64,000 nucleotides of DNA. Source: Streptomyces coeruleorubidus (lineage in GTDB: Bacteria; Actinomycetota; Actinomycetes; Streptomycetales; Streptomycetaceae). Positions 1-64,000 of this stretch are shown here, piece by piece. How positions within the stretch are numbered: the stretch's first letter is position 1; every line of letters starts with the position of its first letter. Under the pieces are notes generated by a model. That model did no database searches, was not told the origin of the DNA, and saw only the letters and a list, made by a program, of their open reading frames with translations. A program made the translations under genes and the position numbers. Location of the stretch: the NCBI RefSeq assembly GCF_028885415.1, contig NZ_CP118527.1, forward strand, positions 5,642,001-5,706,000, written 5' to 3'.

Positions 1-74
1 GATCAGGGACGCTGGAACGCCCGCACAGGCGTTGACCAGGGGAAACGACCCTCCCTTGGAACGGGGAACGGGAC

Positions 75-1460
75 ATGGGGGATGGAGGAACGGTGTCGGA
101 AGACACGGCCGCGGCAGACTTCGCCGCGTTGCTGGGGGAGTTGAAGGAGCGGTCCGGGCTGAGCTACGGGGTGCTCGCCAAGCGGCTCCACATGAGTACG
201 TCGACGCTGCACCGGTACTGCAACGGGGATGCCGTACCCACCGACTACGCGCCTGTGGAGAGGCTCGCCCGGCTGTGCAAGGCGTCGTCCGAGGAGCTTG
301 TCGAGCTGCATCGGCGGTGGGTGCTGGCGGATGCGGGCCGTGGGCGTAAGGTGACCGCCGCCGCTCCGGCCGCCGGGGCTGTGACCGCGGAGACGGTGAC
401 CGCCGAGGCGGTGTCCGAGGAGGCGGTGTCCGAGGTGGAGGCTCCCTCGGAAGCAGGCCTTCCGGAGGAGGCGGGCGAGGTTGTTTCCGGGGGGCCGGTG
501 GGCCGCCGCCCGCGCCGGCCCCGCCCCGCCCTGCTCGCTGTCGGCGCCGTAGCCGTGGTCCTGGGTGTGGTCGGGATCGCCGTGGCCGTTCCCTCCGGCG
601 GGGCGGACGAGGACGGGCGTCGTGGTTCGGCGGCGGTCTCCGACGGCAACCGGCAGCAGCCTGATGGCGGAACGGCGGCATCAGCGTCGCCCTCGGGCAG
701 TTCCTCCCCCGGCAGCGGCAAGAAGAAGGGCGGTGGGAAGGACGCCGCCTCCGCGACGCCCAGCTCGTCCGCCTCTGCCACCGGCACCGGAACCGGCACC
801 GGCACCGGCGCCGACCGCCCCGGACGGGACCCCGCCGCCTCCTCGCGCCCAGCCCCCCTCACCGTGAACACCGAGCCGCACGCCTGGGAGAGCCCCTGTT
901 CCCAGCGCTACCTGGTGAACCGGCCGCCTGGGCGGGTGGGACCGCCGCCGCTGGAGCAGGACGCGCCCGCCTGGGTGGGGGCGATGGGTGCCGTGCCGTC
1001 GGGGCAGCAGTATCTGAAGCTGACCGTGCAGGGCACCGGCAAGGAGACGGTGGTCGTCGACGGGCTGACGGTCCGTATGGCAGGCAAGCGTGCGCCGCTC
1101 GCCTGGAACGACTACGCCATGGGCTATCCGGGCGTCGGCTGCGGCGGCAACGTCCCGACCCGCTCCTTCACGGTCGCCCTAGACGCCGCGCGTCCCGCCG
1201 TTGTCCCGGAGGCGGGGCACGACGACTTCCCGTTCTCGGTGAGCGAGTCCGACCCGGAGGTCTACTACATCCGGGCCGACGCCTCCGCGTACGACGTCAG
1301 CTGGTACCTGGAGCTGAGCTGGTCCAGCGGCGACCGGAGCGGCACGCTGACGGTGGACGACCGGGGCCGGCCCTTCCGGACGAGCGGGAACAACGGGCGT
1401 CCGGCGTACGAGTTCCCGCTGGGCGGCGACAAGTGGGTCGAGGCCGGGAGCACCGACTGA
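75..1460 (+). CDS. Membrane-anchored XRE-family regulator with extracytoplasmic C-terminal domain
   Basis: This 461-residue protein has an N-terminal helix-turn-helix of the XRE type (about residues 10-75, with SYGVLAKRLHMSTSTLHRYC). A Pro/Glu-rich linker and one transmembrane helix follow (about 155-175, LLAVGAVAVVLGVVGIAVAV). Next come a low-complexity Ser/Gly/Thr stretch encoded by a short ACCGGC-type microsatellite near 778-812 and a roughly 200-residue domain predicted outside the cell, with cysteines in SPCSQRY and VGCGGN. The layout suggests a DNA-binding protein tethered to the membrane that senses something at the cell surface; the signal is unknown. A GTG at 93 preceded by GGAGG is an equally good start. 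The first 74 bases of the window hold no feature I can name. Confidence 0.8.
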   Translation: MGDGGTVSEDTAAADFAALLGELKERSGLSYGVLAKRLHMSTSTLHRYCNGDAVPTDYAPVERLARLCKASSEELVELHRRWVLADAGRGRKVTAAAPAAGAVTAETVTAEAVSEEAVSEVEAPSEAGLPEEAGEVVSGGPVGRRPRRPRPALLAVGAVAVVLGVVGIAVAVPSGGADEDGRRGSAAVSDGNRQQPDGGTAASASPSGSSSPGSGKKKGGGKDAASATPSSSASATGTGTGTGTGADRPGRDPAASSRPAPLTVNTEPHAWESPCSQRYLVNRPPGRVGPPPLEQDAPAWVGAMGAVPSGQQYLKLTVQGTGKETVVVDGLTVRMAGKRAPLAWNDYAMGYPGVGCGGNVPTRSFTVALDAARPAVVPEAGHDDFPFSVSESDPEVYYIRADASAYDVSWYLELSWSSGDRSGTLTVDDRGRPFRTSGNNGRPAYEFPLGGDKWVEAGSTD

Positions 1461-1483
1461 CTCAGTGGAACTCGTGAAGTCGG

Positions 1484-1609
1484 TTGCTCCGGAAGCCGGG
1501 GCGGCCAGGCCCGCCAGTCGAGCTCCCGTACCAGGTCCAGCTCCTTGGGACCGGTGGGGCGCCACAGGGTCGTCGTAGGCGGCTGGTCGGGCTGCATGGG
1601 CACCATCAA
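1484..1609 (-). pseudogene. Remnant of a small Streptomyces gene (N-terminal part only)
   Basis: Read on the minus strand this stretch encodes a coherent N-terminus containing LWRPTGPKELDLVRELDWRA followed by WPPRLPEQP. From memory this resembles the start of a family annotated ADP-ribosylation/crystallin J1-like in Streptomyces, in which the sequence normally continues for about 70 more residues. Here the similarity stops abruptly after PEQP, and the frame runs into the antisense of the upstream regulator gene. I read it as a truncated remnant. The family identity is recollection, not a search result. Confidence 0.45.
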
Positions 1610-1683
1610 ATCACCTGAACCGTTAGGTTGTTGACCGCCGAAGTGGTTGCTGATTGAACCACCTACTCTTCAGGGAGACGTCC

Positions 1684-2586
1684 ATGACCGGTGACGCCCT
1701 CAGCCAGGATCCCGCCGAGCTGCAGAGGAGGATCGACAGCAGCAAGGCGCACCCGGCCCGGGTCTACGACGTCTTCCTCGGCGGCAAGGACCACTACCCG
1801 GCCGACCGGGACGCGGCCGCCGCCGCGCTCGCCGCCAACCCGCGCGGGTACCTCGACGTACGGCACAACCGCGACTTCCTGCGCCGCGCGGTGACCACAC
1901 TGGTCGAGCAGGACGGCATCCGGCAGTTCCTCGACATCGGCACGGGACTGCCGACCGCCGAGAACGTGCACCAGATCGCGCAGCGCATCACGCCCGACTC
2001 GCGGGTCGTGTACGTCGACAACGACCCGGTCGTGCTCGCGCACGCGCGGGCCCTGCTGACGAGCGGGCCCGAGGGGCGTACGGACTACATCGACGCCGAC
2101 CTGCGGGATCCGGCCCGCATCCTCGACTAGGCCGCCAAGACCCTGGACTTCGACCAGCCGGTCGCCCTCTGCCTGGTCGCCATCCTGCACTTCGTCGCGG
2201 ACGAGGAGGCGTATCCGCTGGTGGGCGAGCTGCTCGACGCGCTGCCCGTCGGCAGCCGGCTGGTGCTCAGTCACCTCACCGAGGACCTCAACCCCGAGAA
2301 CATCCGGGCGGTCCAGCGGACGTACACCGAGCGGGGGTTCACCTTCGTGCTGCGGTCCCGGGCGGAGGTGGAGCGGTTCTTCACGGAGAACGCCCTGGAG
2401 ATCGCCGACCCGGGGGTCGTGCCCGCGCACCGCTGGCGGCCCGACAACGCGGCTCCCGTCCCCGAGCAGCCGGAGGAGTCGTACCTCGCCGGTCTCGACG
2501 ACATCGAGAAGGTCCGCTACCGCGACATCAACGACGTCACGGACGCGGACATCAACGTGTATGCGGGGTTGGCCGCCAAGGGCTGA
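1684..2586 (+). pseudogene. SAM-dependent methyltransferase (DUF574/Methyltransf_19 type) interrupted by in-frame TAG
   Basis: The frame encodes an actinobacterial SAM methyltransferase of about 300 residues. It has the typical N-terminal ARVYDVFLGGKDHYPADRDA, the glycine-rich SAM loop FLDIGTGLPTAENVH, the acidic VVYVDNDPVV and the C-terminal RYRDINDVTDADINVYAG. The start is ATG 1684, behind AGGGAG; an upstream TTG at 1654 is less likely. At 2128-2130 the codon between RILD and AAKTLDFDQP is TAG in the same frame on both sides, where a GAG would fit. All motifs beyond the stop are intact, so the lesion is a single nonsense change, either recent or a sequencing error. Without readthrough the product would be a 148-residue truncated protein lacking the C-terminal half. 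Confidence 0.8.
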
Positions 2587-2685
2587 GCCGTGCCGTGTCC
2601 GGATCGCGGAAATGTGTTTGTAGGCGGCAAGTACTTCTCTAGGCTGCGGCGCACCAGCCGTCACCGCAGTCGAAGGAGCCGTGTC

Positions 2686-3927
2686 ATGACCGTCACCGAA
2701 CCCGAGCCCGAGACCGAGACCGCGCCTGCCCACTCTCCCGTGCCGCCGCTCGCCGCGCGGGCGCGATCGGTCGGCGGTTCTCCCGTGCGGGACATCCTCG
2801 CCGTCACCGCCCGCCCCGAGGTGATCAACTTCGCGGGCGGGCTGCCGGCGCCGGAGCTGTTCGACGCGGAGGGCATCGCGGCCACGTACCGGGCCGTCCT
2901 CGCCGAGGAACCCGCGCGGGCGCTGCAGTACTCCACGACCGAGGGCGAGCCCGTGCTGCGGGCCGCGCTCGCCGACCGCACCACGGCACGCGGACTGCCG
3001 ACCGGTCCCGACGACCTGCTCGTCACCACCGGCTCCCAGCAGGCCCTCTCGCTCCTTGCCACCGCGCTGCTCGAACCCGGCGACACCGTCCTCGTCGAGA
3101 ACCCCTGCTATCTGGCGGCCCTTCAGGCGTTCGGCTTCGCCGGAGCGCGGGTCGTGGCCGTGCCCGGCGACGAGCACGGTGTCGATCCCGAGGCGCTGGA
3201 GGAGCTCGTGGTGCGCGAGCGGCCCAAGCTGCTCTACACCGTGCCCACCTTCCAGAACCCCACCGGCCGCACGCTGCCCGCCGAGCGGCGCGCCGCCGTG
3301 GCCGCCGTCGCCGCCCGGCGCGGGCTGTGGATCGTCGAGGACGACCCCTACGGGGAGCTGCGCTACGAGGGCGAACGCGTGCCGTGGATCGCCTCCCACC
3401 CGGGCGCCGAGGACCGTACGGTCCTGCTCGGCAGCTTCTCCAAGGTCATGGCGCCCGGTCTGCGGCTGGGCTGGCTGCGCGCGCCCGGCGAGCTGCGGCG
3501 CGCCTGTGCCGTCGCCAAGCAGGCCGCCGACCTGCACACGCCGACCGTCAACCAGCTCGCCGCGGCCCGGTACCTCGCCGACCACGACCTGGACGCCCAC
3601 GTCACGCGCGTCGCCGGCGTGTACCGCGAACGCCGGGACGCCATGCTCGCTGGGCTGCCCGGTGCGCTGCCCGAGGGGTCGGTCTGGACCCGGCCCGAGG
3701 GCGGCATGTTCCTCTGGGCGCGCCTGCCCGAGCCGTACGACACGACGGCCCTGCTGCCGCAGGTCGTGCGCTACGACGTGGCGTACGTCCCGGGCGCCCC
3801 CTTCTACGCCGGCACGCCCGACCGCAGGACCCTGCGACTGTGCTTCGTGACGCAGACGCCGGAGGAGATCGAGGAAGGGCTGCGGAGGCTCGGGAAAGGA
3901 CTGCGGGTCGGCACGCCGGGGGACTAG
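2686..3927 (+). CDS. PLP-dependent aminotransferase, class I/II (2-aminoadipate/branched-chain type)
   Basis: This is a cytosolic fold-type I aminotransferase of 413 residues. It shows the N-terminal VINFAGGLPAPELFD, the substrate and PLP loop LLVTTGSQQALSLLATALL, the NPTGR motif in PTFQNPTGRTLP, EDDPYGELRYEG, the Schiff-base lysine in LGSFSKVMAPGLRLGW, and the C-terminal RLCF arginine. The length and the GGLP signature resemble LysN-type and MocR-derived aminotransferases without the GntR DNA-binding domain. The amino-acid substrate cannot be read from the sequence. ATG 2686 is chosen because GAAGGAG lies 6-7 bases upstream. It is followed by the N-acetyltransferase gene after 71 bases on the same strand. 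Confidence 0.9.
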   Translation: MTVTEPEPETETAPAHSPVPPLAARARSVGGSPVRDILAVTARPEVINFAGGLPAPELFDAEGIAATYRAVLAEEPARALQYSTTEGEPVLRAALADRTTARGLPTGPDDLLVTTGSQQALSLLATALLEPGDTVLVENPCYLAALQAFGFAGARVVAVPGDEHGVDPEALEELVVRERPKLLYTVPTFQNPTGRTLPAERRAAVAAVAARRGLWIVEDDPYGELRYEGERVPWIASHPGAEDRTVLLGSFSKVMAPGLRLGWLRAPGELRRACAVAKQAADLHTPTVNQLAAARYLADHDLDAHVTRVAGVYRERRDAMLAGLPGALPEGSVWTRPEGGMFLWARLPEPYDTTALLPQVVRYDVAYVPGAPFYAGTPDRRTLRLCFVTQTPEEIEEGLRRLGKGLRVGTPGD

Positions 3928-3998
3928 GACCAACGGCGGGGGTGCGGTTCCGGCTGTGGACTGCGGGCGGCCGGGACGGATCTGGTTACGGTGACGTC

Positions 3999-4832
3999 AT
4001 GCTCGACTCCCTACAGTTCGACCTCGACGCGTATCTCCGGCGGATCGGATGGGAGGGGGAGCGGCGGGCCGACGCGGCCACCCTGCGCGGTGTGCATCTG
4101 GCGCACCTGCGGGCCCTCCCGTTCGAGAACCTCGACGCACTGCGCCGCAGGGCTCCCTCCCTCGATCCGGCCGACCTCATGGCCAAGCTGGTCCACAGCC
4201 GGCGCGGCGGCTACTGCTACGAGCACAACACGCTGTTCGCCCGAGCGCTGGAGGCGCTGGGTTTCCGGGTGACCCTGCTGGCCGCGCGGGTCGCCTTGGG
4301 CGCCGACAACATCGCGAGCCGGCCGCGCACGCACATGGCGCTGCTCGCCGAGGTCCCCGGCGAACCACGGCCGTACCTCGCGGACGTCGGCTTCGGGGCG
4401 ATCGGTTCGCTGCTGGAGCCGGTGCCGCTGTTGGCGGACGTCGAGTTCGCCGGGGCCGGACGGCGGCACCGCCTGGTGCACGTGCCGCACGACGGTCCGC
4501 TGGAGATGTGGCTGCTCCAGGCCCACGCCCCGGGCAAGGACGACTGGATCGGGCAGTACGCCTTCACCCTGGAGCCCTTCGAGAAGCCCGACTTCGACGT
4601 CATCAACTGGCACGTCGCGACCAACCCGCGCTCGCCGTTCACCCAGCGCCCCTACCTCCAGCACCTCAGTTCCACGCGGCATCTCCTGCTCGACGGCCGG
4701 CTCCTCAGGGAGACCCACCCCGACGGGACCGTCACCGAGCGGGAGGTGACCGGTGAGGCGGAGGCGCGACAGCTCCTGGACGAGGAGTTCGGCATCACCG
4801 CGCCGCAGGAGATGACGCTGCTGACCGGCTGA
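3999..4832 (+). CDS. nat: Arylamine N-acetyltransferase
   Basis: This 277-residue enzyme transfers an acetyl group from acetyl-CoA to arylamines or hydrazines. The cysteine protease-like catalytic triad is visible: Cys73 in SRRGGYCYEHN, His112 in RPRTHMALL and Asp129 in YLADVGFG. PFENLDAL near residue 41 is also typical of the family, and the length matches bacterial NATs. The ATG at 3999 gives the family-like start MLDSLQFDLDAYLRRIGW. NAT genes in actinomycetes take part in drug acetylation, cholesterol catabolism or amide formation in natural products; nothing nearby indicates which applies. Confidence 0.93.
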   Translation: MLDSLQFDLDAYLRRIGWEGERRADAATLRGVHLAHLRALPFENLDALRRRAPSLDPADLMAKLVHSRRGGYCYEHNTLFARALEALGFRVTLLAARVALGADNIASRPRTHMALLAEVPGEPRPYLADVGFGAIGSLLEPVPLLADVEFAGAGRRHRLVHVPHDGPLEMWLLQAHAPGKDDWIGQYAFTLEPFEKPDFDVINWHVATNPRSPFTQRPYLQHLSSTRHLLLDGRLLRETHPDGTVTEREVTGEAEARQLLDEEFGITAPQEMTLLTG

Positions 4833-4841
4833 CGGGCCGCG

Positions 4842-5627
4842 TCAGTCCCACCAGAAGTGCCAGACCGGCTGGTCGAGGACCTGGTGCTCGGCGTAGGCCC
4901 GCACCGTCGGGTCTGTGCCCTGCCAGACGTTGTCCGGGCAGAACGCGAAGTGCTCGGCGGCGACGGCCTCCGCGTCGGCCAGGGTGACGGGCGGGGCGGC
5001 GACCGACACCAGCAGGTGATCGAAGCCGAGCGCCACGACCCGTATGCCGAAGCGGTCCTCCCAGGAGCGCAGCACCGCGCTGAGCCGGGCCGTGTCGCCC
5101 TCGTGGTTCGCCGGGCCCGTCCAGCCGATCGCCGTCGGGATGTCCGCGCTGCGGCGGGCCGGGACGAGGGCGAGGCGGGGATCCTTCAGCGGGCCTCCGC
5201 CGTCGAGCAGCGAGTCCGCGACGCCGGCGGCGACGACGTCAGGGTCCTGCTGGAGCGGGGGCGGGCCGGCCGGCCCGGGCCATGCGTCGCCCTCCGGGGC
5301 GTACTCCTCCCAGTACTCCGCGAGCACCTCCTCGGCGTCGTGGTCCCCGGGATACGACACCCCGCCGGGCATCAACTCCCAGCGGTCCGGCCCGCCGTGC
5401 CCGTCGCCCACATCGAGCAGGACCGGCAGCAGCCCCGTACGACGGGCCGGCTCCAGTGCTGCCCAGCCACCCGGCAGGGCCCGCTCGTCCGCGCGCCACA
5501 GCAACGGCTCGTGCCAGGGGCCCTCGTCGGTGGTGTCGACGAGCGCGCCGGCGGGGAGTTGGAGCCCGAGCGCACGACCGCGCGGGTCGGCCGCGAGTGC
5601 GGGCAGCGGGTTGGGAAGAGTCGCCAT
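4842..5627 (-). CDS. DUF4253 domain protein
   Basis: This 261-residue cytoplasmic protein ends in the characteristic DUF4253 C-terminus: RVVALGFDHLLVSVAAPP, EHFAFCPDNVWQGTDP, YAEHQVLDQ and a terminal WHFWWD. The function of the family is unknown; members often sit next to SMI1/KNR4 or SUKH-type immunity genes, but none is seen here. The start is ATG 5627 (MATLPNPLPAL); longer readings up to 5663 lack a better ribosome binding site. It is convergent with the arylamine N-acetyltransferase (9-base gap) and divergent from the DinB-like gene. Confidence 0.85.
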   Translation of the reverse strand: MATLPNPLPALAADPRGRALGLQLPAGALVDTTDEGPWHEPLLWRADERALPGGWAALEPARRTGLLPVLLDVGDGHGGPDRWELMPGGVSYPGDHDAEEVLAEYWEEYAPEGDAWPGPAGPPPLQQDPDVVAAGVADSLLDGGGPLKDPRLALVPARRSADIPTAIGWTGPANHEGDTARLSAVLRSWEDRFGIRVVALGFDHLLVSVAAPPVTLADAEAVAAEHFAFCPDNVWQGTDPTVRAYAEHQVLDQPVWHFWWD

Positions 5628-5741
5628 GGTGGTGACTGTAGAGCCGACCACTGACAGTGGCATGAGCGGACCACTGACACAGGCATGGGCCGAGCAGGTC
5701 AGCGGACAGGATCCGACCTACATGCTCCCTACGGTCGTCCC

Positions 5742-6242
5742 ATGACCACTTCCCCGGAGAAGACGGACCTGTCGCAGGCGCTCGCGGAGCAGCGGGAGTT
5801 GCTGCTGATCACCGTGCGCGGACTCACCGACGCGCAGGCCGCACAGCGTACGACCGTCAGTGAGCTGACCCTGGGCGGGATCGTGAAGCACCTCGCCCAG
5901 GGCGAGGAGGCATGGACGCGGATCATGGTCGAGGGAGACGGTGAACTGCCCGACGGCATGCTGGACATGGGGCAGTACCGGATGGCCGAGGGCGACACGC
6001 TCGCCGGGCTGCTGGAGCGGTACGCGGCGGCCGCCCGGGCCACCGACGAGGCCCTGGCCGGGCTGCCGGACCTGGGACGGAACGTGCTTCTGCCGACGAC
6101 TGCGTGGTCGCCGCCCGAGCCCGAGTACTGGTCGGCGCGCCGGATCCTGCTGCACCTGATCAGGGAGACGGCCCAGCACGCCGGGCACGCGGACATCGTC
6201 CGGGAGGCACTCGACGGCGCCGGCACCACGGCCCGGCGCTGA
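5742..6242 (+). CDS. DinB-family protein (DUF664)
   Basis: This is a 166-residue four-helix-bundle protein of the DinB/YfiT superfamily. The actinobacterial DUF664 signature is visible: ELTLGGIVKHLAQGEEAWTR near the N-terminus, and LHLIRETAQHAGHADIVRE near the C-terminus, which supplies the conserved metal-binding histidines. Family members are metal-dependent, and several are mycothiol-dependent S-transferases or isomerases; the substrate here is unknown. It is convergent with the downstream XRE gene, with only 12 bases between stop codons. Confidence 0.88.
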   Translation: MTTSPEKTDLSQALAEQRELLLITVRGLTDAQAAQRTTVSELTLGGIVKHLAQGEEAWTRIMVEGDGELPDGMLDMGQYRMAEGDTLAGLLERYAAAARATDEALAGLPDLGRNVLLPTTAWSPPEPEYWSARRILLHLIRETAQHAGHADIVREALDGAGTTARR

Positions 6243-6254
6243 CCCGGCGGCCGG

Positions 6255-7082
6255 TCAGACGCGGGCGTCGAAGCACTCGCGGCTGCCTCCCGTCACCGGG
6301 CGGAAGCAGGCCCGGACGGTCGTGCCGGGCCTGGCTTCGGTCATGGGCGTGTAGACGTAGGACAGTGCGGCGACGTCGTCCGTGATCTCGGCGGAGTGCG
6401 GGCGGCCTCCGTCGGGCCTGTTCAGCTCCAGCCGGTCGCCGATCCGCGTGCCCCACATCCGGGCCCAGCCGGCCTCGCACTTCTCGCTGTAGCGCAGTTC
6501 CAGGTGGGCTCCGGTGGACGTGCGGTGCGAGGCGAGCGTGAGCGGAGCCACGCCGCAACTCATGTGCACCGGACTCCTGCCCTCGCAGGTGGCCCCACGG
6601 CAGCGGGGTGCCGGCGCGGAAGGGGACTGCAGGGGCGGCGGGGACGGCCGGGGGTCGCCGGACTGGCCCGCGAGGAGGACCAGGGCCACGGACAGGCCGC
6701 CGGCCGCTGTCGCGCACACCGACGCGAGGATCGCCAAGACCGCGCCCCGGCCGCCGGCGGCAGGTCCGACGTCCGGCTCCGGGCGCGCGGGCGGGTCCGT
6801 ATGCGCCGTCGGCACCGCCCGGCCGCTCCACTGCGACTCCGCAAGCTCCCACAGCGCGAGACACCGGCCCTCCGGTTCGCCCGCCAGGCGGCACAGCTCC
6901 TGTACCGCCTGGCGCGGCGGGAGCGTCTTGCCGTTGAGGTAGCGCTCCCAGGACGACTTGCTGAAGGTGGTCTTCGCCGCGAGAGCCGCCAGGCTCAGGC
7001 CCGTACCCGCCTTCAACTCCCTCAGTACGGAGGCGAGCCGCGAGCGTTCGGGCGGCAGCGCACCGGGCGAGGGCCGCGTCAT
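6255..7082 (-). CDS. Membrane-anchored XRE regulator with DUF2690-type exported domain
   Basis: This 275-residue protein has an N-terminal XRE helix-turn-helix (about residues 10-70, GLSLAALAAKTTFSKSSWER). A transmembrane helix follows near 125-150 (AVLAILASVCATAAGGLSVA), then a roughly 100-residue exported domain with four cysteines (PRCRGATCEG, HMSCGV, YSEKCEAGW) matching DUF2690. Its ATG overlaps the stop of the upstream regulator gene in an ATGA (7079-7082), so the two are translationally coupled. The HTH domains of the pair are clearly related, while the exported domains differ. The ligand is unknown. Confidence 0.85.
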   Translation of the reverse strand: MTRPSPGALPPERSRLASVLRELKAGTGLSLAALAAKTTFSKSSWERYLNGKTLPPRQAVQELCRLAGEPEGRCLALWELAESQWSGRAVPTAHTDPPARPEPDVGPAAGGRGAVLAILASVCATAAGGLSVALVLLAGQSGDPRPSPPPLQSPSAPAPRCRGATCEGRSPVHMSCGVAPLTLASHRTSTGAHLELRYSEKCEAGWARMWGTRIGDRLELNRPDGGRPHSAEITDDVAALSYVYTPMTEARPGTTVRACFRPVTGGSRECFDARV

Positions 7083-7837
7083 TCCCGCAGGGCCTTCCAG
7101 GTGTGCGGGCCGATGATCCCGTCCACGACCAGGTTCGCCCGCTTCTGAAGGGCCCTGACGGCGCGTTCCGTGTTCGGGCCGAAGATGCCGTCCACGGCGC
7201 CCGGTGAGAGGCCCGCCTCGCGCAGCAGGCACTGTGCCTCGGCCACCTCCGGTCCGGCGTGGCCGTTCGCCAGGACGGCCTTCTGGGTGCGGCTGTTGCC
7301 CGCGTACCAGCGGCCGTCGATCCGCTCCGACCGGCAGGTGTACCGGGGTCCCTGCGACTCCTTGGGCGACCCCGGTGCCGTCGTGGCGGAGGCGGTGAGG
7401 CCGGCCGCGGCCGCTTTGCCCTCGCCGTCCGTGAGCCGTACGGCCAGCAGGACCGCGGCGGAGACGGCCAGCACCAGCGCCACCGATCCGGCTGTGAGCG
7501 TGATGCGCAGTGCCCGGCCGTGGGGCCGGGGTGTATCGGGCCTGACCGGTGTTCTCTGCTGCTCCGCCGCCTCGCCCCACGCCTCCGCGGCGACCTCGTG
7601 CAGTGCCAGGAGCCGGGTCGGGTCGTCACCGCCGAGCCGGGCCATCGCCTCGACGGCCTGACTGGGCGGCAGCGACCTGCCGGCCAGGTAGCGCTCCCAG
7701 GACGACGTGCTGTACCCCGTCTTGGCCGCGAGCTGGCGCAGGCTCAGTCCGCTGTGGTCCTTCACCCGGCGTAATCGCACCACCAACTGCCGTACGCGCG
7801 GGTCCAGTTCTTCGGGCAGCCCTTTCCAACGCGACAT
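7079..7837 (-). CDS. Membrane-anchored XRE regulator with peptidoglycan-binding domain (contains TTA codon)
   Basis: This 252-residue protein has an XRE helix-turn-helix (residues 20-80, GLSLRQLAAKTGYSTSSWER), a transmembrane helix near 130-150 (ITLTAGSVALVLAVSAAVLL) and a C-terminal PG_binding_1 domain with the classic SPGAVDGIFGPNTERAVRAL and GIIGPHTWKAL. It probably reads cell-wall state outside and acts on DNA inside, although how a tethered regulator would do this is inference. Codon 22 is TTA (plus-strand taa at 7772-7774), which in Streptomyces makes translation depend on the bldA tRNA. It is followed by the second regulator with a 4-bp overlap. Confidence 0.86.
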   Translation of the reverse strand: MSRWKGLPEELDPRVRQLVVRLRRVKDHSGLSLRQLAAKTGYSTSSWERYLAGRSLPPSQAVEAMARLGGDDPTRLLALHEVAAEAWGEAAEQQRTPVRPDTPRPHGRALRITLTAGSVALVLAVSAAVLLAVRLTDGEGKAAAAGLTASATTAPGSPKESQGPRYTCRSERIDGRWYAGNSRTQKAVLANGHAGPEVAEAQCLLREAGLSPGAVDGIFGPNTERAVRALQKRANLVVDGIIGPHTWKALRE

Positions 7838-8145
7838 GTTCCCCCCACTCGCGTTCGTGGACCGTGGTCAGCGGTCCCCGTTACCGCCGCATTCTGCACC
7901 AGCATCCACGCGGTGCCCCATACATCGGTTCCTTTCTCCCGGCCGCCCCCTACTGTTTTGGCCACACCCCACCGCGACCGTCCCGCCGCGTCGTCCCGGC
8001 GTACGGCATCGCCGCAGGTCAGCGCGTGGGACGTCCCGCGCGTACGTCACTTCGGAGGCGACTGTGGCGGACCCGGGTCCCCGGGCCGCAGTCTCGTTGC
8101 CGAGCCGGCCGGTGCGGTCGGCCCGCCCACGAAGGGGGAAACAGC
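7838..8145. other. Divergent intergenic region, no gene seen
   Basis: These 308 bases separate the two coupled XRE regulators (minus strand) from the secreted inhibitor gene (plus strand). I see no plausible coding frame. A palindromic stretch CCCGGGTCCCCGGG lies at about 8072-8085, and a strong ribosome binding site (AAGGGGGAAAC) lies at the right end. The region must hold both divergent promoters. Confidence 0.6.
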
Positions 8146-8529
8146 ATGCGTATGACCAGGAAGCTCGCCGTCATGACCGGGGGCCTCGCGCTGACCGGTG
8201 GTCTGCTGGCCGGCGGCGCGGGTACGGCCGGTGCGGCCGAGGTCGGGCCGCAGGCCGCGTCGGACTGTCCGTCGGGCTGGTTCTGCGTCTGGGCCGGACA
8301 GAACTACACCGGCCGCATGCAGAAGGTCGCGGGGACCAACAAGGACCTGACCAAGTTCGCTGTCTTCCAGAACTTCCGGTCCTGGTACAACCACGGCGCT
8401 TCCTGCGACTTCCAGTGGTTCTCCGAGAAGAACCACCGCGGGAGCGACGGCATCATCCCGAGGGGAAACAAGGCGACCGACAGCAAGGGCCACTACATAA
8501 AGTCCAACAAGTGGGTCAACTGCAAGTGA
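8146..8529 (+). CDS. Secreted peptidase inhibitor family I36-like protein
   Basis: This 127-residue exported protein has a Sec signal peptide (MRMTRKLAVMTGGLALTGG, cleavage probably near AGAAEV). The mature domain of about 90 residues matches the I36/SMI (Streptomyces metalloproteinase inhibitor) pattern: DCPSGWFCVWAGQNYTGRM, a central FRSWYNHG, and paired cysteines including the terminal WVNCK. Such beta/gamma-crystallin-like proteins inhibit metalloproteases or are abundant secreted proteins of unknown role. The start is ATG 8146 behind AAGGGGGAAAC. It is divergent from the membrane-anchored XRE pair and followed by a strong hairpin terminator. Confidence 0.85.
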   Translation: MRMTRKLAVMTGGLALTGGLLAGGAGTAGAAEVGPQAASDCPSGWFCVWAGQNYTGRMQKVAGTNKDLTKFAVFQNFRSWYNHGASCDFQWFSEKNHRGSDGIIPRGNKATDSKGHYIKSNKWVNCK

Positions 8530-8547
8530 CCTGCGCCCCGTAACAAC

Positions 8548-8581
8548 CGAGGGCGGCACCCTACGGGGGGTGCCGCCCTCG
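8548..8581. terminator. Bidirectional hairpin terminator
   Basis: A perfect 13-bp stem (CGAGGGCGGCACC at 8548-8560 with its complement at 8569-8581) and an 8-base loop lie between the convergent inhibitor gene and argS, so the hairpin can serve both. Confidence 0.8.
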
Positions 8582-8605
8582 GCCTGTTTCACGGCAGGGC
8601 CGGGC

Positions 8606-10378
8606 TCAGAGCCGCTCGGGCGTCCGGATGCCCAGCAGGGCCATGCCCTGGTGGAGCGTGCGGGCCGTGACGTCGCAGAGGAACAGGCGGTTCTCGATCT
8701 GCTCGGGCGACTCGGCCTTCAGCACCGGGCACTTGTCGTAGAACGTCGTGTACAGCGACGCCAGCTGGTACAGGTACGCCGTCATCTTGTGCGGGGCGTA
8801 CTCCTTCGCCGCCTCCGCCACCGTCGCCCCGAACGAGTCCACGTGCATGCCCAGCGCGCGCTCCGCCTCGTGCAGCTCCAGCTCGGGGTGCGCGGCCGGG
8901 CGGGACTCGCCGGCCTTGCGCAGGATCGACTGGATACGGGCGTAGGCGTACTGGAGGTAGACGGACGTGTCGCCGTTCAGCGAGACCATCTGGTCCAGGT
9001 CGAACTTGTAGTCCCGGTTCGCCGACGTCGACAGGTCCGCGTACTTCACAGCGCCGATGCCCACCTGGGTGCCCCGCTCGGCGATCTCCTCCTCGGAGAG
9101 GTCCTGCGCCTTCTCCCGGACCACCGCCGAGGCACGGTCGATCGCCTCGTCGAGCAGGTCGACCAGGCGGACCGTCTCGCCCTCACGGGTCTTGAACGGC
9201 TTGCCGTCCTTGCCGAGGACCGTGCCGAAGGCGAGCTGCACCGCGTGCACGTCCTCGTTCAGCCAGCCCGCCCGGCGGGCCGTCTCGAAGACCATCTTGA
9301 AGTGCAGCGACTGGCGGGCGTCCACCACGTACAGCAGCGTGTTCGCCTTGATGTTGAAGACGCGGTCGCGGATCGCCGAGAGGTCGGTCGCCGCGTAGCC
9401 GTAGCCGCCGTCCGACTTCTTGACGATCAGCGGGACCGGATTGCCGTCCGGGCCCTTGACGTCGTCGAAGAAGACACAGAGGGCGCCCTCGGAGCGGACC
9501 GCGACGCCGGACTCCTCCAGCAGGCGGCAGGTCTCGTCGAGCATGTCGTTGTAGCCCGACTCGCCGACGATGTCCGCGTCCCGGATCTCCATGTCCAGCT
9601 TCTCGAAGACGGAGAAGAAGTAGATCTTCGACTCGTCCACGAACTTCTGCCACATGGCGAGTGTGTGCGGGTCGCCCGCCTGGAGGTCCACCACCCGGCG
9701 CCGGGCCCGCGTCTTGAACTCCTCGTCGGAGTCGAAGTGCCCCCGCGCGGCCTTGTAGAGACGGTCCAGGTTCGACATCGCCTGCTCGCCGGAGGCCTGG
9801 AGGTCCCCGCCGTCCCTGTGGTCCAGCTCGTGCGGGTGCTCCTCCAGGTACTGGATGAGCATGCCGAACTGGGTGCCCCAGTCGCCGATGTGGTGACGCC
9901 GGACCACGCTCTCGCCGGTGAACTCCAGCAACTGCACCACCGAGTCGCCGATCACCGCGGAGCGCAGGTGACCGACGTGCATCTCCTTCGCCACGTTCGG
10001 CTGGGCGTAGTCGATGACCGTGGTGCCCGGGTGCTCGGCGCGCGGCACGCCGAGGCGGCCGGTGTCGTCCGCGTAGCGCGCGGCGAGGTTCTCCGTGATC
10101 GCCCGGTCCGTGATCGTGATGTTCAAAAAGCCGGGGCCGGAGACCTCGACATCCTTGATCACGTCACCCGACTCGACCCGCGAGACGACCTGCGCCGCCA
10201 GCTCCCGCGGATTCGCCTTCTCCTTCTTCGCGAGGGCCAGGATCCCGTTGGCCTGGAAGTCGGCCCGGTCGCTTCGTCGCAGCAGCGGGTCCGCGGAACC
10301 GGCCTGCGGCAGGGCTGCCGACAGGGCCGCCGCGAGGCGCTGGTGGACGGAGTCGCTGAGGGACGTGACCGAGGCCAT
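8606..10378 (-). CDS. argS: Arginyl-tRNA synthetase
   Basis: This class I aminoacyl-tRNA synthetase of 590 residues charges tRNA-Arg. It has the Arg-tRNA synthetase N-terminal domain ([20 protein letters not shown]) and the HIGH-type motif [17 protein letters not shown]. In the catalytic core it has [18 protein letters not shown] in place of the KMSKS motif, and the C-terminal DALR anticodon-binding domain is clear ([15 protein letters not shown]). ATG 10378 ([14 protein letters not shown]) is the family-like start; the codons upstream are non-homologous. It is divergent from lysS across 158 bases. I recall the same argS-lysS pairing in other Streptomyces. Confidence 0.97.
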
Positions 10379-10536
10379 AGGAAAGGGTGCCGTTCTCCTC
10401 GAGGGAATGGATAGACACGGCCAGTATCCCATGGGGGTAAAGGCGTTTTTCCGGGCGCACGCAGGTCTGGGACAATGGTGCGGTCAGCCGTGCGACCGTA
10501 CCGGCTGCCCGATGCAGAAAGAAGGACGTGCCGATC

Positions 10537-12273
10537 GTGGCTCAGAGCACCGAGACCACCGACTGGGTCTCCCGTTTCGCGGATGAGGTCATCGAGGAGT
10601 CGGAGCGTCGGGCCCCGGGCAAACCCGTCGTCGTCGCGTCCGGCCTCTCGCCGTCCGGCCCCATCCACCTCGGGAACCTGCGCGAGGTCATGACCCCGCA
10701 TCTCGTCGCCGACGAGATCCGCCGCCGGGGACACCAGGTGCGGCACCTGATCTCCTGGGACGACTACGACCGGTACCGGAAGGTGCCCCAGGGCATCGCC
10801 GGCGTCGACGAGTCGTGGGCCGAGCACATCGGCAAGCCGCTGACGTCCGTCCCGGCGCCCAAGGGCTCCTCGCACCCCAACTGGGCCGAGCACTTCAAGG
10901 CCGCGATGATCGAGTCGCTGGCCGAGCTGGGCGTGGAGTTCGACGGGATCAGCCAGACCGCCCAGTACACCTCCGGCGTGTACCGCGAGCAGATCCTGCA
11001 CGCCATGAGGCACCGCGGCGACATCGACGCGATCCTCGACCAGTACCGGACGAAGAAGGCCCCCGCCAAGAAGCAGCAGTCGCAGAAGCCCCTCGACGAG
11101 GCCGAGCTGGAGGCCGCCGAGGGCTCCGGCGCGGCCGGCGAGGACGACGGCAGCTCCGGCTCCGCCGGGTACTTCCCGTACAAGCCGTACTGCGGCAACT
11201 GCGAGAAGGACCTCACGACCGTCACGTCCTACGACGACGACTCCACCGAGCTGACGTACGCCTGCACCGCGTGCGGCTTCTCCGAGACGGTCCGGCTGAG
11301 CGAGTTCAACCGCGGCAAGCTGGTCTGGAAGGTCGACTGGCCGATGCGGTGGGCGTACGAGGGTGTCGTGTTCGAGCCGAGCGGTGTCGACCACTCGTCC
11401 CCCGGGTCGTCGTTCCAGGTCGGCGGGCAGATCGTCGGGATCTTCGGCGGGAAGCAGCCGATCGGGCCGATGTACGCGTTCGTCGGAATCTCCGGCATGG
11501 CCAAGATGTCCTCCTCGCGGGGCGGCGTGCCCACGCCCGCCGACGCCCTGAAGATCATGGAGCCGCAGCTCCTGCGCTGGCTCTACGCCCGGCGCAGGCC
11601 CAACCAGTCCTTCAAGGTCGCCTTCGACCAGGAGATCCAGCGGCTGTACGACGAGTGGGACCGGCTGGACGCCAAGGTCGCCGACGGCAGCGCCCTGCCC
11701 GCCGACGCCGCCGCGCACTCGCGCGCGGTGCGCACGGCCGCCGGTGAGCTGCCGCGCACGGCCCGGCCGCTGCCGTACCGGACGCTGGCGTCCGTCGCGG
11801 ACATCACCGCCGGGCACGAGGACCAGGCACTGCGGATCCTGAGCGAGCTGGACCCGGAGCAGCCGCTGACCTCGCTCGACGAGGTCCGGCCGCGGTACGA
11901 CAAGGCCGAGGCCTGGATCAACACGCATGTGCCCGCCGAACAGCGGACGATCGTGCGGGACGAGCCCGACACCGAGCTGCTGAAGTCGCTCGACGACCAG
12001 GGGCGGGAGTCGCTGCGGCTGCTGCTCGACGGACTGGCCGACCACTGGTCGCTGGACGGGCTGACGCACCTCGTCTACGGCGTGCCGAAGGTGCAGGCCG
12101 GGTTCTCGGCCGACGCCACGCCGAAGGAACTGCCGCCGGAGATCAAGACCGCCCAGCGGTCCTTCTTCGCCCTGCTGTACCACCTGCTGGTCGGGCGGGA
12201 CACGGGGCCGCGGCTGCCGACGCTGTTGCTGGCGGTGGGGCAGGAGCGCGTGCGGGCCCTGCTCGGGGAGTAG
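10537..12273 (+). CDS. lysS: Lysyl-tRNA synthetase, class I
   Basis: This 578-residue class I LysRS is the archaeal-type enzyme found in actinobacteria and some other bacteria, not the class II LysU/LysS type. Evidence includes the HIGH-like SGLSPSGPIHLGNLREVMTP, the KMSKS equivalent AKMSSSRG, the zinc-binding YCGNCEKDL and YACTACGF, and the C-terminal helical anticodon domain. A Lys/Ala/Glu/Ser-rich insertion (about residues 170-210) separates catalytic blocks. GTG 10537 is chosen over GTG 10528 because GAAGGA at 10521-10526 gives proper spacing only to the former. It carries its own hairpin terminator downstream. Confidence 0.96.
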   Translation: MAQSTETTDWVSRFADEVIEESERRAPGKPVVVASGLSPSGPIHLGNLREVMTPHLVADEIRRRGHQVRHLISWDDYDRYRKVPQGIAGVDESWAEHIGKPLTSVPAPKGSSHPNWAEHFKAAMIESLAELGVEFDGISQTAQYTSGVYREQILHAMRHRGDIDAILDQYRTKKAPAKKQQSQKPLDEAELEAAEGSGAAGEDDGSSGSAGYFPYKPYCGNCEKDLTTVTSYDDDSTELTYACTACGFSETVRLSEFNRGKLVWKVDWPMRWAYEGVVFEPSGVDHSSPGSSFQVGGQIVGIFGGKQPIGPMYAFVGISGMAKMSSSRGGVPTPADALKIMEPQLLRWLYARRRPNQSFKVAFDQEIQRLYDEWDRLDAKVADGSALPADAAAHSRAVRTAAGELPRTARPLPYRTLASVADITAGHEDQALRILSELDPEQPLTSLDEVRPRYDKAEAWINTHVPAEQRTIVRDEPDTELLKSLDDQGRESLRLLLDGLADHWSLDGLTHLVYGVPKVQAGFSADATPKELPPEIKTAQRSFFALLYHLLVGRDTGPRLPTLLLAVGQERVRALLGE

Positions 12274-12283
12274 TCGCCGGTGT

Positions 12284-12319
12284 GAAGGGAGGGGCTCTGC
12301 GCGCAGGGCCCCTCCCTTC
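12284..12319. terminator. Hairpin terminator between lysS and the DUF2637 gene
   Basis: A perfect 12-bp stem (GAAGGGAGGGGC at 12284-12295, complement at 12308-12319) with a 12-base loop lies between the convergent stop codons at 12273 and 12325, and can act in both directions. Confidence 0.8.
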
Positions 12320-12324
12320 ATGCT

Positions 12325-13599
12325 TCATGCGATGTGCTCTTCTTCCAGTTCCTTGTAGTGGCGGCTGCTGAAGCGGTCGACCATGCGCTTGGCTTCCGTG
12401 GTGTCGATGCGGATGCCGTATTCCGCTTCCAGGTTGTCGACGAGCTGGTTCGGGGTGGGGTAGCTGCCGTTGATCGACTGCTTGAAGACCTGGTAGTAGG
12501 ACTCCTCGTCCGGCTCCGGTGAGGGCGGGGTGCCGCCGCCCTCGCCGAGTTCGCGGGTGCGGTTGGGGCCTACCGGGATGGGGAAGCCGCCGGTGTCTTC
12601 CGGCGTGGGTTCCTCGCGAGGCTGGTCGAGGTACTGCTCGGCATGCTGTTGCTCGGCGATCCACTGGGCGTACTGCTCGGGGTCGTAGGCCGGGTCGTAG
12701 CCGCCCTGGTACTCGACCTCACGCGGGGCGTTGAACCAGGGGCTCTGGTCCGGCTCCGGGATGTCGTCCGCTCGCTCGGCGTTGTGGTTGCTCTCGAGTT
12801 GTGGGCGCTGCTCGCCGGGAGGTGCCGCTTTCTGCGGGCCGGGTGCCGCCCCGGTGGTACGACTGCCCGCAGCCGGATCGGTCTGCGGCGGCGGGGGTAT
12901 CAAGGCCGGTTCTATGCCCGCCGCCGCCAGCCCCGCCGGGGCCGTTTCCGCCAGGGGGACGCCGTAGCGCGCCAGCCGTAGCGGCATCAGGGACTCCACC
13001 GGGGCCTTCCTGCGCCACGCCCGTCCGAAGCGGGAGCGCAGCCGGGCCCGGTAGACGAGACGTTCCTGCTCCAGCTTGATGACCTGGTCGTAGGAGCGGA
13101 GCTCCCAGAGCTTCATGCGGCGCCAGAGGAGGAACGTCGGGACGGGGGAGAGCAGCCAGCGGGTGAGGCGGACGCCCTCCATGTGCTTGTCGGCCGTGAT
13201 GTCGGCGATCCGGCCGATCGCGTGGCGGGCCGCCTCGACCGCGACCACGAACAGGATCGGGATCACCGCGTGCATGCCGACACCGAGCGGATCCGGCCAG
13301 GCAGCAGCGCCGTTGAAGGCGATCGTCGCCGCCGTCAGGAGCCACGCCGTCTGGCGCAACAGCGGGAAGGGGATCCTGATCCAGGTGAGGAGCAGGTCCA
13401 GGGCCAGCAGGACGCAGATGCCCGCGTCGATGCCGATCGGGAAGACGTAGGAGAAGTTCCCGAAGCCCTTCTTGAGGGCCAATTCGCGGACGGCCGCGTA
13501 CGAACCGGCGAAGCCGATGCCGGCGATGATCACGGCACCGGCCACGACCACACCGATGAGAACGCGGTGCATCCGAGTCAGCTGAAGTGGCGCGGCCAC
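12325..13599 (-). CDS. DUF2637 multi-pass membrane protein
   Basis: This protein of about 424 residues has four hydrophobic helices in its N-terminal half: VLIGVVVAGAVIIAGIGFAG, VFPIGIDAGICVLLALDLLL, LLTAATIAFNGAAAW and VIPILFVVAVEAARH. A basic segment and a long acidic, Pro-rich cytoplasmic tail follow. The tail ends in a helix-turn-helix-like segment (NGSYPTPNQLVDNLEAEYGI), as in the SpdB2/Spdb-like DUF2637 family common in Streptomyces chromosomes and plasmids. GTG 13599 is preferred because AGGGGAGGGGAG lies just upstream; a TTG at 13635 lacks a site. A perfect 14-bp palindrome sits 25 bases upstream. The role is unknown. Confidence 0.78.
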   Translation of the reverse strand: MAAPLQLTRMHRVLIGVVVAGAVIIAGIGFAGSYAAVRELALKKGFGNFSYVFPIGIDAGICVLLALDLLLTWIRIPFPLLRQTAWLLTAATIAFNGAAAWPDPLGVGMHAVIPILFVVAVEAARHAIGRIADITADKHMEGVRLTRWLLSPVPTFLLWRRMKLWELRSYDQVIKLEQERLVYRARLRSRFGRAWRRKAPVESLMPLRLARYGVPLAETAPAGLAAAGIEPALIPPPPQTDPAAGSRTTGAAPGPQKAAPPGEQRPQLESNHNAERADDIPEPDQSPWFNAPREVEYQGGYDPAYDPEQYAQWIAEQQHAEQYLDQPREEPTPEDTGGFPIPVGPNRTRELGEGGGTPPSPEPDEESYYQVFKQSINGSYPTPNQLVDNLEAEYGIRIDTTEAKRMVDRFSSRHYKELEEEHIA

Positions 13600-13623
13600 C
13601 CGTACTCCCCTCCCCTTGCGTGT

Positions 13624-13637
13624 TGTTGCGCGCAACA
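13624..13637. promoter_or_regulatory. Perfect 14-bp palindrome upstream of the DUF2637 gene
   Basis: TGTTGCGCGCAACA is perfectly self-complementary and lies 25-38 bases before the DUF2637 start codon. This is a plausible position for a repressor operator. No regulator gene is adjacent. Confidence 0.45.
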
Positions 13638-13687
13638 GGGTGGCACATGTGTGCGGAGGACGGGTGGCCGGTTCCCGTCGGGCTTGT

Positions 13688-14554
13688 TCAGCTCTTCGAA
13701 GCGGGCTTCTTGGACGGCGACTCCGACGCGTCGTTCGAGGGCTCGTCCGAGGGGGCCTTGGACGGGGACTTGGACGGGGCGCCGCTCGCCTTGGCGCCGC
13801 CCGCGCCGTTCGCCTCGGACACCGCCGCCACCGCCTCCTTGGCGGCCTTCTTCGCGTCCTTCATCAGGTCGTCGGCGCTCGGGCTCTTGTCGCCGGCCAG
13901 GCCCGCGCCGTTGTAGTCGAGGGTGACGACGACGTTCTCGACGCGTGCCACGACCGTCTGCTGCTTGAAGGTGCCTTCCTTCTTCTTCAGCTCGTAGCGC
14001 ACGGCCGTCGCCTCGTCGCCCGTCCCGGGCACCGGCTCCGACTTGGCGCTCTTGGCACCGTCCACGGCCTGGGCGTCCTGGACCTGCTTCTCGAAGTACT
14101 CCTGGGCCAGCTTGTCGGCCGGGCCGCGGGTGACGTCCGACTCGAAGCGCAGCATCGACACGTTCAGCCAGCGGAACTGCGAGCCCTTGACGCCGTTGTT
14201 GTCCAGGCTGTTCCAGGAGCAGTTGCCGCGGGTCGAGATGTCGTCCGACTTGCCCTCCTTGCCCGACTTGCCCTGCGGGACGAGGTCCTTCAGCGTCTTC
14301 TTCGACAGCACCTTGCAGGGCTCCGGAAGCTTGCCGTACGCCGCCGCCTGCACGGTCGGCGACGGGCTCGCGGACGCCGAGGCGGCGGCCTTCGCGGCCT
14401 TGTCCGTGCTGTCGCCGGAGCCGGAGTCCGAGGAGCAGCCGGCGGCGACCAGCATCACGGGGACGGCGGCCGCGCAGACAAGGACGCGGTTGAGTCGCTT
14501 CACTCGCTGGTCTCGGTCTCGCTGTGCTCGTCGCTGCATGGTTCCTTCACTCAT
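13688..14554 (-). CDS. DUF3558-type lipoprotein (paralogue 1)
   Basis: This 288-residue lipoprotein has a basic N-terminus and a hydrophobic stretch ending in the lipobox VAAGC (Cys about residue 40). A Ser/Ala-rich linker follows, then a DUF3558-like domain of about 150 residues with two conserved cysteines (LPEPCKVLS and RGNCSWN), and a low-complexity Ser/Lys/Pro tail. The family is exported and tethered to the membrane; its function is unknown. The shared LPEPC and C-W motifs show it is a paralogue of the adjacent upstream gene. A downstream in-frame ATG (MQRRAQRD) could also be the start. Confidence 0.82.
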   Translation of the reverse strand: MSEGTMQRRAQRDRDQRVKRLNRVLVCAAAVPVMLVAAGCSSDSGSGDSTDKAAKAAASASASPSPTVQAAAYGKLPEPCKVLSKKTLKDLVPQGKSGKEGKSDDISTRGNCSWNSLDNNGVKGSQFRWLNVSMLRFESDVTRGPADKLAQEYFEKQVQDAQAVDGAKSAKSEPVPGTGDEATAVRYELKKKEGTFKQQTVVARVENVVVTLDYNGAGLAGDKSPSADDLMKDAKKAAKEAVAAVSEANGAGGAKASGAPSKSPSKAPSDEPSNDASESPSKKPASKS

Positions 14555-14672
14555 GACGCTCGTGGTTCCTGCGGTCGGAACGGGTCCGAGTGGTCACGGT
14601 ACGCGGTGAGGCTGCTGTGTGTTCTTCCTTCGGGTGCTTTGCGCGGGCGCGTGAAGGGCGCGTGAAGGGGTC

Positions 14673-15500
14673 TCAGTCGCTCAGCGAGTCGGCCAGCTGC
14701 GAGGCCAGTTTCCGGGCCCTGTCCTGCATTTCCTTGCTGTCCGGGACGACGCCGACGGTGGCCGGCTGCTCGGCGTACTCGATGGTCACGATGACGTTCG
14801 ACGTGCGGAATGCCACAGTCACCGTCCGCTGCTTGGCCGTCGAACCGGAGCTGCTCAGCTCGTCGTCGAGGAAGGCCTCGTCGCCGACGTCCTCCAGGAC
14901 GCGGGGCTGGAGATCGGTCGAGGCGGCGGACGCCGAGGGGGACGAGGTGCCGGACGGGGACGGGGAGCCGCTCGGGGCGGTGGAGGAACTGCCGGTGGGG
15001 GTGCTGCCGGCGGCCGTCGACTCGGTGGCGGTCGACTCGGTGACGGTCGGCTCGGGCAGGTGGGCCGCCGCCTCCTTCTCCGCGAAGAGCTGCTCGGCCT
15101 GACTGTCGTCGCTGACCGCGCTGTCGTAGGAGACGACCCGTTCGAAGTCGACGAGCAGATGGTCGGTGGCCTGCTGTGAGTCGACCTTCCACTGGCAGCC
15201 GACCTTGCGGTCGGTGTCGTACGTGACCGTCGCCTCGCCCTCGTACGCCTTCTCGCGCTGTTCCCCGTCGGTGATCTGCCGGATACCGGGCAGGAGTTCG
15301 TCGAGGGAGCTGTGGCCGACGGCGCCGCAGGGCTCGGGCAGAGTGCGGTACCGGCCCGGCTCGGCGGCGGCCGAGGCCGTGCCCGTGCCGCCCCGGTTGG
15401 AGTCGTCCGTCGGGCCGTCGTCGCCGGAGCCGCCGGTGCAGCCGGCCAGCAGGGCCGCGAGGAGCGCGGCGATGCCGGGTGCGTACGCCTTCCGTTGCAC
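14673..15500 (-). CDS. DUF3558-type lipoprotein (paralogue 2)
   Basis: This 275-residue lipoprotein has the signal AYAPGIAALLAALLAGC with the lipobox cysteine near residue 20, followed by a disordered Thr/Gly linker. The DUF3558 domain has LPEPCGAVGHSSLDELLPGI and VGCQWKVDSQ; a Ser/Thr/Pro-rich insertion near residues 150-180 separates it from a C-terminal TVTVAFRTSNVIVTIEYAE. GTG 15500 has GAGAGGAG 7 bases upstream, and longer readings do not. Together with the next gene it forms a tandem pair of diverged copies transcribed away from rtcB. Confidence 0.82.
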   Translation of the reverse strand: MQRKAYAPGIAALLAALLAGCTGGSGDDGPTDDSNRGGTGTASAAAEPGRYRTLPEPCGAVGHSSLDELLPGIRQITDGEQREKAYEGEATVTYDTDRKVGCQWKVDSQQATDHLLVDFERVVSYDSAVSDDSQAEQLFAEKEAAAHLPEPTVTESTATESTAAGSTPTGSSSTAPSGSPSPSGTSSPSASAASTDLQPRVLEDVGDEAFLDDELSSSGSTAKQRTVTVAFRTSNVIVTIEYAEQPATVGVVPDSKEMQDRARKLASQLADSLSD

Positions 15501-15671
15501 GTGGTGGCTCCTCTCGACGCGGATATTGACTTGCCGCCGCGGGGCGGCCGGTGAACACAATGTGTATCGCACGCACTGCCGTGGACGCCGGTCCGGATTC
15601 CCTTTCGTAGACCTTGGCTCCGGTATTTGCTGTTGAGGACTTCTGTTCGTTCACGGGGGATTGAGGACGCT

Positions 15672-16865
15672 ATGTCGTATGTAGAGATACCTGGTGCGAA
15701 AGTACCGATCCGGATGTGGACCGACCCGTCCACGGTCGAGGGCTCCGCACTCCAGCAGCTCCAGAACGTCGCCACGCTGCCCTGGATCAAGGGCCTGGCC
15801 GTCATGCCCGACGTGCACTACGGCAAGGGCGCGACGGTCGGCTCGGTCATCGCCATGCAGGGTGCGGTGTGCCCGGCGGCGGTGGGCGTCGACATCGGCT
15901 GCGGAATGTCGGCGGTGAAGACGTCCCTGACGGCGAACGACCTGCCCGGGGATCTGTCCCGGCTGCGGTCGCGGGTCGAGCAGGTGATTCCGGTGGGGCG
16001 GGGGATGCATGACGATCCCGTCGACCCCGGGCGGTTCCATGGGGTGGCCACTGCCGGGTGGGAGGACTTCTGGGGGCGGTTCGAGGGAGTGGCGGAGGCG
16101 GTCAAATTCCGTCAGGAACGGGCCACGAAGCAGATGGGAACGCTCGGCGGGGGCAACCACTTTGTCGAAATCTGCACGGATACAACCGGTTCTGTCTGGT
16201 TGATGCTCCACTCCGGTTCCCGCAACATCGGCAAGGAACTGGCCGAGCACCACATCGGCGTGGCCCAGAAGCTCCCGCACAATCAGGGCCTGGTCGACCG
16301 CGACCTCGCCGTCTTCGTCGCGGACACCCCGCAGATGGCGGCGTACCGCAACGATCTGTTCTGGGCGCAGGAGTACGCGAAGTACAACCGCTCGATCATG
16401 ATGGCGCTCCTGAAGGACGTGATCCGCAAGGAGTTCAAGAAGGCGAAGCCGACCTTCGAGCCGGAGATCAGCGCGCACCACAACTACGTGGCCGAGGAGC
16501 GCTACGACGGGATGGACCTGCTCGTGACCCGCAAGGGCGCGATCCGGGCCGGCTCGGGCGAGTACGGGATCATCCCGGGCTCCATGGGCACGGGTTCGTA
16601 CATCGTGAAGGGCCTCGGCAACGACAAGTCCTTCAACTCGGCCTCACACGGCGCGGGCCGGCGCATGAGCCGCAATGCGGCCAAGCGCCGCTTCTCGACG
16701 AAGGACCTGGAGGAGCAGACGCGGGGCGTGGAGTGCCGTAAGGACTCCGGCGTCGTGGACGAGATCCCGGGCGCCTACAAGCCGATCGAGCAGGTCATCG
16801 ACCAGCAGCGGGACCTGGTGGAGGTCGTGGCGAAGCTGAAGCAGGTCGTGTGCGTGAAGGGCTGA
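15672..16865 (+). CDS. rtcB: RtcB-family RNA ligase
   Basis: This 397-residue protein is of the RtcB family, GTP- and Mn-dependent enzymes that join RNA 2',3'-cyclic phosphate or 3'-phosphate ends to 5'-OH ends. Metal and guanylate-binding motifs are visible: MPDVHYGKGATVGSV, AAVGVDIGCGM, LGGGNHFVE, MLHSGSRNIGKELAEHH, and the C-terminal histidine region SHGAGRRMSRNAAKR that carries the guanylylated His. The shorter length is typical of the actinobacterial branch. The start is ATG 15672. No RtcA or archease gene is next to it, so its RNA target is open (repair of RNase-cleaved tRNA or rRNA is the usual guess). Confidence 0.93.
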   Translation: MSYVEIPGAKVPIRMWTDPSTVEGSALQQLQNVATLPWIKGLAVMPDVHYGKGATVGSVIAMQGAVCPAAVGVDIGCGMSAVKTSLTANDLPGDLSRLRSRVEQVIPVGRGMHDDPVDPGRFHGVATAGWEDFWGRFEGVAEAVKFRQERATKQMGTLGGGNHFVEICTDTTGSVWLMLHSGSRNIGKELAEHHIGVAQKLPHNQGLVDRDLAVFVADTPQMAAYRNDLFWAQEYAKYNRSIMMALLKDVIRKEFKKAKPTFEPEISAHHNYVAEERYDGMDLLVTRKGAIRAGSGEYGIIPGSMGTGSYIVKGLGNDKSFNSASHGAGRRMSRNAAKRRFSTKDLEEQTRGVECRKDSGVVDEIPGAYKPIEQVIDQQRDLVEVVAKLKQVVCVKG

Positions 16866-16886
16866 GCCCCCTCGGGTGAGGGGCTG
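16865..16886. terminator. Short hairpin between convergent rtcB and small membrane gene
   Basis: AGCCCC (16865-16870) can pair with GGGGCT (16880-16885), forming a short GC stem right after the rtcB stop codon and just beyond the end of the minus-strand gene. Confidence 0.4.
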
Positions 16887-16891
16887 CCCTT

Positions 16892-17050
16892 TCACTCGGG
16901 TGCGTGCATCACCGCGTAGATCATGACGAACGCCACGATGTGGATGCCGAAGAGGAAGTAGGCGAGCCACCACCACATGTGGCGTTCGTTCTTCGTCTCC
17001 TGGGCGAGGCGCCGTTGTTCCAGGTCCTGGTCCCGTTCGGCCTCCGGCAT
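16892..17050 (-). CDS. Small single-pass membrane protein
   Basis: This 52-residue protein has a charged N-terminal half (MPEAERDQDLEQRRLAQETK) followed by one transmembrane helix (WWWLAYFLFGIHIVAFVMIY). Its ATG overlaps the stop of the short-chain dehydrogenase gene by one base (TGATG), so it is very probably cotranslated with it. Small DUF6126-like membrane proteins of this shape occur beside dehydrogenases in Streptomyces. The function is unknown. Confidence 0.72.
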   Translation of the reverse strand: MPEAERDQDLEQRRLAQETKNERHMWWWLAYFLFGIHIVAFVMIYAVMHAPE

Positions 17051-17826
17051 CACAGGTCCCGGTGGACCTTCGTGTTGGAGGCCTGGGCGCGGGGGCGCAG
17101 GACCAGGAGGTCGACGTTGACGTGGCTGGGGCGGGTGACCGCCCAGGTGATGGTGTCGGCGACGTCGTCGGCGGTGAGGGGTTCGGCGACGCCCTCGTAG
17201 ACCTTGGCCGCCTTGTCCTCGTCGCCGCCGAAGCGGGTCAGGGCGAACTCGTCCGTCCTGACCATGCCGGGGGCGATCTCGATGACGCGGACCGGCTGGC
17301 CGACGATCTCCAGGCGCAGGGTCTCGGCGAGGACGTGCGCGCCGTGCTTGGCGGCGACGTAGCCCCCGCCGCCCTCGTAGGTGCCGTGGCCCGCGGTGGA
17401 GGAGACGACCACGACCGTGCCGTCGCCGCTCGCGATCAGCTTGGGCAGCAGGGCCTGGGTGAGGTTGAGCGTGCCGATGACGTTCGTCTCGTACATCTGG
17501 CGCCAGTCGGCCGGGTCGCCGGTCGCGACCGGGTCGGCGCCGAGCGCGCCGCCCGCGTTGTTGACCAGCACGCCGATCGTCTTGAAGGCCGTGGCGAACT
17601 CGTCGACCGCCGCGCGGTCGGTGACGTCGAGGGGGTACGCCGTGGCCTGGTGGCCGGCCTTGGTGATCTCCTCCGCGAGCGCCTCTATGCGGTCCTTGCG
17701 GCGGGCGGTGAGGACGACGCGGTAGCCCGCGGCGGCGAGCTGCCGGGCCGTGGCGGCGCCGATTCCGCTGCTCGCACCGGTGACGACGGCGATGCGGGAG
17801 GCGGCGGACGGGGCGGCGGTGGCCAT
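17050..17826 (-). CDS. Short-chain dehydrogenase/reductase
   Basis: This 258-residue NAD(P)-dependent SDR has the Rossmann motif VVTGASSGIGAATARQLA, ARRKDRIEAL (suggesting NADPH), VLVNNAGGALG, and the catalytic Ser in VVVVSSTAG. The expected YxxxK appears as GYVAAKHG, with Tyr and Lys in place. It resembles the YdfG/clavaldehyde-reductase-like SDR group, which often reduces 3-hydroxy acids or aldehydes; the true substrate is unknown. The start is ATG 17826. The next gene is the overlapping 52-residue membrane protein. Confidence 0.92.
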   Translation of the reverse strand: MATAAPSAASRIAVVTGASSGIGAATARQLAAAGYRVVLTARRKDRIEALAEEITKAGHQATAYPLDVTDRAAVDEFATAFKTIGVLVNNAGGALGADPVATGDPADWRQMYETNVIGTLNLTQALLPKLIASGDGTVVVVSSTAGHGTYEGGGGYVAAKHGAHVLAETLRLEIVGQPVRVIEIAPGMVRTDEFALTRFGGDEDKAAKVYEGVAEPLTADDVADTITWAVTRPSHVNVDLLVLRPRAQASNTKVHRDL

Positions 17827-17948
17827 GGGAGCTCCTCGGGCGTGGTGGACGGGCCGACTTCTGTGCGAAGGCCTCCGGCCAGGATAGGTGGGCTCCGCGG
17901 TGGGAGAATGGGGACGGGTGATCCTCCTGTTCCCTCTGGAGGTTGGAC

Positions 17949-18383
17949 ATGGGAGAGGCACGCCAGGTCATGGACCGGCTCACGGACGCGGTCACCACGC
18001 ACGCCGATCTGAACGTCATCAGCGAGCTGTACGCCGAGGACGCGGTCGCCTTCACCCCCGACGAGGGCGAGCTGCACGGGCGCGACGACATCGTCGAGTA
18101 CTGGCGGACGATGACGGAGGCGCTCCCCGAGGCGACGTTCCAGACGTTGCACTCCTACGAAGTCGGCGACACCGCCATCGACGAAGGGATCTTCAGCGGA
18201 CGGAACACCGGGCCGCTGCAACTGCCCAATGGTGAGACGCTGCCCCCGACCCAGAAGGAGATCAGGATCCGCGGGGTGGACATCGCCACCGTGAAGGACG
18301 GCCGGATCGTCGACTACCGCCTGTACTTCGACGAGATGGACTTCCTGGGGCAGCTGGGGCTGCTGCCCGACGAGCCGTCCTGA
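17949..18383 (+). CDS. NTF2/SnoaL-like domain protein
   Basis: This 144-residue protein has the cone-shaped alpha+beta fold signature of the SnoaL/NTF2 superfamily: an N-terminal helix (MDRLTDAVTTHADLNVISEL), YAEDAVAFTPDEGELHGRDD, and a C-terminal VKDGRIVDYRLYFDEMDFL. Such proteins act as polyketide cyclases, isomerases, hydratases or simple binding proteins, so the reaction cannot be inferred. ATG 17949 has GGAGG with 6-base spacing. It is divergent from the SDR gene. Confidence 0.85.
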   Translation: MGEARQVMDRLTDAVTTHADLNVISELYAEDAVAFTPDEGELHGRDDIVEYWRTMTEALPEATFQTLHSYEVGDTAIDEGIFSGRNTGPLQLPNGETLPPTQKEIRIRGVDIATVKDGRIVDYRLYFDEMDFLGQLGLLPDEPS

Positions 18384-18404
18384 GCCCTCGGCCCAGGAGG
18401 CCGG

Positions 18405-18740
18405 TCAGTTTCCTCGCGGGGTGTACATGATCACTGCCATGCCCGCGAGGCAGATCAGTGCGCCCGTGATGTCCCAGCGGTCCGGGCGGTAGCCGTCCGC
18501 GATCACGCCCCAGAGGATCGAGCCGGCGACGAAGATCCCGCCGTACGCGGCGAGGACGCGGCCGAAGTGGGCGTCGGGCTGGAACGTCGCGACGAAGCCG
18601 TAGGCGCCGAGGGCGAGGACGCCGCCGGCCGCCCACAGCCAGCCCTTGTTCTCGCGCACGCCCTGCCAGACCAGCCACGCGCCGCCGATCTCCAGCAGGG
18701 CGGCGAGGACGAAGAGGGTGGCCGAACGCAGGATCTGCAT
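18405..18740 (-). CDS. YnfA/UPF0060 family membrane protein
   Basis: This 111-residue protein has four transmembrane helices in the small-multidrug-resistance-like YnfA arrangement. Typical motifs are [58 protein letters not shown] and [20 protein letters not shown]. The length matches the family (about 108 residues). YnfA-type proteins have been linked to efflux of toxic compounds in enterobacteria; the role in Streptomyces is unknown. The start is ATG 18740. Confidence 0.92.
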
Positions 18741-18885
18741 GCGGGCAGCTTCGCACGCCCAGGTGGGACGCAAGGGGTGCGGTGCTACCTGTTGGACGGC
18801 GCCTGGGGGGCGCTGCGCGTGGGATGTATCGGGGTGTCCCAGTGGTGGTTGTTCCGGCGTGTGAGGAGCGGGCGGTACGGGGAGA

Positions 18886-19050
18886 GTGCGGGTTTTCGCC
18901 GTGCGAGCTCGCAACCACGGGCCCCCGGCGCCGCCGGAGGTGGTGCCGGCGCTCGACACGGTGTGGGTCGGCGGGGCGGTGGACCGCGTCCGGTGCGACG
19001 AGCGGCAGCGGGTGCTCGTCCTGGACACGGGGGACCCCTACCACTTCTGA
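18886..19050 (+). CDS. Small hypothetical protein (54 aa)
   Basis: This short frame from GTG 18886 encodes an acidic peptide containing [20 protein letters not shown] and the ending [13 protein letters not shown]. The composition is protein-like, with regular codon bias. It lies upstream of the flavin monooxygenase in the same orientation. The ribosome binding site (GGGGAG) is only about 2 bases from this GTG, so a second GTG at 18901 may be the true start. I have a faint memory of similar short Streptomyces proteins ending TGDPYHF, but no function. Confidence 0.45.
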
Positions 19051-19060
19051 CACCCGGCGG

Positions 19061-19081
19061 TATGGTTGAAGTGTAAACAAC
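19061..19081. promoter_or_regulatory. AT-rich imperfect dyad upstream of the flavin monooxygenase
   Basis: The stretch GTTGAAGTGTAAACAAC (19065-19081) is notably AT-rich for this genome and has GTTG/CAAC arms. It lies immediately before the ribosome binding site (GGAGGG) of the next gene. It could be a core promoter or an operator, for example of a MarR-type regulator. Confidence 0.3.
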
Positions 19082-19098
19082 CTGGAGGGTGAGCGACC

Positions 19099-20175
19099 AT
19101 GCAGTTCGGGATCTTCAGCGTCGGCGACGTCACGCCCGACCCGACCACCGGCCGGACACCGACCGAACGCGAGCGCATCAAGGCCATGATCGCCATCGCG
19201 CTGAAGGCCGAGGAGGCCGGCCTCGACGTCTTCGCCACCGGCGAGCACCACAACCCGCCGTTCGTGCCCTCGTCCCCGACCACCATGCTCGGCCACATCG
19301 CCGCCCGCACCGAGCGGCTGATCCTCTCCACGGCCACCACCCTCATCACCACCAACGACCCGGTGAAGATCGCCGAGGACTTCGCGATGCTCCAGCACCT
19401 GGCCGACGGCCGGGTGGATCTGATGCTGGGCCGCGGCAACACCGCCCCCGTCTACCCCTGGTTCGGGCAGGACATCCGCCAGGGCATCCCGCTCGCGATC
19501 GAGAACTACGCCCTCCTGCACCGGCTGTGGCGCGAGGAGTCCGTCGACTGGGAGGGGAACTTCCGCACGCCGCTGCAGGGCTTCACCGCCACGCCCCGTC
19601 CGCTGGACGGCGTACCGCCGTTCGTCTGGCACGGGTCGATCCGCTCCCCGGAGATCGCCGAGCAGGCCGCGTACTACGGCGACGGCTTCTTCCACAACAA
19701 CATCTTCTGGCCGGCCGACCACACCGAGCGCATGGTCGAGCTGTACCGGACGCGGTACGCGCACCACGGGCACGGCACGCCCGAGCAGGCGATCGTCGGG
19801 CTCGGCGGGCATGTGTTCATGCGGCGGAACTCGCAGGACGCCGTGCGTGAATTCCGGCCGTACTTCGACGTCGCGCCGGTGTACGGGCACGGGCCGTCGC
19901 TGGAGGACTTCATGGCGCAGACGCCGCTGACCGTCGGCTCCCCGCAGCAGGTCATCGAGAAGACGCTGGCCTTCCGCAGTTACGCCGGCGACTACCAGCG
20001 CCAGCTGTTCCTGGTCGACCACGCCGGGCTGCCGCTGAAGACCGTGCTGGAGCAGATCGACCTGCTGGGCGAGGAGGTCGTGCCGGTGCTGCGCAAGGAG
20101 TTCGCCGTGGGCCGCCCGGCGGACGTGCCGGACGCGCCGACCCACGCCGCCCGGCTCGCCGGGGCCCGAGGGTGA
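19099..20175 (+). CDS. LLM-class flavin-dependent oxidoreductase
   Basis: This 358-residue luciferase-like TIM-barrel monooxygenase uses reduced FMN. Family features are QFGIFSVGDVTPDP, EEAGLDVFATGEHHNPPF, the FMN/phosphate region DGRVDLMLGRGNTAPVYPWF, and YYGDGFFHNNIFWP. In actinobacteria this subfamily is often next to an NADPH-dependent FMN reductase, but none is seen here, so reduced flavin must come from elsewhere. The substrate is unknown. The start is ATG 19099 behind GGAGGGTGAG. Confidence 0.9.
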   Translation: MQFGIFSVGDVTPDPTTGRTPTERERIKAMIAIALKAEEAGLDVFATGEHHNPPFVPSSPTTMLGHIAARTERLILSTATTLITTNDPVKIAEDFAMLQHLADGRVDLMLGRGNTAPVYPWFGQDIRQGIPLAIENYALLHRLWREESVDWEGNFRTPLQGFTATPRPLDGVPPFVWHGSIRSPEIAEQAAYYGDGFFHNNIFWPADHTERMVELYRTRYAHHGHGTPEQAIVGLGGHVFMRRNSQDAVREFRPYFDVAPVYGHGPSLEDFMAQTPLTVGSPQQVIEKTLAFRSYAGDYQRQLFLVDHAGLPLKTVLEQIDLLGEEVVPVLRKEFAVGRPADVPDAPTHAARLAGARG

Positions 20176-20187
20176 GAGGACGGTAGT

Positions 20188-20218
20188 CACCGGGCCGGTG
20201 GTTGCGTGGCCCCCGGTG
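20188..20218. terminator. Hairpin after the flavin monooxygenase
   Basis: CACCGGG (20188-20194) pairs with CCCGGTG (20212-20218), with further GGCC pairing inside. The hairpin lies 12 bases after the stop codon and about 75 bases before the two-component genes. Confidence 0.5.
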
Positions 20219-20292
20219 AGAGGGCAGTAAGAAGGACGCTCCGGCACAGCTCATCCGGTCCCGGAACCCCGGCGGCGGGGCACACTGGACGC

Positions 20293-21012
20293 GTGTCCCA
20301 AACAGTGCTGCTCGCCGAAGACGACCGCGCCATCCGCAACGCCCTGGAGCGTGCCCTGACCCTGGAGGGTTACCAGGTCATGGCGGTCGCCGACGGTGTC
20401 GAGGCACTGGCGCAGGCCCACCGCAACCGTCCGGACGTCCTCGTCCTGGACGTGATGATGCCCGGCATCGACGGGCTCCAGGTGTGCCGCGTGCTGCGCG
20501 CCGAGGGCGACCGGACGCCGATCCTGATGCTGACGGCCCTCGTGGAGACCGCCGACCGGATCGCCGGCCTGGACGCGGGCGCCGACGACTACGTGGTGAA
20601 GCCCTTCGACGTGGAGGAGGTCTTCGCACGGCTGCGCGCCCTGCTGCGCCGCACCAGCCCGGTGGGCGTCGGCGGCGCACCCGTGGCCGAGGCGCCGAGG
20701 CCCGTCCCCGAGCGGTTCATCGAGGCGGCCGGCATCCGCATGGACCCGCAGGCGCGCCGGGCCTGGCGCGGCGCCCGCGAGCTGGAGCTGACCCGCACCG
20801 AGTTCGAACTGCTGGAGCTGCTGGTCCGCAATGCGGGCATCGTCCTCGACCACTCGACGATCTACGACCGCATCTGGGGCTACGACTTCGGCCCCGGCTC
20901 GAAGAACCTCGCCGTGTACGTCGGCTATCTGCGCCGCAAGCTCGACGAGCCGGACGCGCCGCAGCTGATCCACACGGTACGTGGCGTGGGTTACGTGCTG
21001 CGGGAGGACTGA
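20293..21012 (+). CDS. OmpR-family response regulator
   Basis: This 239-residue two-component regulator has an N-terminal receiver domain with the acidic pair in VLLAEDDRAI, phosphoacceptor Asp53 in VLDVMMPGID, and the conserved Lys in YVVKPFD. A C-terminal winged-helix domain follows (ELELTRTEFELLELLVRN, SKNLAVYVGYLRRKLD, VRGVGYVLRED). The GTG start at 20293 lacks a strong ribosome binding site. The stop abuts the GTG of the kinase gene with no gap, so the pair is one operon. The target genes are unknown; the layout resembles MprA/MprB-type systems. Confidence 0.93.
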   Translation: MSQTVLLAEDDRAIRNALERALTLEGYQVMAVADGVEALAQAHRNRPDVLVLDVMMPGIDGLQVCRVLRAEGDRTPILMLTALVETADRIAGLDAGADDYVVKPFDVEEVFARLRALLRRTSPVGVGGAPVAEAPRPVPERFIEAAGIRMDPQARRAWRGARELELTRTEFELLELLVRNAGIVLDHSTIYDRIWGYDFGPGSKNLAVYVGYLRRKLDEPDAPQLIHTVRGVGYVLRED

Positions 21013-22431
21013 GTGGGCCGCCTCGGCCGGCTGCTGGACGGGCGGCGGCCGAAGCTGGTCTCGCTGCGCACCACCTTCGCGGTGTCGTTCGCGGCGGTGA
21101 CGGCGGCCGTGACGATGCTGGTCGGCATCCTGTCGTACAGCGCGGCGGCCCGGCTGGTGCGGGTGGACCAGCAGACCGTGTTCGCCGAGGTCGTGCAGGA
21201 CCTGCGCGACGAGGTGCGGGAGAACCGCATGACGCCCGGCGACTTCTCGTCCGCCGCGCCGGGCCACGACCTGGTCCGGCCCGCCCGGACGGATGTGCAG
21301 GTGCTGGGCCCGGACGGGCATGTCGTCGACCGGGGCAGTCCGGGGCTGCCGGTCACCGGCGCCGACGTACGGATCGCCGGGGCCGTGACGTCAGGGCGGG
21401 TGGCCGAGCACAAGGACGTCGACGTGGGCGACGACGTCTACCGCGTCGCGACCGTCTCCCTCGGCGGCGGCCGGGGCGCGGTGCAGGTCGCGCAGGAGTT
21501 CAGCGACGTCGAGGACCTGCTGCGGGCGCTCCAGCGGCGGACGCTCCTGCTGATGGCCGCCGTCGTGATCGCCGCCGGCCTGTTCGGCTGGTGGCTGGCC
21601 CGGCGGATCACGCGCCGCCTGGTCGTGCTCACCGACGCCGCCGAGGACGTCGCCCGCACCCGCCGGCTCGGTATCCAGGTGCCGGTCGCCGGGCACGACG
21701 AGGTGGGCCGGCTCGGCCGGGCCTTCGACCGCATGCTGGGGCGGCTCGCCCAGTCCGAGGAGGACCAGCGCCGACTGGTGCAGGACGCGGGCCACGAGCT
21801 GCGTACGCCGCTGACCTCCCTGCGTACGAACATCTCCCTGCTCCGCCGCATCGACGAACTCCCGCCCGAGACCCGCGAGGAACTGGTCGCCGACCTGGGC
21901 CAGGAGGCCCGCGAGCTGACCGACCTGGTCAACGAGCTCGTCGACCTCGCGGCCGGGCAGTCGGACACCGAGCCGCCGCAGCGGGTCGACCTCGCCGACA
22001 TCGCGGAGGAGGTGGCGGCCCTCGCCCGGCGCCGCAGCGGCCGGCGGATCCTGCTCCGCGCGAGCGGCGACACCACCACCGACGGGCGGCCCGGGATGCT
22101 GACCCGGGCGCTGTCCAACCTCGTCGAGAACGCGGTGAAGTTCGACCAGGGCGGCATGGCCCCCATCGAGATCGTCGTCGCCGGGCCCGCCCGGCCGGGC
22201 ACCATCCGCGTCGAGGTCCTCGACCGCGGCCCCGGCATAGCCGACAAGGACCTCGACCGCGTCTTCGACCGCTTCTACCGCGCCGCCGACGCCCGCTCCC
22301 AGCCGGGTTCCGGCCTGGGCCTGTCCATCGTCCGGGAGGTGGCCCTCGCGCACGGGGGAGCGCCGTTCGCGTTCCGGCGGGACGGGGGCGGGACGGTGAT
22401 CGGGTTCACGGTGGGCGGGGGGCTCGACTGA
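21013..22431 (+). CDS. Sensor histidine kinase with HAMP domain
   Basis: This 472-residue membrane kinase has TM1 at about residues 22-45 (FAVSFAAVTAAVTMLVGILS), an extracytoplasmic domain of about 120 residues and TM2 at about 178-198 (LLMAAVVIAAGLFGWWLARR). Inside the cell it has a HAMP domain, the H-box with His261 in DAGHELRTPLTSLRTN, the N-box RALSNLVENAVKF, the G1 box DRGPGIADKDLDRVFDRFYR and the G2 box GSGLGLSIVREVA. It should phosphorylate the response regulator encoded immediately upstream. The sensed signal cannot be inferred. Confidence 0.94.
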   Translation: MGRLGRLLDGRRPKLVSLRTTFAVSFAAVTAAVTMLVGILSYSAAARLVRVDQQTVFAEVVQDLRDEVRENRMTPGDFSSAAPGHDLVRPARTDVQVLGPDGHVVDRGSPGLPVTGADVRIAGAVTSGRVAEHKDVDVGDDVYRVATVSLGGGRGAVQVAQEFSDVEDLLRALQRRTLLLMAAVVIAAGLFGWWLARRITRRLVVLTDAAEDVARTRRLGIQVPVAGHDEVGRLGRAFDRMLGRLAQSEEDQRRLVQDAGHELRTPLTSLRTNISLLRRIDELPPETREELVADLGQEARELTDLVNELVDLAAGQSDTEPPQRVDLADIAEEVAALARRRSGRRILLRASGDTTTDGRPGMLTRALSNLVENAVKFDQGGMAPIEIVVAGPARPGTIRVEVLDRGPGIADKDLDRVFDRFYRAADARSQPGSGLGLSIVREVALAHGGAPFAFRRDGGGTVIGFTVGGGLD

Positions 22432-22485
22432 CACCGGCGGGCTCCGCGTGAGGCCGGGGACGGGCTCCGCCTCCGGCCGCGTCGG

Positions 22486-23085
22486 TCACCTGGCAGGATC
22501 CCGCCGCAGGGTGCGACACAGGTGAAACCGCCCACCATGCGTGAGACGCACCCCCGGCGTCCCCGAGAACAGCTCGTGGCCCTTGTCGTGATCCCCGGCC
22601 TCGGCGGCCTCCTGGTGGGCCTCGACGCTCGTCCACTCGGTGTAGAGCAGCACGCGGCTGCCGTCGGCGCTGTGCAGGAAGTGGGCGGAGATCGCCCCGG
22701 GGTGGCCGCCTTCGCGCGGCTGGGCCTCGATCACCGCGTCGGTGAAGGCGCGCTGCCGCTCGGGCCCGTCGACATCGAAGGCGGCGGTGATCAGACACCC
22801 CGGGACGCGCGTCTCGTGCTCCTCGGCGAGGCTGCGGTAGAGCCGGTAGCGGGGCGGGCCGGCCGGCGGAACCGTGGCGTCGTCGGTCCACTGGGCGAGC
22901 GTCAGCACCGTCTCCCCGTCCGTACTGAGGAACCAGCTGACGGCGGCCGGCCCGGCAGGTGAGGACCTCAGTGAGTCGAACTCGGCGTCCACGACCGCCT
23001 GTTGCTGGTCCAGACCGTCGGCGTACTGCGTGCCGATCACCAACGTGCCGGGGACGGTCAGGTCCGGGAAAGGGGCTGAGGGCAC
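22486..23085 (-). CDS. Double antibiotic-biosynthesis-monooxygenase (ABM) domain protein
   Basis: This 199-residue protein is made of two ferredoxin-like ABM domains. The first carries VSWFLSTDGETVLTLAQWTD (about residues 45-70) and the second ISAHFLHSADGSRVLLYTEW (about 130-155), each followed by the expected acidic helix. ABM proteins include heme-degrading and quinone-forming monooxygenases, but many are of unknown function. The GTG start at 23085 has AAGGAG 8 bases upstream. It is convergent with the kinase gene. Confidence 0.82.
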   Translation of the reverse strand: MPSAPFPDLTVPGTLVIGTQYADGLDQQQAVVDAEFDSLRSSPAGPAAVSWFLSTDGETVLTLAQWTDDATVPPAGPPRYRLYRSLAEEHETRVPGCLITAAFDVDGPERQRAFTDAVIEAQPREGGHPGAISAHFLHSADGSRVLLYTEWTSVEAHQEAAEAGDHDKGHELFSGTPGVRLTHGGRFHLCRTLRRDPAR

Positions 23086-23157
23086 GGACGGAACTCCTTC
23101 GTGGACGGGAGCGGAACCGTGATCGTGCCCGAGGGCGGCAGGGAGCCGTCAACTGCT

Positions 23158-24804
23158 TTACAGCGCCAGCCACACCGCCTGATCCGGTTCCAGCCGGCCG
23201 TTCTTCAGCGGGCCACCGGCCAGGAGGAGCTCGGAGTGTGCGGGCAGTTCGTACGGCTCGGCGGAGAGGTTGACCACGCACAGGAAGCCCGGCTCGCGAG
23301 TGAAGGACAGCACCCCTTCCGGGGCGTCCAGCCACGTCATCGTGCCGTCGCCGAGGGCGGGGTGGTCGCGGCGGATGCGCAGGGCCGTGCGGTAGAGCTC
23401 CAGCATGGAGGCCGGGTCGCCGGTCTGAGCCTCGACGCTCAGTGCGGCCCAGTCGCCGGGCTGTGGCAGCCAGGGGTCGGCGGTCGCACCGGCCGGGCTG
23501 AAGCCGTAGGGGGCCGCCTGGCCCGACCAGGGGATCGGGACGCGGCAGCCGTCACGACCCCGGTCCGTGTGCCCGGAGCGTTCCCAGGTCGGATCCTGGA
23601 GGGCGGATTCGGGCAGGTCCTCGACTTCGGGGAGGCCGAGTTCCTCGCCCTGGTAGACGTAGGCGCCGCCGGGCAGGGCGAGCATCAGCAGGGCGGCGGC
23701 GCGGGCGCGCCGGGTGCCCAGGACGAGGTCGAGGGGGCCTTCGGGGCGGTAGCTCTCGTTGGCCACCCAGCGCCTCACCGACCGGCGGCCGTAGCGGCTG
23801 GGGTGGCGCATGACGTCGTGGTTGGACAGCACCCAGGTGGCGGGTGCGCCGACCGCGCCGAGCATGGCGAGGGAGTCGTCGATGACGGCGCGCAGGCCCT
23901 TGGCATCCCAACTGGACATCAGGAAGTCGAAGTTGAAGGCGGTGTGCAGGCCGTCCCGGCGGACGTACGCCGCCAGCCGCTCCGGCGTGTCCGCCCAGGC
24001 CTCGGCGACGAAGCAGCGGTCGCCCGGGAACTCGTCGGCGACCCTGCGCCAGGCCCGGTATATCTCGTGCACCTCGTCCCGGTCCCAGTGCGGATGATCG
24101 ACGTGGTGCCGGACCGGCCCGACGGCGTCGGCCTCGTCCCGGCGGGGCGGCAGGTCGGGCAGCTCCGGGTGTTTGACCAGGCCGTGGGCGACGTCGATGC
24201 GGAAGCCGTCGACGCCCCGGCTGAACCAGAACCGCAGGATCGACTCGAACTCGGCCCGCACCTCCGGGTGTTGCCAGTTGAGGTCGGGCTGCTGGGGTGC
24301 GAACAGGTGCAGGTACCAGTCGCCGTCGGGCAGGCGGGTCCAGGCCGGGCCGCCGAAGCAGGAGACCCAGTCGTTGGGGGGCTCGGTGCCGTCGGGTCCG
24401 CGGCCGGGGCGGAAGACGTAGCGCTCGCGTTCCGCACTGCCGGGACCTGCCGCCAACGCGGCCTGGAACCAGGCGTGCTGGTCGGAGGTGTGGTTGGGCA
24501 CGATGTCGGGGATGACGCGGATGCCGTGCTCGTGCGCCTCGGTGATGAGCCGCTCGGCGTCGGCGAGGGTGCCGAAGCGTGGGTCGATGGCGCGGAAGTC
24601 GGCGACGTCGTAGCCATGGTCGGCCATGGGGGACTTGTACCAGGGGTTGATCCAGATGGCGTCCACGCCGAGGGACTTCAGATACGGCAGCCGGGAGCGG
24701 ATGCCGGCGATGTCGCCGACGCCGTCGCCGTTGTGGTCGGCGAAGCTGCGGATGTAGACCTGGTAGATGACGGCACTGCGCCACCAGGGTGTGGTGGGGG
24801 ACAC
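23158..24804 (-). CDS. GH13 alpha-glucosidase (oligo-1,6-/alpha-1,4-glucosidase type)
   Basis: This 548-residue cytoplasmic glycoside hydrolase family 13 enzyme lacks a signal peptide. Catalytic residues are visible: nucleophile Asp204 in GFRIDVAHG, acid/base Glu268 in CFVAEAWAD, and transition-state Asp330 in LSNHDVM; the conserved DIVPNHTSDQH is at 100-110. It should split alpha-glucosides brought in by the ABC transporter encoded just upstream (25-base gap, same operon). The GTG start has AAGGAG 8 bases before it. Whether maltose, trehalose-like or isomaltose-like sugars are hydrolysed is not decided by the sequence. Confidence 0.92.
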   Translation of the reverse strand: MSPTTPWWRSAVIYQVYIRSFADHNGDGVGDIAGIRSRLPYLKSLGVDAIWINPWYKSPMADHGYDVADFRAIDPRFGTLADAERLITEAHEHGIRVIPDIVPNHTSDQHAWFQAALAAGPGSAERERYVFRPGRGPDGTEPPNDWVSCFGGPAWTRLPDGDWYLHLFAPQQPDLNWQHPEVRAEFESILRFWFSRGVDGFRIDVAHGLVKHPELPDLPPRRDEADAVGPVRHHVDHPHWDRDEVHEIYRAWRRVADEFPGDRCFVAEAWADTPERLAAYVRRDGLHTAFNFDFLMSSWDAKGLRAVIDDSLAMLGAVGAPATWVLSNHDVMRHPSRYGRRSVRRWVANESYRPEGPLDLVLGTRRARAAALLMLALPGGAYVYQGEELGLPEVEDLPESALQDPTWERSGHTDRGRDGCRVPIPWSGQAAPYGFSPAGATADPWLPQPGDWAALSVEAQTGDPASMLELYRTALRIRRDHPALGDGTMTWLDAPEGVLSFTREPGFLCVVNLSAEPYELPAHSELLLAGGPLKNGRLEPDQAVWLAL

Positions 24805-24829
24805 GTGACTCCTTGTGGAAGACGGGGGG

Positions 24830-25666
24830 TTACTTCGCCGCGCCGGCCGTGAGCCCGGCGACGATACGGCGCTGGAAGACCAGCACCATGACCACCAGCG
24901 GGACGGTGACGAGCACGCCCGCGGCCATCTGGCTGCCGAACGGGGTCTCGTAGGTCGTGGCGCCGGTGAACTTGGAGATGGCGACGGTCGCGGTCTGCAT
25001 GCTGGGCTTGTTGGTCATCGACAGGGCGATGAGGAACTCGTTCCAGGCGGCGATGAAGGTGATGATCGCGGTGGTGAAGATGCCCGGCGCGGCGAGCGGC
25101 ACGATGACTTTGCGGAAGGCCTGGCCGCGGGTGCAGCCGTCGACCATGGCGGCGTGTTCCAGCTCGTCCGGCATCTGCCGGAAGAAGGTGGTCAGGTTCC
25201 ACACCGCCAGCGGCAGGGCGAAGGACATGCTGGGCACGATCATGGACTGGTAGGTGTTGATCCAGCCGATGTCGGTGAACAGCTTCAGCAGCGGGACGAC
25301 GATCGACACCACCGGGAACATCGAGGTGGCGATGATCAGCGTCAGGATCAGCCGCTTGAAACGGAACTCCAGCCGGGCCATCGCGTACGCCGTGAACGTG
25401 GCCAGCATCAGCGCCAGTACGGTCGTGATCCCGGCGACGACCAGGCTGTTGAGCAGCGCGCGCCCGAAGCCCTGCGTGGGGTCGAAGACGGCGCGGTAGT
25501 TCTCGAAGGACAGCGGCGACGGGACGAGCGTGGTGTCGAAGATGTCGCCGGTGCGACGGAGGCTGGAGACCAGCATCCAGTAGAACGGGGCCAGACAGTA
25601 GGCCACGACCGCGACGACACCCGCGTACGCGAGCCCGCTGCGCCACTTCGTCGAGAGGGTCGTCAT
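24830..25666 (-). CDS. Sugar ABC transporter permease (MalG type)
   Basis: This 278-residue inner-membrane permease has six predicted helices (first GLAYAGVVAVVAYCLAPFYW). The binding-protein-dependent transport EAA loop appears as EHAAMVDGCTRGQAFRKVIV, where the ATPase docks. Its ATG overlaps the stop of the upstream permease gene in ATGA (25663-25666). No ATP-binding subunit is encoded here, so a shared MsiK-type multitask ATPase, known in Streptomyces for such importers, probably powers it. Confidence 0.94.
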   Translation of the reverse strand: MTTLSTKWRSGLAYAGVVAVVAYCLAPFYWMLVSSLRRTGDIFDTTLVPSPLSFENYRAVFDPTQGFGRALLNSLVVAGITTVLALMLATFTAYAMARLEFRFKRLILTLIIATSMFPVVSIVVPLLKLFTDIGWINTYQSMIVPSMSFALPLAVWNLTTFFRQMPDELEHAAMVDGCTRGQAFRKVIVPLAAPGIFTTAIITFIAAWNEFLIALSMTNKPSMQTATVAISKFTGATTYETPFGSQMAAGVLVTVPLVVMVLVFQRRIVAGLTAGAAK

Positions 25667-26667
25667 GCCGTCGCCTCCCTGCGGCGGAAGAGGCCGCCCC
25701 GCCGGCGACCGCCCGCGGCGCCTGCGCCCCCGACCAGGTCGGTGCCGAGCAGCCGGACGAAGGCGAGCGCGATCAGGAAGACGTAGAGGAAGAGGATCAC
25801 CGCGTACGCGGAGGCCGGTCCGAAGCGGACGTTGGACGCCTCGTTCTGCGTGAGCATCGACAGCGTCTCCACCGAGTGCTTCTGCGCGCCCACGAGGATG
25901 TAGGGCAGGTCGAACATCCGCAGCGCGTCCATGCAGCGGAACAGCACCGCCACCAGCAGCGCGGGCTTCACCAGCGGCAGCGTGATGTGCCAGAACCGGC
26001 GCGCGGGGCCGGCCCCGTCCATGCGGGCCGCCTCGTAGACCTCCTTCGGGATCATCTGCAGGCCGGCCAGGACCAGCAGCCCGATGAAGGGGGCGGTCTT
26101 CCACACCTCGGCGACGATGACGGCGACCTTGGCGTGGAAGCCCTCGGTGGTCCACAGGATCTGCCGGCCCAGCAGCGCGTTGGCGACGCCGTCGCTGTTG
26201 AAGACCCACCGCCACAGCAGTCCGGAGATGGCGGTCGGCACCGCCCAGGGCACCAGGATCCCCGCCCGCACCAGGGCCCGGCCCCGGAACGCCTGGTGCA
26301 TGATCAGCGCCATGGCGACACCGATCACCGTCTCCAGACCGACGGTGACGACCGTGAAGAACGTGGTGTTCCAGAAGGCGTTCCAGAACCGAGCCCCGGC
26401 CTCCCCGAAGATCTCGGCGTAGTTCCGCAGCCCGACGAACGGCTCGGTGGCGCTGATGAACCCGGTCTCGGGGTCCAGCCCCTTCGGCCCGTACAGCGAC
26501 TCCTTCAGCGCCATGAGCGTCGGGTAGAGCACGACGATCGTCAGCACGAGCAGCGCGGGGGAGACGAGCAGCGCGGCCAGCCGTCCGGCACCGGCGGTCG
26601 CCCGGCCCCGCTCCACCGGCCGCTGAACCGCAGGACGGGCGTCGGCCTCCGGCGGAATCTCCGTCAT
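25663..26667 (-). CDS. Sugar ABC transporter permease (MalF type)
   Basis: This 334-residue permease has an N-terminal cytoplasmic tail, six or more transmembrane helices (first LAALLVSPALLVLTIVVLYP) and the EAA loop EAARMDGAGPARRFWHITLP. It forms the heterodimeric channel with the following gene. ATG 26667 (MTEIPPEAD) starts 11 bases after the binding-protein stop codon. The basic C-terminal tail (GGRRRGGLFRRRE) is unusual but consistent with the positive-inside rule. Confidence 0.94.
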   Translation of the reverse strand: MTEIPPEADARPAVQRPVERGRATAGAGRLAALLVSPALLVLTIVVLYPTLMALKESLYGPKGLDPETGFISATEPFVGLRNYAEIFGEAGARFWNAFWNTTFFTVVTVGLETVIGVAMALIMHQAFRGRALVRAGILVPWAVPTAISGLLWRWVFNSDGVANALLGRQILWTTEGFHAKVAVIVAEVWKTAPFIGLLVLAGLQMIPKEVYEAARMDGAGPARRFWHITLPLVKPALLVAVLFRCMDALRMFDLPYILVGAQKHSVETLSMLTQNEASNVRFGPASAYAVILFLYVFLIALAFVRLLGTDLVGGAGAAGGRRRGGLFRRREATA

Positions 26668-26678
26668 GGTCCCGGCCC

Positions 26679-27953
26679 TCACCGCGCCACGGCCTTCCGC
26701 AGCGTCTTCTGAAGGTCCTTCAGTGCCTGCGCGCTGCTCTTCTCCCCGGTCAGGGCGGCGTACGCCTCCTGCTGGACCGCCGAGGTCACGTCCCCGTACT
26801 GCACCACCCGCGGACGCGGCACGGCCCGCAGGATGGACTCCTTGAGCACCGGCAGGTACGGGTACTTCTCCACGAGCGCCCTGTCGTCGTAGAGCGAGGC
26901 GTACGGCGGGGCGGCGGAGGCGTCCCGGAGCAGGGTCCTCGTGTTCTCCTCGCTGGTCATGAACTTGATGAAGTCCAGGGCCGTCGCCTTGTTCTCGGCG
27001 GACGAGGACACGGCCATGTTGTGACCGCCGAGACTGGAGGATCCGGGCCCGTCGAGGCCGGGCAGGGGTGCGACGGCGAACTTGCCCTTGATGGCGCTCT
27101 TCTGGGCCAGGGAGTACACGTACGGCCAGTTGCGCAGGAAGATCAGCTTGCCTGCCTGGAACGCCTGGCGGCCGTCCTCCTCCTGGTAGGTGACGGCCTG
27201 CTCGGGGATCGTCCCGTCCTTGAAGGAGCCGGTGAGGAAGTCCAGGCCCTTCCTCGCCTGCGGGGTGTCGACGTTGGGCCTGCCGCTCGCGTCGGTGACC
27301 TGGCCGCCGGCGGAGTGCACGGCCTCGGCGAAGTTCACCGTCAGGCCCTCGTACTTCTGGAACTGCCCGGCGTAACAGGACATGTTCTTCGCCTCGGGAA
27401 GCTTCTTGACCTTGGCGCAGGCGGACTTGAGAGCGGCCCAGGTGGCCGGCGGCTCGCTGACACCGGCCTTCTTCAGCAGATCGGTGCGGTAGTAGAGCAT
27501 TCCGCCGTCCGAGCTGCCCGGCACCGCATACAGGTCGCCGCGATACCGCGAGGTCTCCACCACCGGCTTCAGCATCTTCTCCAGCGGGAACCGCTCCTCG
27601 GGCAGCCGGTCGATCCACCGGTGGGCGGCGAACTCCGAGGTCCACACGGCGTCGAGGGACAGCACCGTGTAGGCGTCGGACTTCGTCTCCGCGTTCTGGA
27701 TCATCTGCTGCCGCTGGGCGTCCGCGTCCGTCGGCAGCTGGATGAAGGTGACCTTCTCCTTCGGATGCGCCTTGTTCCAGCGGTCGAGCATCGGCTGGAC
27801 GGTGCCGGTGGTGTCCTTCCCGGCCACGTACGTGATGGGGCCGCGCCCCTCGAACGACGGTGTTCCGGCCTGCCCTGAGCCGCTGCCACAGGCGGCGAGG
27901 AGAAGCCCGGTGGCAGCGAGCGCGGCCGCTGTCGTCTTGGATCTGGTCGTCAC
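26679..27953 (-). CDS. Sugar ABC transporter substrate-binding lipoprotein
   Basis: This 424-residue solute-binding lipoprotein of the MalE-like cluster has a signal peptide ending in lipobox LLAAC (Cys about residue 22). The mature domain shows VQPMLDRWNKAHPKEKVTFI, the hinge-like AVPGSSDGGMLYYRTDLLKK, and FAVAPLPGLDGPGSSSLGGH. GTG 27953 is preceded by AGGAGAG. It is the first gene of the operon binding protein-permease-permease-glucosidase, divergent from a LacI-family regulator. This points to uptake of an alpha-linked glucose oligosaccharide. Confidence 0.93.
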   Translation of the reverse strand: MTTRSKTTAAALAATGLLLAACGSGSGQAGTPSFEGRGPITYVAGKDTTGTVQPMLDRWNKAHPKEKVTFIQLPTDADAQRQQMIQNAETKSDAYTVLSLDAVWTSEFAAHRWIDRLPEERFPLEKMLKPVVETSRYRGDLYAVPGSSDGGMLYYRTDLLKKAGVSEPPATWAALKSACAKVKKLPEAKNMSCYAGQFQKYEGLTVNFAEAVHSAGGQVTDASGRPNVDTPQARKGLDFLTGSFKDGTIPEQAVTYQEEDGRQAFQAGKLIFLRNWPYVYSLAQKSAIKGKFAVAPLPGLDGPGSSSLGGHNMAVSSSAENKATALDFIKFMTSEENTRTLLRDASAAPPYASLYDDRALVEKYPYLPVLKESILRAVPRPRVVQYGDVTSAVQQEAYAALTGEKSSAQALKDLQKTLRKAVAR

Positions 27954-28087
27954 TGTCTCTCCTGGTCGTGCGGAACCGGGGTTGCGGCTTCTGAGACTGC
28001 GTTGTCACGGAACCTTTTGGATAAACGCGCAGGTCATATGTCTGGCAATAGACCCGATCGAAAGATCTCCGAGGCCGTCGGGACAAC

Positions 28088-28097
28088 GCTTGCAAGC
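28088..28097. promoter_or_regulatory. Candidate LacI-family operator (CTTGCAAG type)
   Basis: The perfect palindrome GCTTGCAAGC lies between the divergent sugar operon and its regulator. Its CTTGCA core resembles the CTTGCAG motif I recall for MalR sites of Streptomyces maltose operons. Position and symmetry support an operator for the adjacent regulator. Confidence 0.5.
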
Positions 28098-28168
28098 TAG
28101 GGGCGTGCTTTGTCGAAGTCAATGCGTTACGTCGGAGTAATCGGCTGACGGTTCACGGCGGGCAGGCG

Positions 28169-28182
28169 TGAAAGCGCTGTCA
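28169..28182. promoter_or_regulatory. Second candidate LacI-family operator
   Basis: TGAAAGCGCTGTCA is an almost perfect palindrome around a central CG, as typical for LacI/GalR operators. It lies 44 bases upstream of the regulator start codon and suggests autoregulation. Confidence 0.5.
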
Positions 28183-28225
28183 TTTTCCGGGGTCGGGGAG
28201 TGAATCCCTGTGCTACCGTCCGCTC

Positions 28226-29299
28226 ATGCCTCCAGCTCAACGGCACCCCACGATGGCCGACGTCGCCGAACGGGCCGGGGTCTCCACATCCACCGTCTCG
28301 CGCACGCTGCGCGGCCTGTCCACGGTCTCGCCGGAGGTGCGGGCCCGTGTCGAGAAGGCCGCGCGCGAACTGAACTTCGCCGTGTCCCGGCAGGCCGCGA
28401 GCCTGGTCACGGGCAGGACCGGGACGGTGGCGGTGCTGGTCCCGACGCTCAACTCCTGGTTCATGGGATCCGCCCTGTCCAGCCTGGCCCCGCTGCTGCG
28501 GGCGGCGGGCATGCAGCTGAACGTCTACGAGATCCCCGACCTGGCCGAGCGCACCGCGTTCTTCGAGCACCTCCCGGCACGCCGCAACGCCGACGCGCTC
28601 CTGGTGTTCTCCTTCGACCTCACCGACGAGGAGACCGCGCGGCTGGACGACCTCGGCATGCCGGTGATCTATGTCAGCCAGCATGTCGAAGGACGCCCGA
28701 GCATCTACGTCGACGACGTGGCCGGAGCCCTGCACGGCACCCGGCACCTGCTCAACCTCGGCCACCGCCGGATCGCCTTCGTCCAGACCGCGGGCGCCAG
28801 CGGCTTCTCCTTCAGCTCCAACGAACGTCTGCTGGGCTACCAGCAGGGGCTCACCGAGGCGGGAGTCCCGCTCGACGACGACCTGGTGGTGTCCACGCGG
28901 GTCGGCGACAAGCGGGCCGCCGCCGAGGTGCTCGGCATGCTGCTGAGCCTGCGCGAACCGCCCACCGCCGTCTTCGCCGAGCAGGACGAGGTCGCCGTCG
29001 CCCTCATCTGGAACCTGCGCAAGACGCAGATCGCCGTACCCGAGCGGATCTCCGTCCTCGGCTTCGACGACCAGCCGCTGGCCGACTGGTTCGACCTGTC
29101 CACGGTCGCCCAGTCACCGTCGGACATGGGTCGGGAGGCCGGCGAGCTGGCGCTGAAGCTCATCGAGGACTCCGGGGCCGATCACGAGCGGCATGTCGTG
29201 CTGCCGACGTATGTGATCCCGCGGGCTACGACCGCGCCGGTGGCCCGGGCCAGGGCCTCGGGCGAGGGGGAGCGGGCCGGCGAGCCGACACCCGGTTGA
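28226..29299 (+). CDS. LacI-family transcriptional regulator of the alpha-glucoside operon
   Basis: This 357-residue repressor has the N-terminal LacI HTH (TMADVAERAGVSTSTVSRTL, residues 9-28, with the minor-groove hinge region following) and a periplasmic-binding-like sugar sensor domain (TGTVAVLVPTLNSWFMGSAL, VISVLGFDDQ-type SVLGFDDQPLADW). It is divergent from the sugar-binding protein gene, and two palindromes lie in the shared 272-base control region. The simplest model is repression of the operon and of itself, relieved by an alpha-glucoside. Confidence 0.93.
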   Translation: MPPAQRHPTMADVAERAGVSTSTVSRTLRGLSTVSPEVRARVEKAARELNFAVSRQAASLVTGRTGTVAVLVPTLNSWFMGSALSSLAPLLRAAGMQLNVYEIPDLAERTAFFEHLPARRNADALLVFSFDLTDEETARLDDLGMPVIYVSQHVEGRPSIYVDDVAGALHGTRHLLNLGHRRIAFVQTAGASGFSFSSNERLLGYQQGLTEAGVPLDDDLVVSTRVGDKRAAAEVLGMLLSLREPPTAVFAEQDEVAVALIWNLRKTQIAVPERISVLGFDDQPLADWFDLSTVAQSPSDMGREAGELALKLIEDSGADHERHVVLPTYVIPRATTAPVARARASGEGERAGEPTPG

Positions 29300-29330
29300 C
29301 CCGCGGGGCGGACGCGCCTGGGCCGGCGTG

Positions 29331-30137
29331 TCAGCTCTCCGCGAGGGCGAAGAACCGCATCGGGGAGTTCGCCTCGAAACCGATGCGTGGATACACGGGC
29401 GCTCCGGCGGCGGTGGCGTGCAGGGTCGCCCGGGTCAGCCCGGTGGCCCGGCCACCCTCGTACAGGGCCTTCCGTGTCACCGCTTCTCCGTATCCCCGGC
29501 GCTCCCACGCCGGATCGGTGGCGACGAGGAGCACGAAGAGGCGGCCGTCGGCCTCGACGGTGGCGGCGCAGCTCACGGGAGTGCCGTCGCCCCGCACGCC
29601 CAGGTAGGCGTACACCCGGGTTTTCCACAGGGAGGAGCGGCCGAGACCGTCCCGGCCGTCCTCCAACGGGAACCCGTAGGCACGCGAGTTGATGTCGGCG
29701 AAGGCGCGCAGCTGGTCGTCCGTGGTCACGCGTAAGAACGTCAGCTCGGGATGGGTGGGTTCGGGAAGGGGCAGCAGATCCCCCGCCATGCCCGTCCCGG
29801 CGAAGGCGTGCACGAGCCCGGCTCGCTCGGCGGTGTCCCCGAGCCCCGCGCGCGCCTCGTCATCCAGCAGATCCTCGAAGACCCAGAGAAAGCCGGGGTG
29901 CTCCTTCGACCGCATGATCTCCGCGACCTCGTTCAGCCGCTGCTTCGCCAGCCCGGCGGTCGTGCCGTGTTCGGTCAGCGTGACGCAGTTCCAGAAGGCG
30001 AACCGGCAGTCGGCCCAGCGGACGGCGATCCCCGGCAGGTCGCGGACGTCCGCGTGCGGATCCCGGTCGAGCACCATGACCCGCCACACCGTGGCGAGCT
30101 GCTCCACCGATTCGATCGAGCCCGCGAGATCGCGCAT
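29331..30137 (-). CDS. GNAT-family N-acetyltransferase (contains TTA codon)
   Basis: This 268-residue protein has a less conserved N-terminal half (RFAFWNCVTLTEHGTTAGLA) and a C-terminal GNAT domain. The acetyl-CoA loop is VATDPAWERRGYGEAVTRKA, followed by the C-terminal APVYPRIGFEANSP. The substrate is unknown. Leu135 in ELTFLRV is encoded by TTA (plus-strand taa at 29733-29735), so expression is predicted to depend on the developmental bldA tRNA. It is convergent with the LacI gene. Confidence 0.85.
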   Translation of the reverse strand: MRDLAGSIESVEQLATVWRVMVLDRDPHADVRDLPGIAVRWADCRFAFWNCVTLTEHGTTAGLAKQRLNEVAEIMRSKEHPGFLWVFEDLLDDEARAGLGDTAERAGLVHAFAGTGMAGDLLPLPEPTHPELTFLRVTTDDQLRAFADINSRAYGFPLEDGRDGLGRSSLWKTRVYAYLGVRGDGTPVSCAATVEADGRLFVLLVATDPAWERRGYGEAVTRKALYEGGRATGLTRATLHATAAGAPVYPRIGFEANSPMRFFALAES

Positions 30138-30296
30138 GAGAACCCCTCAGATAGGCGGCGGGACAAGGGAGTTGTCCGCACTGCACACACTGCCCTCCAC
30201 GGACCTTCCGCATCCACACCCCGGAACCTTTGCGATCATGAACTGCGGCGTGCTCACCCCTACACTGTCAGCACCCCCGACGCGAGGAACGCCAGG

Positions 30297-30596
30297 ATGG
30301 ACGACGAACCGCTGAGGGACTGGGCGGACCGCCGCGACGCGAAGATCGGCCGCCTGCGCGCCATGCCGGTCGTCTCCGGCGACGGTCCCAGGGGGTCCCA
30401 CCTGTACCCGGAGACCCCTCGGGCCATCGAGCGTTGGAACGGCCACGCGTGGGAGCCGTACGGCTTCGCCGCCGACTTGGATGAGACCAAGGCCGTCCTC
30501 TACCCGGAGGCGAGCCGGCCTCCGTCTCCGGAACCGGTGTCGAAGCCCCTCGGTACCGGCACCGGCAAGCACCGCAAGCCTCCGGCGCCGAGGTAG
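30297..30596 (+). CDS. DUF6087-like small protein
   Basis: This 99-residue hydrophilic protein begins MDDEPLRDWADRRDAKIGRL and contains GSHLYPETPRAIERWNGHAW followed by EPYGFAADLDETK, a pattern of the DUF6087 family of Streptomyces. The tail is Pro/Lys-rich (GTGKHRKPPAPR). The ribosome binding site AGGA is close to the ATG. There is no known function. It lies convergent with the VanX-like dipeptidase gene. Confidence 0.7.
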   Translation: MDDEPLRDWADRRDAKIGRLRAMPVVSGDGPRGSHLYPETPRAIERWNGHAWEPYGFAADLDETKAVLYPEASRPPSPEPVSKPLGTGTGKHRKPPAPR

Positions 30597-30614
30597 TAGG
30601 AGGACCCGGGAGGC

Positions 30615-31268
30615 TCAAGTCCGCTCCCGCGCCCCGTAGATCGCGTGCTCCGCGCCGGTGGCCAGGGCCCAGTACCGGTCGCCGTACGACCAGTGCCACC
30701 ACTCGGTCGGGTAGTTGACCAGGCCCGCGGCGGTCAGCGCGTCGCCGAGCAGCCGTCGGTTGTCGCGTGCCTGGGGCGGGATACGGGGGGCGTCCGTGTA
30801 GCAGGCGCCGTCGCTCTCCTCCGGGTTGGCGTTCACCCGCGTCCCCATGTCGAGTTCCGCCCCGTCGGCGGACATGAGGGTGAGGTCGACTGCCGCGCCG
30901 GCGCTGTGGGGAGCGATCTCGGGCGGCGACACGTAGCGGCTGGCGGCCTCCCGCACCTGTTCCGCCGACCAGCCCGGATGGTCCGCCCGCAGTGCGTCGG
31001 AATACTGCTCGAAATAGCGGCGCTGGAGGGCGGGCGGCCGATATCCCTCGACGAACAGCAGCCGCACGCCGTCCGGCAGCAACTCCTGAGCCTTCAGAAG
31101 GCGGGCCAGAACACCCTCCCGCAGGTGCGCGAAGTCGCCCCTCTCGTCGTCCTTCCGCGAGTCGACGGCGATGGACTCCCGCGCCCTGACGTCGAGCAGC
31201 GTTTCACCGCAGTCGGCCACGGGGACCGCAGCGATCCTGGGATCTGACATCAGCACGATCTCGGTCAT
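30615..31268 (-). CDS. VanX-like D-Ala-D-Ala dipeptidase (peptidase family M15D)
   Basis: This 217-residue zinc peptidase has the M15 motifs HSAGAAVDLTL (His and Asp zinc ligands with the SxGxAxD-like pattern), EWWHWSYGD (catalytic Glu and third ligand His) and FVEGYRPPALQRRYF. No signal peptide is seen, which fits a cytoplasmic VanX/DdpX-type enzyme that hydrolyses D-alanyl-D-alanine. No vanH or vanA partner is adjacent, so turnover of the dipeptide is more likely than glycopeptide resistance. An internal ATG (MSDPRIAAVP) is an alternative start. Confidence 0.85.
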   Translation of the reverse strand: MTEIVLMSDPRIAAVPVADCGETLLDVRARESIAVDSRKDDERGDFAHLREGVLARLLKAQELLPDGVRLLFVEGYRPPALQRRYFEQYSDALRADHPGWSAEQVREAASRYVSPPEIAPHSAGAAVDLTLMSADGAELDMGTRVNANPEESDGACYTDAPRIPPQARDNRRLLGDALTAAGLVNYPTEWWHWSYGDRYWALATGAEHAIYGARERT

Positions 31269-31343
31269 GCCCTGATCATGACGCAGGGCCCGAGAACAAC
31301 GAGGGCGAAGCGGGCCGGTGCCGTTGCGCGGAAGCCGGGGCGG

Positions 31344-31465
31344 TCAGTGATCTGCCCGGACGAAGACCGGCTTGAGGTGTTTCTCCGGCAGTGCGGCCGG
31401 CAGGTCCTCCCAGTCGATCGGTGGTGACTCGATGAGGGCCTGATCAGCGTTGCCGCCTCCGGAGT
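31344..31465 (-). pseudogene. Possible C-terminal gene remnant
   Basis: The minus-strand frame ending at 31344 encodes a well-formed C-terminus (ESPPIDWEDLPAALPEKHLK then PVFVRADH), but no start codon or coherent N-terminal sequence precedes it. I do not recognise the parent family with confidence; a dehydrogenase-like origin is only a guess. Confidence 0.3.
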
Positions 31466-31618
31466 TCCTGCAAGGGCGGTGCGGTGGGGGCTCGGCAGCG
31501 TGGCGAGCGACAGCGACCCCCCTGACTCCACAGCACAGGGCACATCAGTGCCCTTCTCCAAACCCATGTGCCCTCAACGTGTCCTGACCGCCTGGCGGCC
31601 TCACCCCGCACATGACAA

Positions 31619-31641
31619 AGGCGGGGCCCGAAAGCCCCGCC
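31619..31641. terminator. Hairpin terminator downstream of the minus-strand hypothetical gene
   Basis: GGCGGGGC and GCCCCGCC form a perfect 8-bp stem with a 6-base loop (CCGAAA), located about 22 bases past the end of the 143-residue hypothetical gene on the minus strand. Confidence 0.65.
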
Positions 31642-31662
31642 CGAACCCCATGAAGCCCCAGC

Positions 31663-32094
31663 TCAGGGCCAAACCAGGCAATACGGCTGATGCCCCGCCT
31701 CATGAAGCCGATGCGAGAAGTCCTGCCACTCATGCAGCAGTTGGTACACATTGAACGCGTCCCGAGGCCCGCCCCGGTCCGGCACCGTCGACCAGATGAA
31801 GGCCGCCGCGCCCACCGCCTCCTCGCCGATGCCCCGCAGAGGGTCGACGACGGTCATCGGGAGTTTCACGACCGCGTAGTCGGGGTGCAGGACGACCAGT
31901 TCCAGGGGCGGCACCTTGTGCAGGGGGACGCCCTCGATGCCCGTCAGGACCATCGCCGCCATGGTCTCCGGCTTGATCTTCGTGAACATGCCGTTCATGC
32001 CGAGCTCGTCGCCGCCGAGTTCCTCCGGACGCATCGAGATCGGGACGCGGGCAGCGGTCGCGCCGTCCGGCGCGCCGAAGTACTTGTACGTCAC
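31663..32094 (-). CDS. Conserved hypothetical protein
   Basis: This 143-residue protein starts [20 protein letters not shown] and ends [14 protein letters not shown]. It looks globular, with a hydrophobic core ([20 protein letters not shown]) and no membrane segment. I do not recognise a family with a known role. GTG 32094 is chosen because it overlaps the stop of a small upstream frame in GTGA (32091-32094), a standard sign of translational coupling. GTG 32100 is the alternative. Confidence 0.7.
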
Positions 32095-32309
32095 CCCCAC
32101 CCGACCACCATTCCTGCTCCCGGCCCGAAGATCTTCCACCCGGCGTTCAGTACGTCCGTCGAGCCGCTCCGGTTCACTCGGTAGTCCCTGGGTCCGACGT
32201 GCTTCCTGCGTGTCCTCCGCCTCGCGCCGGTGCCTTCCCCGCCGGGCACGTCGAGGACCCAGGCCATCAGTCCCCTCGCCCAGTCCGCCACCGCGATGCA
32301 TATCTCCAC
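32091..32309 (-). CDS. Small hypothetical ORF coupled to the downstream gene
   Basis: This 72-residue frame from GTG 32309 begins [20 protein letters not shown] and continues into a basic middle ([20 protein letters not shown]). The start has no obvious ribosome binding site. Support comes mainly from the exact GTGA overlap of its stop with the start of the next gene. It could instead be a chance frame in a 5' leader. Confidence 0.4.
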
Positions 32310-32588
32310 CCGACTGCTTTTCTAGGACGCGTCGCCCCCGCCGCGCAACCCGATCATCGTGTCAGTGACCTCCCCCGCGGCCGCTCGCCGAAACGTGCGT
32401 CGAAACATCTGCCCGCAGGATCTTCGCAGCCTCCGACCACCCTGGGCCGTTTGAGCTGTGTGTATCACGTCCCAGTCTCGCAGACGACGGAGGTTCGGGT
32501 ACCGGTTGCAGGGCACTGTCCTACCCTGAACAGGTCACTCACACCCGGAGTCCGACGTCGTCGGAGAAGGTCGGAGAAGTCGCAGGTC

Positions 32589-33905
32589 ATGAGCGAACTG
32601 GCATATCCGTATGAAGCACCGGCCTCGCAGGCTCTGTTCGACCGTGCGGCGGCCGTCACACCCGGTGGCGTGAACTCGCCGGTGCGGGCCTTCCGCGCCG
32701 TCGGCGGCACGCCGCGGTTCATGGTGTCCGGCAAGGGGCCGTATCTGACCGATGCCGACGGGCGGGAGTACGTCGACCTGGTGTGCTCCTGGGGGCCCAT
32801 GATCCTCGGGCACTCGCACCCCGAGGTCATCGCCGCCGTGCAGGACGCCGTCGCCCGCGGTACGTCCTTCGGCACGCCCGGTGAGGGCGAGGTCGCACTC
32901 GCCGAGGAGATGGTCGCGCGGATCGAGCCGCTGGAGCAGGTGCGGCTGGTGTCCAGCGGGACCGAGGCGACCATGTCCGCGATCCGGCTCGCGCGCGGGT
33001 TCACCCAGCGCAGCAAGGTGATCAAGTTCGCCGGGTGCTACCACGGGCACGTCGACTCGCTGCTCGCCGCCGCCGGCAGCGGCGTCGCGACCTTCGCGCT
33101 GCCCGACACCCCCGGTGTCACCGGCGCACAGGCCGGTGACACCGTCGTCCTGCCGTACAACGACCTCGACGCCGTACGCGCCGCCTTCGCCGCCCACCCC
33201 GGCGAGATCGCCTGTGTGATCACCGAGGCCTCCCCGGGCAACATGGGCGTCGTACCGCCCGCGGACGGCTTCAACCAGGGGCTGAAGGACCTCTGCGCCG
33301 AGAACGGCGCCCTCTACATCTCCGACGAGGTCATGACCGGGTTCCGGACCAGCCGGGCCGGGTGGTACGGGATCGACGGGGTCCGGCCCGACCTCATGAC
33401 CTTCGGCAAGGTCATGGGCGGCGGGTTTCCGGCGGCGGCCTTCGGCGGGCGTGCGGACGTGATGGCTCATCTCGCTCCGGCCGGGCCCGTCTACCAGGCC
33501 GGCACCCTCTCCGGGAACCCCGTCGCCACCGCGGCCGGCCTCGCCCAGCTGCGGCTCCTGGACGACGCCGCCTACGACAAGGTCGACGCCGTGTCGCAGG
33601 AGATCCAGGGGCTCGTCACCGAGGCCCTGACGAAGGAGGGCGTCGCGCACCGGCTCCAGAACGCCTCCAACATGTTCTCCGTGTTCTTCACCGACCGGCC
33701 CGTGCGGAACTACGAGGACGCCAAGGCGCAGGAGTCCTTCCGCTTCACCGCCTTCTTCCACTCCCTGCTCGCGAGCGGCGTCTACCTGCCGCCGTCGTCG
33801 TTCGAGTCCTGGTTCGTCTCCACCGCGCACGACGAGCGGGCGGTGCAGCGGATCGCCGACGCCCTCCCGGCGGCGGCCCGGGCGGCCGCGGAGGCGACGG
33901 CATGA
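32589..33905 (+). CDS. hemL: Glutamate-1-semialdehyde 2,1-aminomutase
   Basis: This 438-residue PLP enzyme converts glutamate-1-semialdehyde to 5-aminolevulinate in the C5 heme pathway. Motifs are [56 protein letters not shown], the PLP lysine Lys274 in [11 protein letters not shown], and [16 protein letters not shown] 32589 yields the family-like N-terminus [20 protein letters not shown]. The gene overlaps the phosphatase gene by ATGA. Its position ahead of cytochrome c maturation genes groups heme supply with heme attachment. Confidence 0.96.
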
Positions 33906-34591
33906 GCGACCAGAACAGCGGCGACATCACCGTCGTCCACGTCATGCGGCACGGCGAGGTCGCCAACCCGGACGGCATCCTCTACGGGCGGCTGCCCGGC
34001 TACCACCTGTCCGAGCTGGGCCGGCGCATGGCCGACCGGGTCGCCGAGCACCTCGCGGCCCGTGATGTGACGTACGTCGTCGCCTCCCCGCTGGAGCGGG
34101 CGCAGGAGACGGCGGAGCCGATCGCCAAGACGCACGGACTGGACGTCGCCAGCGACGAGCGGTTGATCGAGGCCGGCAACATCTTCCAGGGCAAGACGTT
34201 CGGAGTCGGGGACGGGGCGCTGCGCAGGCCCGGCAACTGGAAGCACCTGCTCAACCCGTTCCGGCCGTCCTGGGGCGAGCCGTACGTCGACCAGGTCGTG
34301 CGGATGATGAACGCGCTGAGCGCCGCGAAGGACCGGGCCCGGGGGCACGAGGCCGTCGTGGTCAGCCATCAGCTGCCGATCTGGATCGTGCGGTCGTACG
34401 TCGAACGGCGGCGGCTCTGGCACGACCCGCGCAAGCGCCAGTGCACGCTCGCCTCGCTGACGACCTTCACGTACCAGGGCGACCGGATCGTTTCTGTCGG
34501 CTACACCGAGCCGGCCCGCGATCTCGTCCCGGCGCATCTCCTCGCCGGTGCCAAGCCGGTGAAGGGGAAGGACAAGGCGTTCGGCGCGTAG
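33902..34591 (+). CDS. Histidine phosphatase family protein
   Basis: This 229-residue enzyme of the phosphoglycerate mutase/acid phosphatase superfamily has the catalytic RHG motif in [15 protein letters not shown] (His17), the second Arg in [15 protein letters not shown], and the second His in [14 protein letters not shown]. Its start overlaps the hemL stop (ATGA at 33902-33905), so it is cotranslated with hemL. A phosphatase rather than a glycolytic mutase is likely from length and context. The substrate is unknown. Confidence 0.9.
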
Positions 34592-34650
34592 GCCCTTTCT
34601 GTTCGCTTCTGACGCCTCCGTTATGGAATCGGCAAATATCAGCGGAACCT

Positions 34651-34705
34651 CCCCGTTCGTCACGTCCTCTGACTGGGTGACCACCAGAGAACGTGACGAA
34701 CGGGG
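34651..34705. promoter_or_regulatory. Long hairpin covering the ribosome binding site of the deacetylase gene
   Basis: Bases 34651-34671 can pair with 34685-34705 to give a 21-bp stem with one mismatch (outermost 15 bp perfect: CCCCGTTCGTCACGT) and a 13-base loop. The right arm ends in CGGGG, which is the best Shine-Dalgarno candidate for the ATG at 34711. In mRNA the hairpin would hide the ribosome binding site. As DNA it could be an operator, and as RNA it could also end transcription from the upstream operon. Confidence 0.7.
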
Positions 34706-34710
34706 ATGCA

Positions 34711-36000
34711 ATGCGCCCTTACTCCCGCAGGGGAATGCTCGGAATCGGCGCGGGTGCCGCGGCCGCCGTCTCGCTCGCCGGGTGCGGCGGACTCACCGGG
34801 TCAGATGGGTCCAGCCACTCCGACGGTTCCGGAGACTCCGTACAAGGCGGCTCCAAGCCGAAGCCGGCCGCCCGGCCCATCGGCGACGGCTCCACCGCCT
34901 ACACCGGCAAGCAGCCCCACCAGCCCGCAAAGCCCGAGCCGCTGGAGCCGGGTCAGACCCCGCCGCAGTTCGTCGTGTTCTCCTGGGACGGCGCGGGCGA
35001 GGTCGGCAACGGGCTCTTCCCACGCTTCCTGGACCTCGCCAAGGAGCACGGCGCGAGCATGACCTTCTTCCTGTCCGGGCTGTATCTGCTGCCCGAGTCG
35101 AAGAAGCGCCTCTACGACCCGCCGAACAATCCGCGCGGCGCCTCCGACATCGGCTACCTCACCGACGAGCACGTCAAGGACACGCTGAAGAACGTCCGCC
35201 GGGCGTGGCTGGAAGGCCACGAGATCGGCACCCACTTCAACGGGCACTTCTGCGGCGAGGCCTACGGCTCGGTCAAGAACTGGACGCCCCGGCAGTGGCG
35301 CAGCGAGATCGACCAGGCGAAGTCCTTCGTGAAGGAGTGGCGCACCAACACCGGCTGGACCGATATGCCGTCGCTGCCGTTCGACTACGACAAGGAACTC
35401 GTCGGCGGCCGCACGCCCTGTCTGCTCGGCCAGGACAACCTCCTGCCCACCGCCCGCGAGCTGGGCTGGCGCTACGACGCCTCCTCGCCCGGCGGCCGTC
35501 AGGTGTGGCCGGTGAAGCGGCAGGGGATCTGGGACCTGCCGTTGCAGCAGATACCTTTCCCCGGCCGTGGCTTCGAGGTCCTCTCCATGGACTACAACAT
35601 GCTGGCGAACCAGTCCATCAGCACCACGAAGGCCCCGGCACACAACTACCCGGGCTGGCGGGAGCAGTCGGCGCAGGCGTACATCCAGGGATTTAAGCGG
35701 GCATACGAGACGAATCGGGCGCCCTTCTTCATCGGCAACCACTTCGAGCAGTGGAACGGCGGCATCTACATGGACGCCGTGGAGGAGGCCTTCAAGTACA
35801 TCGCGCGCGAGAAGGAGAAGGGTGCGGATGTGCGCCTCGTCTCCTTCCGGCAGTTCGTCGACTGGCTGGACGTGCAAAAGCCCGAGGTGCTCGAAAAGCT
35901 CCGCACGCTCGAGGTCGGGCAGCAACCGGCCGGTGGGTGGAAGGGGTTCGTCGAGAAGACTCCGGGAGGTGCCGGTACGCCCTCCCGAAACGCCGCCTGA
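34711..36000 (+). CDS. Exported polysaccharide-deacetylase-like lipoprotein
   Basis: This 429-residue protein has a twin-arginine-like signal (YSRRGMLGIGAGAAAAVSLA) leading into lipobox LAGC, a Ser/Lys/Pro linker, and a NodB-type domain. That domain shows FVVFSWDGAGEVGNGLFPRF in the position of the TFDD motif, HEIGTHFNGHFCGEAYGS as the metal-binding HxxxH region, and a C-terminal FFIGNHFEQWNGGIYMDAV. The first Asp-Asp pair is altered (SWDGAG), so activity on peptidoglycan or another glycan is uncertain. ATG 34711 follows GGGGA; GTG 34693 is an alternative start. Confidence 0.82.
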   Translation: MRPYSRRGMLGIGAGAAAAVSLAGCGGLTGSDGSSHSDGSGDSVQGGSKPKPAARPIGDGSTAYTGKQPHQPAKPEPLEPGQTPPQFVVFSWDGAGEVGNGLFPRFLDLAKEHGASMTFFLSGLYLLPESKKRLYDPPNNPRGASDIGYLTDEHVKDTLKNVRRAWLEGHEIGTHFNGHFCGEAYGSVKNWTPRQWRSEIDQAKSFVKEWRTNTGWTDMPSLPFDYDKELVGGRTPCLLGQDNLLPTARELGWRYDASSPGGRQVWPVKRQGIWDLPLQQIPFPGRGFEVLSMDYNMLANQSISTTKAPAHNYPGWREQSAQAYIQGFKRAYETNRAPFFIGNHFEQWNGGIYMDAVEEAFKYIAREKEKGADVRLVSFRQFVDWLDVQKPEVLEKLRTLEVGQQPAGGWKGFVEKTPGGAGTPSRNAA

Positions 36001-36066
36001 AATGCGGTTTTCCGCCCGCAAGGGGGGTGGGCGAGATCCCCAGAACGGACATGCGAAACTTTTCAC

Positions 36067-36714
36067 ATGAGTGCCGCCAGCCGCGCCCCCCTGCGCTCGA
36101 ACCGCTCGATCCGCACGGCCCCCTCGAACCGGGTCCGTCGCCGCGCCGCCCTGACCGCCGGTGCCGCCGTGGCCGCGCTGCTCGTCACCGCGTGCGGCTC
36201 CGGCGGCACCTCCGGCGGGGGCGGCAACACCAACTTCGTCACCGGCACCGACGGCATCGCCACGGTCGCCGAGGGCGAGCGCACCCCGGCACCCGACCTG
36301 TCCGGCAAGACCATCGCCGGCAAGACCCTGGACGTCGCCGACTACAAGGGCAAGGTCGTCGTCCTCAACGTGTGGGGCTCCTGGTGCAACCCCTGCCGCG
36401 CCGAGGCCAAGTACTTCGCGAAGGTGTCCAAGGAGTACGCCGGCAAGGGCGTGCAGTTCGTCGGCATCAACACCCGCGACACCTCCACCGGCGCCGCGCT
36501 CGCCTTCGAGAAGGACTGGGACATCACCTACCCCAGCCTCTACGACCCGACCGGCAAGCTGCTGCTGCGCTTCGACAGGGGCACCCTCAACCCGCAGGCG
36601 ATCCCCTCCACCCTGATCCTCGACCGGGACGGGAAGATCGCGGCCCGCTCGCTGTCCGCCCTCAGTGAGGAACGGCTGCTGAAGATGCTCAAGCCGGTCG
36701 TCGCCGAGAAGTGA
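36067..36714 (+). CDS. resA: ResA/TlpA-type thiol-disulfide oxidoreductase lipoprotein
   Basis: This 215-residue extracytoplasmic thioredoxin-fold protein has a signal with lipobox VTAC (Cys43), then the TlpA/ResA domain with the redox site GSWCNPC (Cys107, Cys110), FVGINTRDTSTGAALAFEKD, and the cis-Pro loop QAIPSTLILDRDG. It should reduce the CXXCH cysteines of apocytochrome c before heme attachment. It is the first gene of the resA-ccdA-resB-resC set, 13 bases before ccdA. Confidence 0.93.
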   Translation: MSAASRAPLRSNRSIRTAPSNRVRRRAALTAGAAVAALLVTACGSGGTSGGGGNTNFVTGTDGIATVAEGERTPAPDLSGKTIAGKTLDVADYKGKVVVLNVWGSWCNPCRAEAKYFAKVSKEYAGKGVQFVGINTRDTSTGAALAFEKDWDITYPSLYDPTGKLLLRFDRGTLNPQAIPSTLILDRDGKIAARSLSALSEERLLKMLKPVVAEK

Positions 36715-36727
36715 GCGGAGAAGTGAC

Positions 36728-37498
36728 GTGAGCGCGCTCACCCTCGCCGCGGTCGCGGACCCCAACGGCACGGTGCTCAACGGCGCCCTGCTGGTGGCCC
36801 TGCCCATCGCACTGCTCGGCGGACTCGTCTCCTTCTTCTCGCCCTGCGTGCTGCCGCTCGTTCCCGGCTATCTGTCCTACGTCACCGGAGTCAGCGGCAC
36901 CGACCTGGCCGAGGCCCGGCGGGGGCGGATGGTCGCCGGGGCCTCGCTGTTCGTGTTCGGTTTCACGGCCGTCTTCGTCTCCGGCGGGGCCTTCTTCGGG
37001 TACTTCGGCCAGACGCTCCAGGACCAGCGGGGCGTGCTGACCAAGGTGCTGGGCGTCTTCATGATCCTCATGGGCGTCTTCTTCATGGGACTGATGCCCT
37101 GGCTCACCCAGCGCGAGTTCCGTTTCCACAAGAAGCCGGCGACCGGTCTCGTCGGCGCCCCCGTGCTCGGCGCGCTGTTCGGCATCGGCTGGACGCCCTG
37201 CATCGGCCCGACGCTGGCCGCCGTGCAGACACTCGCCTGGCAGCAGGGAACCGCCGGTCGTGGGGCGATACTCACCTTCGCGTACTGTCTGGGCCTGGGC
37301 GTGCCGTTCGTGCTCGCCGCGGTCGCCTTCCGCAAGGCCCTCGGCGCCTTCGGGTGGATCAAGCGCCACTACGTCTGGGTGATGCGGATCGGCGGCACCA
37401 TGATGATCGTGACCGGTCTGCTGCTGCTGACCGGCGCCTGGGACCGCATCGTGCAGGAGATGCAGGTCTGGTCCGACGGCTTCACTGTGGGGATCTGA
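36728..37498 (+). CDS. ccdA: Cytochrome c biogenesis protein CcdA (thiol electron transporter)
   Basis: This 256-residue membrane protein moves electrons from cytoplasmic thioredoxin to ResA. It has six predicted helices and the two conserved redox cysteines in FFSPCVLPLVPGYLSY and GWTPCIGPTL. The GTG start at 36728 is 13 bases after resA and the next gene begins 3 bases after its stop, so all are one operon. Confidence 0.95.
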   Translation: MSALTLAAVADPNGTVLNGALLVALPIALLGGLVSFFSPCVLPLVPGYLSYVTGVSGTDLAEARRGRMVAGASLFVFGFTAVFVSGGAFFGYFGQTLQDQRGVLTKVLGVFMILMGVFFMGLMPWLTQREFRFHKKPATGLVGAPVLGALFGIGWTPCIGPTLAAVQTLAWQQGTAGRGAILTFAYCLGLGVPFVLAAVAFRKALGAFGWIKRHYVWVMRIGGTMMIVTGLLLLTGAWDRIVQEMQVWSDGFTVGI

Positions 37499-37501
37499 TC
37501 G

Positions 37502-39256
37502 ATGAGCAAGACCACCGCCTCCGACCCGGCCCCGACCGCCGCCGAGGACCGGGAGCTGGGCGACGCCGGCTCCCAGCTGTCCACCGCCCCCACGGAGGAT
37601 GCGCCCAACCTGCCCTCCCTGGGTGTCATCGGCTGGGCCCGTTGGTTCTGGCGGCAGCTGACCTCCATGCGGGTCGCGCTGTTGCTGCTCCTGCTGCTCT
37701 CCCTCGGCGCGATCCCCGGCTCGCTCATCCCGCAGTCCGGCCAGGACGAGACGAAGGTCGCCGACTTCCGCAAGGCCAACCCGACCCTCGGGGACGTCTA
37801 CGACAAGCTCGGCCTGTTCCACGTCTACAGCTCGGTGTGGTTCTCCGCGATCTACATCCTGCTGTTCATCTCCCTCATCGGCTGCATCGTCCCCCGCACC
37901 TGGCAGTTCGTGGGCCAGCTGCGCGGCCGCCCGCCGCGCGCGCCCAGCCGGCTGAACCGGCTGCCCGCGCACACCACCTGGCGCACCACGGCCGAACCCG
38001 AGCAGATCCACCGGGCCGCCCTGGCCCTGCTGAAGAAGCGCCGCTTCCGCGCCCACCTCGCCGGTGACGCCGTCGCCGCCGAGAAGGGCTACCTGCGCGA
38101 ACTGGGCAACCTCGTCTTCCACATGGCCCTCATCCTGCTGCTGATCGCCTTCGCCTGGGGGCAGCTGTACAAGTCCGAGGGCAACAAGCTCGTCGTCGAG
38201 GGCGACGGCTTCTCCAACACCCTCACCCAGTACGACGACTTCAAGTCCGGCAACCTCTTCACGTCCGACGACCTGGTGCCGTTCAGCTTCAACCTGAAGA
38301 AGTTCACCGGCACCTACGAGCGCACCGGCCCCAACAAGGGCACCCCGCGCGTCTACCAGGCCGACCTCACCTACAGCGCGGGCCCCTACGGCAAGGACGA
38401 GAAGACCACCGTCAAGGTCAACCACCCCCTGGAGATCGGCGACTCCAAGGTCTACCTCGTCAGCCACGGCTACGCCCCGGTCATCACGGTCCGCGACGGC
38501 AAGGGCAACGTCGTCTACGACGACGCCGTACCGCTGCTGCCGCTCGACGCCAACGTCACCTCCTCCGGCGTCGTCAAGGTCCTCGACGGCTACCGCAACC
38601 CCGAGGGCAAGAAGGAACAGCTCGGCTTCAACGCGTTCTTCGTGCCGACCTTCGGCGGCGCCGCCAGCGGCACGATGCTCTCGCAGTTCCCCGCGCTGGA
38701 CCATCCGGTGCTCGCGCTGTCCGCCTACCACGGCGACCTGGGGGCCGACTCCGGCATCCCGCAGAGCGTGTACCAGATGGACAAGACCAACATGAAGGAG
38801 TTCAAGGACTCCCAGGGCAAGCTGTTCAAGAAGCTGCTGCGGCCCGGCGAGACCATGAAGCTCCCGAACGGCGCCGGTTCGGTCACCTTCGGCAAGGACG
38901 TCAAGGAGTGGGCCGGCTTCCAGGTCGTCCAGGAGCCCGGCGGCGGCTGGGCCCTGGCCGGGGCTCTCGCGGCCATCGGCGGCCTCGCCGCCTCCCTGTT
39001 CATCCAGCGCCGCCGCGTCTGGGTGCGCGCGGTCAGGGGCGCCGACGGCGTCACCGTCGTGGAGATGGCCGGCCTCGGCCGCAGCGAGTCCGCCAAGGTC
39101 CCCGAGGAACTCGGCGACCTCGCCGGGAGCCTCTACGACGAGACATACGACGAGACACCGGCCGCGCCCGGCCCCGACGACCCCGCAGATTCCCCCGACA
39201 CCGACCAGGAGCCGGGTACCGAAACCCCCGTACCTGCCGAAGGGGCTGAGAAGTGA
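37502..39256 (+). CDS. resB: Cytochrome c biogenesis protein ResB (Ccs1)
   Basis: This 584-residue membrane protein is half of the System II heme lyase. It has N-terminal transmembrane helices (RVALLLLLLLSLGAIPGSLI, VWFSAIYILLFISLIGCIVP, and LVFHMALILLLIAFAWGQLY), a large extracytoplasmic domain of about 300 residues, and a last helix near residue 490 (WALAGALAAIGGLAASLFIQ). An acidic tail follows. Its stop overlaps the resC start in GTGA (39253-39256). Confidence 0.95.
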   Translation: MSKTTASDPAPTAAEDRELGDAGSQLSTAPTEDAPNLPSLGVIGWARWFWRQLTSMRVALLLLLLLSLGAIPGSLIPQSGQDETKVADFRKANPTLGDVYDKLGLFHVYSSVWFSAIYILLFISLIGCIVPRTWQFVGQLRGRPPRAPSRLNRLPAHTTWRTTAEPEQIHRAALALLKKRRFRAHLAGDAVAAEKGYLRELGNLVFHMALILLLIAFAWGQLYKSEGNKLVVEGDGFSNTLTQYDDFKSGNLFTSDDLVPFSFNLKKFTGTYERTGPNKGTPRVYQADLTYSAGPYGKDEKTTVKVNHPLEIGDSKVYLVSHGYAPVITVRDGKGNVVYDDAVPLLPLDANVTSSGVVKVLDGYRNPEGKKEQLGFNAFFVPTFGGAASGTMLSQFPALDHPVLALSAYHGDLGADSGIPQSVYQMDKTNMKEFKDSQGKLFKKLLRPGETMKLPNGAGSVTFGKDVKEWAGFQVVQEPGGGWALAGALAAIGGLAASLFIQRRRVWVRAVRGADGVTVVEMAGLGRSESAKVPEELGDLAGSLYDETYDETPAAPGPDDPADSPDTDQEPGTETPVPAEGAEK

Positions 39257-40335
39257 CTCTCGCCGCCGCCACCAACGAAAACCTCGCGAACATCAGCAAT
39301 GTGCTGATCTACTCCGCGATGGCCGTCTACACCCTGGCGTTCTTCGCGTACATCGCCGAATGGCTCTTCGGCAGCCGCAGCAAGGTCGCCAAGACCGCCG
39401 CCGCACTCACCGCCAAGCCGGCCGAGAATAAGAAGGCGCCCGCCGTCACCGTGAACCAGGCGGGCGGCACCGCCGTCCTGGAGCGGCCGAAGGTCACCGT
39501 GCGGGCCGCGGCCGGTCAGCGGGACGTGCCGGACGGGCCCGGGGCGCACGGCGGTGACGAACAGGGCGACCTGTACGGCCGGATCGCCATCTCCCTCACC
39601 GTGCTCGCCTTCCTCATCGAGCTGGGCGGCGTCGTCGCCCGCGCGGCCTCGGTGGAGCGGGCGCCGTGGGGCAACATGTACGAGTTCAACATCACGTTCT
39701 CCACGGTCGCCGTCGGCGTGTACCTCGGGCTGCTGGCGCTGAAGAAGAACGTGCGCTGGCTCGGCCTGTTCCTGATCACCTCGGTCCTGCTGGACCTGGG
39801 CCTGGCGGTCACGGTCCTCTACACCGCCAGCGACCAGCTGGTCCCGGCCCTGCACTCGTACTGGCTGTACATCCACGTCTCCACGGCGATCTTCTGCGGC
39901 GCGGTCTTCTACGTCGGCGCGGTCGGCACGATCCTGTACCTCTTCAAGGACTCCTACGAGAACAAGCTCGCGAACGGCGGCACGCCCGGCACCTTCGCGA
40001 CGTCCGTGCTGGAGCGGCTGCCCTCCTCCGCCTCCCTCGACAAGTTCTCCTACCGCGTCAACGCGGCCGTCTTCCCGCTGTGGACGTTCACGATCATCGC
40101 GGGCGCCATCTGGGCCGGCGACGCCTGGGGCCGCTACTGGGGCTGGGACCCGAAGGAGACCTGGTCCTTCATCACCTGGGTCGCCTACGCCTGTTACCTG
40201 CACGCCCGCGCCACCGCCGGCTGGAAGGGCCGCAAGGCCGCCTACCTGGCCCTCATCGCCTTCGGCTGCTGGCTGTTCAACTACTACGGCGTGAACATCT
40301 TCGTCTCCGGCAAGCACTCCTACGCGGGCGTGTAA
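39253..40335 (+). CDS. resC: Cytochrome c biogenesis protein ResC/CcsB (CcsA family heme handler)
   Basis: This 360-residue multi-pass membrane protein carries heme outward and presents it with ResB for attachment to cytochrome c. The tryptophan-rich WWD signature is clear (WGRYWGWDPKETWSFITWV, about residues 293-311). Conserved histidines lie in LHSYWLYIHVSTA and in the C-terminal KHSYAGV. A disordered loop near residues 50-100 separates the first helix from the rest. The gene is translationally coupled to resB by a 4-bp overlap. Confidence 0.95.
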   Translation: MTLAAATNENLANISNVLIYSAMAVYTLAFFAYIAEWLFGSRSKVAKTAAALTAKPAENKKAPAVTVNQAGGTAVLERPKVTVRAAAGQRDVPDGPGAHGGDEQGDLYGRIAISLTVLAFLIELGGVVARAASVERAPWGNMYEFNITFSTVAVGVYLGLLALKKNVRWLGLFLITSVLLDLGLAVTVLYTASDQLVPALHSYWLYIHVSTAIFCGAVFYVGAVGTILYLFKDSYENKLANGGTPGTFATSVLERLPSSASLDKFSYRVNAAVFPLWTFTIIAGAIWAGDAWGRYWGWDPKETWSFITWVAYACYLHARATAGWKGRKAAYLALIAFGCWLFNYYGVNIFVSGKHSYAGV

Positions 40336-40359
40336 GCCCCCGACACCCCCACTCCGGCG

Positions 40360-40396
40360 GGCCGGCTCCTGTGATTCCACGTCACGGGAACCGGCC
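40360..40396. terminator. Hairpin between convergent resC and MerR genes
   Basis: Arms 40360-40374 and 40382-40396 pair over GGCCGG, CC and GTGA with small mismatches. The hairpin lies in the 79-base gap between convergent stop codons and can serve both genes. Confidence 0.55.
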
Positions 40397-40414
40397 TTCG
40401 TCGTCTCGGGGTGC

Positions 40415-41140
40415 TCAGTTGACGCCGGCCGCGGTGAGCCGGTCCAGGTAGGCGTGGAGGGCGCCCGCGCCCTCGACCATGACCCTGGAGCGAGCCGTCA
40501 GGGCCTCCCCGCGCGCCGCGATCGCCGCCCGCAGGGCCTCGCTGCTGCCCTCCCGGCGCAGCCCCTCCAGCACGGGCCGGATCTGGTCGAAGAGATAGTG
40601 ACTGCGGCGCAGCGTGTGCACGAGCCGGGCGTCGCGCACGTCGGCGGGTTCGTAGACGCGGTACCCCGTGCCGCGCTCGCGCCCCGGCGTGAGCAGCCCG
40701 GCTCCCTCCCACACCCGCAGCGCGGACGTCCGTACGCCCAGCAGCACGGCCACCTCTCCGATGCGCAGTCCGCCGGACCGCGGCAGCGGGGCGGGCGGCT
40801 GTGCCGCCAGCAGCTCCAGGGCCTCGCTCGCCGCCCGCAGGGAGACCCGCTCCTCGTGCAGGGCGGCATGCGCGGCGTCGACCAGCGCGAGTGCGCCCGG
40901 GACGTCCCCGTCGTGCAGGGACCGCATGATCCCCGTCGCCTTCGCCGGTCCGTACCCCCGCATCAGGGCCCGGTACGCCAGCAGCGCGCTGCGGTGCACG
41001 TCCCCGAAGACGCGGTAGCCGGACGCGGTCCGCGCGGCGGGCGGCAGCACGCCGGCGTCCTCGTAGTTGCGGATCTGCTGCGTCGAGACACCGGCCAGCC
41101 GGGCGAGGTCGACGGGACGGAGACGGGGTTCGTTGGTCAT
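40415..41140 (-). CDS. MerR-family regulator with two HTH domains
   Basis: This 241-residue protein is unusual in carrying two MerR-type winged helices: residues 9-48 (VDLARLAGVSTQQIRNYEDA then GYRVFGD) and residues 125-165 (RIGEVAVLLGVRTSALRVWE then GYRVYEPAD). A helical linker separates them, and there is no recognisable ligand-binding domain. MerR proteins usually dimerise with one HTH each, so one chain could bind two half-sites. It is divergent from the UvrA-like gene across 81 bases that contain a CTTCAA/TTGAAG dyad, and probably controls it. Confidence 0.88.
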   Translation of the reverse strand: MTNEPRLRPVDLARLAGVSTQQIRNYEDAGVLPPAARTASGYRVFGDVHRSALLAYRALMRGYGPAKATGIMRSLHDGDVPGALALVDAAHAALHEERVSLRAASEALELLAAQPPAPLPRSGGLRIGEVAVLLGVRTSALRVWEGAGLLTPGRERGTGYRVYEPADVRDARLVHTLRRSHYLFDQIRPVLEGLRREGSSEALRAAIAARGEALTARSRVMVEGAGALHAYLDRLTAAGVN

Positions 41141-41199
41141 CGATTTGAAGGTTACGGCAGGAGATGCACCGCTGATGCCTGGAAAGTCTCAACAGGGCA

Positions 41200-41219
41200 C
41201 TTCAATGGAAGACTTGAAG
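41200..41219. promoter_or_regulatory. CTTCAA-N8-TTGAAG dyad before the UvrA-like gene
   Basis: The inverted repeat ends 2 bases before the ATG at 41222. A related TTGAAGG sequence also lies next to the MerR start codon (about 41145-41151). Its position in the promoter of a divergent MerR target is typical for a MerR operator. Confidence 0.5.
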
Positions 41220-41221
41220 GA

Positions 41222-43669
41222 ATGGACAACAGCATCCGGGTCACCGGCGCCCGCCTCCACAACCTCAGGAACGTCTCCCTCTCCCTCCCGAAGAACAAGC
41301 TGGTCGTCCTGACCGGCCTGTCCGGCTCCGGCAAGTCCACGCTCGCCTTCGACACCCTCCACCGGGAGGGCCAGCGGCAGTACCTGGAGTCGCTGGGCAT
41401 GGTCACCGGCTTCGTCAGCAAACCCGCCGTCGACTCGATCAGCGGCCTGTCCCCGTCCATCAGCGTCGACCAGCACCTCACCAACCGCAGCCCGCGCTCC
41501 ACGGTCGGCACGGTCACCGAGGTGTTCACGTACCTGCGGCTGCTGTGGTCGCGGATCGGGACCCGCCCCTGCCCGGGCTGCGGCAAGAGCATCCCGCCGT
41601 CGTACGCGAATGCCACCGAGGCCACCGCGGCCGACGAGGACGCCGAGGGGGAGCAGACCCCCTGCCCGCACTGCGGCACCCTCGTGCCCGAGCTGGTGAT
41701 GGGCTCCTTCTCCTTCAACAAACCCGCGGGCGCCTGCCCGTCCTGCACCGGCCTCGGCGAGGTGATCCGGCCCGACGTACGGCGTCTGGTCGACGGCTCC
41801 CGCTCGCTCGCCCAGGGCGCGGTACGGGGCTGGAACCCGAAGCTCACCGAGTGGAACCTCACCGCGCTGCGGGCCGCCGCCCGCCACTACGGCTTCACCT
41901 TCGACGCCGACCGCCCCTTCGACGAACTGGACGAGCCCCAGCAGGACTTGCTGGTCCACGGCGTGGAGAGTCCCGAGTTCCGGCGGCACTTCCCGCAGAC
42001 CGACCCGCCGACTTCCGTGTCGTCCGGCCGCTTCGAAGGAGTCGCGACGGCACTGCTGCGGCGCTACACCGAGCGCGCCGACGACCCCGAGTACCGGGAA
42101 CGGGCCGAGAAACAGGGCCTGGTGAAGCAGCCCTGCGGTCAGTGCGAGGGCACCCGGCTGCGGCCGGAGAGCCGGGCGGTGACCGTGCGCGGACTGACGA
42201 TCGTCGAGGCGGCACGACTGCCGCTCACCGAACTCGACGGCTGGCTGGCCGGCCTGAAGGAGCGGTCGGCCGGGGACGAGTGGCTGCTGGTGGAGCCGGT
42301 CGTCGCCGACCTGGAGGAGCGGGTACGGCGCCTGGTGGACGTCGGAGTCGGCTACCTCAGCCTGGAGCAGTCCACGCCGAGCCTCTCCGCCGGGGAGACC
42401 CAGCGGCTGCGGCTGGCCGCCCTGCTCGGCTCCGGTCTGACCGGTGTGCTGTACGTCCTCGACGAGCCGACCATCGGCCTGCACCCCTCGGACACCGCCC
42501 GCCTGATCGGCGTCCTGCGCCGCCTGCGCGACCTGGGCAACACCGTGCTGGTCGTCGAGCACGACCTGGACGTGCTGCGGGCGGCGGACCACGTGGTGGA
42601 CGTCGGCCCGGGGGCGGGCCGGGACGGCGGCCGGATCGTGGCGGCCGGGACGCCGCAGGAGGTGGCCCGGGCCGAGGGCTCGGTGACCGGCGCGTATCTG
42701 TCGGGCCGGCTGCCCGCGCCCGAGTCCCGTGGACGCGGCGACAGCGACTCGGCCGTCGTGATCCGCGGGGCCCGCGCCCACAACCTCAAGGACGTGACCG
42801 TACGGATCCCGCTGAACCGCCTGGTGACGGTCACGGGCCCGTCCGGCTCCGGCAAGTCGACGCTGCTGCTGGACATCCTGGGACGGGCCGCACGCCGGCA
42901 CTTCCACGGGGCGGGGGAACTCCCCGCCGAGCACGACGGCATCGACGGCTGGGAGCACCTGTCCAAGGCGGTCCTCATCGACCAACAGCCGATCAGCCGC
43001 GTCCCGCGCTCCAATGCGGCGACGTACTCGGACGTCTTCACCCCCATCCGGGAGGTCTTCGCGGCCCGCAGCGAAGGCCGCCTGACAGCGGGGCACTTCT
43101 CCTTCAACGTGCCGGGCGGACGCTGCGAGGGCGCGGGCGTGCTCACCGTCCGGATGCACTTCCTCCCGGCGGTGGAGGTGCGCTGCCCGGCGTGCCGGGG
43201 CCGCCGCTTCCGGCCGGAGGTTCTCTCGGTCCGCCACGAGGGCCACGACATGGCCGAGGTGCTCCAGGCGACGGTGGAGGAGGCGCTGACGGTGTTCAAG
43301 GACGTCCCACCGGTGGCCACCCGGCTGAAGCGCATGGCGGACGTCGGCCTCGGCTACCTCCCCCTGGGCCAGCCCGCCACCACTCTCTCCGGCGGCGAGG
43401 CCCAGCGCCTGAAGCTCGCCAGGGAGCTGGGGCGGCGAACGACCGGACGCGCGCTGTACCTGCTGGACGAGCCGACGACCGGCCTGCACGCCGCCGACAC
43501 CGCCCGCCTCCTCGACGTCCTCCAGCGCCTCGTCGACGCGGGCCACTCGGTCGTTACCATCGAGCACAATCTGGATGTCGTGCGGGCCTCCGACTGGCTG
43601 ATCGAACTGGGGCCCGAGGGCGGCGCGGCCGGGGGACAGCTGGTGGCGGAAGGAGCACCGGGGACCTGA
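41222..43669 (+). CDS. UvrA-like ABC protein (DrrC/UvrA2 type)
   Basis: This 815-residue protein is clearly shorter than repair UvrA (about 950). It has two ABC ATPase modules: Walker A at 32-40 (GLSGSGKST) and near 539 (GPSGSGKST), signatures LSAGETQRL near 387 and LSGGEAQRL near 722, and Walker B ending in [11 protein letters not shown] and [11 protein letters not shown]. Zinc-type CxxC pairs occur (CPGCG, CPHCG, CPSC, CGQC, CPAC). This compact class includes DrrC-like proteins tied to resistance against DNA-binding antibiotics. A Shine-Dalgarno AAGGA directly abuts the ATG, so translation may be leaderless. It is divergent from the double-HTH MerR gene. Confidence 0.9.
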
Positions 43670-43744
43670 ACCTTTCCGGACCCCCGCACGTCTTCGTTCC
43701 GTATCCAATGAGCCGGAGCCCAGGCTCCAGAAGGAGTCGTACCG

Positions 43745-44173
43745 ATGAAGACGCCACTCCAGCGCGGCAGACGCGCACCCGCGTGGGGGCTGCTGGCGGC
43801 GACCGTCGCCTCGGTGTCCGTGGGCTGCACGTCGGAGTCGTCGTCGGACGACGGCGACGGCGCGCGGCCCGCGGCGTCCTGCGCGTACGTCGTCGAGTAC
43901 GACGGCCGCAGGTACCTGGGCAGGGACGAGACCGACGTCCCCGTGGGGAAGTCGCTCGGCCATGCCACCCGCCCGGCGTGCGACGACACTCCGGGCGACG
44001 GCGACGGCGACGACGGGGAGGGCCCGGCCCTGATGACCGCGTTCGCCGTGCGGGGGGTGGATCCCGGCGTCGCCATCGCGGTGGCGGAGGACACCGACCA
44101 CTACCGTCTCGTCGTCGCCGACACCGTCGAGGAACTCCCGCCCGAGCTGAAGAAGCTGACCGACCGTTCCTGA
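43745..44173 (+). CDS. DUF6281-like lipoprotein
   Basis: This 142-residue exported protein has a signal ending in lipobox VSVGC (Cys28), an acidic Ser/Asp linker, and a small domain beginning SCAYVVEYDGRRYLGRDETD with a second Cys in RPACDDT. It matches my memory of the DUF6281 family found only in actinomycetes. The role is unknown. The start is ATG 43745, with AAGGAG upstream. It is convergent with the following gene. Confidence 0.72.
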   Translation: MKTPLQRGRRAPAWGLLAATVASVSVGCTSESSSDDGDGARPAASCAYVVEYDGRRYLGRDETDVPVGKSLGHATRPACDDTPGDGDGDDGEGPALMTAFAVRGVDPGVAIAVAEDTDHYRLVVADTVEELPPELKKLTDRS

Positions 44174-44187
44174 CGCCCGACCGGGCC

Positions 44188-44793
44188 TCAGCCTCGCTTC
44201 TCCAACACCGCGTAGTCGGCGAAGCTGCGGCGGTAGCGCAGGTGCCGGGTCTGCTGGGTGTGCCTGCGCTGCCACTCCTCGACCTCGCCGGGCGCCTGAC
44301 ACGGCCCGGAGGTCGCCCCGCAGTCCGCGTCGTCGCCGGAGACGCAGTACGCCTGGTACTCGGGCAGGGCCGAGGCGTCCTGCACGATCGAGTAGGGGAC
44401 GTACCGGAAGATCCGGCGCCCTGCCGGTTCCCCGCCGTGCACCTCTCGCTGGTGCTGGCGGAGCAGGACGTTCGCGTCGGTCACGGCGCTCGCGTCGAAC
44501 GCGGCACGCGCCTTGTCGCGCCGGGCGGCGAGTTCCTCGCATGCCGCACACCCGGGTACTGGTGCGGGAGGCCGGGTGGGGTCGGCCGACAACCCTTCCC
44601 TGGAACGGTCGTTGGCCGCGCGTACGCCCGCCCTGAGCCGCTCCTCCAGCGTTGCGACCCGGATCCGCGCCGGGTCGGCCTGCCACTCCCGACCGCCGCC
44701 GACCGGGCGCAGCATCACGTACGGGCCGGTCTTGTCCTGATACTCGCCGACCTTGCGCGTTTCAGGGTCGTAGACGAGCGTTCCCGGTTCCAT
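44188..44793 (-). CDS. Fused hypothetical protein with DUF7848-like C-terminal part
   Basis: This 201-residue protein appears to join segments that are usually separate small Streptomyces proteins. Residues 1-65 form an SH3-like start (MEPGTLVYDPETRKVGEYQD, REWQADPARIRVATLEERL). Residues 80-118 carry a GCAAC motif and DANVLLRQHQREVH. Residues 128-200 form a DUF7848-like unit (RIFRYVPYSIVQDASALPEY, YCVSGDDADCGATSGPC, RHLRYRRSFADYAVLE). ATG 44793 has GGAGG at 8-base spacing. Such genes usually accompany XRE-DUF397 pairs, as the divergent neighbour here does. Confidence 0.7.
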   Translation of the reverse strand: MEPGTLVYDPETRKVGEYQDKTGPYVMLRPVGGGREWQADPARIRVATLEERLRAGVRAANDRSREGLSADPTRPPAPVPGCAACEELAARRDKARAAFDASAVTDANVLLRQHQREVHGGEPAGRRIFRYVPYSIVQDASALPEYQAYCVSGDDADCGATSGPCQAPGEVEEWQRRHTQQTRHLRYRRSFADYAVLEKRG

Positions 44794-44898
44794 TCCCTGC
44801 ACCTCCGTAACTCTGGGTGTATCGAGCGTTGCGCAGGGGAATGGGCCGGTTCAATGCTTGGCGTGTGACACCGGTGCACTGTCACGGAGGGGGAGGCC

Positions 44899-45858
44899 GT
44901 GAGTCGACGGAACGGCGGGGCGGAGTCGGGGGCGAGCACGGCCGCCGTGTTCGGGGAGGTGCTGCGGCATTTCCGCGAGGCGGCGCTGCTCACGCAGGAG
45001 GGTTTGGCGAGGCAGATCCCGTGCGACCGCTCGCACGTGGCGCGGGTGGAGGCGGGAACGAGGGTCCCGCAGGAGAGTTTCGCGAAGAAGTGCGACGAAC
45101 TTCTTGATACGGGTGGGGTGTTGCTGCGGTTGTGGGGGCGGATCGACTGGTATCCGCAGGTGGAGCATCCCGATTGGTTCCGGCGGCGGGCTGAGATGGA
45201 TGAGGTGGCCGTCACCTTGCGGGAGTACCAGGAGCGTGTCATCCCGGGCTTGTTGCAGACGGCGGACTACGCCCGTGCGTTGTCCTCGCGTTATGTGAGC
45301 GGGGTGGAGCTGGAGGAGCGCGTCCGAGCCAGGATGAGCCGACAGCAGCGCTTCCTCACCGATGGCGGTCCGCTGTACATCGTCGTGCTCGACGAGAGCT
45401 GCCTGCGCAACGTGGTCAGTGGTCCGGCTGTCATGCGGGACCAGTGCGCGCACTTGCTGAGCGTCGCGCAGCGCCCCAACATCCGTATCCAGGTCGCGCC
45501 CGCAGGCCCCCTCGAAATCGTCCGCCCCAGTGGCTCCATGTCGCTGATCACGCTGCCCGAAGGGCGCCAGTGGCTCTACTCGGAGTCCCTCAACCGTGGC
45601 CACTTCACCAACGATCCGACCGTCTACGAGCGCTATAACCAGTTCTATGATGTGCTCAGGGCGGACGCCCTGTCAGCTCCCCAGTCCGCCGCTCTGATCC
45701 ACGAGGCGATGGAGAGGTACGAGCACTATGGACCGGAACGAGCTCGGCACGTTGACCTGGGTCAAGAGCAGCTACAGCGACGGCAACGGCGGCAACTGCA
45801 TCGAAATAGCCCCCGATACCCCCGGCGTCGTCCCCATCCGCGACAGCAAAACCCCTGA
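44899..45858 (+). CDS. XRE regulator with DUF5753 domain
   Basis: This 319-residue protein has a helix-turn-helix at residues 15-70 (LTQEGLARQIPCDRSHVARV) and the actinobacterial DUF5753 domain from about 95 to 270 (REYQERVIPGLLQTADYARA, RQQRFLTDGGPLYIVVLDES). Such proteins pair with a downstream DUF397 protein. The related pairs WhiJ and AbaA orf act in development or antibiotic control, and some behave like toxin-antitoxin systems. The reading frame does not stop at the usual place and runs on in Arg/Gln-rich sequence through 131 bases of the DUF397 gene, giving an odd tail of about 43 residues. Confidence 0.88.
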   Translation: MSRRNGGAESGASTAAVFGEVLRHFREAALLTQEGLARQIPCDRSHVARVEAGTRVPQESFAKKCDELLDTGGVLLRLWGRIDWYPQVEHPDWFRRRAEMDEVAVTLREYQERVIPGLLQTADYARALSSRYVSGVELEERVRARMSRQQRFLTDGGPLYIVVLDESCLRNVVSGPAVMRDQCAHLLSVAQRPNIRIQVAPAGPLEIVRPSGSMSLITLPEGRQWLYSESLNRGHFTNDPTVYERYNQFYDVLRADALSAPQSAALIHEAMERYEHYGPERARHVDLGQEQLQRRQRRQLHRNSPRYPRRRPHPRQQNP

Positions 45859-45919
45859 CAGCCCGATCCTGCTCGTCACCCGATCCGCCTGGTCCGCTTT
45901 CCTCGCCGGCGTCTGCTGA
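45728..45919 (+). CDS. DUF397 protein
   Basis: This 63-residue protein has the defining LTWVKSSYSDGNGGNCIEIA, VPIRDSKTPDSP and the C-terminal WSAFLAGV. It is the partner of the XRE-DUF5753 gene, which overlaps it by 131 bases in another frame. DUF397 proteins are thought to be antagonised by, or to work with, their HTH partner; the molecular activity is unknown. Confidence 0.9.
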   Translation: MDRNELGTLTWVKSSYSDGNGGNCIEIAPDTPGVVPIRDSKTPDSPILLVTRSAWSAFLAGVC

Positions 45920-45929
45920 GGGCGCTGAA

Positions 45930-46277
45930 CTACTGCCCGCTCAGCATCTGCAGGATCCGGTTGGCCGCCTCCGCCACCGGCTGGCTCACGGCCCCGACGG
46001 CCGCGGCGATCGCGGCGACAGCCATCAGCGCACGGTGCCGTTCCTCGGGAGGCGCGGCGTCAGCCGACAGCACCGGCAGGGACTCGTCGATGAGCTGCGC
46101 GCTGGGCTGCGGAAGCTGGTCGCGCAACTCGCGTACTCCCTGGAGCAGTTCGGCGATGGCCAGCCGCAGGGTGGGATCCATGGCGTCGCCGGTCGCGCCG
46201 TTCTTCACGATGCCCGTGTTGCCGCTGCCGCCGTGCATGGTGACGTTGTCGCCGTAGTAGTAGTTGTTGCCGCTCAT
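45930..46277 (-). CDS. Small protein with N-terminal Gly/Asn/Tyr motif, partner of DUF6232
   Basis: This 115-residue protein starts with MSGN and the motif NYYYGDNVTMHGGSGNTGI (residues 5-23), followed by a helical region (LRLAIAELLQGVRELRDQLP). A hydrophobic stretch lies near its end (ALMAVAAIAAAVGAVSQPVA). The motif is nearly the same as the C-terminus of the protein encoded just upstream, whose stop codon overlaps this ATG (46274-46277). A short motif at the C-terminus of one protein and the N-terminus of its operon neighbour is the layout known for bacterial amyloid signalling motifs. That reading is inference. Confidence 0.75.
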   Translation of the reverse strand: MSGNNYYYGDNVTMHGGSGNTGIVKNGATGDAMDPTLRLAIAELLQGVRELRDQLPQPSAQLIDESLPVLSADAAPPEERHRALMAVAAIAAAVGAVSQPVAEAANRILQMLSGQ

Positions 46278-46879
46278 GCCGCGATCCCCACGTTGCCGTT
46301 GCCGCCGTACATGTTCACGTTGTCGCCGAAGTAGTAGTTGGTGGGCGAGCTGATGGTGAGACGCTCGACCGTCACATGGAACTCGGTGTCTGGGTTCTCC
46401 AGCGCGCCGGCGACGTAGCCCACGAGCTGGTCCAGATGCTGGGGGTTCCGGCTGGTCACCATCGCGGTGGAGGGGCCGGCCGTCTCGATGGCGAGGACGT
46501 AGTGCGACTGGGCGGTGACGACGGAGAGCATGTCCACGAGGAAGTAGATCAGCGCCGCGCCGGAGCCGAGCCACACGAAGGTGAGGAGCCCGTTGCCCGT
46601 GGACCTGCTCGCGAGGAACGTCACGCTGCCGATGATCGACAGGCCGATGGCCACGGCAAGGGTGATCCCGGTGCGTGCCAGGAAGCGGATGACCGCCTCC
46701 TTGCGCCTCGGGTGGAGGGTGAAGGTGTACACCCGCGCGATGTTCCGCAGCGGGTAGGCCGCGCCGCCGACCCATAACAGCCGCTTGCTGACGCGCAGTT
46801 CGATGTTGGTCATGGCCTGGGGCGGAGTGGCGGGCGGGGGCGGGACGTCCCACTGCCCAGGAGGCTGCTGGGTCTCCAT
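46274..46879 (-). CDS. DUF6232 membrane protein with C-terminal Gly/Asn/Tyr motif (contains TTA codon)
   Basis: This 201-residue protein has a Pro-rich N-terminus, the DUF6232-type IELRVSKRLLWVGGAAYPLR and NIARVYTFTLHP, two transmembrane helices (about 67-90 and 98-120), and a cytoplasmic segment (SHYVLAIETAGPSTAMVTSR). It ends in the motif NYYFGDNVNMYGGNGNVGI (181-199). Leu35 is encoded by TTA (plus-strand taa at 46775-46777), predicting bldA-dependent translation. ATG 46879 follows AGAAGGA. It is translationally coupled to the next gene. The function is unknown. Confidence 0.82.
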   Translation of the reverse strand: METQQPPGQWDVPPPPATPPQAMTNIELRVSKRLLWVGGAAYPLRNIARVYTFTLHPRRKEAVIRFLARTGITLAVAIGLSIIGSVTFLASRSTGNGLLTFVWLGSGAALIYFLVDMLSVVTAQSHYVLAIETAGPSTAMVTSRNPQHLDQLVGYVAGALENPDTEFHVTVERLTISSPTNYYFGDNVNMYGGNGNVGIAA

Positions 46880-47063
46880 GAAGTCCTTCTGAGGGCCGAC
46901 GAGTTCCAAGTGACAGCCGTAACTGTCTGAACACTATTGACGACCATGCGTTGCCCGAGAGCAAGTCGTTTGCGAAGTGCAGAGAGCGCCGGTAGAAGCG
47001 GCTGAGCTGCACGACCCCAGGCGCCGATGCCGTAGGCGGCGACGATTGCCGCGCCGGCGTCGC

Positions 47064-47363
47064 TCAGGGCTCGTCCCGTTTGGGGTCGTCGTCCCGCTTC
47101 TCCTCGTCGAGGGACTTCAGGAAGTCGGGGTTGTCGTCGGGCGCCACCCACTGCCGGGGACGCGGACTGCCTCCCGCCACACCACTCCGCTTCTTGCCGG
47201 CGATGAGCCAGGAGATCGAGCCGACGAGCGGGAACAGCAGCACGAGGATCGCCCACAGCGGCTTGGGCATGTGACGGATGTCGTCGTCCTTCGTGCTGAT
47301 GCAGTCGATGAACGCGTACACGCTCAGCGCCAGCGGCACGAGGAGCATCAGTACCCGGAGCAT
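47064..47363 (-). CDS. PLDc_N domain membrane protein
   Basis: This 99-residue protein has two transmembrane helices ([20 protein letters not shown] and [20 protein letters not shown]), the typical phospholipase D N-terminal-like module also found in negative regulators of sigma-Y-type systems. A charged tail ([20 protein letters not shown]) follows. The start is ATG 47363. It is divergent from mqnL with 69 bases between. No catalytic PLD domain is present. Downstream, 184 bases to the DUF6232 start hold no gene I can support. Confidence 0.88.
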
Positions 47364-47432
47364 GCGCGGCCTCTCAGCGAAAGCGGGTGGGCGGTTCAGG
47401 GCCAGGGTAGCCGCTCGGGGATACTGGACCGC

Positions 47433-48884
47433 ATGGCTTACGACGATCTTCGCTCCCTGCTCAGGGCTCTGGAGCGCGAGGGCGACCTCAAGCGCATCAA
47501 GGCCGAGGTGGACCCGTATCTGGAGGTCGGAGAGATCGTCGACCGGGTGCAGAAGGCCGGCGGTCCCGCGCTGCTCTTCGAGAACGTGCGCGGGTCGAGC
47601 ATGCCGCTCGCGATGAACGTGTTCGGCACGGACCGGCGCCTGCTGAAGGCGCTGGGCCTGAAGTCGTACGGCGAGATCTCGGAGCGGATCGGCGGGTTGC
47701 TGAAGCCCGAGCTGCCGCACGGGTTCGTCGGCGTGCGCGAGGCCTTCGGGAAGCTCGGCGCGATGACGCACGTGCCGCCGAAGAAGGTGAAGGACGGCCC
47801 GGTGCAGGAGGTCGTCCTGACCGGGGACGACGTGGACCTGGAGCAGCTGCCCGCCCTGTTCACGTGGCCGAAGGACGGCGGATCCTTCTTCAACCTGGGG
47901 CTCACGCACACCAAGGACCCGGAGACGGGCATCCGCAACCTCGGGCTGTACCGCCTCCAGCGCCACGACAAGCGCACGATCGGCATGCACTGGCAGATCC
48001 ACAAGGACAGCCGCAACCACTACCAGGTGGCGGCCAGGCGCGGGGAGCGGTTGCCCGTCGCGATCGCCTTCGGGTGTCCGCCCGCCGTGACGTACGCCTC
48101 CACGGCCCCGCTGCCCGGGGACATCGACGAGTACCTGTTCGCCGGGTTCCTCGCGGGCAAGCGGATCGAGATGGTCGACTGCAAGACCGTGCCGCTCCAG
48201 GTGCCGGCGCAGGCGGAGGTCGTGATCGAGGGCTGGCTGGAGCCGGGCGAGATGCTGCCCGAGGGTCCCTTCGGCGACCACACCGGTTTCTACACGCCGC
48301 AGGAGCCCTTCCCCGCCCTGAAGATCGACTGCGTGACGATGCGGAAGCGACCGCTGCTTCAGTCGATCGTCGTGGGCAGGCCCCCGACGGAGGACGGGCC
48401 GCTCGGCCGGGCGACGGAACGCTTCTTCCTGCCCCTGCTGAAGATCATCGTGCCGGACATCGTGGACTACCACCTGCCGGAGGCGGGCGGTTTCCACAAC
48501 TGCGCGATCGTCTCGATCGACAAGAAGTACCCGAAGCACGCGCAGAAGGTCATGCACGCCATCTGGGGCGCGCACATGATGTCGCTGACCAAGCTGATCG
48601 TGGTCGTCGACTCCGACTGCGACGTCCACGACCTGCACGAGGTCGCCTGGCGGGCGCTCGGCAACACGGACTACGCCCGCGACCTGAGCATCGTCGAGGG
48701 GCCGGTCGACCACCTCGACCACGCCTCGTACCAGCAGTTCTGGGGCGGCAAGGCCGGTATCGACGCGACGAAGAAGTGGCCCGAGGAGGGCTACACGCGC
48801 GACGGCGGCTGGCCCGACATGGTGGAGTCCGATCCGGAGACCGCGGCGAAGGTGGACCGCCGCTGGAAGGAGTACGGCCTGTGA
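47433..48884 (+). CDS. mqnL: UbiD-family decarboxylase of menaquinone biosynthesis
   Basis: This 483-residue UbiD-type (de)carboxylase needs prenylated FMN. Family motifs are [40 protein letters not shown], and the active-site region [18 protein letters not shown] (with the EPFP and Glu residues). In the futalosine pathway it is proposed to remove a carboxyl group late, on the dihydroxynaphthoate intermediate. The gene overlaps mqnP by GTGA, and the matching UbiX-type flavin prenyltransferase is encoded 2.4 kb downstream. The ATG is at 47433. Confidence 0.92.
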
Positions 48885-49783
48885 CTTCCGCTTCCGCGGC
48901 GATCCCCCAGCCGGGACGCACGAAGGCCTTCCTCCGGCTGGTGATGATCGAGCACTCGGTCTTCGCGCTGCCCTTCGCCTACATCGCCACGCTGACGGCC
49001 ATGTTCCAGTGGGACAAGAACATCCACTGGGGCCGGCTGCTGCTGGTCACCGTCTGCATGGTCGGCCTGCGCACCTTCGCGATGGCGGTCAACCGGATCA
49101 TCGACCGCGAGATCGACGCGCGGAACCCGCGCACGGCGCACCGCGAACTGGTGACCGGCGCGATGTCGGTCCGGCACGCGTGGACGGGCGCGCTGATCGC
49201 CCTCGTCGTCTTCCTCGGCGCGGCGGCCCTGCTCAACCCGCTGTGCCTGGCGCTGGCGCCCATCGCGGTGATCCCGATGGTGGTCTACCCGTACGGCAAG
49301 CGGTTCACGAACTTCCCGCAGGCCATCCTCGGCCTCGCGCAGGCGATGGGCCCGGTCGGCGGCTGGCTGGCCGTCACGGGTTCCTGGTCCTGGGACGCGG
49401 TGATCCTCGGTCTCGCCGTCGGTATCTGGATCGGCGGCTTCGACCTGATCTACGCCTGCCAGGACGTCGAGACCGACCGCGAGATCGGCGTCATGTCCGT
49501 CCCGGCCCGCTTCGGCATCCCGGCGGCCATCTGGGGCGCGCGGGTCTGCCACACCCTCACGACGGCCCTGTTCGTCTGGTACGCCCTGGCCACCGACGCC
49601 GGCGCCTTCTTCTGGCTGGGCCTCCTGATCGTTGCCGCCGCGTTCCTCTACGAGCACACCATCGTCCGCCCCCACGACCTGTCCCGAGTGAACAGGGCGT
49701 TCTTCAGCGTCAACGGCTTCATCGGGATTGCCCTGTTCGTGTGTGCGCTGCTGGATCTCTTGGTTCGGGGCCTGACCGTGTAG
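48881..49783 (+). CDS. mqnP: UbiA-family prenyltransferase of menaquinone biosynthesis
   Basis: This 300-residue membrane prenyltransferase has eight or nine helices and two Asp-rich motifs for prenyl diphosphate-Mg binding: [15 protein letters not shown] (Asn71, Asp75, Asp79) and [13 protein letters not shown]. It should attach the polyprenyl side chain to the naphthoate ring. The GTG start at 48881 overlaps the mqnL stop, so the two are coupled. Confidence 0.93.
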
Positions 49784-49829
49784 CTACGGTGCGGCCTACC
49801 ATCGAGGGCAGGACCCCAGGGAGGCCACC

Positions 49830-50396
49830 GTGACCGTCTCGGGCATCGACCGCCTGCACTCGCAGCTCAGCAAGCTGGAGGACATGTTCCCCGGCTTCCT
49901 GACGGAGATTGTCGAGGGCAGCATCGTGATGAACCCGGTCAGGCCGTTCCACGGGAAGACCATCCAACGGCTGTGGTCCATCGTCGAAGGCCAGTTGCCG
50001 GAGGGATGGGCCCTCGTGAGCGATGTCGCGTTCCCCTTCGACGACGCCAATGAATTCTGCCCCGACCTCGCCGTCATTCCGGCCGAGGCCGAGGCCGAGA
50101 ACCGCAGCGCGTACCCCGCCGACCTGATCGAGCTCGTCGCCGAGGTGGTGTCCCCGGAAAGTGTCCGCCGTGACTACGAGATGAAGCCCCGGTGGTACGC
50201 CTCGCGGGGCATCGCCAACTACCTCGTGCTCGATCCGCTCAAGGGCCACGTCGTGACCATGTGGAACCCAGGCCCCGACGGCTACCGAGGCCGCGACACC
50301 ATCGCGTACGGCCCCGAACTGACCGTCGACTCCCCGCTCGGCAAGCTGTCGATTCCCACCGCCCGGCTCCCGGTGGACCCGAAGGCACGCCACTAG
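49830..50396 (+). CDS. Uma2-family (DUF820) endonuclease-like protein
   Basis: This 188-residue protein has a PD-(D/E)XK-like fold. It contains MVNPVRPFHGKTIQRLWSI-like substrate region (seen as IVMNPVRPFHGKTIQRLWSI), CPDLAVIPAEAE, the Glu-rich core YPADLIELVAEVVSPES, and ANYLVLDPLKGHVVTMWNP. Uma2 proteins are very common in Streptomyces and cyanobacteria, mostly of unknown role. The GTG start has GGGAGG upstream. Its TAG stop is formed by the first bases of the adjoining MITE-like repeat, so the C-terminus may have been changed by that insertion. Confidence 0.85.
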   Translation: MTVSGIDRLHSQLSKLEDMFPGFLTEIVEGSIVMNPVRPFHGKTIQRLWSIVEGQLPEGWALVSDVAFPFDDANEFCPDLAVIPAEAEAENRSAYPADLIELVAEVVSPESVRRDYEMKPRWYASRGIANYLVLDPLKGHVVTMWNPGPDGYRGRDTIAYGPELTVDSPLGKLSIPTARLPVDPKARH

Positions 50397-50574
50397 GCCC
50401 TGTCGTCAAATTCCCGCCTGCCCCGCGACGCCATGCACGCACTCTCGCCGCACCGGGCACAGACCCACGTACAACCAGTACGAGGGCCTGCGCCCGGCAC
50501 GGCGAGAGCACGCACCTGACGCCGCGGGGCCCGCCCTTCGGGCGGACGACGGAATTTGACGACAGGGCCTAGTG
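50391..50574. mobile_element. MITE-like element with 24-bp perfect terminal inverted repeats
   Basis: The ends 50391-50414 and 50551-50574 are exact reverse complements (outer part CACTAGGCCCTGTCGTCAAA). The interior is also largely self-complementary (for example CTCTCGCCG near 50442 with CGGCGAGAG near 50501), so the whole element folds into a long hairpin with a sub-hairpin CCGCCCTTCGGGCGG near 50532-50547. It encodes no transposase. CTAG at both ends resembles the target duplication of IS5-type elements. Both flanking convergent genes stop at the TAG within these ends. Confidence 0.8.
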
Positions 50575-51171
50575 CGCGAGCGCTCGGCTCGCTGCCCGGC
50601 GGCGGAACACGAACGCAGCCGCCACGCCCGCCAGCAGGCCCAGCAGGTGACCCTGCCAGCTGACGCCCGTCTGGGTGGGGGCCAGGCCCGCCAGGATCGA
50701 GCCGCCCCAGATCGCGGCGATCAGTATGCCGACCAGGACGCCCCAGGGGCGGCGCTCGACGAAACCGCTGACCAGCAGGAAGCCGAAGAGGCCGAAGATC
50801 AGGCCGGAGGCGCCCGCGGTGTTGGTGTGTGGCGGGGCTATGAGCCATACGCCCAGGCCGTCGACGATCACGATCAGCGCGCAGACCAGCAGGAAACGGC
50901 GCAGGCCCGCCAGCGCGGCGAGGAAGCCGAGGACCAGCAACGGCACCGTGTTCGCGGCCAGATGGGCGAAGCCGAAGTGGATGAACGCCGAGGGGACGAC
51001 GTCGACCAGCTCGGACGGGGTGCGCGGGGTGACGCCCAGGCCGTCCAGCGCGTGGCCGCTCACCACGTCCACCACTTCCAGCAGCCACAGCAGCGCGATC
51101 CAGGCCAGCATCAGCTTGCCCGCGGCCATCGCACGGCCGCCGCGTGACCACCCGGCTCCCACACCCGACAT
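50569..51171 (-). CDS. Rhomboid-family intramembrane serine protease
   Basis: This 200-residue membrane protein has six or so helices. The rhomboid dyad is visible as Ser122 in NTAGASGLIFGLFGF and His175 in SWQGHLLGLLAG; HFGFAHLAANTVPLLVLG carries the conserved HxxxN-type region. The small size is that of compact bacterial rhomboids. The TAG stop lies inside the adjacent MITE-like repeat. It is divergent from mqnM. The substrate is unknown. Confidence 0.92.
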   Translation of the reverse strand: MSGVGAGWSRGGRAMAAGKLMLAWIALLWLLEVVDVVSGHALDGLGVTPRTPSELVDVVPSAFIHFGFAHLAANTVPLLVLGFLAALAGLRRFLLVCALIVIVDGLGVWLIAPPHTNTAGASGLIFGLFGFLLVSGFVERRPWGVLVGILIAAIWGGSILAGLAPTQTGVSWQGHLLGLLAGVAAAFVFRRRAASRALAH

Positions 51172-51262
51172 GGCGACCCCCAGCGCTCGCTCGTCCCCTC
51201 CGGGGAACGCCCGGCCCCCCTTGGCCGGTTCCCACCCTGCGACGCCGGATAGGCTCGGTGTT

Positions 51263-51949
51263 GTGAACCCAGTCAAGCCAGGCGAGACACCGCGTACGCC
51301 TTGGATCGTAGGGGTGTCCGGCGCCTCCGGCACCCCGTATGCCGCTGCCGTGCTGCGGGCCCTCCTCGCCGCCGGCGAGAGCGTCGACCTCGTGGTGTCC
51401 CGGGCCTCCCGCCTCACCCTGCTCGACGAGACCGGGATCTCCTTCCGGGACGCCCACTGGCAGGACGACCTGCGGGAATGGCTGTCCAGGGGCGCCGACG
51501 GCAAGCCCGGCACGTTCTCCGTGGACATCGACGCCGTACGGCACTGGAGCGCCGGCGACCTGGCCGCCGGGCCCTCCTCGGGGTCGTACCCCACCAAGGG
51601 CATGCTGATCGTGCCCGCCTCGACCGCGAGCGTGGCCGGGGTCGCGCTCGGGCTGTCGAAGGACCTGTTGCAGCGGGCGGCGAGCGTGACCCTGAAGGAG
51701 GGACGCAAGCTGATCGTGGCCGTACGCGAGACCCCGCTGAACGGCCAGACCCTGCGGCACCTGGTCACCCTCGACGACGCGGGCGCGACCGTCGTGCCCG
51801 CCTCACCCGCCTTCTACGCGGGCGCGACGCACATCCAGGACCTGGTGGACTTCGTCGCCGGACGCGTACTCGACGCGGCGGGCGTGCCGCACCGGCTCTA
51901 CCGCCGTTGGCAAGGTGAGCTCGGCGGCGGATCACACCGCGCCGACTGA
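51263..51949 (+). CDS. mqnM: UbiX-type flavin prenyltransferase of menaquinone biosynthesis
   Basis: This 228-residue flavoprotein makes prenyl-FMN for the UbiD partner. Motifs are WIVGVSGASGTPYAAAVLRA, YPTKGMLIVPASTASVAGVA, and KLIVAVRETPLNGQTLRHLV. The GTG at 51263 lacks a Shine-Dalgarno sequence, and TAGGCT at 51250-51255 would serve as a -10 box for a leaderless transcript. It belongs functionally with mqnL and mqnP, from which it is separated by the Uma2 gene, the repeat element and the rhomboid gene. Confidence 0.92.
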   Translation: MNPVKPGETPRTPWIVGVSGASGTPYAAAVLRALLAAGESVDLVVSRASRLTLLDETGISFRDAHWQDDLREWLSRGADGKPGTFSVDIDAVRHWSAGDLAAGPSSGSYPTKGMLIVPASTASVAGVALGLSKDLLQRAASVTLKEGRKLIVAVRETPLNGQTLRHLVTLDDAGATVVPASPAFYAGATHIQDLVDFVAGRVLDAAGVPHRLYRRWQGELGGGSHRAD

Positions 51950-52029
51950 GCCACACCCCCTGCACGGCATCTGTACGTCATCACAACCACAGACTTTTCA
52001 GACAACTTCAGCGGAAGGCTTCGATCGCA

Positions 52030-52485
52030 ATGGACGCGGTGGACAGGCAGCTCATCCAGGCCCTGAGGGAGAACGGCCGGGCCTCCTACGCGGAGCTGGG
52101 ACGCCTCGTCGGACTGTCGGGACCCAGCGTCACCGACCGCATCAACCGGCTGGAGGCGGCCGGTGTCATCACCGGCTACCGGGCCACCGTCGACGCCGCC
52201 TCGCTCGGCCTCGGTGTCACCGCCCTGATCGGCATCTCGCTCTCCGACGCCACCGACCACGAGGACGTGGCGCAGCGGCTGCGGGACCTCTCGGAGATCG
52301 AGGACTGCTGGTTCATCGCGGGCGACGACTCGTACATGCTCAAGGTGCGGGCGGAGAACGTGGACGGCCTGGAGAAGATCATCCGGCGGCTCAGCGGCAC
52401 GAAGGGCGTCTCGCGGACGCGTACGACCATCGTGCTCTCGACGAAGTGGGAGAACCGGGTCGGGGAGTTGCCCGAAGAAGCGTAG
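52030..52485 (+). CDS. Lrp/AsnC-family transcriptional regulator
   Basis: This 151-residue regulator has an N-terminal HTH (LIQALRENGRASYAELGRLV, GLSGPSVTDRINRLEAAGVI) and a C-terminal RAM ligand-binding domain (GDDSYMLKVRAENVDGLEKI). It lies between mqnM and mqnE in the same direction, so it may control the menaquinone genes. Lrp-type proteins usually sense amino acids; the effector here is unknown. Confidence 0.92.
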   Translation: MDAVDRQLIQALRENGRASYAELGRLVGLSGPSVTDRINRLEAAGVITGYRATVDAASLGLGVTALIGISLSDATDHEDVAQRLRDLSEIEDCWFIAGDDSYMLKVRAENVDGLEKIIRRLSGTKGVSRTRTTIVLSTKWENRVGELPEEA

Positions 52486-52522
52486 TCGTACGGTTGGGAC
52501 GTCGTCGTAGAAAGGTGTGGGC

Positions 52523-53686
52523 ATGGATCTCGGGCTCAAGCGCGAGCTGGAGGAGAAGGTCAGGGCGGGTGTACGCCTGACCCGTGAGGACGGCATCGCG
52601 CTGTACGAGTCGGACGACCTGGCCTGGCTCGGCGGCCTGGCACACGAGGTGCGCACGCGCAAGAACGGCGACGTCGTGCACTTCAACGTCAACCGTCACC
52701 TCAACATGACCAACGTGTGCACGGCCTCCTGCGCGTACTGCTCCTTCCAGCGCAAGCCGGGGGAGAAGGACGCGTACACGATGCGCATCGAGGAGGCCGT
52801 CAAGCTCGCGAAGGCGATGGAGGGCGAGAACCTCACCGAGCTGCACATCGTCAACGGGCTGCACCCGAACCTGCCGTGGCGCTACTACCCGCGCTCGCTG
52901 CGGGAGTTGAAGGCCGCGCTGCCGAACGTCTCGCTGAAGGCCTTCACGGCGACCGAGATCCACCACTTCGAGACCATCTCCGGGATGAGCGCGTCCGAGA
53001 TCCTGGACGAGCTGATCGACGCGGGGCTGGAGTCGCTGACCGGCGGCGGTGCGGAGATCTTCGACTGGGAGGTCCGGCAGCACATCGTGGACCACCGCAC
53101 CCACTGGGAGGACTGGTCCCGTATCCACCGGCTCGCGCACGAGAAGGGTCTGAAGACCCCGTGCACCATGCTGTACGGCCACATCGAGGAGCCGCGGCAC
53201 CGGGTGGACCATGTGCTGCGGCTGCGTGAGCTCCAGGACGAGACCGGGGGTTTCCAGGTCTTCATTCCGCTGCGGTACCAGCACGACTTCGTCGACGTGC
53301 AGGACGGCAAGGTGCGCAATCGCCTTCAGGCGCGGACGCAGATGGCGACGGGGGCGGAGGCGCTGAAGACCTTTGCCGTGTCGCGGCTGCTGTTCGACAA
53401 CGTGCCGCACGTCAAGGTCTTCTGGGTCATGCACGGTGTTCAGACCGCGCAGCTTGCGCTTCAGCACGGCGCCGATGACATGGACGGTTCGGTCGTCGAG
53501 TACAAGATCACGCATGACGCGGACAACTTCGGGACGCCGAACAAGCTGACCCGTGAGGACCTGCTGGATCTCATCCGCGATGCCGGGTTCCGGCCGGTGG
53601 AGCGGAACACGCGGTACGAGATCATCCGGGAGTACGAGGGGCCGGACCCGGAGCGTCGCGAGTCGCCGCAGCCTATGCGCGTGTGA
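52523..53686 (+). CDS. mqnE: Aminofutalosine synthase (radical SAM)
   Basis: This 387-residue radical SAM enzyme has the 4Fe-4S motif CTASCAYC (Cys66, Cys70, Cys73), NRHLNMTNVC, ELHIVNGLHPNLPWRYY, and SLTGGGAEIFDWEVRQHI. It forms aminofutalosine from SAM and 3-[(1-carboxyvinyl)oxy]benzoate, the second step of the futalosine route. MqnC is the close relative, but the motif set and the linkage to the Lrp and UbiX-type genes favour MqnE. ATG 52523 follows AAAGG at 7-base spacing. Confidence 0.9.
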   Translation: MDLGLKRELEEKVRAGVRLTREDGIALYESDDLAWLGGLAHEVRTRKNGDVVHFNVNRHLNMTNVCTASCAYCSFQRKPGEKDAYTMRIEEAVKLAKAMEGENLTELHIVNGLHPNLPWRYYPRSLRELKAALPNVSLKAFTATEIHHFETISGMSASEILDELIDAGLESLTGGGAEIFDWEVRQHIVDHRTHWEDWSRIHRLAHEKGLKTPCTMLYGHIEEPRHRVDHVLRLRELQDETGGFQVFIPLRYQHDFVDVQDGKVRNRLQARTQMATGAEALKTFAVSRLLFDNVPHVKVFWVMHGVQTAQLALQHGADDMDGSVVEYKITHDADNFGTPNKLTREDLLDLIRDAGFRPVERNTRYEIIREYEGPDPERRESPQPMRV

Positions 53687-53690
53687 TTTC

Positions 53691-53748
53691 GGGTGCGGGT
53701 ACGCGGGGGCTGGTCGCGCAGTTCCCCGCGCCCCTTGGGTGGGTACCC
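53691..53748. repeat. Streptomyces intergenic palindromic repeat
   Basis: The stretch GGGGGCTGGTCGCGCAGTTC followed by CCCGCGCCCCT is a sequence I recall from many Streptomyces intergenic regions. GCGGGG and CCCCGC pair around it, so it can form a hairpin after mqnE, just before the udgX start. Confidence 0.65.
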
Positions 53749-53755
53749 GGCTGGC

Positions 53756-54406
53756 ATGGTTGCCATCAAGGCGCCTGAGGACGCCTATACCGCTGAACCC
53801 TTCGTTCCCGAGCGCGGTGGGTTGACCGCTCTGCGGCGGGCCGCTGCCGAGTGCCGGGGGTGCCCGCTGCACCGGGACGCCACCCAGACCGTGTTCGGGG
53901 CCGGAAACAAGGACGCTCGCGTCATGCTCGTCGGGGAGCAGCCCGGGGATCAGGAGGACCGGCAGGGGAAGCCGTTCGTCGGGCCCGCCGGGCGGCTCCT
54001 GGACCGGGCGCTGGAGGAGGCGGGGATAGACCCCTCCGAGGCCTACGTCACCAACGCGGTCAAGCACTTCAAGTTCACCCAGGCCGAGCCGCGCAAGCGC
54101 CGGATCCACAAGGCGCCCACCCTGCGGGAGATGACCGCGTGCGGGCCCTGGCTGGCCGCGGAACTCGCGGTCGTGGAGCCGGAGCTGATCGTCGTCCTGG
54201 GGGCCACCGCCGGGAAGGCGCTGCTCGGGTCCTCGTTCCGGGTCACGCAGGTGCGCGGCACGGTACTGGAGGAGGAGATCCACGGCCGGCCGGAGCGGCT
54301 GGTGCCGACGGTGCACCCGTCGTCGGTGCTGCGGGCGGACGACCGGGAGGCGGCGTACCGGGGGCTGCTGTCGGATCTGAAAGTGGCGGCACAGGCACTG
54401 GGGTAA
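53756..54406 (+). CDS. udgX: Uracil-DNA glycosylase UdgX type
   Basis: This 216-residue family 4-like uracil-DNA glycosylase has Fe-S cysteines (CRGC at 33-36, with a further Cys in TACGPW), motif A VGEQPGDQEDRQGKPFVGPA and motif B TVHPSSVLRADD. The diagnostic UdgX insertion KRRIH is at 114-118; its His in Mycobacterium UdgX forms a covalent bond to the excised uracil site in DNA. The protein is therefore predicted to be a suicide-type uracil-DNA binder rather than a normal excision enzyme. ATG 53756 follows an intergenic repeat. Confidence 0.92.
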   Translation: MVAIKAPEDAYTAEPFVPERGGLTALRRAAAECRGCPLHRDATQTVFGAGNKDARVMLVGEQPGDQEDRQGKPFVGPAGRLLDRALEEAGIDPSEAYVTNAVKHFKFTQAEPRKRRIHKAPTLREMTACGPWLAAELAVVEPELIVVLGATAGKALLGSSFRVTQVRGTVLEEEIHGRPERLVPTVHPSSVLRADDREAAYRGLLSDLKVAAQALG

Positions 54407-54410
54407 TAGC

Positions 54411-54416
54411 TACAAT
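54411..54416 (+). promoter_or_regulatory. Candidate -10 box for a leaderless transcript
   Basis: TACAAT lies exactly at -12 to -7 relative to the ATG at 54423, and no Shine-Dalgarno sequence is present between them. This fits a leaderless mRNA, common in actinobacteria. No clear -35 box is seen. Confidence 0.45.
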
Positions 54417-54422
54417 CGCTCC

Positions 54423-54947
54423 ATGCCCCTTACCTTCACCTTCGATCCTGCCGTCACGCCCGACCTGCGCGACGGCATCCTCGACCTGTGGGCCGACGTC
54501 TCCAACGCCGGCGGGGCCGTCGGCTTCGTGCCACCGGTGACGCGGGAGGACGTCCGACCCTCGCTGGTGCAGCACTTCGCGTCGATGGCGGAGGGCCGGG
54601 TCAGGCTGCTCGTCGGGCACGACGAGGAGGGGCGCGTCGCGGCGACCGCGTTCCTCACCCTCAACACGCACCGTCTGATGACGCACTGGCTGTGGCTCTA
54701 CACGGTGATGGTGCACCCGCGTCATCAGGGCAAGGGCTACGGGCGTGACCTGCTGGCCGCCGCGGCGGACGCGGCCCGCGGACTCGACGGGATCGAGGCG
54801 ATCCGCCTCACCTGCCGGGGCGGTCTCGGCCTGGAGCGCTTCTACGAGTCCTGTGGCTACAAGGAGGTCGGCCGCATCCCCGGCGCGATCCGGGTGGCGC
54901 CCGGCGACGACCGGGACGACGTCATCATGTTGCTGCCGCTGAACTGA
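54423..54947 (+). CDS. GNAT-family N-acetyltransferase
   Basis: This 174-residue acetyltransferase has the GNAT core WLYTVMVHPRHQGKGYGRDL (acetyl-CoA loop QGKGYG) and GLGLERFYESCGYKEVGRIP. The N-terminal part includes DLWADVSNAGGAVGFVPPVT, which resembles GNATs in the phosphinothricin/tabtoxin-resistance-like group only loosely. The substrate is unknown. It is probably transcribed without a leader from the TACAAT box directly upstream. Confidence 0.88.
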   Translation: MPLTFTFDPAVTPDLRDGILDLWADVSNAGGAVGFVPPVTREDVRPSLVQHFASMAEGRVRLLVGHDEEGRVAATAFLTLNTHRLMTHWLWLYTVMVHPRHQGKGYGRDLLAAAADAARGLDGIEAIRLTCRGGLGLERFYESCGYKEVGRIPGAIRVAPGDDRDDVIMLLPLN

Positions 54948-55054
54948 GCCCCGCGGTCCCGTACCCCCCTGCAAGATCGGCCGTCCGGCGTGCTTCACTG
55001 GACGGTGCCCCTTTGGGTGCGTTCTGGCCGTTCGAACCGGAAGAGTGTATTGAG

Positions 55055-55354
55055 ATGCTCCGCTACACGCTGATGCGCCTCGGGATCTTCGCAGGCTGCC
55101 TCGTGGTCGTCTGGGGCCTCGTCTACTCCGGCCTCGCTCCGCGCGGCCTCGGCGCCAGCAACGGCCTGTGGATCGTCATGCTCGCCCTGCTGCTCTCCGC
55201 GCCGATCAGCTTCGTCGTGCTGCGCAAGGAGCGGGACCGGGCGTCCGTGCAGATCGTGCAGCGGGTCGACCGGATGAAGGCCAACCTGGAGGCCAACCGC
55301 AGCCAGGAGGACGTCGCCGACGACACGTCCCGGGCGCAGGGGCAGACCTCGTAA
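55055..55354 (+). CDS. DUF4229 membrane protein
   Basis: This 99-residue protein has two transmembrane helices (LRYTLMRLGIFAGCLVVVWG and LWIVMLALLLSAPISFVVLR) followed by a charged tail with KERDRASVQIVQRVDRMKAN, the pattern of the actinobacterial DUF4229 family. Such genes typically lie near menaquinone genes in Streptomyces. The start is ATG 55055. A strong terminator follows. Confidence 0.85.
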   Translation: MLRYTLMRLGIFAGCLVVVWGLVYSGLAPRGLGASNGLWIVMLALLLSAPISFVVLRKERDRASVQIVQRVDRMKANLEANRSQEDVADDTSRAQGQTS

Positions 55355-55373
55355 GGTCCCCGCATCGGCGTAC

Positions 55374-55411
55374 AGCGCCCCGTTTCCGTAATTGCTCGGA
55401 AACGGGGCGCT
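55374..55411 (+). terminator. Intrinsic terminator
   Basis: A perfect 15-bp stem (AGCGCCCCGTTTCCG at 55374-55388 and its complement at 55397-55411) with an 8-base loop is followed by TTGTCTTGT. It ends the DUF4229 transcript. Confidence 0.85.
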
Positions 55412-55495
55412 TTGTCTTGTGTGGGTGGAGTCGTATTTCAGCCTGTCAAAGCCAGGCTTTGGGGTCCTCAAAGCTCAGGTGTTAAGGTCGATGCC

Positions 55496-55597
55496 ATGAA
55501 GTCAGCAGTCGCGCCCTCCAAGCCCCTGAGCGTTCTGCTCGTGGCGCGCCTGCACGTGGATCTCTGTCGGTGCGCGTCCGCTATCTGCCGTCCCTGA
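55496..55597 (+). CDS. Cys-rich leader peptide upstream of the DAACS symporter
   Basis: This 33-residue frame from ATG 55496 ends in ARLHVDLCRCASAICRP with three cysteines close together. It fits the actinobacterial putative leader peptide pattern (R-HVDL-R-SA-C) that precedes sulfur and cysteine metabolism genes, where ribosome stalling at Cys codons is thought to control the next gene. The symporter gene begins 64 bases later. This suggests cysteine-dependent attenuation of the transporter and hints that it carries cystine. Confidence 0.7.
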   Translation: MKSAVAPSKPLSVLLVARLHVDLCRCASAICRP

Positions 55598-55661
55598 CGT
55601 AACGCAACCCCCCGTCGTCTCCCACGTCAGTCCCTACGCGTCCCCCCAACGGAGCCAGTCC

Positions 55662-56963
55662 GTGTCCTCACACACGAAGTCCTTCAAGGTGCCCTTCTGG
55701 GCCCAGATCATCGCCGGTCTCGTCCTGGGTGTGCTGCTCGGCTGGCTCGCCCGCAGCCAGGACCTGTCCTGGCTGGTCACGACCCTGGAGAAGGTCGGCG
55801 ACACCTTCATCGGCCTGCTGAAGCTCGCCGTCGCCCCGCTCGTCTTCTTCGCGATCCTGGTCTCGATCACCAACCTTCGGAAGGTCAACAACGCGGCCCG
55901 CCTGGCCTCGCGCACCCTCCTGTGGTTCATGGCCACGTCGTTGATCGCGGTGAGCATCGGCCTGGTCATCGGCCTGGTCACCAACCCGGGCGCCGGCACC
56001 GGTCTCACCCCCCAGGACGGTGCGAAGCCCAAGGACACCGGTTCCTGGATCGACTTCCTGACCGGCATCGTGCCGACCGACGTCATCACGCCGTTCACCG
56101 AGCTGAACGTGCTGCAGATCGTCTTCATGGCCGCCGTCGCCGGTATCGCCGCCCTCCAGCTCGGGGAGAGGGCCCAGCCGATCCTCACCCTCAGCGAGTC
56201 CGTGCTCGAACTGCTGCAGAAGGCGCTGTGGTGGGTCATCCGGCTCGCCCCGCTCGGCACCGTCGGCCTCATCGGCAACGCCATCGCCACCTACGGCTGG
56301 GACCTGATCGGCAAGTACGCGACGTTCACCGCCGACATCTACGTCGGCTGCCTGATCGTGCTGTTCGGCGTCTACCCGACGCTGCTCGCGACCGTCGCCA
56401 AGGTCAACCCGGTCCAGTTCTTCAAGGGTGCCTGGCCCGCGATCCAGCTGGCCTTCGTCTCCCGCTCGTCCGTGGGCACGATGCCGCTGACCCAGAAGGT
56501 CACCGAGCGGCTCGGCGTGCCGAAGGAGTACGCCTCCTTCGCGGTGCCGTTCGGCGCGACGACCAAGATGGACGGCTGCGCCGCGGTCTACCCGGCCATC
56601 GCCGCGATCTTCGTCGCCCAGATCTTCGACATCCAGCTGGGTGTCGGCGACTACCTGCTGATCGCGTTCGTCTCGGTGGTCGGCTCCGCCGCCACCGCCG
56701 GTCTCACCGGCGCGACGGTCATGCTGACCCTCACCCTCTCCACCCTCGGCCTGCCGATGGAGGGCGTGGGCCTGCTCCTCGCGATCGACCCGATCCTCGA
56801 CATGATCCGCACCGCGACCAACGTCGCCGGTCAGGCTCTCATCCCGGTCCTGGTCTCCGCCCGGGAGAACCTGCTCGACCGCAACGCCTACGCCACGGCC
56901 GACGGCTCCTCCCTGGACGGGCCGCGCGACGCACAGCCCGAACAGGTCCCCGCAGCGGCCTGA
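55662..56963 (+). CDS. DAACS-family amino acid/dicarboxylate:cation symporter
   Basis: This 433-residue transporter of the GltP/DctA/TcyP family has eight helices and two re-entrant loops: KLAVAPLVFFAILVSITNLR, the serine-rich loop AFVSRSSVGTMPLTQKVTER, the Na/substrate motif GATTKMDGCAAVYPAIAAIF (in place of NMDG), and the C-terminal DPILDMIRTATNVAGQALI. TKMDGC differs slightly from the classic NMDGT. The Cys-rich leader peptide upstream makes an L-cystine (TcyP-like) role attractive; glutamate or C4-dicarboxylates remain possible. The GTG start has GGAG upstream. Confidence 0.9.
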   Translation: MSSHTKSFKVPFWAQIIAGLVLGVLLGWLARSQDLSWLVTTLEKVGDTFIGLLKLAVAPLVFFAILVSITNLRKVNNAARLASRTLLWFMATSLIAVSIGLVIGLVTNPGAGTGLTPQDGAKPKDTGSWIDFLTGIVPTDVITPFTELNVLQIVFMAAVAGIAALQLGERAQPILTLSESVLELLQKALWWVIRLAPLGTVGLIGNAIATYGWDLIGKYATFTADIYVGCLIVLFGVYPTLLATVAKVNPVQFFKGAWPAIQLAFVSRSSVGTMPLTQKVTERLGVPKEYASFAVPFGATTKMDGCAAVYPAIAAIFVAQIFDIQLGVGDYLLIAFVSVVGSAATAGLTGATVMLTLTLSTLGLPMEGVGLLLAIDPILDMIRTATNVAGQALIPVLVSARENLLDRNAYATADGSSLDGPRDAQPEQVPAAA

Positions 56964-56979
56964 GCGCCGACGCCCTTCC

Positions 56980-57022
56980 CTGGCCGGTCCTCCTCGGTTT
57001 CCCGACCGAGGGCCGGCCGGGG
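56980..57022. terminator. Hairpin after the symporter gene
   Basis: CCTCGGT (56993-56999) pairs with ACCGAGG (57005-57011), with further GGCCGG/CCGGCC pairing outside. The hairpin lies 30 bases past the stop codon and before the TetR gene. Confidence 0.55.
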
Positions 57023-57041
57023 GGACCGTACGCTAAGCGGT

Positions 57042-57707
57042 ATGGGTGCCGTGAAGACCAAGCGGATGCCGCGTGCGGTCCGTGAGCAGCAGATGCTGGA
57101 CGCCGCCGTGCAGATCTTCGGACAGCGCGGCTACAGGGCCGCGTCCATGGACGAGATAGCCGAACTCGCGGGCGTGTCCAAGCCGTTGGTCTACCTGTAC
57201 CTGAACTCCAAGGAAGACCTCTTCACCGCCTGCATCCGCCGCGAGGCCAAGGCACTCGTCGAGGCGGTGCGGGCCGGTGTCCGGCCCGATCTGCCCGCCG
57301 ACCGGCAACTCTGGGAAGGGCTCGGGGTGTTCTTCGCGCACACCGCGCGCAACCCGGACGCCTGGGCGGTCCTGCACCTCCAGGCCCGTACGCACGGCGA
57401 GCCCTTCGCCGCCGAAGTCGCCGCGATGCGCGAGGAGATCGTCGCGTTCGTGACACAACTGATCCTCGCCGCAGCACGCGAGGCGCACCGCGACCCCGAC
57501 CTGCCCGAACGCGAGGTCGCGGGCCTCGCCGAGGCCCTGGTCGGCGCCGCCGAGTCGCTCGCCGCCTGGGCCAACGCCACCTCGGGCGTGACGGCCCGCC
57601 AGGCCGCCGCCACGATGATGAACTTCGCCTGGGCGGGCCTGGGCGACCTCATGGCGGGGCGGCCGTGGTCACCGCCGGGGGAGCAGGCGGGCCCTCAGGT
57701 GGGATAG
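57042..57707 (+). CDS. TetR-family regulator
   Basis: This 221-residue regulator has an N-terminal HTH (QIFGQRGYRAASMDEIAELA, GVSKPLVYLYLNSKEDLFTA) and a helical ligand domain. By its position next to fatty-acid-type genes it probably senses an acyl-CoA. Its last residues (GEQAGPQVG) and stop codon lie in the first copy of a 59-bp tandem duplication, the second copy of which ends the convergent hydratase gene. So its C-terminus may have been rewritten by the duplication. Confidence 0.92.
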   Translation: MGAVKTKRMPRAVREQQMLDAAVQIFGQRGYRAASMDEIAELAGVSKPLVYLYLNSKEDLFTACIRREAKALVEAVRAGVRPDLPADRQLWEGLGVFFAHTARNPDAWAVLHLQARTHGEPFAAEVAAMREEIVAFVTQLILAAAREAHRDPDLPEREVAGLAEALVGAAESLAAWANATSGVTARQAAATMMNFAWAGLGDLMAGRPWSPPGEQAGPQVG

Positions 57708-57789
57708 ACGTCCCCCCCGTAACGTGGATCCGGCCGGAGGAGCAGGCGGGCCCTCAGGTGGGATAGACGTCCCCCGTCACGTGGATCCG
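57674..57789. repeat. Tandem duplication of about 59 bp at convergent gene ends
   Basis: Copy 1 (57674-57732) and copy 2 (57733-57789) are directly adjacent and differ only by one G/A, a two-C length change and one A/C. Both contain GGAGCAGGCGGGCCCTCAGG and ACGTGGATCCG. Copy 1 carries the TetR stop codon, copy 2 the stop codon of the MaoC-type gene. Confidence 0.9.
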
Positions 57790-58599
57790 TTCCTCCCGGC
57801 CCCGCAGTTCGAAGCGGCCGTCCACCGCCGCGTACGTGACCGTACCGGGCAGCAGGACCGGCGCCCGGAACTGCGCGCGTACGCGGCAGGAGTCCGGTGT
57901 GCCGTGCGCGGCGAGACAGCGGGCGACGGTCCACATGCCGTGCGCGATGGCCCGGGGGAAGCCGAACAGGCGGGCGGTGAGCGGGTGGAGGTGGATCGGG
58001 TTGCGGTCGCCGGACGCCGCCGCGTACCGCCGTCCGACGTCCTCGGCGAGGCGCCACTCGGCCACGGCCGGCAGCGGCTTGCGTACCTCCTCCCGGGGAG
58101 CCTCGGCGGGCAATCGCGTGCGGTGCCGGGCGAGGTACGTGCTGCCCGACTCCCATACGAGGTCCCCGCCCTCCCGCACCTCGGTGACGACCGTCGCCTC
58201 GGTGCCGCGCCGGTGGGGCGCCAACCCCTTGACGTACACCGCGAGTTCGTACGCTCCGGTGGCCGGCGTCGCCCGGTGCCGGGTGATCGTGATCGACGTG
58301 TGGACGAGGCCCAGCAGCGGCAGCGGAAAGTCCCGGCCGCTCATCAGCCGCATGGCCAGGGGGAATCCCAGCACGTGCGGATACGGCAGCGGCAGCGCGT
58401 CCTCCCCGGTCGGGAACCCGCAGACCCGCTCGTACGCCGCCAGCCGCGCGAGGTCGACGCGCAGGCCGGGCAGGACGAGCCGGGTGCGCGGGAACTGCGC
58501 GTCGGGGGCCGGGCGTTTGAAGGGGGACAGCAGGGCGCCGCGCGCGAGGAGCGGGGCGAGGGAGGGGGACCCGGTGAGGACGAGAGCGGCGTCGGCCAT
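57754..58599 (-). CDS. MaoC-type enoyl-CoA hydratase (HtdX-like)
   Basis: This 281-residue double hot-dog protein has the R-hydratase motif in the C-terminal half (YAAASGDRNPIHLHPLTARL then GFPRAIAHGMWTVAR), with the catalytic Asp and His. The N-terminal half lacks the motif, as in mycobacterial HtdX. It should hydrate trans-2-enoyl thioesters to 3-hydroxyacyl thioesters. Its ATG overlaps the FabG stop by one base (TGATG), so the reductase and hydratase are coupled, matching the Mycobacterium fabG4-htdX pair. Confidence 0.88.
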   Translation of the reverse strand: MADAALVLTGSPSLAPLLARGALLSPFKRPAPDAQFPRTRLVLPGLRVDLARLAAYERVCGFPTGEDALPLPYPHVLGFPLAMRLMSGRDFPLPLLGLVHTSITITRHRATPATGAYELAVYVKGLAPHRRGTEATVVTEVREGGDLVWESGSTYLARHRTRLPAEAPREEVRKPLPAVAEWRLAEDVGRRYAAASGDRNPIHLHPLTARLFGFPRAIAHGMWTVARCLAAHGTPDSCRVRAQFRAPVLLPGTVTYAAVDGRFELRGREERIHVTGDVYPT

Positions 58600-59972
58600 C
58601 ACGCCCCCAGCAGGCTCTGGCCGCATACGCGTACGACCTGTCCGTTGACCGCGCCCGAGGCCGGGTGCGCGAGCCAGGCCGTGGTCTCGGCGACATCCAC
58701 CGGCAGACCGCCCTGCGCGAGGGAGTTCATGCGGCGGCCGGCCTCGCGGATGAACAGCGGGACGGCGGCCGTCATCTTCGTCTCGATGAAGCCCGGCGCG
58801 ACCGCGTTGACCGTCACCCCGTGCTCGGCGAGCGCGCGCGGCGCGAGGGAGCGGACCAGGCCGACGATGCCCGCCTTGCTCGCCCCGTAGTTGGTCTGGC
58901 CCGCGTTGCCGGCGATACCCGCGATCGAGGCGGTCGCCACGATCCGGCCGCCCCGGTTCAGCGTCCCGGCCTTCAGCAGCGCGTCCGTCGTGCGCAGCAC
59001 ACTCGCCAGGTTCACCTCCAGCACCGGGATCCAGCGCTCGGCGGGCATGTTCACCAGTCGCCGGTCCCGCGTGATGCCCGCGTTGTGGATCAGCAGGTCC
59101 AGACCGTCCGGCAGGGCCTCGGCGATCCGGGCGCCCGCGTCGGCGGCCGTGATGTCGAGGAGCAGCGCGGTGCCGCCGAGCCGGTCGGCGACGCGCCGGG
59201 CGTCCCGCTCGGCCTGCGGCACGTCGAGGACCACGACCCGGGCCCCGTCCCGGGCGAGCGTCTCGGCGACCGCCTCGCCGATGCCGCGCGCGGCACCGGT
59301 GACCAGGGCGGTGCGGCCGGCCAGGGGGCGGTTCCAGTCGACGGGGGCGGAGGGCTCGTCGTCCGGGGCGGTCTCGCCCGACGCCGTCTCACCCGCCCCG
59401 ACCTCGATCACCTGTCCACTCACATACGCCGACTTGGGCGACAGCAGGAAACGGAGAGTGGATTCGGCGGCCGCCGCGTCCGTGAGCCGGACCAGGTTCA
59501 CGGTCCTGCCCCGGCCGATCTCCTTGCCGAGGGAGCGCGTGAAGCCCTCCAGGGCCTGCTGGGCGGCGGCCTGGTGATGGTCGGCGGGGTCGAGCGGCGC
59601 GCCGAGCAGGAGCACGCGCCCTCCCCCACTCTCGGCTGCGCTCGAGCGGGAGGTGCCCCCAGCGGCGACCGACCGCACGACGGGGTGCAGGGCCGCGTGC
59701 ACCTCGGCCAGGCCCTCGACGTCCCGCACCCCGCTCGCGTCCAGGACGACGGCCGCCGCCCGGTCGGAGCCGGCCGGGCCGATCCCCGTACGGGCGAGGA
59801 CCGGCGCCAGATCGAGGCCGGACCTGCCGGCGGTGAGGTGGAGCAGGCCGCCGTCCAGGGTGGGCCGCCCGGGAGACCAGCGGGTCAGCGCCGCGGGCTG
59901 GGGCAGGCCGAGCCGGCGGGTGAGGAAGCGGCCGGGCCCGGTGGCGGTGAAGCTCAGATAGCGGTCGGCCAT
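58599..59972 (-). CDS. fabG: High-molecular-weight 3-oxoacyl-thioester reductase (FabG4-like)
   Basis: This 457-residue protein has an N-terminal degenerate Rossmann-like domain (about residues 1-205) and a complete C-terminal SDR. The SDR has ALVTGAARGIGEAVAETLAR, LIHNAGITRDRRL, the active-site Ser in ATASIAGIAG, the Tyr/Lys pair in QTNYGASKAGIVGL, and APGFIETKMT. This two-domain form is the NADH-dependent FabG4 class of actinobacteria acting on CoA or ACP thioesters. Residues near 105-120 (GGTSRSSAAESGGG) come from an inserted Streptomyces repeat. It is divergent from the thiolase gene and coupled to the MaoC-type gene. Confidence 0.92.
   Translation of the reverse strand: MADRYLSFTATGPGRFLTRRLGLPQPAALTRWSPGRPTLDGGLLHLTAGRSGLDLAPVLARTGIGPAGSDRAAAVVLDASGVRDVEGLAEVHAALHPVVRSVAAGGTSRSSAAESGGGRVLLLGAPLDPADHHQAAAQQALEGFTRSLGKEIGRGRTVNLVRLTDAAAAESTLRFLLSPKSAYVSGQVIEVGAGETASGETAPDDEPSAPVDWNRPLAGRTALVTGAARGIGEAVAETLARDGARVVVLDVPQAERDARRVADRLGGTALLLDITAADAGARIAEALPDGLDLLIHNAGITRDRRLVNMPAERWIPVLEVNLASVLRTTDALLKAGTLNRGGRIVATASIAGIAGNAGQTNYGASKAGIVGLVRSLAPRALAEHGVTVNAVAPGFIETKMTAAVPLFIREAGRRMNSLAQGGLPVDVAETTAWLAHPASGAVNGQVVRVCGQSLLGA
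59621..59661. repeat. Short Streptomyces repeat inserted in frame within fabG
   Basis: The sequence CTCCCCCACTCTCGGCTGCG followed by CTCGAGCGGGAGGTGCCCCC belongs to a palindromic repeat I recall as widespread in Streptomyces, usually between genes. Here it is translated in frame (minus strand) as GGTSRSSAAESGGG inside the N-terminal domain of the reductase. Confidence 0.6.
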
Positions 59973-60006
59973 GGCGACTCCCAGCTCGGATGACGGCTCA
60001 CACTTG

Positions 60007-60036
60007 CTTACTCTGGAGTAAGGTTACCGTAGGTAA
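60007..60036. promoter_or_regulatory. Two adjacent palindromes in the fabG/thiolase control region
   Basis: CTTACTCTGGAGTAAG (60007-60022, 7-bp arms) and TTACCGTAGGTAA (60024-60036, 5-bp arms) lie side by side in the 94-base divergent promoter. GAGTAA-type palindromes are typical of TetR-family operators of fatty-acid genes. The TetR gene 3 kb away is the obvious candidate binder. Confidence 0.65.
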
Positions 60037-60066
60037 GGCTACGTCACAGACGAGGAGCGGGTCGAG

Positions 60067-61350
60067 ATGAGCCCCCAGAAGATGTCGGTGCGGCGCGTGG
60101 CGGTCGTCGGCGGAGCGCGCATCCCGTTCGCCCGCTCCGACGGCCCGTACGCCACCGCCTCCAACCAGCAGATGCTCACCGCCGCCCTCGACGGCCTGGT
60201 CGAGCGGTACGGGCTCCAAGAGCCGGGCGCGGTCGGCGAGTTCGTGGCCGGCGCGGTCCTCAAGCACAGCCGCGACTTCAACCTGGCCCGCGAGACGGTC
60301 CTCGGCTCCCGCCTGCACCCCACCACCCCCGCCTACGACATCCAGCAGGCCTGCGGCACCGGACTCCAGGCCGTCATCGCCGCCGCCAACAAGATCGCTC
60401 TCGGCCAGACCGAGTCGGCGGTCGCGGGCGGCGCCGACACGGCGAGCGACGCGCCCCTGGGCGTCAACGACACCCTGCGCCGCGTCCTGCTGGAGGCGCG
60501 CCGGGCGAAGTCCCTGGGCGGGCGCGTGAAGGCCCTGGCGAAGGTGCGTCCGGGCCACCTCGTCCCTGACATCCCGCGCAACGCCGAGCCGCGCACCGGC
60601 CTGTCCATGGGCGAACACGCCGCCGTCACCGCCCGCGCCTGGGGCATCGGCCGCAAGGCGCAGGACGAACTGGCGGCGGCCAGTCACCAGCGGCTGGCGG
60701 CGGCGTACGAACGCGGCTTCTTCCAGGACCTGGTGGTCCCCTTCCGAGGCCTGGCCCGCGACCAGAACCTGCGCCCCGGCTCGACCGCGGAGAAACTCGC
60801 CTCCCTCAAGCCGGTGTTCGGCCTCGACCACCCCGACCCGACCATGACGGCCGGGAACTCGACCCCGCTGACGGACGGAGCCGCGACCGTCCTCCTGGCG
60901 AGCGAGGAGTGGGCCCGCGAGCGCGGCCTGGAGCCACTGGCGTACCTCACCGCGTACGAGACGGCGGCCGTCGACTTCGTCGGCGGAGACGTCGCCGGCG
61001 GCGAGGACGGGCTGCTCATGGCGCCCGCGTACGCCGTGCCGCGCATGCTGGAGCGGGCCGGGCTCGGCCTGGCCGACTTCGACCTGGTGGAGATCCACGA
61101 GGCCTTCGCCTCCCAGGTGCTGGCGACGCTCGCGGCCTGGGAGAAGCGGGGCCTGGGCACGGTGGACCGCGCCCGGCTGAACGTCGCGGGCTCGTCCCTC
61201 GCCACCGGCCACCCCTTCGCCGCCACCGGCGCCCGGATCGTGGCGACCCTGGCCAAGCTGCTCGCCGAACGGGACGCGCCCGCCCGCGGGTTGATCTCCA
61301 TCTGCGCGGCGGGCGGGCAGGGGGTGACGGCGATCCTGGAGCGGGCCTGA
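60067..61350 (+). CDS. Acetyl-CoA acetyltransferase / thiolase (FadA2-like)
   Basis: This 427-residue thiolase has the acyl-accepting Cys in YDIQQACGTGLQAVIAA, NSTPLTDGAATVLLAS, the His in EIHEAFASQVLATL, and the second catalytic Cys in ISICAAGGQGVTAIL. It condenses or cleaves acyl-CoA units. It lies divergent from fabG across two palindromes, as fadA2 does from fabG4 in Mycobacterium, pointing to a shared beta-oxidation or fatty acyl synthesis role. The start is ATG 60067 with GAGGAG upstream. Confidence 0.93.
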   Translation: MSPQKMSVRRVAVVGGARIPFARSDGPYATASNQQMLTAALDGLVERYGLQEPGAVGEFVAGAVLKHSRDFNLARETVLGSRLHPTTPAYDIQQACGTGLQAVIAAANKIALGQTESAVAGGADTASDAPLGVNDTLRRVLLEARRAKSLGGRVKALAKVRPGHLVPDIPRNAEPRTGLSMGEHAAVTARAWGIGRKAQDELAAASHQRLAAAYERGFFQDLVVPFRGLARDQNLRPGSTAEKLASLKPVFGLDHPDPTMTAGNSTPLTDGAATVLLASEEWARERGLEPLAYLTAYETAAVDFVGGDVAGGEDGLLMAPAYAVPRMLERAGLGLADFDLVEIHEAFASQVLATLAAWEKRGLGTVDRARLNVAGSSLATGHPFAATGARIVATLAKLLAERDAPARGLISICAAGGQGVTAILERA

Positions 61351-61581
61351 GGGTGACGGCGGACCGAACCTGAAGGACCCTCACCTAACCCCCGAGAATG
61401 CACAGGCCTGGCTCCGGACCATCCCCGAACCCGCACAAACCCGCCACGTGAGGCCCGTACGATCCCGTTCCTACCGCCAGTAACCCCTTTCTGGGGGTTC
61501 AACCGGTTGAGCGCCTCGGCGTGCGAGGCACGTACGTATCGCAGCAAGCAGTTCCTTCGCTGCGCGCCCCAGGAGCCGCCC

Positions 61582-63501
61582 GTGTCCACTGCCCATCCCT
61601 CCTCCGCCTACGGTGACATGTACGGCGGACCGGTCCTGGTCGAGCCCGAGACACGGCGGCTGGACGGGGCGGTGCGCGAGGCGTCCGTACCGCCGCTGGC
61701 ACCGCCGTGGACCCACGGGTCGCTCGCCGACCTGCCGTTCGACAACGCGAGCGCGCACCCGGACGCCGTGGCGCTCAGCCGCAAGGACGCCGACGGGCGC
61801 TGGAGCGACGTCACGGCGGCGCAGTTCGCCGACCAGGTGCTGGCCGTGGCGAAAGGGCTGATAGCCGAAGGGCTGATGCCCGGCGACCGGATCGCCGTGA
61901 TGGCCCGCACCATCTACGAGTGGACGGTCCTGGACTTCGCGGCCTGGGCGGCCGGTCTCGTCACCGTTCCGATCTATCCCACGTCCTCCGTCTTCCAGGC
62001 CCGCTGGATCCTCCAGGACTCCGGCGCGGTCGCCCTGATCACCGAGTTCGCCGGGCAGGCCGCCGCGCTCGGCCCGGAGCGCGACCGCCTGCCCGACCTC
62101 AGGCACATGTGGGTCGTGGAGAAGGGCCACGTGGACCGGCTGGCGGAAGCCGGAGCCCACCTCTTCGACCATGAGGTCGAGGTGCGGCGCGGCATGCTGG
62201 GCCCCGACACCCTCGCCACCCTCGTCTACACCTCCGGCACCACGGGCCGCCCCAAGGGCTGCGCGCTCACCCACGGCAACTTCTTCGCCGAGGTCGACAA
62301 CGCGATCGAGCTCCTCTACCCCGTCTTCAGGGCCAGGACCAGCGAAGAGGCCTCGGTCCTGCTGTTCCTGCCCATGTCCCACATCTTCGGGCGCATGGTG
62401 GCGATCGCCTGCGTCCGCGCCCGCGTACGGCTGGGCCACGCGCCGAGCATCAAGGCGGAGAACCTGCTCCCGGACCTGGCGAGCTTCCGGCCGACCTGTC
62501 TGCTCGCCATCCCGTACATGCTGGAGAAGGTCTTCAACTCGGCCCGCGCCAAGGCCGAGGCGGGCGGCCGGGTGACGTCGTTCGACCGTGCGGTGGCGGT
62601 GGCGCAGCGCTACGGGGAGGCGATGGAGGCCCAGCAGACGGGCACCGGCCCCGGCCCCTCCCGCGCCCTGAGAGCCGCCCGGGTCTTCTACGACCCCCTG
62701 GTCTACCGCCGTATCCGCAACGCCATGGGCGGCAGGGTCCGTTACGCCATCTGCGGCGGCTCACCCCTGGGCCGCCGCCTCGCCGCGTTCTACGCCGGAG
62801 CCGGCATCGAGATCTTCGAGGGCTACGGCCTGACGGAGACCACGGGCGCGTCGACGGTCACGCCGCCCCTGAAACCCCGCCTGGGCACGGTCGGCTGGCC
62901 CCTGCCCGGCACCCGTGTCCGCATCGCCGCCGACGGCGAGATCCTCCTCGCCGGCGACCACGTCCTGCGCGGCTACTGGGACCCCCAGGCCGGTGGAGTC
63001 GTACCCGCCGCCCCCGACGGCTGGCTCGCCACCGGCGACATCGGCGAACTGGACGACGAGGGCTATCTGACGATCACCGGCCGCAAGAAGGAAATGCTGA
63101 TCACCGCGGGCGGCAAGAGCGTCGCCCCGGCACCCCTGGAGAACTGGCTGCGCTCCCACCCGCTGATCTCCCAGTGCCTGGTCCTGGGCGACGGCCGTCC
63201 CTTCGTCGCGGCCCTGATCACCCTGGACCCGGCCGGCATCACCCACTGGCGCCGGATGAACGGCAAACACCCCGTACCGCCCAAACTCCTCGTCGACGAC
63301 GAGGAACTCCGCGCCGTCCTCCAGCGTGCCGTCGACGAGGCCAACAAGATGGTCTCCCGGCCGGAGTCCATCCGCCGCTTCGCGATCCTCCCCGAGGACT
63401 TCTCCGAGGAGGCGGGCCATCTGACCCCGTCGATGAAGCTCCGCCGCGAGGCGGTGATGCGCGCCTTCGCGGCGGAAGTGGAGGGGCTGTACGCGCGGTG
63501 A
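61582..63501 (+). CDS. AMP-dependent acyl-CoA synthetase (long-chain fatty acid-CoA ligase)
   Basis: This 639-residue enzyme activates fatty acids to acyl-CoA through an acyl-AMP. Motifs are the P-loop-like LVYTSGTTGRPKGCALTHGN, YGLTETTGASTVTPPLKPRL, GWLATGDIGELDDEGYLTIT, and the adenylation Lys region GRKKEMLITAGGKSVAPAPL. GTG 61582 has AGGAG at 6-base spacing; an earlier in-frame start at 61507 would add non-homologous residues. It follows the thiolase on the same strand after 231 bases, which hold an AACCCC/GGGGTT hairpin near 61481-61499 and no gene. Confidence 0.92.
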   Translation: MSTAHPSSAYGDMYGGPVLVEPETRRLDGAVREASVPPLAPPWTHGSLADLPFDNASAHPDAVALSRKDADGRWSDVTAAQFADQVLAVAKGLIAEGLMPGDRIAVMARTIYEWTVLDFAAWAAGLVTVPIYPTSSVFQARWILQDSGAVALITEFAGQAAALGPERDRLPDLRHMWVVEKGHVDRLAEAGAHLFDHEVEVRRGMLGPDTLATLVYTSGTTGRPKGCALTHGNFFAEVDNAIELLYPVFRARTSEEASVLLFLPMSHIFGRMVAIACVRARVRLGHAPSIKAENLLPDLASFRPTCLLAIPYMLEKVFNSARAKAEAGGRVTSFDRAVAVAQRYGEAMEAQQTGTGPGPSRALRAARVFYDPLVYRRIRNAMGGRVRYAICGGSPLGRRLAAFYAGAGIEIFEGYGLTETTGASTVTPPLKPRLGTVGWPLPGTRVRIAADGEILLAGDHVLRGYWDPQAGGVVPAAPDGWLATGDIGELDDEGYLTITGRKKEMLITAGGKSVAPAPLENWLRSHPLISQCLVLGDGRPFVAALITLDPAGITHWRRMNGKHPVPPKLLVDDEELRAVLQRAVDEANKMVSRPESIRRFAILPEDFSEEAGHLTPSMKLRREAVMRAFAAEVEGLYAR

Positions 63502-63534
63502 GGCACCTTTGCGATCTCTTCACACGGGGTTCTT

Positions 63535-63550
63535 GACGCCGCAAGGCGTC
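63535..63550. promoter_or_regulatory. Small hairpin with GCAA tetraloop upstream of the sugar-binding gene
   Basis: GACGCC-GCAA-GGCGTC is a perfect 6-bp stem with a GNRA-type tetraloop. It lies 33 bases after the synthetase stop codon and 60 bases before the next start. It may be a terminator or part of the 5' leader. Confidence 0.35.
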
Positions 63551-63609
63551 TGCCCTTTGGCTTTCAGCCACCCCGTCGCGATGCTCCCCCCCATCGGAAG
63601 GCACCACCA

Positions 63610-64000
63610 GTGAAAGCGCGTACCACCCGTCGGCCCGCTGTGCGTCCCCTCTCCATAGCCCTGGCGGTCACCGTGTCGGCCCTGTCCCTCACCGCCTGCG
63701 GCGGCGGGAGTGACGACTCCGCGGGTGTGAAGAAGGGCAACGACATCACGGTGGGCCTGCTGCTGCCCGACCGGGACACGGCGCGCTTCGAGAAGTTCGA
63801 CTATCCCCTGATCAAGGAAGAGGTCGCCTCCCTCACCGAGAACCAGGGCAAGGTCAAGTACGCCAACGCCGAGGCGAGCGTGTCCAGACAGAGCGAGCAG
63901 TTCCGGAAGATGATCGACGACAAGGTCGACGTCATCCTGGTGGACGCGCTGAACTCCAAGACCATCGCCTCGGACGTGCAAAAGGCCAAGGACGCCGGCA
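63610..64000 (+). CDS. Sugar ABC transporter substrate-binding lipoprotein (XylF-like), 3' end outside window
   Basis: The reading frame is open from GTG 63610 (GGAAGG 7 bases upstream) to the end of the window, 130 codons. It has a signal peptide (VRPLSIALAVTVSALSLTAC) with lipobox LTAC, a Gly/Ser linker, then a type I periplasmic-binding fold: DITVGLLLPDRDTARFEKFD, VKYANAEASVSRQSEQFRKM and DVILVDALNSKTIASDVQKA. These resemble xylose-binding XylF. Permease and ATPase genes are expected just beyond the window. Confidence 0.88.
   Translation, partial: MKARTTRRPAVRPLSIALAVTVSALSLTACGGGSDDSAGVKKGNDITVGLLLPDRDTARFEKFDYPLIKEEVASLTENQGKVKYANAEASVSRQSEQFRKMIDDKVDVILVDALNSKTIASDVQKAKDAG

Follow-up and report, generated by a model that had tools for sequence, protein, structure and literature searches.

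Two overlapping genes on the minus strand of the window (the whole stretch of 64,000 nucleotides of Streptomyces coeruleorubidus DNA that was analyzed) encode two proteins, A and B, which carry matching copies of a short motif at their facing termini. Our reading, to which we give a probability of about 0.55, is that A and B make up a self-contained, NLR-free two-protein signalling module that works through homotypic, probably amyloid-type, contact of the motifs at the membrane, and we would describe the pair as a further form of amyloid-type motif signalling, one that lacks an NLR. According to passages of a review from the field, the catalogue of bacterial amyloid signalling motifs is biased because it was built from NLR clusters, and mining with other criteria is urged there (PMC7889193). 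No NLR is part of the A-B pair, which offers tens of naturally varied motif pairs, several of them in some genomes, with measurable specificity, and these are a ready set for testing what governs who seeds whom. They could also be used to test whether bacterial amyloid signalling exists beyond NLR immunity.

Gene A (46274..46879, minus strand) encodes a membrane protein of 201 aa that matches DUF6232 (PF19744) with 95 bits against a curated cut-off of 27.4, which places it in that family, and it is the one match above the cut-off in its own genome. Gene B (45930..46277, minus strand) encodes a protein of 115 aa in which, judging from its model and 42 homologs, an N-terminal motif is followed by a variable linker and a four-helix bundle. 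The sequence and the reading frames bear out the coupling of the two genes proposed in the earlier note, as the TGA stop codon of A and the ATG start codon of B share the tetranucleotide ATGA (46274..46277, minus strand). The motif copy in A, NYYFGDNVNMYGGNGNVGI, occupies residues 181-199 at the C-terminus (46283..46339, minus strand), and that in B, NYYYGDNVTMHGGSGNTGI, residues 5-23 at the N-terminus (46209..46265, minus strand). They are identical at 14 of 19 positions, in line with the 14 or more counted previously, and the tandem repeat said to span the gene boundary was recovered at the DNA level as two copies of 62 nt (46208-46269 and 46282-46343) with 85% identity and a spacing of 74. 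When A was compared with B by BLASTP, the motif stretch aligned with 15 of 22 residues identical (E 4e-9), and the sole other match covered 8 residues with an E of 11. The local alignment score was 89, whereas 10,000 shuffles that preserved composition gave at most 54, and the likeness is not due to chance. A 21-column profile of the motif, run against the 9.4-Mb genome of origin at E ≤10, returned two matches, both at the A-B locus.

Of the blocks that we compared, none is as well conserved as the motif, in A or in B. Among 50 aligned A proteins its mean pairwise identity was 0.874, compared with 0.574 over residues 24-161; among 29 aligned B proteins it was 0.771 (residues 5-25), compared with 0.297 in the linker and 0.66 in the helices. 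The C-terminal pattern was present in 119 of the best 120 of 346 homologs of A, and the remaining one differs at one position. A search of species genomes with the B alignment yielded 79 loci, 80 with our own, and in 79 of these 80 A lies directly upstream of B and both proteins carry the motif; the exception (L068) is cut at a contig end. The motif pattern alone missed one of the 79 (L051), in which both motifs were seen by direct inspection. The motif was itself one of the two patterns used in this search, so the count is biased upward for conservation in B, and less so for A. A motif kept in only one of the two proteins, the outcome that the earlier note had named as speaking against a pair, is therefore not what we found.

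The two copies also vary together. For this analysis, we collected 109 Streptomyces loci with a whole-B search in which the A tails had no part, although it may favor B motifs resembling the window type; this set shares species with the 79 loci, and the two are not independent. It comprised 97 A-B pairs; 10 of the 107 B matches lacked an A directly upstream and 7 A matches lacked a B, with some fragments or contig ends among these unpaired cases. With B starts (and hence offsets) chosen as the first start codon near the end of A, the 4-bp overlap (offset −1) was found in 78 of the 97 pairs, and the motif is kept in 18 pairs with another offset. Several motif families exist, and the same family is found at both ends of a pair. 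They include GDNVxMxGGxGNxGI (the window type), GDxxxQ[FY]GxxNxG, QYGxGSIGKA followed by HSGSGDI, NMRDFYxASGxGxVGR, YNGPVFNQNG and others; MRDFYNASG, YNGPVFNQ, QYGAGSIGKA-HSGSG and GDxxxQ[FY]GxxNxG are examples common to the A and B of one pair. The labels are patterns of our own making, under which 8 of the 97 pairs were labelled unlike, most of them having the same motif by eye.

After removal of two loci (L147, truncated, and L146, where the B frame is broken ahead of the domain), the A-B motif score averaged 76.9 in own pairs, compared with 48.1 in all other combinations (n=95). Had the motif been duplicated in ancient times and the copies drifted separately, an A motif would be expected to resemble its own B no more than a distant one. 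When partners were shuffled among 25, 14 or 9 clade representatives, the observed score was reached in 0 of 20,000 trials; with 5 representatives it was reached in 164 of 20,000, which is the floor, the rate of the true order itself. For 10/25, 8/14, 6/9 and 5/5 of the representatives, no other partner scored above their own, a share whose modesty we ascribe to the many clades with similar motifs. Where one genome holds more than one pair (12 genomes, 26 pairs), 31 of 32 comparisons gave the own partner the higher score, the sole opposite case being L212 in genome G305. The independent divergence of the copies that would have told against the earlier note is thus not seen; they co-vary.

Recent copying of DNA fails to explain this agreement, because identical residues share identical codons no more often within loci (839/1,218, 0.689) than between related loci (18,134/26,370, 0.688); distant loci were slightly lower, at 0.636 (32,897/51,699). 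There is accordingly no sign of recent gene conversion, and a mere DNA repeat was rejected on the same ground. The codon test also contradicts the view that the repeat is a tandem DNA duplication, or an RNA or translation-coupling element at the gene boundary, with no role in the proteins. Such an element would suit a 62-nt repeat, 85% identical, that spans the overlap, but the motif is the best conserved protein block compared and persists in the 18 pairs with another offset, and we hold this explanation to be hardly credible.

In the genomes searched, the motif is exclusive to the pair in the two families that we followed. The profile of the window type gave 117 matches in 60 of 392 genomes which, assigned by strand, frame and position, were 61 A tails and 56 B N-termini, with none remaining. 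That of the GDxxxQ[FY]G type gave 29 matches in 19 of 295 genomes: 25 fell in known loci (13 A tails and 12 B N-termini), and the other four (L271, L273 and L287/L288) proved to be further A-B pairs. A third protein with the motif, looked for with both profiles, was not found in the genomes searched, and no NLR carries the motif in the genome of origin or among the 117 window-type matches from the 392 genomes. As all matches are A tails or B N-termini, both motif types belong, in these genomes, to the A-B pair and have no NLR partner. These counts bear on the proposal that the two motifs are tags for a third factor, such as a protease or the sorting or localization machinery. A terminal, exposed motif conserved on both proteins would be apt for such a use, but the motif was on no other protein in the genomes searched and changes in matched pairs inside one genome in the 31 of 32 comparisons, so that a separate reader would be needed for each pair; we consider the proposal very improbable.

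B-like sequences were present in 89 of the 392 Streptomyces genomes sampled, and Kitasatospora and Streptantibioticus appear among the named A-B loci. Across the phylum PF19744 was found in at least 3 of 396 genomes, a lower bound with few candidates scored per genome. The one of these genomes that lies outside the genus, G604 of another actinobacterium, has three DUF6232 proteins (at loci L171 and L172), two of them in tandem, and neither the motif nor a B gene was found with them; the domain is therefore not tied to the motif pair. Plasmid copies occur in 21 records, with S. clavuligerus accounting for 17 of the 20 listed; in the two examined, from S. clavuligerus and Streptomyces sp. Alt1, the A-B pairs are annotated and overlapping, with matching motifs. 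On the 0.7-Mb linear plasmid pF1D18A of S. clavuligerus (L290, 5965-6899), the pair appears as a DUF6232 family protein and a hypothetical protein. A phage-borne occurrence was considered and dropped, A having no match in the phage record collection. In the window, the gene of a XRE-family regulator with DUF5753 and the DUF397 gene that comes after it (44899-45919) are convergent with the A-B pair, and relatives of these genes lie near A-B at 14 and 13 of the 79 loci, respectively. No fixed genomic neighborhood emerged from the 79 loci, 71 of which span more than 10 kb: UbiD is found at 30, a PLDc_N protein at 25 and the XRE-DUF5753 gene at those 14. The small, overlapping genes, their patchy distribution (89/392 genomes), the variable surroundings (UbiD at 30/79 loci) and the 21 plasmid records would all be in keeping with a toxin-antitoxin or effector-immunity pair, in which a membrane-active toxin is neutralized by its partner through the motif. 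Nevertheless, neither A nor B matches PADLOC models, B exists without an adjacent A, and homotypic motifs are not known to be the usual interface in toxin-antitoxin systems, so we regard such a pair as distinctly improbable.

The AF2 model of A (mean pLDDT 76.4) shows a beta-rich domain into which two long helices, residues 59-90 and 92-121, are inserted as a hairpin; the helices are predicted to be transmembrane and agree with the two membrane helices that A had been said to possess. K and R are abundant ahead of helix one, with 8 of them in residues 24-60, and scarce in the turn, where residues 89-98 have 1, so a positive-inside reading suggests that both termini are cytosolic. In the monomer model, the mean pLDDT of the tail is 63 for residues 181-190 and 43 for residues 191-200, and two short strands are predicted within the motif. 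The model of B (mean pLDDT 68.6) has a pLDDT below 50 at residues 1-31 and helices at 35-52, 57-71, 77-94 and 96-112. Helices three and four form its most hydrophobic stretch, with a best 19-residue Kyte-Doolittle mean of 1.85; best means of at least 1.6 were found in 55 of 95 B domains, with a range from 0.37 to 2.25. The domain search found no NLR, TIR, CHAT or protease domain in A or B and no NB-ARC/NACHT match in the 115-aa B, and Foldseek gave no match at E 0.001 with either model. DUF5955 (PF19380) was rejected as an assignment for B, at 16.6 bits against a cut-off of 27.1 and a hhalign probability of 2%.

In the signalling module that we favor, A would be embedded in the membrane, its two termini cytosolic and its C-terminal motif displayed, and B would be cytosolic, displaying its N-terminal motif ahead of the four-helix bundle. 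Clustering or a change of state of A could lead the A motifs to nucleate a cross-beta, amyloid-type assembly, which would template the B motif and gather B at the membrane. There, the bundle of B with its hydrophobic stretch would most likely perturb the membrane or control A. We infer that the motifs are cross-beta in nature and form fibrils, and the pair may have a role in defense or regulated cell death. In the reading that we prefer, the signal would run from A to B rather than from B to A. In described systems, receptors carry the motif N-terminally and executors C-terminally, an analogy that would make A the executor; by its modeled fold, a hydrophobic helical bundle, B looks more like one. 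Within this model, we give slightly better than even odds that A serves as the platform in the membrane and that B is the executor recruited to it.

A cross-beta contact is favored by the homotypic matching of the motifs, their co-variation, the insulation of paralogs, their terminal position and their Gly/Asn/Tyr content. These marks are close to those used to recognize amyloid signalling motifs in the parts of the literature consulted (PMC8086366, PMC7889193, PMC7885112, PMC12261475), and the low model confidence in both motif copies was also counted in favor of our explanation. A more specific version is that the pair is a membrane-anchored amyloid module of Streptomycetaceae, free of NLRs and with an orthogonal motif code: the fold would be copied into the cognate partner only, and paralogous pairs would be insulated within a genome because each evolved its own matching motif. 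We hold this version tentatively, at a little under even odds. The main rival is a fixed, non-amyloid interface, such as a small beta-zipper or a shared beta-roll, which would tether B to A in a constitutive complex without templating. A static contact predicts the same co-variation, and it would account for that, for the exclusivity and for the natural A-B fusion without prion behavior; the two short strands in the motif of the A model hint in the same direction. That fusion, annotated in S. violaceus as a protein of 175 aa (P0009), joins the second half of A to a single motif copy and B, and speaks for the two proteins being directly linked. We nevertheless think a fixed interface unlikely, as the copies are the same rather than complementary, which suits like-on-like stacking, the motif region has low model confidence, and conserved N/Q and G are, in the portions of the source consulted, common in amyloid-forming motifs (PMC7885112).

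Among known systems, the NLR-Bell pairs of BASS 1-10 resemble A-B in having the same short motif at the C-terminus of one product and the N-terminus of an adjacent or overlapping one, an arrangement found here at 79 of 80 loci and in the 97 pairs. According to sections of two reports, BASS pairs occur in multicellular bacteria including actinobacteria and have an alpha-helical bundle partner (PMC7889193, PMC8086366). However, the partner with the N-terminal motif is an NLR in BASS and a 115-aa helical protein here, the one with the C-terminal motif is here a DUF6232 membrane protein, and no NLR takes part. The fungal PP pair PNT1/HELLP shares with A-B the pairing of Gly/Asn-rich terminal motifs in a two-gene cluster, and some related A-B pairs have phi-x-Q-[FY]-G-x-x-N, reminiscent of PP and the mammalian RHIM, whose core is given in passages of the published accounts as G-phi-Q-phi-G, with the tetrad (V/I)-Q-(V/I/L/C)-G (PMC7885112, PMC9444067). 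The RHIM tetrad itself is absent, as Gln is missing from the window pair and the spacing in the related families (phi-x-Q-[FY]-G) is one residue longer, and no amyloid-motif Pfam model was among the matches for eight proteins at E ≤10. The GDQN pair of Fusarium oxysporum likewise has a motif common to the N-terminus of one protein and the C-terminus of the other, but it is fungal and consists of a probable NLR and a SesA protein. GDQN is recognized as a genuine amyloid signalling motif on the strength of a conserved pattern in proteins with consecutive accessions (PMC12261475); the evidence for A-B is, by this analogy, of the same kind. On present evidence, A-B would work like BASS or PP/RHIM and yet is a member of neither, given that both the NLR and the RHIM tetrad are absent. 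The earlier note had read the locus as an amyloid signalling pair: the conserved, co-varying motifs uphold it in part, no motif-bearing NLR, amyloid-motif Pfam match or RHIM tetrad was found, and amyloid formation and cell death by A and B are parts of it that we infer. The literature searched, with most subscription papers outside its scope, did not name DUF6232 or DUF5955, and with the same scope no such motif-matched pair was mentioned in titles or abstracts among the top topic-search matches.

Finally, several loci depart from the common layout. Two of them (L218 in G073 and L223 in G320) have two DUF6232 genes and one B, the second A, with a window-type tail, lying near the A-B pair, so some modules are three-membered. 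B genes with a good motif and no A directly upstream were seen at L208, L217, L225 and L248, and the B of L225 has an additional C-terminal extension. A decayed remnant (L216) has a layout resembling that of P0009. Decaying copies were also found at L146 (G219), where the B frame is broken just past its start beside an open A frame, and at L016 and L086 (Streptomyces sp. MBT53), where a stop codon interrupts A next to an open reading frame of B.
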